Positions 1 through 38,444 of a DNA stretch of 38,444 nucleotides are shown in pieces. The translations under genes and the position numbers were made by a program. Positions within the stretch are counted from its first letter, which is position 1. Each line of letters begins with the position of its first letter. The notes under the pieces are model-generated. The model was not told the origin of the DNA. It searched no databases and worked only from the letters and a program-made list of their open reading frames with translations. Source of the DNA: Sphingobium sp. (lineage in GTDB: Bacteria > Pseudomonadota > Alphaproteobacteria > Sphingomonadales > Sphingomonadaceae); the NCBI GenBank assembly GCA_017984895.1, contig JAGNYO010000021.1, positions 1 to 38,444 of the forward strand, in the 5' to 3' direction.

Positions 1-383
1 GTAGGGGCGTCGGGCCGCAAAGGGGATGACCGGGTCCGGGGAGTGGCGCTCATGCTCCGCTCGCTCGGGTGCTCCTCATCCCGTGCGCGATCCGGCCAAC
101 CATAATTGCCATTGAGCCCCGTACTTGCCTCTGCGGCAAGCGCACCACCGCTTAATACGGGAAGAGCAGGACCGCTGGCCCGCCACACAAGCACAGGCGC
201 ATCCATCGAATGCGCCAGACCATAAGTGTCCTCGATGCCCAATGCCCGTGGCAGGACACGCCGACCGTTTTTCCTCTCTCATTGCCGGAGTATGCGGGCC
301 TGCGCCTGCCGATCCAACAGGTTCACGTGCGCGTCCTTGCATTCTTTGTGGTCCATTTCTCAAGCGAAACAGGAATGCGCATT
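1..383. other. Left edge without a confident gene
   Basis: No convincing gene is seen here. One minus-strand reading frame is open from about position 206 (ATG, reads MDAPVLVWRASGP) to the left edge with no stop, so it could be the N-terminus of a gene cut by the window. The frame contains a rare TTA codon, has no clear Shine-Dalgarno sequence, and recalls no family. The shorter open frames on both strands are Arg/Cys/Pro-rich in the way out-of-frame GC-rich DNA is. Confidence 0.2.
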
Positions 384-785
384 TCACTGCGGAAACAGCT
401 CTTCATGGGTTTCGGCGGTGCGCCCATAATAGACGACGCGCCGTCCCGGCAACGAGACGAGATAGCCTGCACAGCCAGCAGCCATCACGGAATCGCAGAA
501 GGCGGCATAGCTGTAGGCGGCCCCGTTGCCCTGCGCCCAGCGCACCAGTGACGCTATGCCTGCACTGTCGAACGCGGATGCGACCGGGTGGCGGGAATGC
601 GGTATGTCGAAAGCGATGGTGTCTCCGTCCGGCAGATAGTAGGTCTGGCGGCGGCTGCGATAATCTACCGCATAGCCTTCGAAGCCCGCCTCGGCGAGCG
701 TGCCGATGATTTCCGGGAACCCAAGGCTGCCTTCATAAGCGGCATTGAGGCAGTTTTGGGCAATAGCAGTCAGGGTCGCGTCCAT
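384..785 (-). CDS. DUF1398 family protein (YbcV-like)
   Basis: A 133-residue soluble protein with no signal peptide or membrane segment. The order of motifs matches the DUF1398 family: an N-terminal helix, then FPEIIGTLAEAGFEGYAVDYRSR, a central segment around IPHSRHPVASAF, and a C-terminal block AAFCDSVMAAGCAGYLVSLPGRRVVYYGR. Family members are small proteins of unknown biochemical role, some loosely annotated as phage envelope proteins. The ATG at 785 is preceded by AAGGAG with 8 nt spacing. It lies 40 nt downstream of the marR-type gene on the same strand and is probably transcribed with it, so it is a likely target of that regulator. Family call fairly sure; function unknown. Confidence 0.75.
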   Translation of the reverse strand: MDATLTAIAQNCLNAAYEGSLGFPEIIGTLAEAGFEGYAVDYRSRRQTYYLPDGDTIAFDIPHSRHPVASAFDSAGIASLVRWAQGNGAAYSYAAFCDSVMAAGCAGYLVSLPGRRVVYYGRTAETHEELFPQ

Positions 786-825
786 GGATAATTCTCCTTA
801 CAAACGATGGTGAGGGTGCATCGGG

Positions 826-1278
826 CTAATCGACAGGTGCGGTTGACAGAGCGTGCTTTTCGATCAGGGTCTGTAACAGGCTTCTCAGCAGCGCCTGCTC
901 CTCGCACCTCATCACGCCAAAGAATGCCGCATCGTTACTGTCGGCGAGCTGGGCGAGAACGGGAACCTTCTCCGCACCCGCCGGGGAAAGCGACACGCTA
1001 AAACCGCGCTTGTCCGTGGGGTTGTCGGTGCGGGCTATCAGCCCCTTTTCCAGCAACCGGTCGGTTAGCTTGCTGATCGCGCCTTTGGTCATTCCCATCT
1101 TCGCGGCCAGAGCCGACGGGGCAATACCCTCATTGCCGTAAAGCGAGCGCAGCATCACCCATTCCGCAACAGTCACACCCTCGCGCATCAATTTGCGCGC
1201 GAACTGGTGAGACACCGCGTTGGACACCATGCGGAGCAGATATCCGCTATGCTGGGCGAGATCGGAAACGATGGGCAT
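826..1278 (-). CDS. MarR-family transcriptional regulator
   Basis: A 150-residue winged-helix regulator of typical MarR length. The recognition region reads VAEWVMLRSLYGNEGIAPSA, then LAAKMGMTKGAISKLTDRL, followed by the wing LIARTDNPTDKRGFSVSLSPAG with its usual D-x-R-G turn. MarR proteins dimerise, bind short palindromes and are often released by small phenolic or oxidising ligands; the ligand here cannot be read from sequence. The start at 1278 has GGAG upstream. A near-perfect 18-bp inverted repeat lies just upstream over the presumed -10 box, which suggests autoregulation, and the DUF1398 gene follows in the same direction. Confidence 0.88.
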   Translation of the reverse strand: MPIVSDLAQHSGYLLRMVSNAVSHQFARKLMREGVTVAEWVMLRSLYGNEGIAPSALAAKMGMTKGAISKLTDRLLEKGLIARTDNPTDKRGFSVSLSPAGAEKVPVLAQLADSNDAAFFGVMRCEEQALLRSLLQTLIEKHALSTAPVD

Positions 1279-1290
1279 GATATCTCCAAT

Positions 1291-1330
1291 TAGTTTACTA
1301 GGAAACTACATTGAAAAAATCTCCTGTCAA
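1291..1330 (-). promoter_or_regulatory. Promoter with MarR-type operator
   Basis: On the minus strand a consensus TTGACA -35 box occupies 1330-1325. After 16 nt comes TAGTTT (1308-1303) as a possible -10. The -10 lies inside an inverted repeat, TAGTTTACTAGGAAACTA on the plus strand (1291-1308), imperfect only in the central positions. The arrangement fits a promoter that the MarR protein blocks by binding over the -10. Confidence 0.55.
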
Positions 1331-1360
1331 GGGATCGCTTGCGCCAGTGCTTACAGCTTC

Positions 1361-1409
1361 AGAGTGTGATGCGAAAAAGGGAGAACCGGTTTTTCGCGGT
1401 AGATCGCAC
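1361..1409. repeat. Alphaproteobacterial intergenic palindromic repeat
   Basis: An extended imperfect palindrome. The inner arms are GCGAAAAA (1371-1378) and TTTTTCGC (1390-1397) around an ACCGGT core. The outer arms are GTGTGAT (1364-1370) and ATCGCAC (1403-1409), with one G-T mismatch. It resembles the abundant intergenic element of rhizobial and sphingomonad genomes (a hairpin around GAAAA...AACCGGTTTTTCG). It sits between the 3' end of the Nudix gene and the promoter of the marR gene. I see no second copy in this window. Confidence 0.5.
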
Positions 1410-1461
1410 GATACCAGAGATTTCTGGAGCCGGATGGGATTTAACCAGATCTCATCAGTGT

Positions 1462-2004
1462 CTAACGCAGAAAATCCGCTCCCAGCGCCACCAGCAGCTT
1501 GACGTCGATCGCCAGTCCATCCGCCCGGCGCGCGGCGAGGAAGCCGTGGATGTCGGCCAGCGGCGCGCGGTGGACGGTGATGTTCTCGCCCTCATGCCCG
1601 CCGCCAGCGCCGGTGCGCGTCAGGCCTTCCGCCCGAAACAGGGTGAAACTCTCGGACACCAGCCCCGGCGAGCTGTAATACTCGCCCAGGTCGCGCATAT
1701 GGGCGGCGCGATAGCCGGTTTCCTCCTCCAGCTCGCGGATCGCGGCGGCGGCGGCATCTTCGTCCTCCGATCCTGCCTCGTCGCCTACCAGCCCGGCGGG
1801 CAGCTCGAGGCAGGCGCGGCCCAGCGGCACGCGGAACTGCTCGACGAGGATGAGGTGCGGCCCGTCGTCGCCGCTCTCGTCGACCGCGAGGATCACCGCG
1901 GCGCGTATGCCCCGGCTGCGCGACACATATTCCCACGGGCCTTCGCGTTTCGCGGTTATATATTTCCCCGCCCACATGATTTCGGGCGTGCTGTGTCCGG
2001 GCAT
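1462..2004 (-). CDS. Nudix hydrolase, ADP-ribose pyrophosphatase type
   Basis: A 180-residue Nudix protein. The Nudix box is recognisable at residues 68-98: ELPAGLVG, a slightly long acidic loop, then [12 protein letters not shown] with the metal-binding RELxEE. The preceding [18 protein letters not shown] is typical of ADP-sugar pyrophosphatases, which hydrolyse ADP-ribose or similar nucleotide diphosphates to two monophosphates. The frame is open far upstream, but the ATG at 2004 gives a normal N-terminus ([13 protein letters not shown]) with AGGA 7 nt before it. It starts 14 nt after the TPM-domain gene ends, as the last gene of the lemA operon. Confidence 0.85.
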
Positions 2005-2018
2005 GAGGTGTCCTGTGG

Positions 2019-2699
2019 TTAGAGTTCGATCAGCCGGTCCGGCAGTTCGTTGGGGTTGGTGCCGGTCTTGGGCCGCTGCTCGGCCAAAATGGCGCCCAGC
2101 ATGGCGATCGCCTCGATCATGCCGTCCGCCGTGCGGCCCTCTCGCACGGCACGGATCAGCGCCGCCATCGCGTCGCCCCAGCGTTCGGGCGCGACGGCGC
2201 TGCTGATCGCGCTGTCGGCCACGATCTCGGCCCGGTGCTCGGCGAGCGAGAGGTAGAGCAATATCGCGGTGCTGGCGCGGGTGCGCCCCTCGGCGCTGGC
2301 GCGGAAAATCGTCACCGCTTGCCGCCGCACCCTGCGCGCTTTGGTGGAATCCGGGGTGAGCGCGAGGCGGAGCGGCATCCACGTGAGGGAGTAGCGGAGA
2401 AACAGGAACACGAGGATTTGCGCCCCGAGCAACAGGCAGAGCAGCGTCCATGTGGGCAGGTCATGCTGCCACCCGCCCAACAGCCTGATCGCGGTGTCGG
2501 TGAACCAGCCCGGAAAGGCCGCCACCAGCGCGAGCAGACTCAGCATCCCGGCCACGGCATAATGCAGGCCGACATCATGATAGGCGTCTGACCGAGGGGC
2601 GATGACGGTGACGATCTCGCCATCGGTCGCATCTTCCGCCGCGCGCACGGCGGCGCTGATCCGGTCATGATCGGCTTCGCTCAAGGAAAATCGCGCCAT
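2019..2699 (-). CDS. TPM-domain membrane protein
   Basis: A 226-residue protein. Its N-terminus ([34 protein letters not shown]) is the beginning of a TPM domain, interrupted by two hydrophobic segments (about residues 45-70 and 77-103), with the domain continuing in [21 protein letters not shown] and a C-terminal helical part. TPM proteins are named after TLP18.3/Psb32/MOLO-1 and include phosphatase-like and membrane-protein-maintenance members; the role here is unknown. The chosen ATG at 2699 overlaps the upstream gene's TGA by one base, implying translational coupling. A longer frame upstream reads only Arg/Phe-rich antisense of the neighbour's glycine tail. Confidence 0.8.
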
Positions 2700-3484
2700 C
2701 ACCAGCCTCCTGATGCCCCGCCGCCGCCGAAGCCGCCACCGCCGCCGGAAAAACCGCCTCCGCCTGACGACCATCCGCCACCGCTGCTTCCGCCTCCGCC
2801 GATGCCCGGACCCCAGAGGATCACCGGCAGCGCCCCATTGCGATAGGCGCGGCCCGCACGGCCACGCAGCAGCATCGGCAGGATGATGAACATGAAGATA
2901 AGGAAGATCGCGACTAGCACCTGTCCCTTGTCCTCGCCGCCCTGCTGCTCCTGCGCGGCCTGAGCGGCGAGCTTTTTCGCCTCTTCGGGCGGCAGCATGA
3001 GGATGCGCACCAGCTCGTCCGTCCCCGCCATAATCCCGCCGGGATAATCGCCCTGCTTGAAGTGCGGCACGATGCTGTTGCGGATGATCCGGCCAGACAG
3101 CGCATCGGTCAGCACACCCTCAAGGCCGTAACCGACCTCGATCCGCACCTTGCGTTCCTGAGGCGCGATGATGAGCAGCGCGCCATCATCCCGACCCTTG
3201 TCGCCGATGCCCCAGTGATCGCCCAGCCGAAAGCCGTAATCCGCGATGTCATAACCGCCCAGGTCCGCTATCGTAACCACGACCAGTTGCCGCTGGCTCT
3301 GCTGCTCCAGCCGCGTCAGCTTGGCCTCGAGAGAGATTTCCTGCGCGGGGCTGAGGAGATTGGCAGCATCGACCACACGCCCGCTCAGTGCGGGAAACTG
3401 CTGCGCCTCCGCCGCGCCCGGCAGAAACAGGCCCACCATGAGCAACAGCGCATAAAGGCGCGTCAGCAGGTGCAAAGCGCGCAT
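2699..3484 (-). CDS. TPM-domain protein with glycine-rich tail (YgcG-like)
   Basis: A 261-residue exported protein. The signal peptide is LLTRLYALLLMVGLFLPGAAEA, with cleavage after AEA. The TPM domain follows, from FPALSGRVVDAANLLS through VTIADLGGYDIADYGFRLGDHWGIG and GALLIIAPQERKVRIEVGYGLEG. A hydrophobic anchor (VLVAIFLIFMFIILPMLL) comes next, and the protein ends in a Gly/Ser-rich low-complexity tail. This is the YgcG/Rv2345-type layout usually found beside LemA. It starts 10 nt after lemA. I chose the ATG at 3484 because it opens directly on the signal peptide; the frame extends upstream without coding character. The molecular role of such proteins is unsettled. Confidence 0.88.
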   Translation of the reverse strand: MRALHLLTRLYALLLMVGLFLPGAAEAQQFPALSGRVVDAANLLSPAQEISLEAKLTRLEQQSQRQLVVVTIADLGGYDIADYGFRLGDHWGIGDKGRDDGALLIIAPQERKVRIEVGYGLEGVLTDALSGRIIRNSIVPHFKQGDYPGGIMAGTDELVRILMLPPEEAKKLAAQAAQEQQGGEDKGQVLVAIFLIFMFIILPMLLRGRAGRAYRNGALPVILWGPGIGGGGSSGGGWSSGGGGFSGGGGGFGGGGASGGW

Positions 3485-3494
3485 GAAAGGGCGG

Positions 3495-4097
3495 TCAGCT
3501 ACCGAAATCGACCTTGGGCGCAACATCGGCATTTGGGCTGGTTGCGTGATAGGGCGCCATCGGCTTGGCCCCGCGTATCGCCGCGCCAATCATATCCGGG
3601 AAGGTGCGCACCCGCGTATTATACTCCTGCACCGCCTCATTATATTTGATGATCGCGGTCGAGATACGGTTTTCCGTGCCCTCGAGCTGCACCTGAAGAT
3701 CCTGGAAATTCTGGTTGAACTTGATGTCCGGATAGGCCTCCACCGTGGCGAGCAGGCGTCCGAGCGACTGACTCAGCGCACCCTGCGCGCTGGCAAACTG
3801 CGCCATCTTGGCGGTATCGCCCAGATCCTCGGTGCTCACCTGAATGGAGGTCGCTTTCGCACGCGCCTCTACCACGGCAGTAAGCGTATCCTGTTCCGCC
3901 CGAGCCGCACCCTTCACCGTAGCGACAAGATTGGGAATAAGGTCCGCGCGGCGCTGATATTGCGCCTGAACATCCGCCCAGCGGGCCTTGGCTGCTTCCT
4001 CTGCCGTAGGAATGCTGTTGATACCGCAGGCGGAAAGCGCCAGCGCGAGCAGCGTGATGATCGCTGCGCGTATGGGAAATGCGCGTGATGTAGGCAT
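3495..4097 (-). CDS. LemA family lipoprotein
   Basis: A 200-residue protein that begins with a lipoprotein signal (AAIITLLALALSAC, lipobox LSAC). The LemA domain follows: QAQYQRRADLIPNLVATVKG, ending in NRISTAIIKYNEAVQEYNTRVRTFP. These two blocks are the family signature. The domain is a helical bundle, probably facing the periplasm. LemA genes commonly precede TPM-domain genes, as here. A good Shine-Dalgarno (GGGGGA) precedes the ATG at 4097. It is the first gene of a minus-strand operon lemA-TPM-TPM-Nudix, divergent from mscL across about 130 nt. The function of the module in envelope maintenance is inferred, not proven. Confidence 0.9.
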   Translation of the reverse strand: MPTSRAFPIRAAIITLLALALSACGINSIPTAEEAAKARWADVQAQYQRRADLIPNLVATVKGAARAEQDTLTAVVEARAKATSIQVSTEDLGDTAKMAQFASAQGALSQSLGRLLATVEAYPDIKFNQNFQDLQVQLEGTENRISTAIIKYNEAVQEYNTRVRTFPDMIGAAIRGAKPMAPYHATSPNADVAPKVDFGS

Positions 4098-4225
4098 GAG
4101 TCCGTCCCCCGTGGGTTTACTGCCATGAATTTAGTGTCGCCACCGGCGCTATGCAACAACTGGACAGCAAACTGGTTCCATGCAAGTCTCTTGTTTACTG
4201 AAATGCAATGGGGGGAGTGAACGGA

Positions 4226-4654
4226 ATGTCGATAATTTCTGAGTTCAAGGATTTTATCGCGCGCGGCAATGTCATGGATCTGGCGGTCGGCGTCATCATC
4301 GGTGCGGCGTTCGGCAAAATTACGACTTCTTTGACCGAGGACGTTATCATGCCGGTGCTGGGCTGGCTGTTCGGCGGGTTCGATTTTTCACAGCATTTCA
4401 TCCGGCTGGGCGCGCTTCCTGCTGGCTTCAAGGGCAATCCCGCCAGCTATGCGGACCTCAAGGCCGCCGGTGTTGCCATGCTGGGCTGGGGCCAGTTTCT
4501 CACGGTCATCATCAATTTCGTCATACTCGCCTTCATCATCTTCCTGATGATCCGCGCGGTGAACCGGATGATGGCGCCCAAGGTAGAGGCTCCCACTGGC
4601 CCGAGTGAAGAGACACAGTTGTTGCGGGAAATCCGCGATTCGCTTAAGAAATAG
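4226..4654 (+). CDS. mscL: Large-conductance mechanosensitive channel MscL
   Basis: A 142-residue inner-membrane channel that opens under membrane tension to release solutes during hypo-osmotic shock. The start [19 protein letters not shown] is followed by transmembrane helix 1 ([17 protein letters not shown]), the periplasmic loop ([14 protein letters not shown]...), helix 2 ([25 protein letters not shown]) and a C-terminal helix ending [13 protein letters not shown]. The start at 4226 matches other MscL N-termini and has GGGGAG 9-10 nt upstream; an in-frame ATG at 4208 would add six residues but overlaps that ribosome-binding site. Confidence 0.95.
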
Positions 4655-4675
4655 AGGCTGGAGCAGGATCTGGCC

Positions 4676-4704
4676 TTTTCCTCGCCATAATCCACCCCTA
4701 TATA
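4676..4704 (+). promoter_or_regulatory. Possible ssrA promoter
   Basis: TATATA at 4699-4704 would be a good -10 box. TTTTCC at 4676-4681, 17 nt upstream, is a weak -35. It precedes the first stem of the tmRNA precursor by about 7 nt. Confidence 0.35.
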
Positions 4705-4710
4705 GATGCT

Positions 4711-4980
4711 GTCGGTTTCGGCCGACTATGGCGATAAATTGTGCCGTGTAATAGATGCAGCGGACCCGGGGGCAGTACCCGGCGGCTCCACCATATTCCC
4801 TGATCGCTCAGGGCATCTGACGGGGCCGAACCAGGATCGACGTGTATTCAAAGGCGGTGTTTTCGCTCGGGCTGAGTAACCCGATCAAGGCTCAAAACCG
4901 ATAAGTGCCAACGATAACGAAGCACTTGCTCTTGCAGCGTAATTGAGGGCCTCACGGCCTGACATTACCCTAACAGAACG
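4711..4980 (+). ncRNA. ssrA: Permuted two-piece tmRNA
   Basis: tmRNA rescues stalled ribosomes by acting first as an alanine tRNA and then as an mRNA for a degradation tag. The gene has the circularly permuted order of alphaproteobacteria. The acceptor piece comes first: a hairpin at 4711-4726, a T arm with stem CCGGG/CCCGG around GGCAGTA, and CCA ending at 4793. A short spacer of about 28 nt, presumably removed, follows. The coding piece starts at 4822 with GGGGCCG. GGGGCCG pairs with CGGCTCC (4783-4789) over 7 bp, with the G3-U70 wobble used by alanyl-tRNA synthetase. The tag frame at 4907-4942 reads ANDNEALALAA then TAA. The 3' limit is uncertain: the hairpin array downstream may belong to the same RNA. 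Confidence 0.93.
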
Positions 4981-4982
4981 CG

Positions 4983-5148
4983 GCTGGGCCAGCCGGGCAA
5001 CAGAATGGATTCCAGCGGCCGCCGGAGGGCCGGGCAACAGAACCTCCGGCACTTATCTCTCAAAAGCGCGTGGCACCGGGCAACAGAAGCCACCCACCCA
5101 CCTCCTCCGGTTCGGGCGGAGGGCCGGGCAACAGAACCTCCGGCACTT
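4983..5148 (+). repeat. Tandem array of four hairpins with an invariant 14-nt loop
   Basis: Four stem-loops show the loop GCCGGGCAACAGAA (ACCGGGCAACAGAA in the third) at 4992-5005, 5029-5042, 5075-5088 and 5123-5136. The stems differ but each is self-complementary: CCA/TGG continued by GCTGG/CCAGC (4983-4991 and 5006-5016), CCGGAGG/CCTCCGG (5022-5028 and 5043-5049), GTGGC/GCCAC (5070-5074 and 5089-5093), CGGAGG/CCTCCG (5117-5122 and 5137-5142). Units 2 and 4 also share a 32-nt direct repeat (5023-5054 and 5117-5148). Different stems around a fixed loop indicate selection on RNA structure. No terminator separates the array from the tmRNA tag, so it may be the 3' part of the tmRNA coding piece, or a separate or attached small RNA. 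Confidence 0.8.
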
Positions 5149-5404
5149 TCCACGTATCCTGATATATCGCTGCCCGCACTGCCTGGCCGTAGTTCAAGGC
5201 CGTGGCCGTCGCGCCACACGCATGAGCGCTTTTTGTGCACTGCACCGCAATTCACAAATCTGCAACAAAAGCGAAACCTCGCTGTCATGAACCCCTTCTA
5301 GGGGCATCGCCGAGGGGCAGGAGAACAGGCTCTTCCTTCGGCTTCCAGTCGATTCGCGACTGCCGATCCGATGCAATCAGGTTCGATATAAAGGGATATC
5401 ACCC
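5149..5404 (+). other. Non-coding leader upstream of the TonB receptor gene
   Basis: About 250 nt without a convincing gene between the hairpin array and the receptor gene. It contains a small CCCC/GGGG hairpin at 5292-5304 and ends in the receptor's ribosome-binding site AAGGGA. No clear rho-independent terminator or riboswitch is recognisable, so read-through from ssrA into the receptor gene cannot be excluded. Confidence 0.4.
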
Positions 5405-7822
5405 ATGAAGCGCTCAGGCTCCATTTTCGCGCTGCCACTGGCGGCGATCGCAATTCTTCAGGCTGGTGCCGCATTTGCCGCTCCCGCCGATGCCGCCTCA
5501 GACGCTGCCGCTGCGGATGCTGCGGCCGATGCGCCAGACCGGGATACGACCGGCCTCGTCGACATCGTCGTCACCGCCACCAAGCGCGAGACGAGCTTGC
5601 AGAAAACCCCGATCGCCATTGCGGTGATGGGTGAGGAGGACATCAAGAAGCGCCACGTGCAGAGCCTGCTCGATCTGGCTGACGGCGGTGTGCCATCGCT
5701 GCGTGTTGCCACTTACGAGTCGCGCCAGTCCGCCCTCACCATCGGTATTCGCGGCATTGTGCCGGGCGATGCCAACCAGCCCGCGCGCGAGCAGGGCGTC
5801 GGTGTCTATCTCGATGGCGTATACCTTGGCCGCCAGCATGGCCTCAACGCCGCGCTGTTCGACATTGAGCGCATCGAGGTGCTGAAAGGCCCGCAGGGCA
5901 CATTGTTCGGACGCAACACCGAGGGCGGCGCGCTCAACATCGTCTCGAAGGCGCCGAGCGGCGAGTTCGAGGGCCGGGCGACTGCGGGCGCGGGCAACTA
6001 TGGTTCGTATAATGGCGCGTTGCACCTCGACCTGCCGGCATTTGCCAATATCTCGGTTAAGCTCGATGGCGTGATCGACCACCAGGACGCCACCACGAAC
6101 AACCCGCTTGAGGGCCAGTTGGGCTGGAATTATCACCACCGGATCGGTGGCCGCGTTTCGGCGCGCTGGGAGCCAACGAGCAATTTCACGGCTGATATCT
6201 CGTTCGACAAAAGCCAGGACGAAAACACGCCATTCTATAGCCAGCTCATCAACTTCAATCCCAATGGCTATGGCGTATTCACGCAGTCGGAATTGGCCAG
6301 CCTCGTGAATGCCAGCGGCGGCATCATCAGTTCCACCACTTTCAACTCATTCCAGAAGGTCGCGCCCCTCGCTCCTGCGGTGGTCGTCTCGGGCAAACGG
6401 ATGACTGTGGCGGATATCGCCGTGCCGCAGCAGGCCAGCGTGGACAAGGCGATGGGTTTCTCGGCGGTGCTCAAATGGCAGCCCTCGGACAATGTCGAAC
6501 TGCGCTCCATTACCGCGTGGCGCACCGTCGATGCGGAGCAATGGGATAACTCGGGCGGTGCGCACCGCAATCCGTTCCTGCCAAACGCGCCCTTCAGCCG
6601 CTACAGCCTGTCGTTTCTGGACCAGGACCAGTTCAGCCAGGAGCTGCAAATCGTCGGCAGGATAGGGCGCCTCGATTATGTGGCGGGCCTGTATTACTAC
6701 AATGAAAGCGCCGGTGAAATTGCCGCTACGCCGTCCACTAACAAGTGGAACGCGACCGGCACGGCCTACACCATATTGGATGCCCTGACATGGCAGCCCG
6801 CCAACCTGAGCATCGCCCGCGCCACGCGCGCCGACTCCAAGAGCTACGCCGCCTTCGGCCAGCTCACTTATGGTATAACCGATGCGATCCGCATCACGGC
6901 GGGCGGCCGCTTCACACGCGACGAAAAAAGCGGCAATCTCTACAAGGTCAACAACGTGGCCACGAACTTCCCGTTTGTGTTCAAGGGCGACCGGGTCGAT
7001 CCGCTGATCATCGCGGCGTGGGATGCCGCGCAAGGCGTGAACCTGTATGCCAAATACGCGACAGGCTATCGTGCGGGCGGCGCCAGCTCCCGTTCGCTGA
7101 CCTTCCGCTCGTTCGGCCCGGAAAAAGCGTATTCCTATGAAATCGGCGCCAAGACCGAATTCCTGGATCGCAAGGTGCGCCTGAACGTCGCTGCCTATAT
7201 CATGGACCGCAAGGACACGCAGTTCGACTTCGACTTTTACGTTCCCTCGGGTTCGACCTTCCGCCACAATCTCGAAACGATCAATGCCGGCACCACGAAA
7301 ATCCGCGGCCTCGAAACCGACCTGACAGTGCGGCCGATCGAGGGGCTTACGGCGAATCTGAGCTATGCCTATACGCATGTGAAAGCGCCCTCCGCGCCCA
7401 ACCCCCTGCTGCCAGGCAACCCGATCCAGCCTCTGTTCGTTGTCTATACTCCGAAGCACGCGGCATCTGGCGGAATTGATTATGCCATGCCAGTTGGCGG
7501 TGGCGACACGGCGGTCAAGCTGCACATCGACGGGAATTATGCCAGCGCGGCCTATACGTTCGACAACGAAGCGGTGAAGGCCGAGAAGAGCTTCATCGTC
7601 AATGCCCGCCTCTCGCTCGCGGATATCAAGATGGGCGGTAATGGTCAGAAGCTGACTGTTTCGGTTTGGGCGCGCAACCTGTTAGACGAGGAGCACATCT
7701 ATCGCCGCTCCAACGCCAACAGCACCCCGCAGGATGGCGTTGATTACCGCACCGTGATTGGCGATTATGCCAACTTCAATGCGCCCCGCACCTGGGGCAT
7801 AGAGGGAACGGTTTCCTTCTGA
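5405..7822 (+). CDS. TonB-dependent receptor
   Basis: An 805-residue outer-membrane receptor. A signal peptide ends around AGAAFA, followed by an unusual Ala/Asp-rich linker of about 25 residues and a TonB-box-like IVVTATKRE. The plug domain contains VGVYLDGVYLGRQHG and IERIEVLKGPQGTLFGRNTEGGALNIVSKAP. The beta barrel fills the rest, with SYEIGAKTEFLDRKVRLNVAAY and a C-terminal WGIEGTVSF ending in the aromatic residue used for barrel assembly. The plug wording resembles the large group of sphingomonad receptors for plant or aromatic compounds and siderophores. The substrate cannot be told from sequence. AAGGGA precedes the ATG by 8 nt, and a terminator follows at 7847. Confidence 0.92.
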   Translation: MKRSGSIFALPLAAIAILQAGAAFAAPADAASDAAAADAAADAPDRDTTGLVDIVVTATKRETSLQKTPIAIAVMGEEDIKKRHVQSLLDLADGGVPSLRVATYESRQSALTIGIRGIVPGDANQPAREQGVGVYLDGVYLGRQHGLNAALFDIERIEVLKGPQGTLFGRNTEGGALNIVSKAPSGEFEGRATAGAGNYGSYNGALHLDLPAFANISVKLDGVIDHQDATTNNPLEGQLGWNYHHRIGGRVSARWEPTSNFTADISFDKSQDENTPFYSQLINFNPNGYGVFTQSELASLVNASGGIISSTTFNSFQKVAPLAPAVVVSGKRMTVADIAVPQQASVDKAMGFSAVLKWQPSDNVELRSITAWRTVDAEQWDNSGGAHRNPFLPNAPFSRYSLSFLDQDQFSQELQIVGRIGRLDYVAGLYYYNESAGEIAATPSTNKWNATGTAYTILDALTWQPANLSIARATRADSKSYAAFGQLTYGITDAIRITAGGRFTRDEKSGNLYKVNNVATNFPFVFKGDRVDPLIIAAWDAAQGVNLYAKYATGYRAGGASSRSLTFRSFGPEKAYSYEIGAKTEFLDRKVRLNVAAYIMDRKDTQFDFDFYVPSGSTFRHNLETINAGTTKIRGLETDLTVRPIEGLTANLSYAYTHVKAPSAPNPLLPGNPIQPLFVVYTPKHAASGGIDYAMPVGGGDTAVKLHIDGNYASAAYTFDNEAVKAEKSFIVNARLSLADIKMGGNGQKLTVSVWARNLLDEEHIYRRSNANSTPQDGVDYRTVIGDYANFNAPRTWGIEGTVSF

Positions 7823-7846
7823 TCTGATATATACTGACGCATATCT

Positions 7847-7878
7847 GGCCGGGGGAGCGATCCTCCGGCCTCTTTTTT
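7847..7878 (+). terminator. Rho-independent terminator of the TonB receptor gene
   Basis: A stem GGCCGGGGGA / TCCTCCGGCC (one bulge or mismatch) around GCGA is followed by TCTTTTTT. It lies 25 nt after the receptor stop codon. Confidence 0.85.
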
Positions 7879-7921
7879 GTGGGCTTGCCTTTGGCGCATT
7901 GCCGGTTATTAAACCGCTTGC

Positions 7922-8092
7922 GACAGGTTCCCGGAGACGGGATGAAATGGGAAGTCAGAAGCGGAGTATTCCGTAAGCTGGCGCTGCCCCCGCAACTGTG
8001 ACCGGCGAGCCGCCGCCTCAATATGCCACTGGGCCACAAGCCTGGGAAGGCGAGGCGGATGGTGATGACCCGGAAGCCAGGAGACCTGCCTG
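7922..8092 (+). promoter_or_regulatory. Cobalamin (AdoCbl-type) riboswitch
   Basis: All conserved blocks of the cobalamin riboswitch appear in order: CAGGTTCCCGG (7924), GAAATGGGAAG (about 7944), GCTGCCCCCGCAACTGTGA (7983), the GCCACTGGGCCACAAGCCTGGGAAGGCG region, GGTGATGACCCGGAAG, and the B12 box GCCAGGAGACCTGCC (8076-8090). CAGGT at 7924-7928 pairs with ACCTG at 8084-8088 to close the aptamer. Binding of the coenzyme is expected to shut off btuB translation or transcription. Between the aptamer and the start codon, a hairpin TGACGG/CCGTCA (8151-8156 and 8169-8174) lies just before the ribosome-binding site and may be part of the expression platform. Confidence 0.95.
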
Positions 8093-8190
8093 ACGCGGTC
8101 GTTCTTCAACCGGGCGGGGTGTATCGGATGAACGGGGGATTTTCCTCGCGTGACGGCGTGTGTGTCAACCGTCATGCCAGGGAGAATCCT

Positions 8191-10092
8191 GTGACAATTC
8201 AAAAATATGCCAGTCTCTTGATTGCAATCGCACCCGTTGCGCCCGCGCTGGCCGAGGAGGGCGGCGAGCAGATCGTCGTCACCGCGACCCGTGTGGAAAC
8301 GCCGGTGAGCAAGGTCGGCCTCTCGGTCAGCGTCCTCACCGCGGACGACATCGCCCGGCTTCAGGCACCGGGCCTGACCGAACTGTTGCGCAGCGTGCCG
8401 GGCCTCAGCACAACGCGCAGCGGCGGCATCGGCACGCTGTCCAGCGTATTCGTGCGCGGGGCGTCATCCGATCACACTGTCGCGCTGATCGACGGCGTGA
8501 AGATCAACGATCCGTCGTCAACGGCCGGCGGGTTTGACTTCGGGAGGCTCATGACCGGCGCGATCGAGCGGATCGAGGTCGTGCGCGGGCCGCAATCCGT
8601 ACTGTGGGGCAGCCAGGCCATCGGCGGCGTCGTCAACATCCTTACCCGCAGCGCGAAGGACGGCAAGCCATCGGCCCGGTTGCAGGGCGAATATGGCTCC
8701 CATGATGCGATAGATCTGAACGCCCATGCGTCGGTGAAGGCCGGGCCATTATCCCTGAGCGGCGGGGCGAGCTTTCTGCGCTCTGACGGCATCTCGGCGT
8801 TCAGCGCGGCGCGCGGCGGCGGCGAGAAGGACGGCAGCCGACAATATGGCGCCAACCTCAACCTGGGCGTCGCGTTTACAGATGCGCTTTCGCTCGATCT
8901 GCGTGGTTGGTATGCGCAGAGCCGGACAGAGATAGATGGCTATGCACCGCCGGCCTATAGTTTCGGCGATACCGCAAATTATAATCGCACCCGTGAGGCG
9001 ATCGGCTATGCCGGGTTGAACTGGAGCGGGCTGGGGGGGCGCTGGCACAACCGCATCGGCTATGCGATTACAGAGGTGTTGCGCGATGAGTATGACCCCG
9101 CAGCAACCCCCCGCCATCAGGGTGATTCGCTGGGCCGCAACCAACGGATCGAGGCGCAATCGAGTTTTGCGATTGCCGCTGGGTGGAGCATCGTCGGCGG
9201 GGCGGAGCGGGAATGGTCCCGCTTCCGCCAGGCCAGCGACTATGGCTTTGGCGCCAGCACAGACAAGGGCCGCGCCACCCTCACCAGCCTCTACGGCCAG
9301 TTGACCGCTACGCCGCTTGTGGGCCTCACCGTGAATGCGGGGGCGCGCCATGATCGTCATACAGATTTTGGCGGCCATACCAGCTTTGCCGCCAACGCAG
9401 CCTATACGCCCAATGGGGGCCAGACGGTGCTGCGCGCCAGCTATGGCGAGGGCTTCAAGGCACCCTCGCTCTATCAACTCCACAGCACCTATGGAAATCT
9501 GGCTCTGAAGCCCGAAAGCGCCAAGAGCTGGGAAGTCGGGCTGGCGCAAAAGTTGCTGGATGGGCGTATGCAGATCGGCGTCACCGGGTTTCGGCGCACA
9601 ACACGCAATCTCATCAATTTAGTGTCGTGCTTCGGCAATAGCGCGCCGCTCTGCACCGGGTTCTATTATGACAATGTCGGCGTTACCTTCGCCAAGGGCA
9701 TCGAGGCGGAGGTAAAGTTGCGCCCGGTTGACGCGCTGGCGTTCGACTTCAGCTACAGCCATGTGCAGGCGCAGGATCGCGCAACCGGGCAAGACCTGCT
9801 GCGCCGCCCGCGGACACGGGCCTATGCGGGGATGGATTATACATGGCCCTGCGGATTGAACACAGGCGCCAGCGTCAGCCTTCAGGGGGAAAGCGCGGAT
9901 GTCGACGATTTTGGGGCAAGAGTGCAAAATGACGGCTATGCCCTCGCTGACCTTCGCCTCAGTTACCCTCTGGGCGCCCATGCCGAGCTTTATGGCCGGA
10001 TCGAGAACCTGTTCGATACGCACTATGAGACGGTCTATTCATACGGCCAACCAGGCCGGACCGCCACAGCGGGCATCAGGCTGAAACTCTGA
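8191..10092 (+). CDS. btuB: TonB-dependent vitamin B12 receptor BtuB
   Basis: A 633-residue outer-membrane cobalamin transporter. The signal peptide ends at PALA, and the TonB box EQIVVTATRVETP follows at once. The plug has FVRGASSDHTVALIDGVKINDPS and IERIEVVRGPQSVLWGSQAIGGVVNI, both typical of BtuB. The barrel ends in GQPGRTATAGIRLKL with RIENLFDTHYETVYSYGQPGR, the usual BtuB C-terminal block. The start is GTG at 8191 with AGGGAGA 5 nt upstream; earlier in-frame ATGs lie inside the riboswitch and would remove the signal peptide from the N-terminus. The gene is first in the riboswitch-controlled operon and its TGA overlaps the btuF ATG by one base. Confidence 0.95.
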   Translation: MTIQKYASLLIAIAPVAPALAEEGGEQIVVTATRVETPVSKVGLSVSVLTADDIARLQAPGLTELLRSVPGLSTTRSGGIGTLSSVFVRGASSDHTVALIDGVKINDPSSTAGGFDFGRLMTGAIERIEVVRGPQSVLWGSQAIGGVVNILTRSAKDGKPSARLQGEYGSHDAIDLNAHASVKAGPLSLSGGASFLRSDGISAFSAARGGGEKDGSRQYGANLNLGVAFTDALSLDLRGWYAQSRTEIDGYAPPAYSFGDTANYNRTREAIGYAGLNWSGLGGRWHNRIGYAITEVLRDEYDPAATPRHQGDSLGRNQRIEAQSSFAIAAGWSIVGGAEREWSRFRQASDYGFGASTDKGRATLTSLYGQLTATPLVGLTVNAGARHDRHTDFGGHTSFAANAAYTPNGGQTVLRASYGEGFKAPSLYQLHSTYGNLALKPESAKSWEVGLAQKLLDGRMQIGVTGFRRTTRNLINLVSCFGNSAPLCTGFYYDNVGVTFAKGIEAEVKLRPVDALAFDFSYSHVQAQDRATGQDLLRRPRTRAYAGMDYTWPCGLNTGASVSLQGESADVDDFGARVQNDGYALADLRLSYPLGAHAELYGRIENLFDTHYETVYSYGQPGRTATAGIRLKL

Positions 10093-11024
10093 TGACACGG
10101 CGGGCAACAGCAAAGGCAGGGCGGGCGATGGCTGTGGCCGCGCTGACCGCCCTCGTGCTGTTGCCCGGATGTTCCAAGCCTTCAGCTACACCCACGAGAG
10201 AGCAGCGGGACGCGCCCAGCCACAGCGTTATACCCCGGCGCATCGTTTCCATGAACCCCTGTGTGGATGCGATCCTGCGCGAAGTGGCGGACCCAGCCCA
10301 GATTGCGGCGATCAGCCATTATTCGCATGATCCGCGCGCCAGTTCGGTGCCTGCCGATTGGGCGCAACGCTATGCGGCGGTGGGGGATACCGCCGAGGAT
10401 GTGCTTTCCGCCCGGCCCGATCTGGTGATCGCCGGGCCGCATATCGCGCCCGATACACTGAGTGCGCTGCAACGGATGGGTGTGCCCGTGCTCAGCACCC
10501 GTGTGCCAGCAACCGTTGCGGAGAGCGCGGCGCAGATCGCGGAAATTGCTGCGCGCATCGGCCAACTCGACAAGGGCAGGGCACTGACGCACCGCATAAC
10601 GCACGCGCTCGCACAGGCGCGGGGCGCACCATCCGCATATGCAGGTTCCGGCCCGTATGCGCTGATCTGGCAGGACAGCGGGCTTGTGCCTGGCCCCGGC
10701 ACACTGGTGGATGATCTGCTGCGCGAGGCCGGTTTTCGCAGCGCCAGCGCGCAGATGGGGCTGACGCAATGGAATATGGTTTCCACCGAGCAGATTTTGC
10801 TCAGTCCGCCTGATATCGTCATGACGGGCGCTGCCGGCATGGCGACAGGCACAGGCGGCAGCAACGCCATGCTGGCCAACCGGGTGCTGCACAAGGCCCG
10901 CGCGCGCATCATGACGGCAGTGTTTCCGTCCCGCCTCCTGCATTGCGGCGGGCCAACGATCATCGAGGCGAGTGCCCGCCTTGCCGACATCCGCGCGCAA
11001 TGGCAGCGCAGGCAGGGCGCATGA
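10092..11024 (+). CDS. btuF: Cobalamin ABC transporter substrate-binding protein BtuF
   Basis: A 310-residue periplasmic binding protein that passes vitamin B12 from BtuB to the inner-membrane transporter. It starts with a lipoprotein-like signal (VAALTALVLLPGC), suggesting it is lipid-anchored, unlike E. coli BtuF. The class III binding-protein fold shows in PRRIVSMNPCVDAILREVADPAQIAAIS, the ARPDLVIAGPHIAPDTLSALQRMGVPV segment, the long connecting helix and the C-terminal SRLLHCGGPTIIEASARLADI. It overlaps btuB by one base and btuC by four. Iron-siderophore binding proteins share the fold; the riboswitch and btuB make B12 the likely ligand. Confidence 0.88.
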   Translation: MTRRATAKAGRAMAVAALTALVLLPGCSKPSATPTREQRDAPSHSVIPRRIVSMNPCVDAILREVADPAQIAAISHYSHDPRASSVPADWAQRYAAVGDTAEDVLSARPDLVIAGPHIAPDTLSALQRMGVPVLSTRVPATVAESAAQIAEIAARIGQLDKGRALTHRITHALAQARGAPSAYAGSGPYALIWQDSGLVPGPGTLVDDLLREAGFRSASAQMGLTQWNMVSTEQILLSPPDIVMTGAAGMATGTGGSNAMLANRVLHKARARIMTAVFPSRLLHCGGPTIIEASARLADIRAQWQRRQGA

Positions 11025-11983
11025 AGCGGCTCAACCTCTTTCTGGCGGCAGCGCTGGTCACCGTCATGCTGCTCTCGTTGCTGGCGGGGAGGCACTGGAT
11101 TGCGCCGGGCGAATGGCTGGCAGGCGACCTGCGCTCCCTCATCATCACGGAGCTGCGCCTGCCGCGCATCTGCCTGGGGGTGTTGGTGGGGGCGGGGCTT
11201 GGCATGTCTGGCGCGGCGATGCAGGGCTATCTGCGCAATCCGCTGGCGGACCCCGGCCTTTTCGGCATCTCGGCCTGCGCTGCGCTGGGTGCGGTGACGA
11301 GCATTTTCTTCGGATTGGCGCGGGTGCCGATGGCGCTGCCGTCGTGCGCACTGATCGGGGCGGGCGTCGGTGCGGGGGTGCTGATGCTGCTCGCCGGACG
11401 ATCGGGCAGCCTGATCCTGTTCACGCTGGCGGGCGTGATGCTCTCCAGCCTTGCGGGGGCACTGACGGCGCTGGTGATAAACCTCGCGCCCACGCCCTTT
11501 GCCAGTGCCGAGATCATCACCTGGCTGATGGGCGCGCTGACGGATCGCGGCTGGGCGGACGTTGGCATAGCGCTGATCTTGCTGATACCAGGCATGGCGT
11601 TGCTGATGCGCGCGGCCGCATCGCTGGATATGCTGAGCTTGGGTGATGTCGTTGCGCGGTCCATGGGGGTGAATATGGCGTGCCTGCAACGACTGCTGGT
11701 CGTGGGGCTGGCCCTGTGCGTGGGTGGAACGGTGGCGGTGGCGGGCGTCATCGGCTTCGTCGGGCTGATGGTGCCGCACCTGATGCGCCCGCTGGTGGGC
11801 CATCGCCCCTCGGCACTGCTTGCGCCCTCGGCCTTGGCGGGCGCGCTGCTGGTGGTGGTGGCGGATACGGCGGTGCGCGTGGCACCGGTAGTGAGCGAGA
11901 TCCGCCTCGGCGTCATGATGTCGGTGCTTGGCGGGCCTTTCTTCCTCATGCTGCTGATGAAGCTGCGGCGGGAGATAGCGTGA
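11021..11983 (+). CDS. btuC: Cobalamin ABC transporter permease BtuC (FecCD family)
   Basis: A 320-residue inner-membrane permease with about ten hydrophobic segments. Family marks are LRLPRICLGVLVGAGLGMSGAAMQGYLRNPLADPGLFGISACAALGAV, the GVIGFVGLMVPHLMRPLVGHRPSALLAPSALAGALLVVVAD coupling region and the C-terminal EIRLGVMMSVLGGPFFLMLL. The start at 11021 lies in an ATGA overlap with the btuF stop; a longer upstream frame is antisense-like. The next gene, btuD, overlaps its stop by one base, so the four btu genes are translationally coupled. Confidence 0.93.
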   Translation: MKRLNLFLAAALVTVMLLSLLAGRHWIAPGEWLAGDLRSLIITELRLPRICLGVLVGAGLGMSGAAMQGYLRNPLADPGLFGISACAALGAVTSIFFGLARVPMALPSCALIGAGVGAGVLMLLAGRSGSLILFTLAGVMLSSLAGALTALVINLAPTPFASAEIITWLMGALTDRGWADVGIALILLIPGMALLMRAAASLDMLSLGDVVARSMGVNMACLQRLLVVGLALCVGGTVAVAGVIGFVGLMVPHLMRPLVGHRPSALLAPSALAGALLVVVADTAVRVAPVVSEIRLGVMMSVLGGPFFLMLLMKLRREIA

Positions 11984-12750
11984 TGAGCGGCGATGATATG
12001 CGCTTTTCCGACCTGCGCCTCGCCAAGGGCGGCCGTTCCATTCTGCGCGGGGTTAGCGGGCAGCTCAAGCGGGGTGCGGTCACAGCGATCCTCGGCCCCA
12101 ATGGCGCGGGCAAGAGCAGCCTGCTGCAATGCCTTGCGGGGATCGATCAGCCCCTTAGCGGCAGGGTCATGCTCAATGACGTGCCTCTGGCGGCACTAGG
12201 CGTGCAGGAGCGGGCGCGGCGCATCGGTTTTCTGCCGCAAAAGGGCGAGGTTCACTGGAATCTCAACGTGCGGATGCTGGCGAGTCTTGGCCGGATGAGC
12301 CACATCGGGCGCGGCAGCGTGTCAGCCATGGATGAGGCGGCCGTGACTGGGGCGCTTCACGCAAGCGATGTGGCGCATCTCGCAGAGCGTGCTGTGCTGA
12401 CCCTCTCTGGCGGGGAATTGGCGCGGGTGCTGCTCGCGCGGGTGTTGGCGGGTCAACCCGAATGGCTGCTCGCCGACGAACCGCTGGAGAGCCTCGATCC
12501 TGCCCATCAGCTTGCCATGCTTGGGCAGTTCACCCAAGTGGCGGAGGGTGGGGCAGGGGTGGTCGTCGTGCTGCATGACATCAATCACGCCGCGCGAATC
12601 GCCGATCATGTGCTTGTGATGAAGGATGGCACGATTCTGGCCGATGGCCCGACAGCCGAGGTGCTGACGCCCGATCTTCTCGAAGCCGCTTTTGCCGTGC
12701 GGTTCAGGCTGATAAACGATGGCGTGCGGCAGGTGTTCGTGGCGGAATAG
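11983..12750 (+). CDS. btuD: Cobalamin ABC transporter ATPase BtuD
   Basis: A 255-residue ABC ATPase that powers B12 import with BtuC and BtuF. Walker A is GPNGAGKSS, the Q-loop region is IGFLPQKGEVHWN, the signature is LSGGELARVLLARVL, Walker B is WLLADEP, and the switch histidine lies in VVVLHDINHAAR. All catalytic elements are intact. It starts in a TGATG overlap with btuC; an alternative ATG 15 nt later (MRFSDLRL) is possible. It ends the operon and converges with cpdR, only 9 nt away. Confidence 0.93.
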   Translation: MSGDDMRFSDLRLAKGGRSILRGVSGQLKRGAVTAILGPNGAGKSSLLQCLAGIDQPLSGRVMLNDVPLAALGVQERARRIGFLPQKGEVHWNLNVRMLASLGRMSHIGRGSVSAMDEAAVTGALHASDVAHLAERAVLTLSGGELARVLLARVLAGQPEWLLADEPLESLDPAHQLAMLGQFTQVAEGGAGVVVVLHDINHAARIADHVLVMKDGTILADGPTAEVLTPDLLEAAFAVRFRLINDGVRQVFVAE

Positions 12751-12759
12751 AGGGCGGCT

Positions 12760-13134
12760 TTATAGTCCGCTTGCGCTGCTGAGGCCGAACATGCGGTCTA
12801 CCTCCAGCACGAGATCGCGCAGATGGAACGGCTTGGAGAGCACCTTGGCCTGGGGCATGGCCTTGCCTGCCTTCAGGGTCACCGCCGCAAAGCCGGTGAT
12901 GAACATCACGCGCATATCGGGCGCGACCTTGGCGGCGTGCTGGGCCAGTTCTATGCCGTCCATCTCCGGCATCACGATGTCGGTCAGCAGCAGGTCGAAC
13001 GTCTCTGTTTCGAGCAGAGGCAGCGCCTCGGTCCCCCGGTCGACCGACTGCACGGCATAGCCGGAACGCTCCAGCGCCCGCGCGAGATATTGCCGCATCG
13101 CGTCGTCATCTTCGGCCAGCAAGATGCGGATCAT
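12760..13134 (-). CDS. cpdR: Response regulator CpdR
   Basis: A 124-residue stand-alone receiver domain. RILLAEDDDAMRQYLARALERSGYAV carries the acidic pocket, LLLTDIVMPEMDGIELAQHAA the phosphorylated aspartate, and VMFITGFAAVTL and AKVLSKPFHLRDLVLEVDRMFG complete the fold. ITGFAAV and SKPFHLRDLV are specific to CpdR. In Caulobacter, CpdR is phosphorylated through CckA-ChpT and, when unphosphorylated, directs ClpXP to degrade cell-cycle proteins. I start at the ATG giving MIRILLAEDD, as in other CpdR proteins; an ATG 12 nt upstream (13146) is the alternative. It is divergent from the amidohydrolase gene. Confidence 0.92.
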   Translation of the reverse strand: MIRILLAEDDDAMRQYLARALERSGYAVQSVDRGTEALPLLETETFDLLLTDIVMPEMDGIELAQHAAKVAPDMRVMFITGFAAVTLKAGKAMPQAKVLSKPFHLRDLVLEVDRMFGLSSASGL

Positions 13135-13261
13135 CGCCCGTTTCATTCCCTCTTCTGTTGGGCCTGAATGGTGCCGATGGCACAACAGGCTGTCAATGCC
13201 GGCCACTTATGCTTATCTTTTATGGATAAGGGCTTAATTTCAGCCGTGAACGGAGAAAAAA

Positions 13262-14188
13262 TTGCGCATGGCGCATGAGACGGGCGAGAGAATAGACGCG
13301 GAGGCGGGCGGGGAAAGCCCGGCATTCGGCTATTTCGGCCCCGCCGATCCGCAGTGGCCGGTGCTGATCTCTGTGCCGCATGCGGGCCGCCACTATCCCG
13401 ATTCCGTGCTGGCGCGCAGCGCGGTGCCGCTCGCCACGCTCGCCCGGCTGGAGGATCGCCATGCCGACGCGCTGGTGATGGGGCTGGAGGAACAGGGTTA
13501 TGGCATAGTATGCGCGCGGGTGGCGCGCGCGGCCATCGATCTCAACCGCGACCCGCGCGATATAGACCGGCGCATGATTGCGGCGCTTCCGCATGGGCAG
13601 GCGCTGATCGAAACGGCGAAATCGCGCGGGGGTCTGGGCCTTTTCCCCCGGTCCTTGCCGCGCATCGGGGGTCTGTGGCGTGCGCCGATGCCGTGGGCCG
13701 AGGCCCATGCACGCATAGAAGCCATCCATGCACCCTATCACGCCGAGCTGGAACGACGGCTGCGTATGATTCGCGCGGTCCATGGGCAGGCCTTGTTGCT
13801 CGATGTGCATTCCATGCCGCCGCTGGAGCCTGACAGGTTCGCCGGCGCGCTGCGGCCTGATGTCGTGATCGGAGACAGGTTCGGCGCGAGTGCGGCGTCT
13901 CGATTCGCGGAAGTGGCGCGGGAGGTTGTCCTGCGTCATGGGCTGAAGGCGGCGGTGAATCACCCCTATCCCGGCACCTATATCGCGGAGCGCCATGGCA
14001 AGCCGGCTGCGGGGCGCCATGTGGTGCAGATCGAAATATCGCGCGATCTTTATCTTGATGCGGCGCTGCGTGAGCCGGGCGCCGGGCTGAATGCCCTGCG
14101 TGCGATGCTATTGGATCTGGCGGAAAGCCTGAGAGAAGAAATAAACCGCGCCGCGCCGCCAGCCGCCCTGCCGATCGCGGCGGAATAG
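13262..14188 (+). CDS. N-formylglutamate amidohydrolase family protein
   Basis: A 308-residue cytoplasmic enzyme. The family blocks are VLISVPHAGRHYPDSVL, EDRHADALV, ARAAIDLNRDPRDIDRRM, the central PYHAELERRLRMIRAVHGQALLLDVHSMPP and the C-terminal HPYPGTYIAERHGKP...HVVQIEISRDLYLD. The His and Glu residues in PHAG, DVHSM and EISR are the expected metal ligands. Family members hydrolyse N-formyl-L-glutamate, the last step of one histidine degradation route, but many paralogues have other amide substrates. No other hut genes are nearby. The start is TTG at 13262 with GGAG 6 nt upstream, or ATG at 13268. It is divergent from cpdR. Confidence 0.87.
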   Translation: MRMAHETGERIDAEAGGESPAFGYFGPADPQWPVLISVPHAGRHYPDSVLARSAVPLATLARLEDRHADALVMGLEEQGYGIVCARVARAAIDLNRDPRDIDRRMIAALPHGQALIETAKSRGGLGLFPRSLPRIGGLWRAPMPWAEAHARIEAIHAPYHAELERRLRMIRAVHGQALLLDVHSMPPLEPDRFAGALRPDVVIGDRFGASAASRFAEVAREVVLRHGLKAAVNHPYPGTYIAERHGKPAAGRHVVQIEISRDLYLDAALREPGAGLNALRAMLLDLAESLREEINRAAPPAALPIAAE

Positions 14189-14232
14189 CCGCCGGTGGAG
14201 CTGGGTGGCTCCTTGCCCGATCCGCTTCCCAT

Positions 14233-14263
14233 AAAAAACCACCCTATGCACTGCATAGGGTGG
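14233..14263 (-). terminator. Rho-independent terminator of the putative small RNA
   Basis: On the minus strand CCACCCTAT pairs with ATAGGGTGG (14263-14255 and 14247-14239) around a short loop and is followed by six T residues (14238-14233). The arms continue as TGCA, so the inverted repeat is nearly perfect over 12 bp. Confidence 0.85.
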
Positions 14264-14340
14264 CCAGGTTCAGGGAGGAGACGCCTTCACAAGGTGAAGG
14301 CATCCATGCAGTGCCCGAAAGGGGAACAGGCGCCTGCACT
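14233..14340 (-). ncRNA. Putative small RNA with own promoter and terminator
   Basis: Read on the minus strand, this stretch of about 108 nt between sapC and the amidohydrolase gene looks like a free-standing small RNA. A promoter lies just upstream (14346-14374). The predicted RNA has a 5' stem (AGTGC/GCACT at 14336-14340 and 14310-14314). A perfect 8-bp hairpin GCCTTCAC/GTGAAGGC follows (14294-14301 and 14283-14290). Next comes a single-stranded CUCCUCCC (14280-14273), complementary to a ribosome-binding site, and then a terminator with a U tract. CUCCUCCC motifs are known in alphaproteobacterial regulatory RNAs. Membership of a named family, for example the suhB group, is possible but not established. 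Confidence 0.65.
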
Positions 14341-14345
14341 TCAAC

Positions 14346-14374
14346 TAGATAGAACAAAGCCCTGCATTTTTCAA
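14346..14374 (-). promoter_or_regulatory. Sigma-70 promoter of the putative small RNA
   Basis: On the minus strand TTGAAA (14374-14369) and TATCTA (14351-14346) are separated by exactly 17 nt. This places transcription start near 14340-14338, right at the first stem of the predicted RNA. Confidence 0.6.
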
Positions 14375-14383
14375 CCCGCTCAA

Positions 14384-14413
14384 TTGACGGAACCGCGTAA
14401 AAGATTCCGTCAA
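14384..14413 (-). terminator. Stem-loop after sapC
   Basis: A perfect 9-bp inverted repeat TTGACGGAA / TTCCGTCAA with a 12-nt loop lies 9 nt beyond the sapC stop codon. No T run follows, so it is either a 3'-end stabilising structure or a weak terminator that separates sapC from the small RNA promoter. Confidence 0.5.
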
Positions 14414-14421
14414 TGTCTCGT

Positions 14422-15204
14422 TCAGTTTACCGCTTCCGGCGCTTTCACCTGAGGCATCTTACCCTGGTCTACCTGCTGCTGGAAAATTTCGCGCATAAGC
14501 TGGAGCGAGAAGAGGTGGGCATGGATCAGCGGCAGCATGCCGTTCTGGTTGATCTTGCGGAGCTGATCGCCACGCAGATCCCTCAATTTCTCTTCGTTGA
14601 CCATCTGGAAACCGCGATAGACGAAGGGCTGTTCGTTGCCGGGAACCTGAATGGCGACCTCGCCATCCATCAGCAGGTCCATTTCCTTCAGATCCTTCAT
14701 GAACAGGCCGGTGCGGTGCGCGGCTGTTTCGAAGTCCTCGCAGAATTTGAGGATGTTTTGCGTCAGTTCGGTTGGCTTGCCGTCATCGAGCAGCGCATCG
14801 CCGTCCTCAAACTCTCCCAGCGTTTCGGAACTGGGATCAAAGCAGAGGGACAACTCGTCGCTATCCGGCCGCAGCTTGGCCAGCATCCAGGGATAGCGCC
14901 GGACATAGGCTGGCACATAAGTGTTGCCCCGCAGCTTGCCGTCGTCATCGAGGAAGGTATTCACGCCTTCGTTGAGGCCCATCAGTGCCAGGGGCACCGG
15001 CTCGTCGCCAGACGAGAAGATAATCGGCACGAAGCGCTGCGCGGCGACGAATTCGTCCACCGTCAGCGGCACGGCATGCTGATCCTTGAGAAAGGGCGCG
15101 GCATCGGCGGGCTTCATCCGCAGCTTGGCGTGCTCGTTACTGTTGAGCGGAACGAGCTGGTTATAGAAAATCGGCAGGTTGCTTGCCTGAGGAGCGGCGG
15201 CCAT
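14422..15204 (-). CDS. SapC family protein
   Basis: A 260-residue soluble protein without a signal peptide. The blocks NLPIFYNQLVPLNSNEHAKLRMKP, FVPIIFSSGDEPVPLALMGLNEGVNTFLDDDG, TYVPAYVRRYPWMLA, CFDPSSETLGEFEDGDALLDDGKPTELTQNILKFCEDFE and the C-terminal VNEEKLRDLRGDQLRKINQNGMLPLIHAHLFSLQLM are those of the SapC family (PF07277). The family was named after a Campylobacter S-layer-associated protein; in sphingomonads it often accompanies TonB receptor loci and its function is unknown. A strong AGGAGA precedes the ATG. No receptor gene is adjacent here. Confidence 0.9.
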   Translation of the reverse strand: MAAAPQASNLPIFYNQLVPLNSNEHAKLRMKPADAAPFLKDQHAVPLTVDEFVAAQRFVPIIFSSGDEPVPLALMGLNEGVNTFLDDDGKLRGNTYVPAYVRRYPWMLAKLRPDSDELSLCFDPSSETLGEFEDGDALLDDGKPTELTQNILKFCEDFETAAHRTGLFMKDLKEMDLLMDGEVAIQVPGNEQPFVYRGFQMVNEEKLRDLRGDQLRKINQNGMLPLIHAHLFSLQLMREIFQQQVDQGKMPQVKAPEAVN

Positions 15205-15280
15205 GAAAAAAATCTCCTAGATGATGTTCCGAAGCCTGTGCCGCGGAATTTTGACTATATTGTGTCGGCGGATACTGCGC

Positions 15281-16735
15281 TCACCCTTCGCTGGCAAGCG
15301 GGATGAGCTTGCCGGGGTTCATCAGCCCTTGCGGATCGAGCGCCTGCTTGATCGCGCGCAGGGCGTGAACGCGCGCGGGCGGCCCCAGCCGTGCGAGTTC
15401 GGCCCGCTTGGACTGACCGATGCCATGCTCGGCAGAGATGGAACCGCCAGCCGCAACCACCAGATCATGCACATACCGGCGTATATCGAGGCCAGTGTCG
15501 TTGAACCATGCCGTGAAATCCGGTGTTCCAGCGGGTGCGCGCACATGGAAATGCACGTTGCCATCGCCCAGATGTCCATAGGACGTGGCAGTCGTCCCGG
15601 GAAAACGGGCAACGCAGGCCGCAGCGGCATCCAGCATGAAGTCCGGCATGTCGTCGATCGGTACGCTCACGTCGAAGGGGATCGGGAAGCCTGCCGCGCG
15701 TTCGGCCTCGGGGATGGTTTCGCGGATGTGCCAGAAGGCCCTCGATTGCGCCTCGTTCTGCGCTATTGCGGCATCACGCACACCGAGCGTCTCATCCGCC
15801 ATAATATCCGCCAGCACGGCCTCCATGCGCCCGCGCCCATCATCCCCCATCCCGCTGAGATCGAATTCGATGAGGGCGTTCCAGGGCGCCAGCGTGGAGA
15901 GAGGAGGGCGTGTGTCGGGGATATGGGCGATGACATTGCCGACAGCATCCGCCGCCATGACCTCGAATCCCTCGATGATCGGGCCTAAGCGCCGCTCCAG
16001 CACACGCAGCAGTTTGAGGGCGTCATGCGGGCGGTCCATACCGAACCAGGCGGTCGCGCTGGCTGATACCAGGGGCACCAGCCTCAGCGTCGCGGCGGTG
16101 ACGATGCCAAGCGTGCCCTCCGCCCCGATCAGCAACTGCTTGAGGTCGTAGCCGCGATTGTCCTTCTTCAGCGCGACCAGCCCGGCATGGATGCTGCCAT
16201 CGGGCAGGACCGCCTCGATACCGTCGACCAACCCGCGCATGGTGCCATGGCGCAGCACCTGGGTGCCACCGGCGTTGGTGGAAATTAGGCCGCCGATGGT
16301 AGCGGAGCCTTTCGCCCCGAGACTCAAGGGAAAGCGCCTGCCTGCCTGCTCCGCGGCTTCATGCAGGGTGGAAAGGATCACGCCCGCTTCGCACACGGCC
16401 TGATTGGCGGCGGGGCTGATCGAGCGGATGCTGTTCATGCGGCGCAGGGAGAGGATGAGGGCGCTGCCATCCTCGGGCGGGGTCGCGCCGCCCACCATCG
16501 ATGTATTGCCCCCTTGCGGCACCAGCGGCACAGTATGCTCCGCCGCAATGCGGACGCAGGCGGCGACTTCCTCGGTCGTAGCGGGTGCGATGATCGCCGC
16601 ACTGTGGCCATGATAGCGCCCGCGCCAGTCGGTCAGCCAGGGGGCGATATCGTCGGCATCGGTAATGATCCCCTTTGCCCCGACTATCCGGGCAAAGGCA
16701 TCGAGCGGAAGGGAAGAGGCTAAGGTCTGTGTCAT
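15281..16735 (-). CDS. FAD-linked 2-hydroxyacid dehydrogenase (GlcD / D-2-hydroxyglutarate dehydrogenase type)
   Basis: A 484-residue flavoprotein. The PCMH-type FAD domain spans about residues 35-220, with VPLVPQGGNTSMVGGATPPEDGSALILSLRRMN and LGAKGSATIGGLISTNAGGTQVLRHGTMRGLV binding the cofactor. The C-terminal half has the metal/substrate motif SYGHLGDGNVHFHVRAP, the HGIGQSKRAEL signature and the ending ALDPQGLMNPGKLIP. These mark the GlcD/D2HGDH branch, which oxidises D-2-hydroxyacids such as D-lactate, glycolate or D-2-hydroxyglutarate and passes electrons to a carrier. No glcE/glcF partners are nearby, so a single-subunit D-2-hydroxyglutarate or D-lactate dehydrogenase is more likely. 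The start is the ATG at 16735. Confidence 0.9.
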   Translation of the reverse strand: MTQTLASSLPLDAFARIVGAKGIITDADDIAPWLTDWRGRYHGHSAAIIAPATTEEVAACVRIAAEHTVPLVPQGGNTSMVGGATPPEDGSALILSLRRMNSIRSISPAANQAVCEAGVILSTLHEAAEQAGRRFPLSLGAKGSATIGGLISTNAGGTQVLRHGTMRGLVDGIEAVLPDGSIHAGLVALKKDNRGYDLKQLLIGAEGTLGIVTAATLRLVPLVSASATAWFGMDRPHDALKLLRVLERRLGPIIEGFEVMAADAVGNVIAHIPDTRPPLSTLAPWNALIEFDLSGMGDDGRGRMEAVLADIMADETLGVRDAAIAQNEAQSRAFWHIRETIPEAERAAGFPIPFDVSVPIDDMPDFMLDAAAACVARFPGTTATSYGHLGDGNVHFHVRAPAGTPDFTAWFNDTGLDIRRYVHDLVVAAGGSISAEHGIGQSKRAELARLGPPARVHALRAIKQALDPQGLMNPGKLIPLASEG

Positions 16736-16826
16736 GATGCTTCTATTGCGCCAATTCACCTATTGTTCAACAGCACCCGACTATGCCAACACGGCAGGCA
16801 CTTGTGGAAAAACCCTTGGAACAGGC

Positions 16827-17324
16827 GTGACACCCTTCTCGATGTTACTTTTATCAGGTCTGGCGATTGGGGTTGGCTCAGTTTCCGAGGGCCCCGCCGC
16901 GCGTTTGGCCCCGGAACAGTGGACCATGCCCGGGAAAGCCGAAGGCCGGGATTTCCGTCTGGCACAGGCGACGATCGAGCAGCGCGTCATCATCCGGGTG
17001 CCGCTGATGCGCCGTCCGCCGCCTCCGCCCAGGGAGAACGAGGAATGGGAGGAGCGCAAGGGGCCGAAGTGCATCGACCTCAAACGGCTGCGCGCCGCTG
17101 CCGTGACCTCTCCGCGCGGGGTGGACCTGATGCTGTCAGGGCGAGAGCGTATCCGCGCCCTGCTGGGGCGGGAGTGTCGCCCGGCTGATCTCTATTCCGG
17201 CCTTTATATCCAGCCCAATGAGGACGGTGCGCTGTGCGCAGGAAGGGACAGGGTGCTCTCGCGCAGCGGAGCGGATTGCCCGATCCGTAAGCTGGTGCGC
17301 ATGGTGCGGGAAGAGAGCGAGTAA
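16827..17324 (+). CDS. Unrecognised exported protein with four cysteines
   Basis: I do not recognise this family. From GTG at 16827 (GGA 6 nt upstream) the product is 165 residues and begins with a signal-like hydrophobic stretch (FSMLLLSGLAIGVGSVSEG); ATG at 16842 is the alternative start. After the signal comes a proline run inside RRPPPPPRENEEWEERKGPKC, then a C-terminal part with four cysteines (KC, EC, LC and DC contexts), which could form two disulfides in the periplasm, and ends VRMVREESE. It is divergent from the FAD-linked oxidase. Codon use looks like its neighbours. Such short Pro/Cys proteins are often annotated as hypothetical in sphingomonads. Confidence 0.7.
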   Translation: MTPFSMLLLSGLAIGVGSVSEGPAARLAPEQWTMPGKAEGRDFRLAQATIEQRVIIRVPLMRRPPPPPRENEEWEERKGPKCIDLKRLRAAAVTSPRGVDLMLSGRERIRALLGRECRPADLYSGLYIQPNEDGALCAGRDRVLSRSGADCPIRKLVRMVREESE

Positions 17325-17447
17325 ATCCGCCCGCGCATTTTCTGCCGCTCCTGCCGGATTTCCTTGACAAATTGAGTCTGATTGGCCATCAGCCCGCCCT
17401 GAGCAGATGGCCTTTTGCCACCGCGCAATGATAATCCCGGAAACTGA

Positions 17448-18860
17448 ATGAATTTTGCCGATCTCGGCCTGTCCGAAGAGTTGATGAAGGCCGTTACCGA
17501 GGCCGGATACGACACGCCCACGCCGATTCAGGCTCAGGCGATCCCTTCCGTGCTGATGATGCGCGATCTGATCGGCATCGCCCAGACGGGGACCGGCAAG
17601 ACGGCTAGCTTTGTGCTGCCGATGATCGACATTCTCGCTCATGGCCGCAGCCGTGCACGCATGCCGCGCAGCCTGATCCTGGAGCCGACGCGCGAACTCG
17701 CCGCCCAGGTGGCCGAAAATTTCGAGAAATACGGCAAATATCACAAGCTCAACATGGCGCTGCTGATCGGCGGAGTATCGATGGGCGATCACGTGAACGC
17801 GCTGGAAAAAGGCGATGACGTGCTGATCGCCACGCCGGGCCGGCTGATGGACTTGTTCGGTCGGGGCAATATCCTGCTCACCGGCTGCGGCCTGCTGGTG
17901 ATCGATGAGGCGGACCGGATGCTCGACATGGGCTTTATCCCCGATATCGAGGAGATCTGCACCAAGTTGCCCGCCCAGCGGCAGACGCTGCTTTTTTCGG
18001 CCACCATGCCGCCGCCGATCAAAAAGCTGAGCGACAAGTTCCTCTCCAATCCCAAATATGTCGAGGTAGCGCGTCCGGCGACCGCCTCAGCTACCATTAC
18101 GCAGTGGCTGGTCAAGGTCGATGCACGCAAGAAGCTCGACCGGCTCATTGATCTGCTGCGCGCGGACGATGTGACCAACGCGATCGTATTTTGCAATCGC
18201 AAGACGACGGTGCGGGATCTTAACAAGAGTCTGCAACGGCAGGGATTCTCGTCGGGCGAAATCCATGGCGATATCGATCAGAACGCACGGATTGCCGAAT
18301 TGGAGCGGTTCAAGTCGGGTGATGTGACGATCCTTGTCGCGTCGGATGTCGCGGCGCGCGGGCTGGATATCAAGGGCGTATCCCATGTGTTCAACTTCGA
18401 TGCGCCCTGGCACCCGGATGATTATGTCCACCGCATCGGCCGCACCGGCCGCGCGGGGGCGAAAGGCGCGGCCTATACGTTCGTGACGAAGGCCGATGCC
18501 GAAGCGATCGACAATATTCAGAAGCTCATCGGAACATCGATTGATTACGCCGCCGGTGGTCCCGTTAGCGACGACGCTGGCGAAGAAACCGAGGAAGCGC
18601 CCAAGCCACGCGGTCGGGGCGGACGTGCGGCAAAATCAACCACCGCCAAGCCAGTCAAGGACCAGCCGCCCGCCGCCGCAACAACCGCCGCAGCCACGCC
18701 CGAAGCGGAACGGAAGCCAGAGCGTCGCCGCTATCGGGATGAGGAGCCGCGTGCCGATCGCGCCCGCGCACCGCGTTATCAGGATGTCGATGGCACCAGC
18801 GAGGACGGCGCATGGAACGGCCCGGTGCCCGATTTCCTGAGCTTCGGCTTCACCGGCTGA
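17448..18860 (+). CDS. DEAD-box RNA helicase (RhlE-like)
   Basis: A 470-residue RNA helicase with every core motif. They are the Q motif ([14 protein letters not shown], near residue 25), Walker A AQTGTGKT (45-52), PTRELA, TPGRL, DEAD (152-155), SAT in [11 protein letters not shown], the ARGLDIKG block and [10 protein letters not shown]. The C-terminal tail of about 95 residues is basic and Ala/Pro-rich ([14 protein letters not shown]...), as in RhlE-type helicases where it adds RNA binding. These enzymes unwind structured RNA in ribosome assembly or mRNA decay, often in the cold. The ATG at 17448 has only a weak GGAAAC upstream. It ends about 75 nt before the tRNA gene. Confidence 0.93.
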
Positions 18861-18936
18861 GGCAGCGGTTTCGCTCCTCTAAAATGCGAAATTGCCGTTG
18901 CCATGCCCTTCGGCCTCGCTTATAGGCGGGCGCCTC

Positions 18937-19012
<76 letters not shown>

Positions 19013-19039
19013 TTTTTCCAATATTGTCGGAGGGTCGTC

Positions 19040-19570
19040 ATGCCGCTCTACGAGTTTGACGGCCACGCGCCGAAGCTGCCAACAGACGGTTCCGCATGGG
19101 TTGCGCCCTCGGCCGATCTCATCGGGGACGTGTATCTGGCCGAGGACGCGAGTGTGTGGTTCGGCGCGGTCATCAGGGCCGACAATACGCGCATCAGTGT
19201 CGGTAAAAGCAGTAATATTCAGGAGCAGTGCGTGCTCCACAGCGATGAAGGCGTCCCCTGCACTATCGGTGAGGGCGTCACCATAGGCCATCATGTCATG
19301 CTGCATGGCTGCACTATCGGCGATTATACGCTCATCGGCATGGGAGCTACCATCCTCAATCGCGCGTCGATCCCTGCCAACTGTATTGTCGGGGCCGGCG
19401 CACTAGTAACAGAGGGCAAGAGCTTCGAACCGGGCAGCCTCATTGTCGGTGTGCCCGCCAAGGCTATCCGGCAACTGGACGATACGGCCATTGCTGCATT
19501 GCGCACTTCGGCACAGCATTATGTGAACAAGGCGAAGGCCTTTGCGGACGGGCTAAAGCGGGTCGGCTGA
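19040..19570 (+). CDS. Gamma carbonic anhydrase family protein
   Basis: A 176-residue left-handed beta-helix protein with hexapeptide repeats from about residue 20 to 145. The zinc-binding histidines of gamma carbonic anhydrases are visible in CVLHSDEG and [16 protein letters not shown], along with the conserved [32 protein letters not shown] block. The C-terminal helix ends [17 protein letters not shown]. Family members form trimers; some hydrate CO2, others (YrdA/PaaY) act differently. The start at 19040 has GGAGGG upstream; the longer frame runs back into the tRNA gene and is not real. Confidence 0.92.
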
Positions 19571-19583
19571 TCCTGCAACGCGC

Positions 19584-20003
19584 TTATTTGTCTACGCCCT
19601 TCAGCTTTCCCCATGTCCGCGCGGCGGTATAGCCAAGATAGCCTGTTCCGAACAGGGTATAGAGCGGTTCGGGTATCCCGGTAAGATAGGCGTTCATACC
19701 GGCGGAGATATTGTCCGCCATGTCCGGCTGTGTGGCGGCGATAAGGCCCATCGGTATCGACCAGAGCAACAGCACATACATGACATAGAGGAAGGCTGGC
19801 CGGGCGCGGCTGGTCCATGGGTCGGCCGATTGGGCCTCGGCGAGGATGGCGGAAAGCTGTGTGCGGATGGCTTCCATCTCCTGCGCGCCCTGCAATTTCA
19901 GCAGTTCGAGCTTGGCGGCATCGCGCGCCTTCGGGTCGGGGATGATCTTGTCGATGATCCCCGCGATGGGGCTGATGAGGGCTTCGAGAAGGGCCACGGT
20001 CAT
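19584..20003 (-). CDS. Three-TM holin of gene-transfer-agent type
   Basis: A 139-residue membrane protein. The N-terminus (MTVALLEALISPIAGIIDKIIPDPKARDAAKLELLKLQ) is amphipathic. The block AQSADPWTSRARPAFLYVMYVLLLWSIPMGLI follows, and the end LTGIPEPLYTLFGTGYLGYTAARTWGKLKG is typical of the GTA_holin_3TM family (PF11351). Holins make lesions in the inner membrane that let an endolysin reach the peptidoglycan. It starts 28 nt after the GH108 endolysin gene on the same strand. I chose the ATG at 20003, with AAGGA upstream; the longer frame is antisense of the neighbour. Confidence 0.85.
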   Translation of the reverse strand: MTVALLEALISPIAGIIDKIIPDPKARDAAKLELLKLQGAQEMEAIRTQLSAILAEAQSADPWTSRARPAFLYVMYVLLLWSIPMGLIAATQPDMADNISAGMNAYLTGIPEPLYTLFGTGYLGYTAARTWGKLKGVDK

Positions 20004-20031
20004 ATCCTTTCCTGTGGGGGTGGGTTCGGGG

Positions 20032-20574
20032 TCATCCGATCCGGTTGGCGAGCCAGCCGTAGACGAACGCTTCGTTCTCGGGTCGCCCCTCCGCAAGCGC
20101 GATATACCGTTCCCCACGCAGGGCCTGCATCGCTTTGAGGAGCGCCGCCTCGCCCTTCATGCCACGCACCGAAAGAAAGCGTGTGAGGGCGTTTATGGTC
20201 ACGGAGCCAATCATGCCATCGGGCGTAAGATCTGGATAATCCCGGCCATTGCGGTTGAGGGCGTTCAGCGCACGCTGGAGGAAGCGGATGGCGACTGCCT
20301 GGCCCATGTTGACGCCCGCATCGAGCAATTCCTGGGCGATCCGAGGCGCTATCGGCGCTATGGCATCAAAGCGGGGCGCTTCCCAGTAGAGAGCGCGATA
20401 AATGCGCTCCGCTGCCGCGCGCGGCAGCAAACGCATTTCGCCCGCATAGCCATTGGCACGGGCCACTGCTTCGGTGATCCCCCATCGGGTCGGCCCGCCC
20501 CGATCCGCTCTGTGATCACTATAGTCGCCCTCGCGCGCGATCAACTGGTCGAGCCAAGATGTGATGTCTGCCAT
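20032..20574 (-). CDS. GH108 endolysin (N-acetylmuramidase)
   Basis: A 180-residue peptidoglycan hydrolase. The GH108 signature is near the N-terminus: LIAREGDYSDHRADRGGPTRWGITEAVARANG, with the catalytic glutamate in REGDYSDH. The second half, RIAQELLDAGVNMGQAVAIRFLQRALN...DLTPDGMIGSVT, is the peptidoglycan-binding-like C-terminal domain of the family. No signal peptide is present, so export depends on the adjacent holin. A strong AAGGAG precedes the ATG. In Rhodobacter capsulatus the same two-gene lysis module releases gene transfer agent particles and lies outside the main GTA cluster. No phage structural genes are in this window. Confidence 0.9.
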   Translation of the reverse strand: MADITSWLDQLIAREGDYSDHRADRGGPTRWGITEAVARANGYAGEMRLLPRAAAERIYRALYWEAPRFDAIAPIAPRIAQELLDAGVNMGQAVAIRFLQRALNALNRNGRDYPDLTPDGMIGSVTINALTRFLSVRGMKGEAALLKAMQALRGERYIALAEGRPENEAFVYGWLANRIG

Positions 20575-20771
20575 ATTAATCTCCTTGGCCGGAGCAACTA
20601 ACCTATATGGTTATATGTAGGACAGCGAAATCCCCTTCCTCGACCCACGCGCCGAGGGAACGCAACAATATGCCGCTCCATACGTTTCCTGACGGGGAAA
20701 GATCTGCGTTGGTCCATCTATAGTCGGACTGGTCCTCTTTCCCGGCGGGTTCAGCGAGCGAGGAGCATCTC

Positions 20772-22085
20772 TTGGCGAATTTCATGTTTGCGACCGGGAT
20801 CGAAAATAGCATCCCGACCATTCATAACGGGCGCACCCGTGTCGATCAGATGGAAGTATGCGGCCATTATCGCCACTGGCGCACGGATTTCGATCTGGTT
20901 GAGGATCTGGGCATTCGCTATCTTCGCTTCGGTCCACCGCTGCACAAATGTTTTCTCGGACCCGGCCGCTATGACTGGGAATTTGCCGATCTTGCCCTCA
21001 ATGACCTGCGCCGGCGTGATATCACACCGATAGTCGACTTGTGCCATTTCGGCGTGCCGGACTGGATCGGCAATTTCCAGAACCCCGATTTCCCACTGCT
21101 ATTCTCCCGCTATGCCGCCGATTTCGCCGAGCGCTATCACTGGGTCCAGCTCTATACCCCGGTCAACGAGATGTTCATCTGCGCGGTTTTTTCGGCGCTC
21201 TATGGCTGGTGGAACGAACAGATGACGAGCGACCGCGCCTTCGTCACCGCTCTCAAGCATATCGTGAAGGCCAATGTGCTGGCGATGCAGGAAATATTGA
21301 AGCGCCGGGCCGACGCAATTTTCATCCAGAGCGAGTCTTCGGAATATTTCCATGCGGACAGCCCTGCCGCCATTGGTCCGGCGGAAATCATGAACTCTCG
21401 TCGCTTCCTCTCGCTCGATCTCAATTATGGCCGCAGGGTCAACAGCGAGATGTACGAATATCTACTCGATAACGGCATGACCAAAGAAGAATATCATTTC
21501 TTCCTGGGCAACCGCCTGAAGCAGCACTGCATATTGGGCAATGATTATTACTGGACCAATGAGCACCGGGTCCATGAAGATGGCCGCACCTGGGCAGCGG
21601 GCGAGATATTCGGCTATAGCGAAATCACCCGCCAATATTATGATCGCTATGGCTTGCCGGTAATGCATACCGAAACCAATTTCCGGGAAGGGCCGAACGG
21701 CGACGAGGCGGTGAACTGGCTGTGGAAGGAGTGGGCCAATGTCCTGCGCCTGCGCAATATCGGCATTCCTACGGTCGGATTCACCTGGTATTCGCTGACC
21801 GATCAGGTGGACTGGGACAGCGCCCTGCGCGAGCAGAACGGCAATGTAAACCCGCTTGGCCTCTATGATCTTGATCGTAATATCCGCGCCGTCGGCAAAG
21901 CGTATAAACAGCTTATTCGCGACTGGCGCGATGTGCTGCCCGCGCAAAGCGTCTGTCTCGTAGTGCCGCTGGTCCCGCCCTCGCGCGCTGAGGCGCAGCA
22001 GGCGCGCGATCAGGAAGCGTCAGCCAGCGACATGATGAGCCGCAGGCCGCCTGACGAGCGCGTGACAGATGAGGTGGGCCAATGA
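20772..22085 (+). CDS. GH1-like glycoside hydrolase
   Basis: A 437-residue TIM-barrel protein of the GH1 (beta-glucosidase) type. The acid/base glutamate lies in LYTPVNEMFICAVFSALYGWW and the likely nucleophile in LPVMHTETNFREG. Both are present but in diverged contexts (NEM rather than NEP, TETN rather than TENG), so the substrate may be unusual. It has no signal peptide and a C-terminal extension of about 50 polar residues (SRAEAQQARDQEASASDMMSRRPPDERV). The start is TTG at 20772 with AGGAG 6 nt upstream; the next ATG at 20784 is too far from it. Its stop overlaps the dgoD-like start by 4 nt. It is a distant relative of the N-terminal half of the fusion at 23622-25832. Confidence 0.82.
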   Translation: MANFMFATGIENSIPTIHNGRTRVDQMEVCGHYRHWRTDFDLVEDLGIRYLRFGPPLHKCFLGPGRYDWEFADLALNDLRRRDITPIVDLCHFGVPDWIGNFQNPDFPLLFSRYAADFAERYHWVQLYTPVNEMFICAVFSALYGWWNEQMTSDRAFVTALKHIVKANVLAMQEILKRRADAIFIQSESSEYFHADSPAAIGPAEIMNSRRFLSLDLNYGRRVNSEMYEYLLDNGMTKEEYHFFLGNRLKQHCILGNDYYWTNEHRVHEDGRTWAAGEIFGYSEITRQYYDRYGLPVMHTETNFREGPNGDEAVNWLWKEWANVLRLRNIGIPTVGFTWYSLTDQVDWDSALREQNGNVNPLGLYDLDRNIRAVGKAYKQLIRDWRDVLPAQSVCLVVPLVPPSRAEAQQARDQEASASDMMSRRPPDERVTDEVGQ

Positions 22086-23218
22086 AAATCGACCGGATCG
22101 AGACATTCTTCGTCCTGCCGCGGTGGCTGTTCGTGCGGGTCGAGGCGCAAGGTGCGATCGGCTGGGGCGAGGCGAGTCTTGAGGGCCATGCCGAGGCGGT
22201 CGCGGGCGCCCTGGAGGCGCTGGCAGAGCGCTTTACCGGGCACGATGCTTTCATGATCGAGGATATATGGCAAATTGGCTATCGCGGCGGTTTCTATCGG
22301 GGTGGGCCGGTGCTGATGAGTGCGCTGTCCGGGCTTGATCAGGCCTTATGGGATCTTAAGGGCAAGGCGCTGGGCTTGCCCGCATGGCAGATGCTGGGCG
22401 GCAAGGTGCGCGATAAGGTGCGCGCTTATGCCTGGATTGGGGGAGATCGGCCGGACGAGATCGGCGAGGCTGCTGCTGCGCGGCGCGCGCAAGGATTTTC
22501 CGCGGTCAAGATGAACGCGACGGCGGAGCTGGACTTTCTTGGCACGCCGCGCCTGCTGGATGATGTTGTGCGCCGGGTGGAAGCGGCGCAGGGCGCAGGT
22601 ATGGATGTAGGGCTGGATTTTCATGGCCGGTTGCACAAGCCGATGGCCAAACAGCTCGCACGGCTACTGGAACCGCTCGGCCTGCTGTTCATCGAGGAGC
22701 CGCTGTTGTCCGAAAACCCGGAAGGAATCACGCAGATCAGCCAACTGGTAAGCACCCCGATCGCACTGGGGGAGAGGCTCTATTCCCGCTGGGATTTCAA
22801 ACCCTTTCTGGTGTCAGGCGCGGTCGATATCATTCAGCCTGACCTGAGCCATGCCGGGGGTCTGAGCGAATGCCGGCGTATCGCGGCAATGGCGGAGGCT
22901 TATGATGTCGCTGTGGCACCGCACTGCCCGCTGGGACCGCTGGCGCTGGGTGCGTGCCTCCAGCTTGCCGCCTGCGCGCCCAATGTGGTGCTCCAGGAAA
23001 TGTCGCTCGGCATTCACTACAATGTGGGGCACGACCTGCTCAGCTTTGTGACCAACCCGGTGGCGCTGAGCGCGGTAGAGGGATACCTGCCGATCCCTCA
23101 AGGGCCGGGGCTGGGCATCGAGATTGACGAAGCCGCCGTGCGGGAGGCTGACCGGACCCGCCATCGCTGGCGCAATCCGGTGTGGCGATCCTCGGACGGA
23201 GGCTTTGCCGAATGGTGA
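22082..23218 (+). CDS. dgoD: D-galactonate dehydratase family protein (DgoD-like)
   Basis: A 378-residue enolase-superfamily enzyme. It closely follows E. coli DgoD in wording and length: PRWLFVRVEAQGAIGWGEASLEG, GFYRGGPVLMSALSGLDQALWDLKGKALGLPAWQMLGG, AYAWIGGDRPDEI, the metal ligand region LDFHGRLHKPMAKQL, LFIEEPLL, ALGERLYSRWDF, IIQPDLSHAGGLSECRRIA, VAPHCPLGPLALGACLQLA and a matching C-terminus ending WRNPVWR...AEW. DgoD removes water from D-galactonate to give 2-keto-3-deoxygalactonate. Coupling to a GH1-like gene (4-nt overlap) suggests use of a galactose-containing glycoside or polymer, but no kinase or aldolase of the pathway is in the window. Confidence 0.87.
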   Translation: MKIDRIETFFVLPRWLFVRVEAQGAIGWGEASLEGHAEAVAGALEALAERFTGHDAFMIEDIWQIGYRGGFYRGGPVLMSALSGLDQALWDLKGKALGLPAWQMLGGKVRDKVRAYAWIGGDRPDEIGEAAAARRAQGFSAVKMNATAELDFLGTPRLLDDVVRRVEAAQGAGMDVGLDFHGRLHKPMAKQLARLLEPLGLLFIEEPLLSENPEGITQISQLVSTPIALGERLYSRWDFKPFLVSGAVDIIQPDLSHAGGLSECRRIAAMAEAYDVAVAPHCPLGPLALGACLQLAACAPNVVLQEMSLGIHYNVGHDLLSFVTNPVALSAVEGYLPIPQGPGLGIEIDEAAVREADRTRHRWRNPVWRSSDGGFAEW

Positions 23219-23234
23219 AGCCCTGGCGCGCTGT

Positions 23235-23486
23235 TCAGGCGGCGAGGCCGACCACCGGCGCCGTGGAAAGATTCTGATAGCGGGCAAAGCAGTCCGCTTC
23301 CTCCGGCGTATGGGGGCGCAGGAAGGACACGCTCAGCTTGCGGCCAAACACCTCATCACCCTTTACGCGCAACTCGGCATCCGCACCGTCGGGCAAAGAA
23401 TCCCGCAACGCAACGAGTGTATTAATCACTGCTTCAAGCGAAGAATGATCTACAATATCGACAAAATCGCGAACCATATGTGTCAT
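23235..23486 (-). CDS. Small unrecognised protein (83 aa)
   Basis: I do not recognise this family. From the ATG at 23486 (GGGGGG 4 nt upstream) it reads MTHMVRDFVDIVDHSSLEA, then LRDSLPDGADAELRVKGDEVFGRKLSVSFLRPHTPEEADCFARY and ends VVGLAA. It is soluble and compact, with an alternating pattern suggesting an alpha-beta fold. The same frame is open to 23543, but those 19 residues have no good ribosome-binding site. It converges with the dgoD-like gene. Upstream is an AT-rich stretch with two palindromes, which would be its control region. It may be a regulatory protein of the polysaccharide locus; this is inference from position only. Confidence 0.65.
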   Translation of the reverse strand: MTHMVRDFVDIVDHSSLEAVINTLVALRDSLPDGADAELRVKGDEVFGRKLSVSFLRPHTPEEADCFARYQNLSTAPVVGLAA

Positions 23487-23586
23487 CCGACCCCCCGGCC
23501 AAAATAAGTTGGGAACCATCACGCTTTTAGTGCGTTCCAACATACACCGGAAGTCTGTATTTTTGCTGAATAATATCTAAAAACAG

Positions 23587-23610
23587 TAACATATGTTAGT
23601 ATTAACGTTA
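23587..23610. promoter_or_regulatory. AT-rich region with two palindromes
   Basis: TAACATATGTTA (23587-23598) and TAACGTTA (23603-23610) are perfect palindromes in a markedly AT-rich stretch (about 23540-23612) inside GC-rich DNA. The stretch lies upstream of the 83-residue gene and just after the 3' end of the GH1-RmlD fusion. It looks like an operator or promoter region. No regulator can be assigned. Confidence 0.45.
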
Positions 23611-23621
23611 CTAACCGCCAT

Positions 23622-25832
23622 TCAGCTCGTCATTTTCAGGTGAGATAGCAGGTCCGGGCGCGCTCCGCGAAGGTCGTGAGCGAAGCGATCCAGCGCATCG
23701 TCGAGCGAAACCATGAGTCGCCCGCGTTCGCTGGCCAGTGCCGCATAAGGGGGGCGCGCAGCCCGCCATCCTAGACTGTTACCGGGCACTGCCTCAAGCC
23801 GGTCGGCGGGAAGAGCGAGGCGGTCGAGTATCCGGCCCGCGAATCCAGCCCAGCTCAGCGCCTCGCCATTGCTGAGGTGCCACAATCCGTCCGCGCCATC
23901 TATTAGCAGGTCTAGCATCGCATCGGCGAGGAGCGGGACATAGGTCGGGGAAACGATATGATCGTCCGCCGCCGCGAATGATTCGCCCCTGCTTGCGGCA
24001 TAGAGCAGATGCGCGGCGAAATTGTGCGGATCGAACGCCGAAAAGAACGCTGCGGTGCGAATCATCAACTGCGCGCCTGGCAGGGCGGCGATAGCCAGTT
24101 CGGCGGCGTGCTTGCTACGGCCATAGGCATTGAGCGGGGCGGCGGCGTCACTTTCCACATACGCGCGGCCTGCGCGTCCATCGAAAACCAGATCGCTCGA
24201 CAGGCTGACGCAGGCGATGCCGCGCCGGCCCGCTTCCTCTGCCAGAGAAAATGCGCCGTGGCAGTTCGCGGCCATGCAGGCGTCCTGCGCATCTTCCGCC
24301 TCGTCCACCCGCACCCAGCCTGCCGCATTGATGACCGCCCAGGGACGCAGACCGTCCAGCGCGCCGGATATCGATTCGCGCGATGAAAGATCAAGCTGCG
24401 CCCGCCCGCTCAGCACATGAAGGATGCCGCGATGATGGCAGGCACGGGAGAGGGCCTGCCCGAGGGTGCCGGTCGCGCCGAGGATCAGCAGCGGCGCACT
24501 GCCGGGAAGCAGCGGCCTCTCGGTCACCCGGCTATGCTCGCGCATCGGCGCTGGTCTGGATACGGCGGGATGGCCGCTCCTGATAGTCCGCCGCCACCAG
24601 CCCGCACCCGCCGAAGTAGGATGTGGCGCGTCGCGGCTGGGCAGGGCGCGCAGCATGTCCGCCATAGCGGTGGGCCGCGGCTGGCCGCCCGATATGTCGT
24701 AGACGCCCGGTTCATAGCGCCCTGCGCCAGTCAACAGGCTGTTCCACCCCTGGCTGCCGAACAGGGACCAGCACGTCACGGCGCGCAGGTCCACCCCTTG
24801 CGCGCGTAAATCTTTCGCCAGCGCCCATGCCTCGATGAACCAGCGCATTTGTTCTTCACGGGTGCAGCCATTATGCACCTCCGTGATCGCGAGCGGAATG
24901 CCATAGCGCTCCCAGGCATCCAGCAGCGCGCGGTGCAGGCCATCCGGCGGAGGCTCGAGCACACGCACCGCCTCGGTATCTGCGAAACGGGTGAGCGGAT
25001 TGCCGCCATGCAGATGTTCAGGATAACGCTGGAGGCGGTGATCGAGAAAGCGGTCACTGGTGAGATAGTGGTTGATGCCCATGATATCAGGCGGGCAGGG
25101 CACCTCCGCGATGGCCCGCAGACGCGGCTCCAGCCCCAGCGCACACAGGCGCCGCCACATGGAATGGCCGGGTTTCACACGGCCGCACAACAGATCCCAT
25201 GCCATCCAGCGCCGGGCATTGTCATATCCCGCCTGTGCCTCCAGCCGGACGGTGGCGTAGGTTCTGCCCAGATCGTCCGTCTGAATGAGGCGCGCGCGCG
25301 GGTTTACCTCGCGGATCGCGCGCATGGACGCTATGACGCCCTCAACCTGGTTGAGCAGCGCCTGCCAGAAGGAGCGTTCGTCACGGCGATGCGGATGCCA
25401 CAGGCCGTAGAGCGCGGCAAAGCGCGCCGTCGTCAGGGGTTCGTTGACCGGGGTCCAGTCCTCAATCCAAGGATAGCGCTCCGCCACGGCCCGCGCATGA
25501 GTGGCGAGACCGCTGGCAAAGTCCTTGGCCAGCAGCCCGGTATAGCGCGGCCCGCTGCCATGATGGATAAGCCCGGCGATAACCCGCAGGCCATGATCGC
25601 GCAGCAGCGGCAGGCGCTCGTCTGTCCAGCTCCAGTCCCGCTCGTCCGGCGCATCGGGCGCTATCCGTTCCCACAACACCGGATAGCGCACCGCATCCAG
25701 ACCCAGCCCGGTGATGAGCGCCATGTCGGAAGGGCGATCGTGATGGCCGCTGGCTTTCAACTGGTCGTGATAGATATCCCCGACACGGTTCACCGTGCAT
25801 TCCGGCCCGCCCCATAGTTCTAGTGGCATCAT
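23622..25832 (-). CDS. Fusion: GH1-like glycosidase + RmlD-like reductase
   Basis: A 736-residue two-domain protein. Residues 1 to about 400 form a GH1-like barrel: MMPLELWGGPECTVNRVGD, acid/base glutamate in DWTPVNEPLTTARFAALYGLW, MGINHYLTSDRFLDHRL, and nucleophile in LAITEVHNGC. A Pro/Arg-rich linker of about 40 residues follows. Residues from about 443 form a short-chain reductase of the RmlD (dTDP-4-dehydrorhamnose reductase) type: LLILGATGTLGQ binds the dinucleotide, SSDLVFDGRAGRAY and YGRSKHAAE carry the catalytic Ser/Thr-Tyr-Lys set. A second, free-standing RmlD is encoded at 31905-32762, so this domain may act on another nucleotide sugar. The frame is continuous, with no sign of a sequencing join. 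The gene is divergent from the GT-Glf fusion. Confidence 0.85.
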   Translation of the reverse strand: MMPLELWGGPECTVNRVGDIYHDQLKASGHHDRPSDMALITGLGLDAVRYPVLWERIAPDAPDERDWSWTDERLPLLRDHGLRVIAGLIHHGSGPRYTGLLAKDFASGLATHARAVAERYPWIEDWTPVNEPLTTARFAALYGLWHPHRRDERSFWQALLNQVEGVIASMRAIREVNPRARLIQTDDLGRTYATVRLEAQAGYDNARRWMAWDLLCGRVKPGHSMWRRLCALGLEPRLRAIAEVPCPPDIMGINHYLTSDRFLDHRLQRYPEHLHGGNPLTRFADTEAVRVLEPPPDGLHRALLDAWERYGIPLAITEVHNGCTREEQMRWFIEAWALAKDLRAQGVDLRAVTCWSLFGSQGWNSLLTGAGRYEPGVYDISGGQPRPTAMADMLRALPSRDAPHPTSAGAGWWRRTIRSGHPAVSRPAPMREHSRVTERPLLPGSAPLLILGATGTLGQALSRACHHRGILHVLSGRAQLDLSSRESISGALDGLRPWAVINAAGWVRVDEAEDAQDACMAANCHGAFSLAEEAGRRGIACVSLSSDLVFDGRAGRAYVESDAAAPLNAYGRSKHAAELAIAALPGAQLMIRTAAFFSAFDPHNFAAHLLYAASRGESFAAADDHIVSPTYVPLLADAMLDLLIDGADGLWHLSNGEALSWAGFAGRILDRLALPADRLEAVPGNSLGWRAARPPYAALASERGRLMVSLDDALDRFAHDLRGARPDLLSHLKMTS

Positions 25833-26041
25833 GGCATACCCACATTTTTGCTCGCCTCATTATGCGAGACTGAACGCCAACGATGCTGTGAGGATTTAGT
25901 TTCCTTTCCGCCTTAATATCCCGCAGAAATAAATGGTGCGCTGCACCAAGCCTGAACAGGACATGAAATTGTTTGATAACCCACGGAACACTGCGGTGTT
26001 TTGCTAGTTTTGTTGTCACATCATCAGCAAGGTTTCTCATC
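25833..26041. promoter_or_regulatory. Shared divergent promoter region of the two fusion genes
   Basis: About 210 nt separate the starts of the two fusion genes. It is less GC-rich than the genes and contains a small inverted repeat GGTGC/GCACC (near 25935). No clear -10/-35 pair could be fixed on either strand, and I see no other gene in it. Confidence 0.4.
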
Positions 26042-28441
26042 ATGCAGCAATCCCCGATTTGCGCGATGCCTTCGCGCGTCCGCAAACTAAGCCAGTCCGG
26101 CAAGACCTACGACATACTATGTTTCAGTCATTTGCGGTGGGACTTCGTATTCCAGAGGCCCCAGCATCTGTTGAGCCGCTTTGCGCGCAATGGCCGCGTC
26201 TTTTTCTGGGAAGAACCGCGCTACACCGAGGCGAGGGCCGAAGCCCGGCTCGATGTGCGGGTCGATAAGGCGACGGGCGTCACCGTAATCGTGCCCGAGC
26301 TGCCGACTGGCCTGGGCGCACAGACCGAGCAGTTGATGCTCGAAGGCTTGTTGGATCGCTTCGTCATCGAACAACGCATGCATTGCTTGGTGCGCCGGTA
26401 TTACACGCCGATGATGATGCCGTTTTCGGCGCATCTATCGGCCGACTGCACCGTCTATGATTGCATGGACGAACTGTCCGCTTTCAGGAATGCGCCGCCC
26501 GGCCTTCTCGCACTGGAAGAGCGGCTGCTGCGCGAGGCGGATGTCGTGTTTACCGGCGGCTACAGCCTGTATGAGGCGAAGCGCAACCGCCACCCCAATG
26601 TTCACGCTTTCCCGTCCAGCGTCGATGTAGCGCATTTCGCGCAGGCGCGGACGGCGCTTTCCGAGCCTGAGGATCAGGCCGCCATTCCGCACCCGCGCCT
26701 TGGCTTTTTCGGTGTGGTGGACGAGCGGATGGACATAGAACTGCTTGGCGCACTGGCGGATGCCAAGCCCGACTGGTCGCTCGTGGTGTTGGGGCCGGTG
26801 GTCAAGATCGATCCCGCAGATTTGCCGCAGCGCGCCAACATCCATTATCTCGGCGCGCGCGAATATAGCGCTTTGCCCGCCTATATTGCCGGGTGGGATG
26901 CGGCGCTCATGCCCTTTGCGATGAACGACGCTACGCGCTTCATCAGCCCGACCAAGACACCCGAATATCTTGCCGCCGGTCGTCCGGTCGTTTCAACCGC
27001 CATTGCCGATGTCGTGCGCCATTATGGCGACCTGACAGGCGTGGAAATAGCGCAGACCGCACAAGAATTCGAGCAGGCGTGCGAGCGGGCGCTCGATCTG
27101 GCGCAGCGGCCACAGGACTGGATTCCGGGCGTGGATGCGGTGCTCGCCAGCATGTCATGGGATGAAACACAGGGCCAGATGCGTGCACTGATCGACGAAG
27201 TGATCGCCGGTGGCGCGCCGCAGCCGATCGTCTCGCCGGACAATTGGCCGTTGCCAGAGGAACGCCATTATGATGTGATGGTTGTCGGTGCAGGGTTTGC
27301 GGGCGCTGTGATGGCCGAGCGGCTTGCCGCTGGCTCTGGCCTCAAGGTGCTGGTGGTCGATCGTCGGCCCCATGTCGCTGGCAACGCATATGACCGCTAT
27401 AACGAGGCGGGCATCCTGATCCATCAATATGGGCCGCATATTTTCCATACGAACAGCCAGGACATCGTCGATTATCTGTCCCGCTTTACCGAATGGCGCC
27501 CCTATGAGCACCGTGTGCTTGCGGAGGTTGACGGGCGGGCCGTGCCTATGCCGATCAACCGGACCACGCTCAACGCGCTATATGGGCTGGATCTGCGCAC
27601 CGATGCGGAAGCGGCGGATTTTCTCGCCTCACGGGCTGAGTCCGTCGAGGAAATCCGCACATCCGAGGATGTAGTGATTTCGCAGGTCGGCCGCGATCTC
27701 TACGAAAAGTTCTTCCGTGGTTACACGCGCAAGCAATGGGGGCTTGATCCCTCGGAACTGGACAAGAGCGTCACTTCCCGCGTGCCGACCCGGACGAATA
27801 CCGATGACCGTTATTTCAATGACAGTTTTCAGGCCATGCCCGCTGAAGGCTATACCCGCATGTTCGAACGCATGCTCGATCATCCCAATATCGACCTGCT
27901 GCTCGGCGTCGATTATCGCGACGTGCGGGACGCCTATCCGCATGACCGGCTGGTGTTCACCGGGCCGATCGATGAATATTTCGATTTCCGCTATGGCGCG
28001 CTGCCCTACCGCTCGCTCAATTTCAAGCATGAGACGGTGGAAACCGAGTGGTTCCAGCCCGTTGCGGTGGTCAACTATCCTTCCGAGGACGTGCCTTATA
28101 CCCGTATCACGGAGTATAAGCACCTGACCGGGCAGACTGCGGCCCGCACCAGCCTCACCTACGAATATCCCAGCGCGCACGGGGATCCCTATTATCCGAT
28201 ACCGCGCCCTGAGAATCAGGAACTGTTCAAACGCTATGAGGCGCTTGCCAAAACTCAGCAGGATGTGCTGTTCGTCGGTCGTCTCGCCACTTACAAATAT
28301 TACAATATGGATCAGGTCGTCGGTCAGGCGCTGGCCGTGTATCGGCGCAATTTTGGTGCGGCAATGCTGAAGGCAGAGCGCGCCTCGCTGCAACCCAGAG
28401 CGACATTCGTGGTCCGCACCGGCGGGGCCATGACTGCATAG
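26042..28441 (+). CDS. glf: Fusion: GT-B glycosyltransferase + UDP-galactopyranose mutase
   Basis: A 799-residue two-domain protein. The N-terminal 400 residues form a GT-B glycosyltransferase-like domain: YDILCFSHLRWDFVFQRPQHLLSRFA, VYDCMDELSAFRNAP, RLGFFGVVDERMDIELL and the donor-site block RFISPTKTPEYLAAGRPVVSTAI. From about residue 408 a complete Glf domain follows: YDVMVVGAGFAGAVMAERLA (FAD), VDRRPHVAGNAYD, HQYGPHIFHTN, FFRGYTRKQWG and VGRLATYKYYNMDQVVGQAL. Glf interconverts UDP-galactopyranose and UDP-galactofuranose with reduced FAD. Fusion to a transferase suggests that UDP-Galf is made and used by one protein. The frame is open to 25973, but AAGG 9 nt before 26042 supports the later start. 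Confidence 0.9.
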   Translation: MQQSPICAMPSRVRKLSQSGKTYDILCFSHLRWDFVFQRPQHLLSRFARNGRVFFWEEPRYTEARAEARLDVRVDKATGVTVIVPELPTGLGAQTEQLMLEGLLDRFVIEQRMHCLVRRYYTPMMMPFSAHLSADCTVYDCMDELSAFRNAPPGLLALEERLLREADVVFTGGYSLYEAKRNRHPNVHAFPSSVDVAHFAQARTALSEPEDQAAIPHPRLGFFGVVDERMDIELLGALADAKPDWSLVVLGPVVKIDPADLPQRANIHYLGAREYSALPAYIAGWDAALMPFAMNDATRFISPTKTPEYLAAGRPVVSTAIADVVRHYGDLTGVEIAQTAQEFEQACERALDLAQRPQDWIPGVDAVLASMSWDETQGQMRALIDEVIAGGAPQPIVSPDNWPLPEERHYDVMVVGAGFAGAVMAERLAAGSGLKVLVVDRRPHVAGNAYDRYNEAGILIHQYGPHIFHTNSQDIVDYLSRFTEWRPYEHRVLAEVDGRAVPMPINRTTLNALYGLDLRTDAEAADFLASRAESVEEIRTSEDVVISQVGRDLYEKFFRGYTRKQWGLDPSELDKSVTSRVPTRTNTDDRYFNDSFQAMPAEGYTRMFERMLDHPNIDLLLGVDYRDVRDAYPHDRLVFTGPIDEYFDFRYGALPYRSLNFKHETVETEWFQPVAVVNYPSEDVPYTRITEYKHLTGQTAARTSLTYEYPSAHGDPYYPIPRPENQELFKRYEALAKTQQDVLFVGRLATYKYYNMDQVVGQALAVYRRNFGAAMLKAERASLQPRATFVVRTGGAMTA

Positions 28442-28448
28442 CGCAAGC

Positions 28449-28480
28449 GGCCAGGCGCGGCATCAACCTCGCGCCTGGCC
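28449..28480 (+). terminator. Strong stem-loop after the GT-Glf fusion gene
   Basis: A perfect 11-bp inverted repeat GGCCAGGCGCG / CGCGCCTGGCC with a 10-nt loop begins 8 nt after the stop codon. It lacks a T run, so it may be a factor-dependent or inefficient terminator, or an RNA-stabilising hairpin. Confidence 0.5.
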
Positions 28481-28642
28481 TGCAAGCGAAGTATTGGTGT
28501 GCAAGTTTGCCAAGAGTCGTTTGCAAGTGCGCGCGCGAATCTCTAGTGCTGCTCGCGTGATGGCGCAGAAATCCCACATCAGTCTGCGGAAATTTCCTGC
28601 CTCTGCACCGGCCTTCCGGCGCAGGGGCATGATGTTTATACG

Positions 28643-30394
28643 GTGTATAAGGCGATGATCGAGGGCTGGGTCGAAGGAGACGCCGCCAAGCAGCGCCTCA
28701 GCGCGGTGATGCTGCACGCACGCAAGGCAATGGTGGCGACCTTCGTGTTGAGCGCGGTGTTGAATGTCCTGCTGCTGTCCGGCTCGCTGTATATGATGCT
28801 GGTCTATGACATGGTGCTGCCCAGCGGCAGTATCCCGACACTGGTTGGCTGTGCCATTCTCGTCCTCGTCGCTTATGCCTTTCAGGGGGTGCTGGATTTC
28901 ATCCGCAGTCGGGTGCTGCTGCATTTTTCCGCTGCGGTAGATGTCGACCTGAGCGGTGATGTGCATAAGCTGATGGGGCTGATGTCGCGCAGCCAGGCGA
29001 CCATGGACAGCCTCCAGCCGATGCGCGATCTGGATCAGCTTCGCCAGTTTCTCGCGGGGCCGGGGCCATCGGCGCTGGTGGACTTGCCGTGGATGCTGTT
29101 TTTTATCATCATCCTGTTCCTTCTGCATCCCTATCTTGGCATCACGGTGTTGATTGGCGGTGCGATACTGGTGTTTCTCACATTTCTTACAGAGCGGCTG
29201 ACCAGCGAAAAGAACCAGAAACTGCTCCAACTGGCGGGCGCGCGGCAGATGGTGGCGGATATTACGCGTCGCCATGCTGAAAGCCTGTTCGCGCTGGGGA
29301 TGGAGGGCCGGATTGCGGCGCGCTGGCGCACAGCGAGCGGCCAGTTTCTCGCCGCGCAGGAGAAACTGAACGCCATATCCAATAGCCTCAGCAACTTGAC
29401 GAAGATCTTGCGCATGGTGTTGCAATCGGGCGTGCTGACCGTGGGTGCGCTGCTGGTGATGGAGCAGCAGGCAAGCGGTGGTGTGATCTTTGCCAGCTCG
29501 ATCCTGTCGTCCCGCGCGCTGGCGCCGGTCGAGGCGGCGATCGCCAACTGGCGCGGCTTCGTGAGCGCGCGGCAGGGTTGGGCGCGGCTCAAATCGTTGA
29601 TTCTCGCGATGCCGGAAGTGCCGCAAGCGGATATGCTGCCCGCGCCGGAGAAGATCGTGATGGCGGATGATATAACGCTCGGTCCGCCAGGGCTGGACAG
29701 GATGACGGTGCAGGGTGTCCGGTTCGGGCTGCGCGCGGGCGATGGGCTGGCGATTCTGGGGCCAAGTGGCTGTGGCAAATCGACGCTGGTGCGCGGGCTG
29801 GCGGGGATATGGCCGCTCAATTCCGGTGCGGTGCGGCTCGATAATGCGGACCTGACGCAGTGGCCGCCCGAGATTATTGGCCGCCATATCGGCTATCTTC
29901 CACAAAATGTGGAGTTGATCGGCGGGACCGTCGCCGAAAATATCGCGCGGTTCGATCCCGATGCCCAGTCGGAGGATGTCATCAAGGCGGCGCAATTGGC
30001 TGGGGTGCATGATCTCGTTCTGCATCTGCCCGATGGCTATAACACCCAGGTGGGCGCCGATGGCCGGGCGCTATCCGGGGGGCAGAGGCAACGTATCGGG
30101 CTGGCGCGGGCGCTTTATGGAGAGCCGTTTCTGATCATCCTTGATGAACCCAATTCCAATCTCGACAGCGCCGGCGAGGAAGCGCTTTCCAACGCCATTG
30201 CCGATGTGCGGGCACGCGGCGCGGTAGTCATTGCCGTGGCGCACCGCCCCTCGCTGCTCGCCTCGGTCGATCTGGTGCTGCTGATGAAGGAGGGGCGCGC
30301 TGTTGCGTTTGGTCCGAAGGAAAAGCTGGTGGGGCATTTATTGCCGGACCGGCGCCCGGCACCCGCTGCTGCTCCGGCTGCGGCCAGCGCCTGA
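28643..30394 (+). CDS. Type I secretion ABC permease/ATPase (PrsD/AtrD-like)
   Basis: A 583-residue half-transporter with fused membrane and ATPase domains. The N-terminal half has about six hydrophobic segments, beginning ATFVLSAVLNVLLLSGSLYMMLVYDMVLPSGSIPTLVG, a wording typical of the HlyB/PrtD exporters without a peptidase domain. The ATPase has Walker A GPSGCGKST (near residue 372), the Q-loop IGYLPQNVELIGGTVAENIARF, signature LSGGQRQR, Walker B FLIILDEPNSNLDS and the switch H in VAHRPS. Such genes (atrD/atrB) occur in sphingan clusters. The usual membrane-fusion partner is not adjacent. The start is GTG at 28643; ATG at 28655 is an alternative, since neither has a strong ribosome-binding site. 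Confidence 0.88.
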   Translation: MYKAMIEGWVEGDAAKQRLSAVMLHARKAMVATFVLSAVLNVLLLSGSLYMMLVYDMVLPSGSIPTLVGCAILVLVAYAFQGVLDFIRSRVLLHFSAAVDVDLSGDVHKLMGLMSRSQATMDSLQPMRDLDQLRQFLAGPGPSALVDLPWMLFFIIILFLLHPYLGITVLIGGAILVFLTFLTERLTSEKNQKLLQLAGARQMVADITRRHAESLFALGMEGRIAARWRTASGQFLAAQEKLNAISNSLSNLTKILRMVLQSGVLTVGALLVMEQQASGGVIFASSILSSRALAPVEAAIANWRGFVSARQGWARLKSLILAMPEVPQADMLPAPEKIVMADDITLGPPGLDRMTVQGVRFGLRAGDGLAILGPSGCGKSTLVRGLAGIWPLNSGAVRLDNADLTQWPPEIIGRHIGYLPQNVELIGGTVAENIARFDPDAQSEDVIKAAQLAGVHDLVLHLPDGYNTQVGADGRALSGGQRQRIGLARALYGEPFLIILDEPNSNLDSAGEEALSNAIADVRARGAVVIAVAHRPSLLASVDLVLLMKEGRAVAFGPKEKLVGHLLPDRRPAPAAAPAAASA

Positions 30395-30487
30395 AATGCT
30401 AACGACACTTGCGCGCGGTAACGGAGTGTTTAGCAAACGCAGCATAAACGAATCACGGGCTGACCCGCACTGGAGACTGATACTATC

Positions 30488-31372
30488 ATGCGCAAAGGCA
30501 TAATTCTTGCGGGCGGATCGGGAACGCGGCTCTATCCGTTGACCAAGGCCGTCTCGAAGCAGTTGATGCCGGTCTATGACAAGCCGATGATCTATTATCC
30601 GCTTTCGGTGCTGATATTGTCCGGCATCCGCGACATCATGATTATCACCACACCGCATGATCAGAGCGCTTTTCAGGCGTTACTGGGCGATGGTTCTGAC
30701 ATGGGCGTGTCGCTGACCTATGCGGTGCAGCCCGAACCGGCCGGGCTGGCACAGGCCTATCATATCGGCGCGGATTTCGTGGGCACCAATCCCTCCACAC
30801 TGATATTGGGCGATAATATCTTCTATGGCCACGGCCTTACCGACCTGCTCGACAATGCTGCGGACCGGGAATCGGGCGCGACTGTGTTTGGGTATTATGT
30901 GAATGACCCGACCGCTTATGGCGTCGTGTCGTTCGATGCTGCTGGCCGCGCCGAGACAATCGAGGAGAAACCCGCGCACCCCAAATCCAATTATGCGGTG
31001 ACAGGGCTGTATTTCTACGATGGCCGTGCGGTGGAATTCGCCCATGCCATCGAGCCATCACCGCGTGGAGAACTGGAAATTACCGACCTCAATCGGCTTT
31101 ATCTGGAGGCGGGCGAACTGAATGTCGAGATTATGGGGCGCGGCTATGCATGGCTCGATACCGGCACGCACGGCTCTCTGATCGATGCCGCCAATTATGT
31201 GCGCATCACCGAGGAGCGGCAGGGTCTGAAGATCTGCTGCCCCGAAGAGCTGGCCTGGCGCAAGGGCTTCATTGACGACGCGCAGCTCGAGCGCATCGCC
31301 GCGCCGCTCGTCAAATCCGGCTATGGCGCCTATCTGCTGCATCTGCTCGAAAGGGGCGACAAGTGGAGCTGA
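30488..31372 (+). CDS. rmlA: Glucose-1-phosphate thymidylyltransferase RmlA
   Basis: A 294-residue nucleotidyltransferase that makes dTDP-glucose from dTTP and glucose-1-phosphate, the first step of dTDP-L-rhamnose synthesis. The N-terminus [51 protein letters not shown] is diagnostic. The metal site is [10 protein letters not shown], and [30 protein letters not shown] and [21 protein letters not shown] complete the family pattern. It is the first gene of the rmlACDB operon, about 95 nt after the secretion ABC gene, and overlaps rmlC by 10 nt. Confidence 0.96.
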
Positions 31373-31908
31373 TCGAGACGGCAATTCCCGGCGTGCTGAT
31401 CATCGAGCCGAAGGTGTTCGGCGACGAGCGCGGCTTTTTCATGGAAAGCTGGAACGCACGGGCGTTTGCGCAGGCAGGGCTGGATCTCGAGTTCGTGCAG
31501 GATAATCATAGCCGCTCCAGCCGGGGCGTGCTGCGCGGCATGCATTATCAGCAGCCGGGGCCACAGGGCAAGCTGGTGCGGGTAACGGCGGGAGCGGTGT
31601 TCGATGCGGTGGTGGATATGCGCGCGTCCTCGCCCACCTTTGGCCGCTGGGTAGGCGTAGAGCTGAGCGCTTCCAACAAGCGGATGCTCTGGGTGCCGCA
31701 GGGCATGGCGCATGGCTTTCTTTGCCTGGAAAACGGCACGGATTTTCTGTATAAGTGCGTCGGCTATTACGATCCCGCAAACGAGCACAGCCTGTTGTGG
31801 AACGACCCGGCTGTCGGCATCGAATGGCCCCTCGACGGCATCGAACCGCAACTTTCAGCCAAGGATGTCGGAGGCAGGCCTTTAGCTGACGCGGTGACAT
31901 TCGCATGA
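31363..31908 (+). CDS. rmlC: dTDP-4-dehydrorhamnose 3,5-epimerase RmlC
   Basis: A 181-residue cupin epimerase, third step of dTDP-L-rhamnose synthesis. Family blocks are [40 protein letters not shown] (with the catalytic histidine in GMHYQ), [27 protein letters not shown] and [27 protein letters not shown]. It starts with GTG at 31363, inside the end of rmlA, with AAGGGG 6 nt upstream, and its stop overlaps the rmlD ATG, so expression is tightly coupled. Confidence 0.95.
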
Positions 31909-32762
31909 AGGCGCTCATCACCGGAGCGAACGGGCAGCTTGGGCAGTCGCTTCAGCACACCGCGCCGGAAGGTGCGGAGCTGATCTGCACTGATATAGCG
32001 GAGCTGGACATCTGCGATGCCACCGCCGTCGATACGTTTGTCGCGCAGCACAGGCCGGACCTCATTCTCAACGCCGCGGCTTATACGGCTGTCGATAAGG
32101 CCGAGAGCGAGGAGGAACTGGCGCTGCGCATCAATGCGGAAGCCGTAAGCAACCTCGCCGTCGCTGCGCGCGCCAACAACGCCCGCTTCGTCCATGTCTC
32201 GACCGATTTCGTGTTCGATGGGCTGAGCGGTGTGCCCTACCAGCCCACCGACACGCCCGCGCCTGTCAGCGCCTATGGCCGCACCAAGCTGGCGGGCGAG
32301 CAGGCAGCGGGAGTAGGGGCGCTTATTGTCCGCACTGCATGGGTCTATGCTCCCAAGGGCAACAATTTCGTCCGCACGATGCTCCGCCTGATGGCTGAGC
32401 GGGATGAGGTACGCGTCGTGGCGGACCAAATCGGCACGCCCACTTACGCGCCCGATCTCGCCGCAGCGCTCTGGGCGCTGTCCGCCAAGGGCATCACCGG
32501 CATTCACCATTATACCGATAGCGGCGCGGCAAGCTGGTATGATTTCGCCGTCGCGATCCAGGAAGAAGCCCTCGCGGAGGGACTGCTCAGCCGCACGGTG
32601 CCGATCATTCCGATCAACACCACCGATTATCCTACGCCCGCCATACGCCCGCATTATTCGGTGCTGGACAAGAGTAGCACGTTCTCGGCGCTGGGCTGTC
32701 CGGCCCCTCATTGGCGTGCCAATCTGCGCAAAATGATACAGGAAATCAAAACACATGGCTGA
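31905..32762 (+). CDS. rmlD: dTDP-4-dehydrorhamnose reductase RmlD
   Basis: A 285-residue NADPH-dependent reductase, last step to dTDP-L-rhamnose. The Rossmann motif is ITGANGQLGQ; RPDLILNAAAYTAVDKAESEEELALRINAEAV, VHVSTDFVFDG and the catalytic YGRTKLAGEQ follow. The C-terminal part ITGIHHYTDSGAASWYDFAVAI and YPTPAIRPHYSVLDKS is standard for the family. It overlaps rmlC by 4 nt and rmlB by 8 nt. It is distinct from the RmlD-like half of the fusion at 23622-25832. Confidence 0.95.
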   Translation: MKALITGANGQLGQSLQHTAPEGAELICTDIAELDICDATAVDTFVAQHRPDLILNAAAYTAVDKAESEEELALRINAEAVSNLAVAARANNARFVHVSTDFVFDGLSGVPYQPTDTPAPVSAYGRTKLAGEQAAGVGALIVRTAWVYAPKGNNFVRTMLRLMAERDEVRVVADQIGTPTYAPDLAAALWALSAKGITGIHHYTDSGAASWYDFAVAIQEEALAEGLLSRTVPIIPINTTDYPTPAIRPHYSVLDKSSTFSALGCPAPHWRANLRKMIQEIKTHG

Positions 32763-33810
32763 ACTGCTCGTTACCGGGGGCGCCGGGTTTATTGGCGCGA
32801 ACTTCGTGCATTATTGGCGCGAGCATCACCCCAGCGACACCATCACCGTGCTTGATGCGCTTACTTATGCGGGTAATCCAGCCAATATCGCGGGGCTGGA
32901 TGGGGTCGAGCTGGTCGAAGGCGATATTTGCGATACCGCGCTGGTCGAAACGCTGCTTGCGGAGCGCGATATCCAGACCATCGTTCATTTCGCTGCGGAG
33001 AGCCATGTCGATCGCTCGATCACCGGGCCGGATGCGTTTGTCACTACCAACGTCATCGGCACGCATTCTCTGCTTAAGGCCGCGCGCAAGCTGTGGCTCG
33101 ACAGCGGCACCGGCAAGCCGCATCGCTTCCACCATGTTTCCACGGACGAAGTTTATGGCTCGCTGGGGCCGAACGATCCGGCCTTCAGCGAGAACACGCC
33201 CTATGCGCCCAACTCGCCTTATTCGGCGTCCAAGGCAGGGTCCGATCACCTCGTGCGCGCCTATCACCACACCTATGGGCTGGAGGTGACGACCAGCAAT
33301 TGCTCGAACAACTATGGCCCGTATCAATTCCCGGAAAAGCTGATCCCGCTGTTCCTCTTGAACTGCCTCTATGGCCGCAACCTGCCTATCTACGGCGATG
33401 GCATGAATGTGCGCGACTGGCTGCATGTCGAGGATCATTGCCACGGGATCGAGAAAGTTCTGCTGAGTGGCCGCTCTGGCGAGACATATAATATCGGCGG
33501 GGGTCAGGAGCTGCCCAATTTACGCGTGATCGAGGAAATCTGCGCCACCGTTGACCGCGCCTTCGCTGCCGATCCTTCGCTCTCCGCCCGCTTCCCGGAT
33601 GCACCCGCCGCGCAGGGGAAGCCGTCGGACAGCCTCAAGAGCTTCGTAACCGACCGCGCCGGGCACGACCGTCGCTATGCAATCGACGAGACGAAAGCGC
33701 GGGATGAGTTGGGCTATGCCCCGCGCCGCACTTTTGCGGAAGGATTCTCGCAGACATTGGCGTGGTATCTCGGCAATGAGGACTGGTGGCACCCGCTGTT
33801 GGCGCGATAA
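32755..33810 (+). CDS. rmlB: dTDP-glucose 4,6-dehydratase RmlB
   Basis: A 351-residue short-chain dehydratase that converts dTDP-glucose to the 4-keto-6-deoxy sugar. TGGAGFIGANFVHYW binds NAD, VHFAAESHVDRSITGPDAFVTTNVIGT and STDEVYGSLG carry the active-site residues, and YSASKAGSDHLVRAYHHTYGL holds the Tyr-x-x-x-Lys pair. NCSNNYGPYQFPEKLIPLF and the C-terminal RYAIDETKARDELGYAPRRTFAEG complete the match. It is the last gene of the operon and its stop is 3 nt from the convergent flippase gene, with no visible terminator. Confidence 0.96.
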   Translation: MAELLVTGGAGFIGANFVHYWREHHPSDTITVLDALTYAGNPANIAGLDGVELVEGDICDTALVETLLAERDIQTIVHFAAESHVDRSITGPDAFVTTNVIGTHSLLKAARKLWLDSGTGKPHRFHHVSTDEVYGSLGPNDPAFSENTPYAPNSPYSASKAGSDHLVRAYHHTYGLEVTTSNCSNNYGPYQFPEKLIPLFLLNCLYGRNLPIYGDGMNVRDWLHVEDHCHGIEKVLLSGRSGETYNIGGGQELPNLRVIEEICATVDRAFAADPSLSARFPDAPAAQGKPSDSLKSFVTDRAGHDRRYAIDETKARDELGYAPRRTFAEGFSQTLAWYLGNEDWWHPLLAR

Positions 33811-33813
33811 ATA

Positions 33814-35133
33814 TCAGGCGGTCGTGTCTACGGGCTTTTCACGGATCTTGCCGGTAAAGACATTGATGCCGGTAAGGCGCCGCACCGACCAGATGCTGAT
33901 GATATTGCGCCCTATCACTACTAGTGCGAGACAGGTGGCGATCCCCAGAATCCCGCCATATCGGGCCGCGAGCGGCGCGCTTATCAACAATATCGCGGTG
34001 CTGCCTATCGTCTGAATGAGGTTGGTGCGTTCATGCCCCGTCATGGCTAGGATAAGGCCTGAAGGCCCGGTCATGGTATAGATCGCCTGGCCGACGACGA
34101 CGACGCGCAGCACGGTCGTCGCCTGGTGGAATTCCGGACCGAACAGATCGAGCACCGGCCCTGCGAACACAAAGATCAGCACCGCTACCGGGAGGCAGAA
34201 AAACGCGGAAAGCCCGGTTGCCGAGCCGGCCAGCCGCGCCACGCGCTTCATGTCGCCTGCGGCATGCGCCTCCGCGAACTGGGGCGAGAAAATGCTAAAC
34301 AGGCCCATGGTGATGATGCTCAAGATACCCGCCACCTGCGCGGCCACACGATAAAGCCCGGCCTCATAGATGCCGAGCATGGCGGACGCGGTGGCGAGGC
34401 CATACCAGTCCGCGATGTTGAGGAAGATCGCCACGCCCCATAGCGGCACTGCCACCTTCAAGATCTCACGCATCGGCACATGCAGCGCGCCTTCTTTACG
34501 GGAGCTATAGGGCAGGCAGGTAAAAAAGGCGGCGGCACCCACCATCAGCCCGGTAAGCGCCGTCATCCACAGCACCTGTTCTACCCCAGGCGCCAGCCCG
34601 AAAGCGATGTAGGCCAGCACGATGGTCGGGATCAGCAACACTTCTATACACTGGCCCCAGATATAGACCTTCTGCGAACGCAAAACCGCGCCCAGCATCC
34701 GGGTAAGGGTGCGGGACACCATGATGACTGTAAGCACCGCCACCGCATCCTGCGGAACTTCGCCCCTGAACATCAGTTTCATCACCGGAGTGCCACCGTT
34801 CAGCAACAGCACCACCAATATGCCGGTAAACATCAGCGAATAGGCAATTACCTTGAACAGGCTGCGCCGCTCAATCAGCACGTTCTGCGCTACAGCGGCG
34901 GAAAATTTCCGTGTGACAGCGAGGTCTATACCGCCGACAGCGACCACCGAAAGAAACATCGCGGTCTGGGTGATAAGAGCATAATGGCCATTCGCTTCCG
35001 GCCCGAAGAGGCGGCCGATCAGCACGGTAACCAGAAATCCGGACGCGACAGATCCGCCGCGGATCGCCAGCGACATGATCGACTGGAAATGGTGTTTCAA
35101 CAGTGCGCGCGGATTAATAGAGGGAAATGCCAT
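33814..35133 (-). CDS. Wzx-type polysaccharide flippase
   Basis: A 439-residue integral membrane protein with about 12 hydrophobic segments, of the MATE/polysaccharide-transport family that flips lipid-linked repeat units across the inner membrane. The N-terminus LLKHHFQSIMSLAIRGGSVASGFLVTVLIGRLFGPEANGHYALITQTAMFLSVVAVGGIDLAVTRKFS is typical, as is the central GIYEAGLYRVAAQVAGILSIITMGLFSIFSPQFAEAHAAGD with the second repeat after it. It lies convergent to rmlB and divergent from the small membrane protein gene. No Wzy polymerase is seen in the window. Confidence 0.88.
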   Translation of the reverse strand: MAFPSINPRALLKHHFQSIMSLAIRGGSVASGFLVTVLIGRLFGPEANGHYALITQTAMFLSVVAVGGIDLAVTRKFSAAVAQNVLIERRSLFKVIAYSLMFTGILVVLLLNGGTPVMKLMFRGEVPQDAVAVLTVIMVSRTLTRMLGAVLRSQKVYIWGQCIEVLLIPTIVLAYIAFGLAPGVEQVLWMTALTGLMVGAAAFFTCLPYSSRKEGALHVPMREILKVAVPLWGVAIFLNIADWYGLATASAMLGIYEAGLYRVAAQVAGILSIITMGLFSIFSPQFAEAHAAGDMKRVARLAGSATGLSAFFCLPVAVLIFVFAGPVLDLFGPEFHQATTVLRVVVVGQAIYTMTGPSGLILAMTGHERTNLIQTIGSTAILLISAPLAARYGGILGIATCLALVVIGRNIISIWSVRRLTGINVFTGKIREKPVDTTA

Positions 35134-35327
35134 CTAGTTTCCGTCACTGTTCCCTGTTTGCTTGGCGCCCAGATTGCGGGATTGGTATTTTCGTATAGAA
35201 TGTTCACCCTAGGGTATGTTTGTGCAACAGCACAAGTTCGTCGAAGGGCATTTAGGTCGGTCGACGTGTTTTTTTTACGATGAAGCGTGGCTATGACCGA
35301 TATTTTACAATTCAAGGCTGAGTGTTG

Positions 35328-35567
35328 ATGGAAACAATTTATGACTGGATCGCGCTTATCGCCTTCGCCGGGCTGATCGTGCTGTTCCTGCAACGCTCGT
35401 CGATGGACGAGCCGCCGGATACGGTGTGGCACTATCTGCCGCCTGCCATCGGCTGTGCCCTCTCCAATTATCTGGGCAATGAGGGTATGGCTATCCCCGC
35501 GATACTGACGCTGGTGGCGGTGGGAGCCTATATCGTCATGGTTTTGAAACCCCGGATACCCGGCTAG
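35328..35567 (+). CDS. Small two-TM protein, possible exosortase (XrtV) system accessory
   Basis: A 79-residue membrane protein with two hydrophobic segments: YDWIALIAFAGLIVLFLQRS near the N-terminus and MAIPAILTLVAVGAYIVMVLKP at the end. Between them is DTVWHYLPPAIGCALSNYLGNEG. The W-x-YLPPAxGCAxxNYLGNEG block resembles the small protein annotated as XrtV sorting system accessory protein in sphingomonads; this is from memory and needs a profile search. Start ATG at 35328; in-frame GTG and TTG codons immediately precede it. It sits between the flippase and the ATPase, within the polysaccharide locus. No exosortase gene is in the window. Confidence 0.7.
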   Translation: METIYDWIALIAFAGLIVLFLQRSSMDEPPDTVWHYLPPAIGCALSNYLGNEGMAIPAILTLVAVGAYIVMVLKPRIPG

Positions 35568-35690
35568 ATAAATAACGGCACTATGTGCTGTTTCTGTTGC
35601 GTCTGCGAAGGGAATGGCGGATACTATCCGTAAAGTAATTCGGTGTATTTGCCTTGAACCAAGTCATCCGACGTTGCGAAAGGGTATAGA

Positions 35691-37082
35691 ATGGGCTGGC
35701 AGAATTGGTTTTCATTGCGCAAGAAACGCTATGATGCGCAGGACCACGACCATGAAGAGCTAGTCCCGCGCCTTTCCATCGGCCGCAACCGCGACCGGCA
35801 GGATGATAAGATGCCACGGTTTCAGGGCACGGCGGGCGACCAGATTCGCAGCACTGGCAAACGCACTGCTCTCGACAGGGTGCGCTTCCATCTGCGCAAC
35901 GCTTTTACCCCATCGCAGCCGGTTCTCTCGCATCGCATGTTTGCCGGGCGGACCGAGGTGCTGCGCACGCTGATCCGTTCGCTGGAGGATCAGCGCCTGC
36001 ATGTCGTGCTGTATGGCGACCGTGGCATCGGCAAGACCTCGTTGCTGCACATATTATCTCAGCTCGCGCGGGATGCGCGTTATATCGTGCGCTATGCTTC
36101 CTGCGGGGAGGAAACCGAATTCACCGATCTCATGCGGTCCATCGCGCAGGATATACCACTGCTTTACCATGCGGATTTTGCGCCAACCTCGTCAGAGATC
36201 GAGAGCGGGCGTGCATTGGCGGATCTGCTGCCGCCGGGCACACTGACCGTGCCGCAAATCAGTGATCTGTTTGCCAAGGTTTCCAACACGCGGGTGCTGG
36301 TGATTCTCGATGAGTTCGACCGTGCGCGCTCGCCCGCGTTCCGCCGTTCGATCGCGGAACTCATCAAGAATCTGTCGGACCGCTCCAGCCGGCTTCAGCT
36401 TGTGATTGCTGGTGTGGCGGCGAATCTTACCGAGCTGATCGAGCATATCCCCTCGATTCGACGCAATATTCTTGGCTATCAGGTGCCCAACATGTCCAAT
36501 GTGGAGATCGAGGAACTGATCCACAATGGCGAAAAGCTGTGCGGCCTGACATTCGATCGGGAAGCGATCGCGTTCATCAGTGCGGTGGCTTATGGCTCTC
36601 CCTACATCGCCAGCCTGCTGAGCCAGCATGCCGGCCTCGCGGCGGTAGACCGGGACGCAAGCATGGTCGAGAAGAAGGATGTGGCCGAGGCGATCAACCA
36701 CGCCGTCAACGAGATCCGCCATCGCGTGTCCAGCCTCAGCCTGTTCCAGACCGGACGGGCAAAAGCAGACGGACATGGCAACAGTCTGGGGCTGCTCGCG
36801 CGTCTCGCGCTGCATTATGGTGGCCGCTTGTTGCCACAACAGGCCGATGACGTGATTCGCAAGCCGGGGCAGGGGTTGGCCTTCATGCAGAAGATGGAGC
36901 AGGATTATGGCTTGCTCGAGCCGCTGGCCAATGACCCCGCGGGCGCTTATCATTTTCGCGAGGAAGGCGTGCCGGTCTATCTCTGGATCGAGCTGGCGCA
37001 ATCCCATTTTGCCGGCGAGAAGAGCAACACCAAGCTGCTCGATGCACTGCTGGATAAATATGCGGTTGCGCAAAGCGCCTGA
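35691..37082 (+). CDS. Orc1/AAA-type ATPase in the polysaccharide locus
   Basis: A 463-residue soluble ATPase. After a basic, low-complexity N-terminus of about 75 residues comes an Orc/Cdc6-like AAA module: RMFAGRTEVLRTLIRSLEDQRLHVVLYGDRGIGKTSLLHIL (Walker A GDRGIGKTS, near residue 108), Walker B TRVLVILDEFDRA, a sensor-like LVIAGVAANLTELIEHIPSI, and an ISAVAYGSPYIASLLSQHAG lid helix. The C-terminal 100 residues are helical and unassigned. Such ATPases are usually linked to replication, conjugation or NTPase-driven defence. Here it is flanked by polysaccharide genes on both sides, suggesting a role in assembly or regulation of the polymer. The precise family is not certain. Confidence 0.85.
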   Translation: MGWQNWFSLRKKRYDAQDHDHEELVPRLSIGRNRDRQDDKMPRFQGTAGDQIRSTGKRTALDRVRFHLRNAFTPSQPVLSHRMFAGRTEVLRTLIRSLEDQRLHVVLYGDRGIGKTSLLHILSQLARDARYIVRYASCGEETEFTDLMRSIAQDIPLLYHADFAPTSSEIESGRALADLLPPGTLTVPQISDLFAKVSNTRVLVILDEFDRARSPAFRRSIAELIKNLSDRSSRLQLVIAGVAANLTELIEHIPSIRRNILGYQVPNMSNVEIEELIHNGEKLCGLTFDREAIAFISAVAYGSPYIASLLSQHAGLAAVDRDASMVEKKDVAEAINHAVNEIRHRVSSLSLFQTGRAKADGHGNSLGLLARLALHYGGRLLPQQADDVIRKPGQGLAFMQKMEQDYGLLEPLANDPAGAYHFREEGVPVYLWIELAQSHFAGEKSNTKLLDALLDKYAVAQSA

Positions 37083-37102
37083 CATCAGCCGGGGAAAAAG
37101 CC

Positions 37103-37744
37103 GTGCTGGCTTCGCTTGTCGAGAAAATCAGGGTCAAGCTGTGGTTACGGAACCAACATGTAAACGGCAGGCTGCGCACCTATTTTCGTGACAGATTCCG
37201 CATTGATGTGGGGCATTACAGCTATGGCTGCTTTGATCGCTGGCGGATGCCGGGGCCGATCCGTGTCGGTCGTTATTGTTCGATCGCCAATACGGTCCGC
37301 TCTGCGCCGATTAACCACCCGTTCGACGCGATGACGACCCACCCCGCGCTCTATGAGCGCAAGTTCGGCGTGGTCGATCAGGATATTTTCTACGACGATG
37401 TGCTCGTAATTGAGGATGATGTCTGGATCGGGCATAATGTGATGATCCTGCCCGGTTGCAAGCATGTGGGGCGCGGAGCGGTCATCGGTGCGGGCGCTGT
37501 GGTGACAAAGAACGTTCCCGCTTATGCCATCGTCGCGGGTAATCCGGCGAAAAAGCTGCGGGATCGCTTTGCGCCGGATCTCATTGCCGCGCTGGAGCAA
37601 AGCCGCTGGTGGGAGCTTGATCCGCCGGAGCTGCGTCGCCTGGTCAGCGCCAATCGGGAGCTGGTTTTTCATCCCACGGCATCGTCGGTGCAACAATGGG
37701 CCGGAAGCGGGCGCCGGGCGGACTGGGCCGGCACGAAGCAATGA
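37103..37744 (+). CDS. Hexapeptide-repeat acetyltransferase (CatB/WcaF-type)
   Basis: A 213-residue left-handed beta-helix acyltransferase. IRVGRYCSIANTVRSAPINHPFDAMTTHP has the catalytic histidine region of the CatB-like xenobiotic/O-acetyltransferase group. The repeats continue in VLVIEDDVWIGHNVMILPGCKHVGRGAVIGAGAVVTKNVPAYAIVAGNPAKKLRDRF, the standard end of these enzymes. It probably transfers acetyl groups from acetyl-CoA to a sugar of the polysaccharide. It starts with GTG at 37103 (GGGGA upstream), 20 nt after the ATPase gene, and its TGA overlaps the ATG of the next gene. Confidence 0.88.
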   Translation: MLASLVEKIRVKLWLRNQHVNGRLRTYFRDRFRIDVGHYSYGCFDRWRMPGPIRVGRYCSIANTVRSAPINHPFDAMTTHPALYERKFGVVDQDIFYDDVLVIEDDVWIGHNVMILPGCKHVGRGAVIGAGAVVTKNVPAYAIVAGNPAKKLRDRFAPDLIAALEQSRWWELDPPELRRLVSANRELVFHPTASSVQQWAGSGRRADWAGTKQ

Positions 37745-38444
37745 CGCCCGTGCCATCATCCTATGCTGCGCCGCGCGTCAGTGTCGTGGTGCCCCACTAT
37801 AACGATCTGGCGCGGCTGGACCGTTGCCTTGCCGCACTGACGATACAAACTATGGCGCGCGACGCTTATGAGATCATCGTCGCCGACAATAATTCCCCAT
37901 GCGGTCTTGCGGCGGTAGAAGCGGTTGTGGCGGGGCGTGCGCAGATTGTTACCGCCATGACGCCAGGCGCCGGTCCTGCCCGCAATGCCGGAGCTGAGGC
38001 GGCGCACAGCGCGATATTGGCCTTTACGGACAGTGATTGCGTGCCTGAGCGGGAATGGCTGGAGCAGGGCTTGGCTGCGCTGGCTCAGGCGGATTTCATT
38101 GGCGGCGCCATGAAGGTTCTGGTGCCTTCCGGCCAGCCGATGAGCGGCGCGGAGGCCTTCGAAACCGTGTTCGCGTTCGACAACGAGCGCTATGTGAAAC
38201 AGCTACATTTTACCGTCACCGCCAATCTGATTTGCCCGCGCGAGCTGTTTTTCAAGGTTGGGCCGTTCCGCACCGCAGTATCCGAGGATAATGAATGGTG
38301 CTGGCGCGCGCGCGCCATGGGGTATCGCATCGGTTACGCGGCAGAGGCGATGGTCGGCCACCCGGCACGGGCGAACTGGGTGCAATTGAAGGGCAAATGG
38401 CGCCGCATCTGCGCCGAGCGTTATGCGCTCTCGCGGGATAACGG
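37741..38444 (+). CDS. Family 2 glycosyltransferase, truncated by the window edge
   Basis: The reading frame is open from the ATG at 37741 to the right end (234 codons and two bases), so the gene continues outside. The start MTPVPSSYAAPRVSVVVPHYNDLARLDRCLAAL is the GT-A fold entry; EIIVADNNSP and the metal-binding DSD in LAFTDSDCVPEREWLEQGL follow, then GPFRTAVSEDNEWCWRARAMGYRIGYA, with the ED-W motif of inverting GT2 enzymes. It is translationally coupled to the acetyltransferase gene (4-nt overlap) and presumably adds a sugar to the polysaccharide repeat unit. Confidence 0.9.
   Translation, partial: MTPVPSSYAAPRVSVVVPHYNDLARLDRCLAALTIQTMARDAYEIIVADNNSPCGLAAVEAVVAGRAQIVTAMTPGAGPARNAGAEAAHSAILAFTDSDCVPEREWLEQGLAALAQADFIGGAMKVLVPSGQPMSGAEAFETVFAFDNERYVKQLHFTVTANLICPRELFFKVGPFRTAVSEDNEWCWRARAMGYRIGYAAEAMVGHPARANWVQLKGKWRRICAERYALSRDN

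Follow-up and report, generated by a model that had tools for sequence, protein, structure and literature searches.

Structure of the Locus

The window, meaning the whole stretch of DNA analyzed, is one complete contig of 38,444 bases (G000:C21) from a Sphingobium assembly of 2.44 Mb in 105 contigs; the estimated completeness of this assembly is 100%, and 24 genomes of the same genus measure 3.4–6.6 Mb. Its forward strand carries ssrA, matched by the Rfam family alpha_tmRNA (RF01849) over the whole model and well above the cut-off of 50 bits; RF04321 also matched, at 4730–4942, in the Rfam scan of the window. As read from the gene order, the gene is permuted, with the acceptor piece first and the coding piece starting at about 4822, and its product is predicted to be a two-piece RNA. 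The tag located by ARAGORN, ANDNEALALAA, ends in a degradation signal, as expected of an alpha tmRNA. Downstream of the tag, at 4981–5142, lie four units with (G/A)CCGGGCAACAGAA, whose stems differ in sequence yet pair. The features are as follows, S1 and S2 denoting the two helices of a unit.

4672–5014, + strand: match to alpha_tmRNA (RF01849), permuted, two-piece gene; 230.3 bits, E 1e-65, model positions 1–355
4711–4793, + strand: acceptor (tRNA-like) piece, with CCA at 4791–4793; ends inferred from the tRNA-like fold
4822–4828, + strand: 5′ end of the coding piece, GGGGCCG, pairing (by eye) with 4783–4789
4866–4894, + strand: PK1-like pseudoknot upstream of the tag, CGGG/CCCG and TGAG/CTCA, assigned from position
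4907–4942, + strand: tag reading frame ANDNEALALAA with stop (ARAGORN)
4981–5015, + strand: unit 1 (PK-a); S1 4981–4984/4992–4995, loop 3 4996–5005
4989–4991/5006–5008 and 4985–4987/5012–5014, + strand: interrupted S2 of unit 1, from the 51-sequence alignment
5016–5050, + strand: unit 2 (PK-b, the terminal pseudoknot of relatives); S1 5016–5019/5029–5032, S2 5021–5028/5043–5050
5033–5042, + strand: loop 3 of unit 2; covariation, covariance model score of the unit 48.6 bits
5070–5093, + strand: unit 3; hairpin S2 5070–5074/5089–5093, loop 5075–5088; 31.4 bits
5107–5142, + strand: unit 4; S2 5117–5122/5137–5142, possible S1 5108–5111/5123–5126; 37.4 bits

A preliminary description of this DNA had reported four consecutive hairpins with near-identical letters, and these are indeed present: CCGGGCAACAGAA occurs exactly at 4993, 5030, 5076, and 5124, preceded by G, G, A, and G, respectively, together with the named stems. 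With up to two mismatches it has six matches in the window against 1.1 expected, a number reached by 1 of 100 shuffles. The spacings of the units (37, 46, and 48 nt) change the reading frame, and the array is therefore not a coding repeat. That the hairpins are structured RNA belonging to the coding piece of the tmRNA is borne out by covariation (see below) and by Rfam and ARAGORN, which put the tag just upstream. The check proposed with alpha_tmRNA gave a match ending at 5014, so that the end of the model (ACCuGGCAACAGAA) falls on unit 1. A plain energy fold of 4835–5165, by a method that cannot draw pseudoknots, was no better than shuffles (z −0.26). Further along the window, a long open frame at 5405–7822, TonB-dependent receptor-like by eye, lies just upstream of a cobalamin riboswitch at 7908–8107 (125.2 bits, Rfam).

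Pseudoknot Evidence for Units 1 and 2

The repeated letters had been described as a constant loop of 14 nt. In unit 2, CGGC (5016–5019), one base before the stem, pairs with GCCG (5029–5032), with which the supposed loop begins; the first 4 nt of that loop thus form one strand of a pseudoknot helix with a partner upstream of the stem, and the full unit is therefore an H-type pseudoknot. The S1 letters of relatives include CGGT/ACCG, GGCT/AGCT, GCGT/ACGT, GGGC/GCCT, GGGT/ACCT, and others. In an alignment of 51 sequences, taken from 78 distinct two-unit loci and aligned without structure, 98.0% of 1031 cells were paired for both pseudoknots together. Two-sided changes were found in 172 cells vs. 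a shuffled mean of 40.3, and none of 500 shuffles, which ignore the relatedness of the sequences, reached any of the five measures used; when the alignment was slid by 1–3 columns, which keeps relatedness, only 31–53% remained paired. All four S1 pairs covary in unit 2 and two of four in unit 1, where S1 is paired in 100% of the 51 sequences and where, by eye, the window has CGGC/GCCG vs. CGGT/ACCG in 16 of 16 same-genus loci. Column 13 is paired with column 47 in 76.5% only, and the two are probably not a pair throughout.

A second test fixed S2 first from its own pairing and then sought a 4-bp S1 partner, with 200 shuffles for comparison. Its input was 177 loci with an orientation and an exact motif, from which distinct units with an S2 of at least 4 bp were used, the window excluded. 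This test replaced a MAFFT alignment of 171 units, which misplaced S1 where S2 lengths differed and had left out 17 weakly oriented loci, 5 duplicates, 3 loci lacking the motif, and the window. Among single units, the S1 partner lay 2 nt before S2 in 56/70 (best shuffle 34); among second units, it lay 2 nt before S2 in 44/70 (best shuffle 21) and 1 nt before it in 23/70 (best shuffle 18). Other lengths of loop 1, from 0 to 10, were found in at most 3/70, except length 1 in single units (10/70). For the first units (n = 19) no offset beat the shuffles (e.g., 9/19 at offset 4, where the best shuffle also gave 9), a consequence of the near-invariance of their S1 letters; their S1 sits at varying offsets because their S2 is interrupted.

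With two crossing helices that both covary, units 1 and 2 are pseudoknots, common to other sphingomonads, and they are very likely structural. The idea that an array of loops had replaced the pseudoknots of this tmRNA is thereby refuted, since S1 and S2 of both units covary. Loop 1 of unit 2, just 1 nt vs. an S2 of 8 bp, is tight for an H-type pseudoknot, and the outer S2 pairs may open. Owing to its interrupted stem, unit 1 has a weak covariance model score (17.4 bits, with E 0.081 for a search of the window). In unit 3 an S1 partner was looked for and none was found. The possible S1 of unit 4 (CGGU/GCCG) has a loop 1 of 5 nt and one U-G pair, and a rival hairpin, 5104–5109/5117–5122, competes for the 5′ arm of S2; S1 matches at offsets 3–8 turn up elsewhere too (7 among 70 single units). 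A degenerate copy previously noted at 4967–4978 is a chance likeness: AACAGAA is found there in 1 of 90 loci with at least two units, namely the window itself.

Copy Number Among Relatives

One terminal unit closes the coding chain in the alphaproteobacterial tmRNAs read, and a tandem pair is common in Sphingomonadales. In a class-wide sample (of 143 tmRNA genomes, 30 taken as loci, with L235 not orientable, and 40 as regions), one exact copy was present in 65 of 69 counted loci, two copies in 2, and none in 2. The two-unit pattern was found in 260/396 genomes of the order, some by chance; among the matches listed, those of G065, G081, G100, G103, G131, and G077 and the second of G338 are not tmRNA-like. 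All 16 same-genus loci read have two units (30 genomes of a 41-genome set, which includes the 24 same-genus genomes, came as loci). The comparison confirms the earlier proposal of an expanded array of one module. As for whether the array is simply ordinary tmRNA structure, units 1 and 2 match the two-unit sphingomonad form, and units 3 and 4 are extra.

The four units of the window are the highest number of closely spaced copies in the 396-genome sample of the order, where at least three closely spaced exact copies occur in four genomes (G000 with four; G220, G341, and G377 with three). Extra copies at wider spacing escape this pattern, and locus L053 totals four copies. Class-wide, a three-copy pattern was matched in 3/385 genomes (G000, G587, and G757), the matches in G587 and G757 being simple repeats by look. 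Among the matches listed, three copies at the tmRNA occur in Sphingorhabdus (two MAGs), the Sphingomonas MAGs MGR_bin56 and MGR_bin343, UBA2369, and two uncultured Sphingomonadaceae. Five copies with a period of 31–32 are present at the tmRNA of a Pelagibius sp. MAG (L162, NZ_JANQKD010000052.1), a genus that we take to lie outside Sphingomonadales; the four added copies are without S1, and a 7-bp stem is kept in three. A second, weaker alpha_tmRNA match (72.8 bits) was seen beside the main one in G511 (C5:288509–288849).

Probable Multiplication of a Terminal Module

The units are almost certainly tmRNA pseudoknot modules, and the array is probably the coding-chain 3′ end of a two-piece alphaproteobacterial tmRNA whose usual terminal H-type pseudoknot has been copied several times over. 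It represents a familiar structural element in an unusually high number of copies and no novel class of RNA. The most likely history is birth and death of 3′-terminal modules, permitted by the free 3′ end of the coding chain. The module would have been duplicated repeatedly at the DNA level, which could be tolerated because the permutation left a free 3′ end, where added modules need no reconnection to the tRNA-like part. Units 1 and 2 would fold the chain and its end, the role of PK2–PK4 in one-piece tmRNA, their A-rich loop 3 presumably lying against S1, and the terminal pseudoknot of a two-piece tmRNA may serve to cap the free 3′ end. More speculatively, units 3 and 4 might be retained in the RNA, where their extra structure would hinder degradation by 3′ exonucleases.

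Unit 1 may have arisen as a copy of the terminal unit, as its common letters suggest, or may instead stand in place of an older pk2, since the available text on Caulobacter tmRNA draws it with pk2 and pk3 (PMC1168896). Sources differ, as far as their accessible parts go, on the number of pseudoknots in ordinary alpha tmRNAs, so that either origin of unit 1 could apply: coding pieces are described as typically having only PK1 and PK2 (PMC3985003), pk2 and pk3 are named in Caulobacter (PMC1168896), and a review gives two-piece tmRNAs fewer pseudoknots than one-piece tmRNAs (PMC3968760).

Origin and Decay of the Added Copies

By homology to two-unit relatives, the coding chain could end after unit 2 (~5055), and units 3 and 4 may lie outside the mature RNA. 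That they are present in it and of some use is an idea we hold tentatively, at somewhat less than even odds. A reading of similar, sub-even standing makes them neutral duplicates in a 3′ trailer: the chain would end after unit 2, the rest would be trimmed, and the copies would have no effect.

Unit 4 looks like a recent copy, judged from the 32 bases (5117–5148) that are identical to 5023–5054 of unit 2, and this fits neutral duplication; its upstream flank differs from that of unit 2. Unit 3 is flanked by AAAAGCGCG; certain relatives, L102 and L314 among them, have these letters ahead of unit 1, a position at which the window itself reads AGAACGCG. Counterparts of unit 3 occur at the same place in G220 and two Sphingomonas MAGs, and of 392 genomes of the order two, G000 and G220, matched a stricter unit 3 pattern. 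CACTT, the ending of terminal units, also closes the third units of L314, L115, and L137.

Loss of helices also points toward neutral copies. An S1 partner (4 nt, within 8 nt of S2) is present in 42/42 core units vs. 1/28 downstream copies, the sole exception being unit 4 of the window, so most added copies amount to simple hairpins or remnants; S1 is missing in the other 27. Among ten short-spaced third units the 5-bp stem is kept in five, reduced to 4 bp in L186 and 2 bp in L180, and absent in three, and this loss or reduction in half of them speaks for weak selection. Copy number differs among close relatives, all 16 same-genus loci having two units, and the Pelagibius run is an independent one; both favor duplication without effect. 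Against it stand the five third units that keep a 5-bp stem, in five genomes, with different letters (GTGGC/GCCAC, GAGGC/GCCTC, GGAGC/GCTCC, TGAGC/GCTCA, and GGGGC/GCCCC), from which it follows that pairing in the stem persisted through changes of its letters. Structured 3′ repeats would, moreover, be expected to stop trimming exonucleases early.

A different kind of extra copy was seen at a wider spacing. The 3′ half of the terminal unit (S1′-loop 3-S2′) recurs 82–97 nt downstream, after a stretch with its own hairpins, in L050, L051, L053, L055, L063, L187, L189, L190, L215, L305, and L299, and also in L292, which lies outside the order. Eleven of 13 such copies repeat the S1′ letters of the terminal unit, without an adjoining S1 partner, and L053 has two of them, 97 nt apart. 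Rfam at the gathering threshold, run on 8 of the 12 loci with these copies, returned no family except tmRNA. In L013 (G026), two decayed copies (GGCAACAAAA and GGCAACACCA) follow the terminal unit.

Conservation of Loop 3

The conserved part of the unit is loop 3, RGCAACAGAA; S1 and S2 both vary. In 118 tmRNA loci picked by the Rfam model rather than by the motif (window included, one further locus not being orientable, and 19 loci hand-picked, 18 of these for absence of the two-unit pattern), GCAACAGAA was exact in 115 and TCAACAGAA was found in 3. The near-constancy of loop 3 calls for a partner, as had been proposed from the fixed loop; the nearest candidate would be the unit's own helix, through its minor groove. 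Extra copies lacking S1 carry the loop letters as well, which would speak against this candidate, but they were located by those very letters and so do not count.

CsrB/RsmZ-type titrating RNAs carry repeated hairpins with a constant loop. By analogy, the array might be a multivalent site whose loop 3 is read by ribosomal protein S1, SmpB, an RNase, or an RNA chaperone, a reading that we consider unlikely. It has in its favor that loop 3 is the least variable part while both helices change, that the stem is kept in many extra copies lacking S1, and that ribosomal protein S1 contacts the pseudoknot ring of E. coli tmRNA, according to the accessible text of a review (PMC3968760). One or two copies suffice in relatives, however, and unit 1 of some sphingomonads varies in its loop, with GTAACAGAA, TCAACAGAA, or GCAACAGGA. 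The extra copies were found by their loop letters, and the constancy of the loop in copies lacking S1 is therefore no evidence, being built in by the search. The own genome has no copy off ssrA; where a CsrB/RsmZ-type RNA would be an independent RNA outside any housekeeping RNA, all model matches of this genome are at ssrA. The likeness is one of resemblance only, the constant part here being loop 3 of a tmRNA pseudoknot. It is likewise improbable that the hairpins without S1 are kept for displaying (R)GCAACAGAA to a trans-acting partner. If they were, some sphingomonads would have turned their tmRNA coding chain into a multivalent binding scaffold, and unit copy number would tune tmRNA stability or recruitment to ribosomes.

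Copies Elsewhere in the Genome

With up to one mismatch, the 14-mer has seven sites in the own genome: the four of the array and three lone one-mismatch sites on other contigs, at which no flanking stem was seen by eye. The covariance model of the unit matched the own genome at 5008, 5067, and 5102 only, all at ssrA; the suggested scan for arrays away from ssrA thus found none in this genome. Each of 40 relatives gave a single model match, placed at ssrA by visual comparison of positions, except that G035 had a weak second one (E 0.01). The search used strict filters, with 150 candidates scored per genome, and yields one unit in relatives that have two; it therefore under-counts. Plasmid matches came from 11 records, each with a query coverage below 80%; all fall within 4695–4870, a part conserved among tmRNAs, without reaching the array. 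A phage origin was rejected at the DNA level, no match being found among phages.

A separate small RNA co-transcribed with ssrA is a very unlikely account of units 3 and 4. The flank AAAAGCGCG before unit 3 and the CACTT ends of the third units in L314, L115, and L137 mean that unit 3 could be cut out as a unit. A scan of the + strand at 4400–5600 found no promoter-like site and no intrinsic terminator, though, and model matches off ssrA are absent from the own genome.

It is most improbable that the array is a dispersed genomic repeat, a coding repeat, or an assembly artefact, as the 32 identical bases of units 2 and 4 and the 105 contigs might suggest: the own genome holds no dispersed copies, either by the model or as a 14-mer with a stem, on which ground a dispersed repeat was rejected; the frame is not kept across spacings of 37 and 46 nt; stems and spacing differ among the units, which is hardly the product of mis-assembly; and related third units occur in other genomes.

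Relation to Known tmRNAs and Significance

The preferred reading, a multiplied terminal pseudoknot, places the locus among the two-piece alpha tmRNAs (RF01849), with which it shares gene order, tag, tRNA-like domain, and a terminal GGCAACAGAA element. Unlike described two-piece tmRNAs, it has four modules after the tag, all with the same loop letters. Two-piece alpha tmRNA is functional in Caulobacter, where, in the text available, it is described as a two-chain RNA with small pseudoknots (PMC1168896). The same text supplies a parallel, the pk4a/pk4b of cyanobacterial one-chain tmRNA, in which one pseudoknot is replaced by two small tandem ones (PMC1168896); it differs from the array in lineage, in belonging to a one-chain RNA, and in having two copies. 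No description of such an array was found in the accessible parts of the tmRNA literature searched, and the alignments of the tmRNA website may show one.

Post-tag pseudoknots are described, in the available parts of two papers, as serving folding and maturation more than tagging and as exchangeable in E. coli (PMC3968760, PMC3985003), the sources cited there being Nameki (2000) and Wower (2004). The tmRNA pseudoknots are also said in one of them to wrap round the beak of the 30S subunit (PMC3968760). Two-piece tmRNAs are credited in a review with fewer pseudoknots than one-piece ones (PMC3968760); in the present lineage a single pseudoknot module has been brought to two copies, locally to three or four, with five in one Pelagibius MAG, and most of the extra copies miss one helix. 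The result is a natural copy-number series for asking what post-tag pseudoknots do, and a test case for whether an RNA with a free 3′ end can lengthen by duplicating its modules. The near-constancy of loop 3 amid variable helices adds to this a concrete, testable puzzle.
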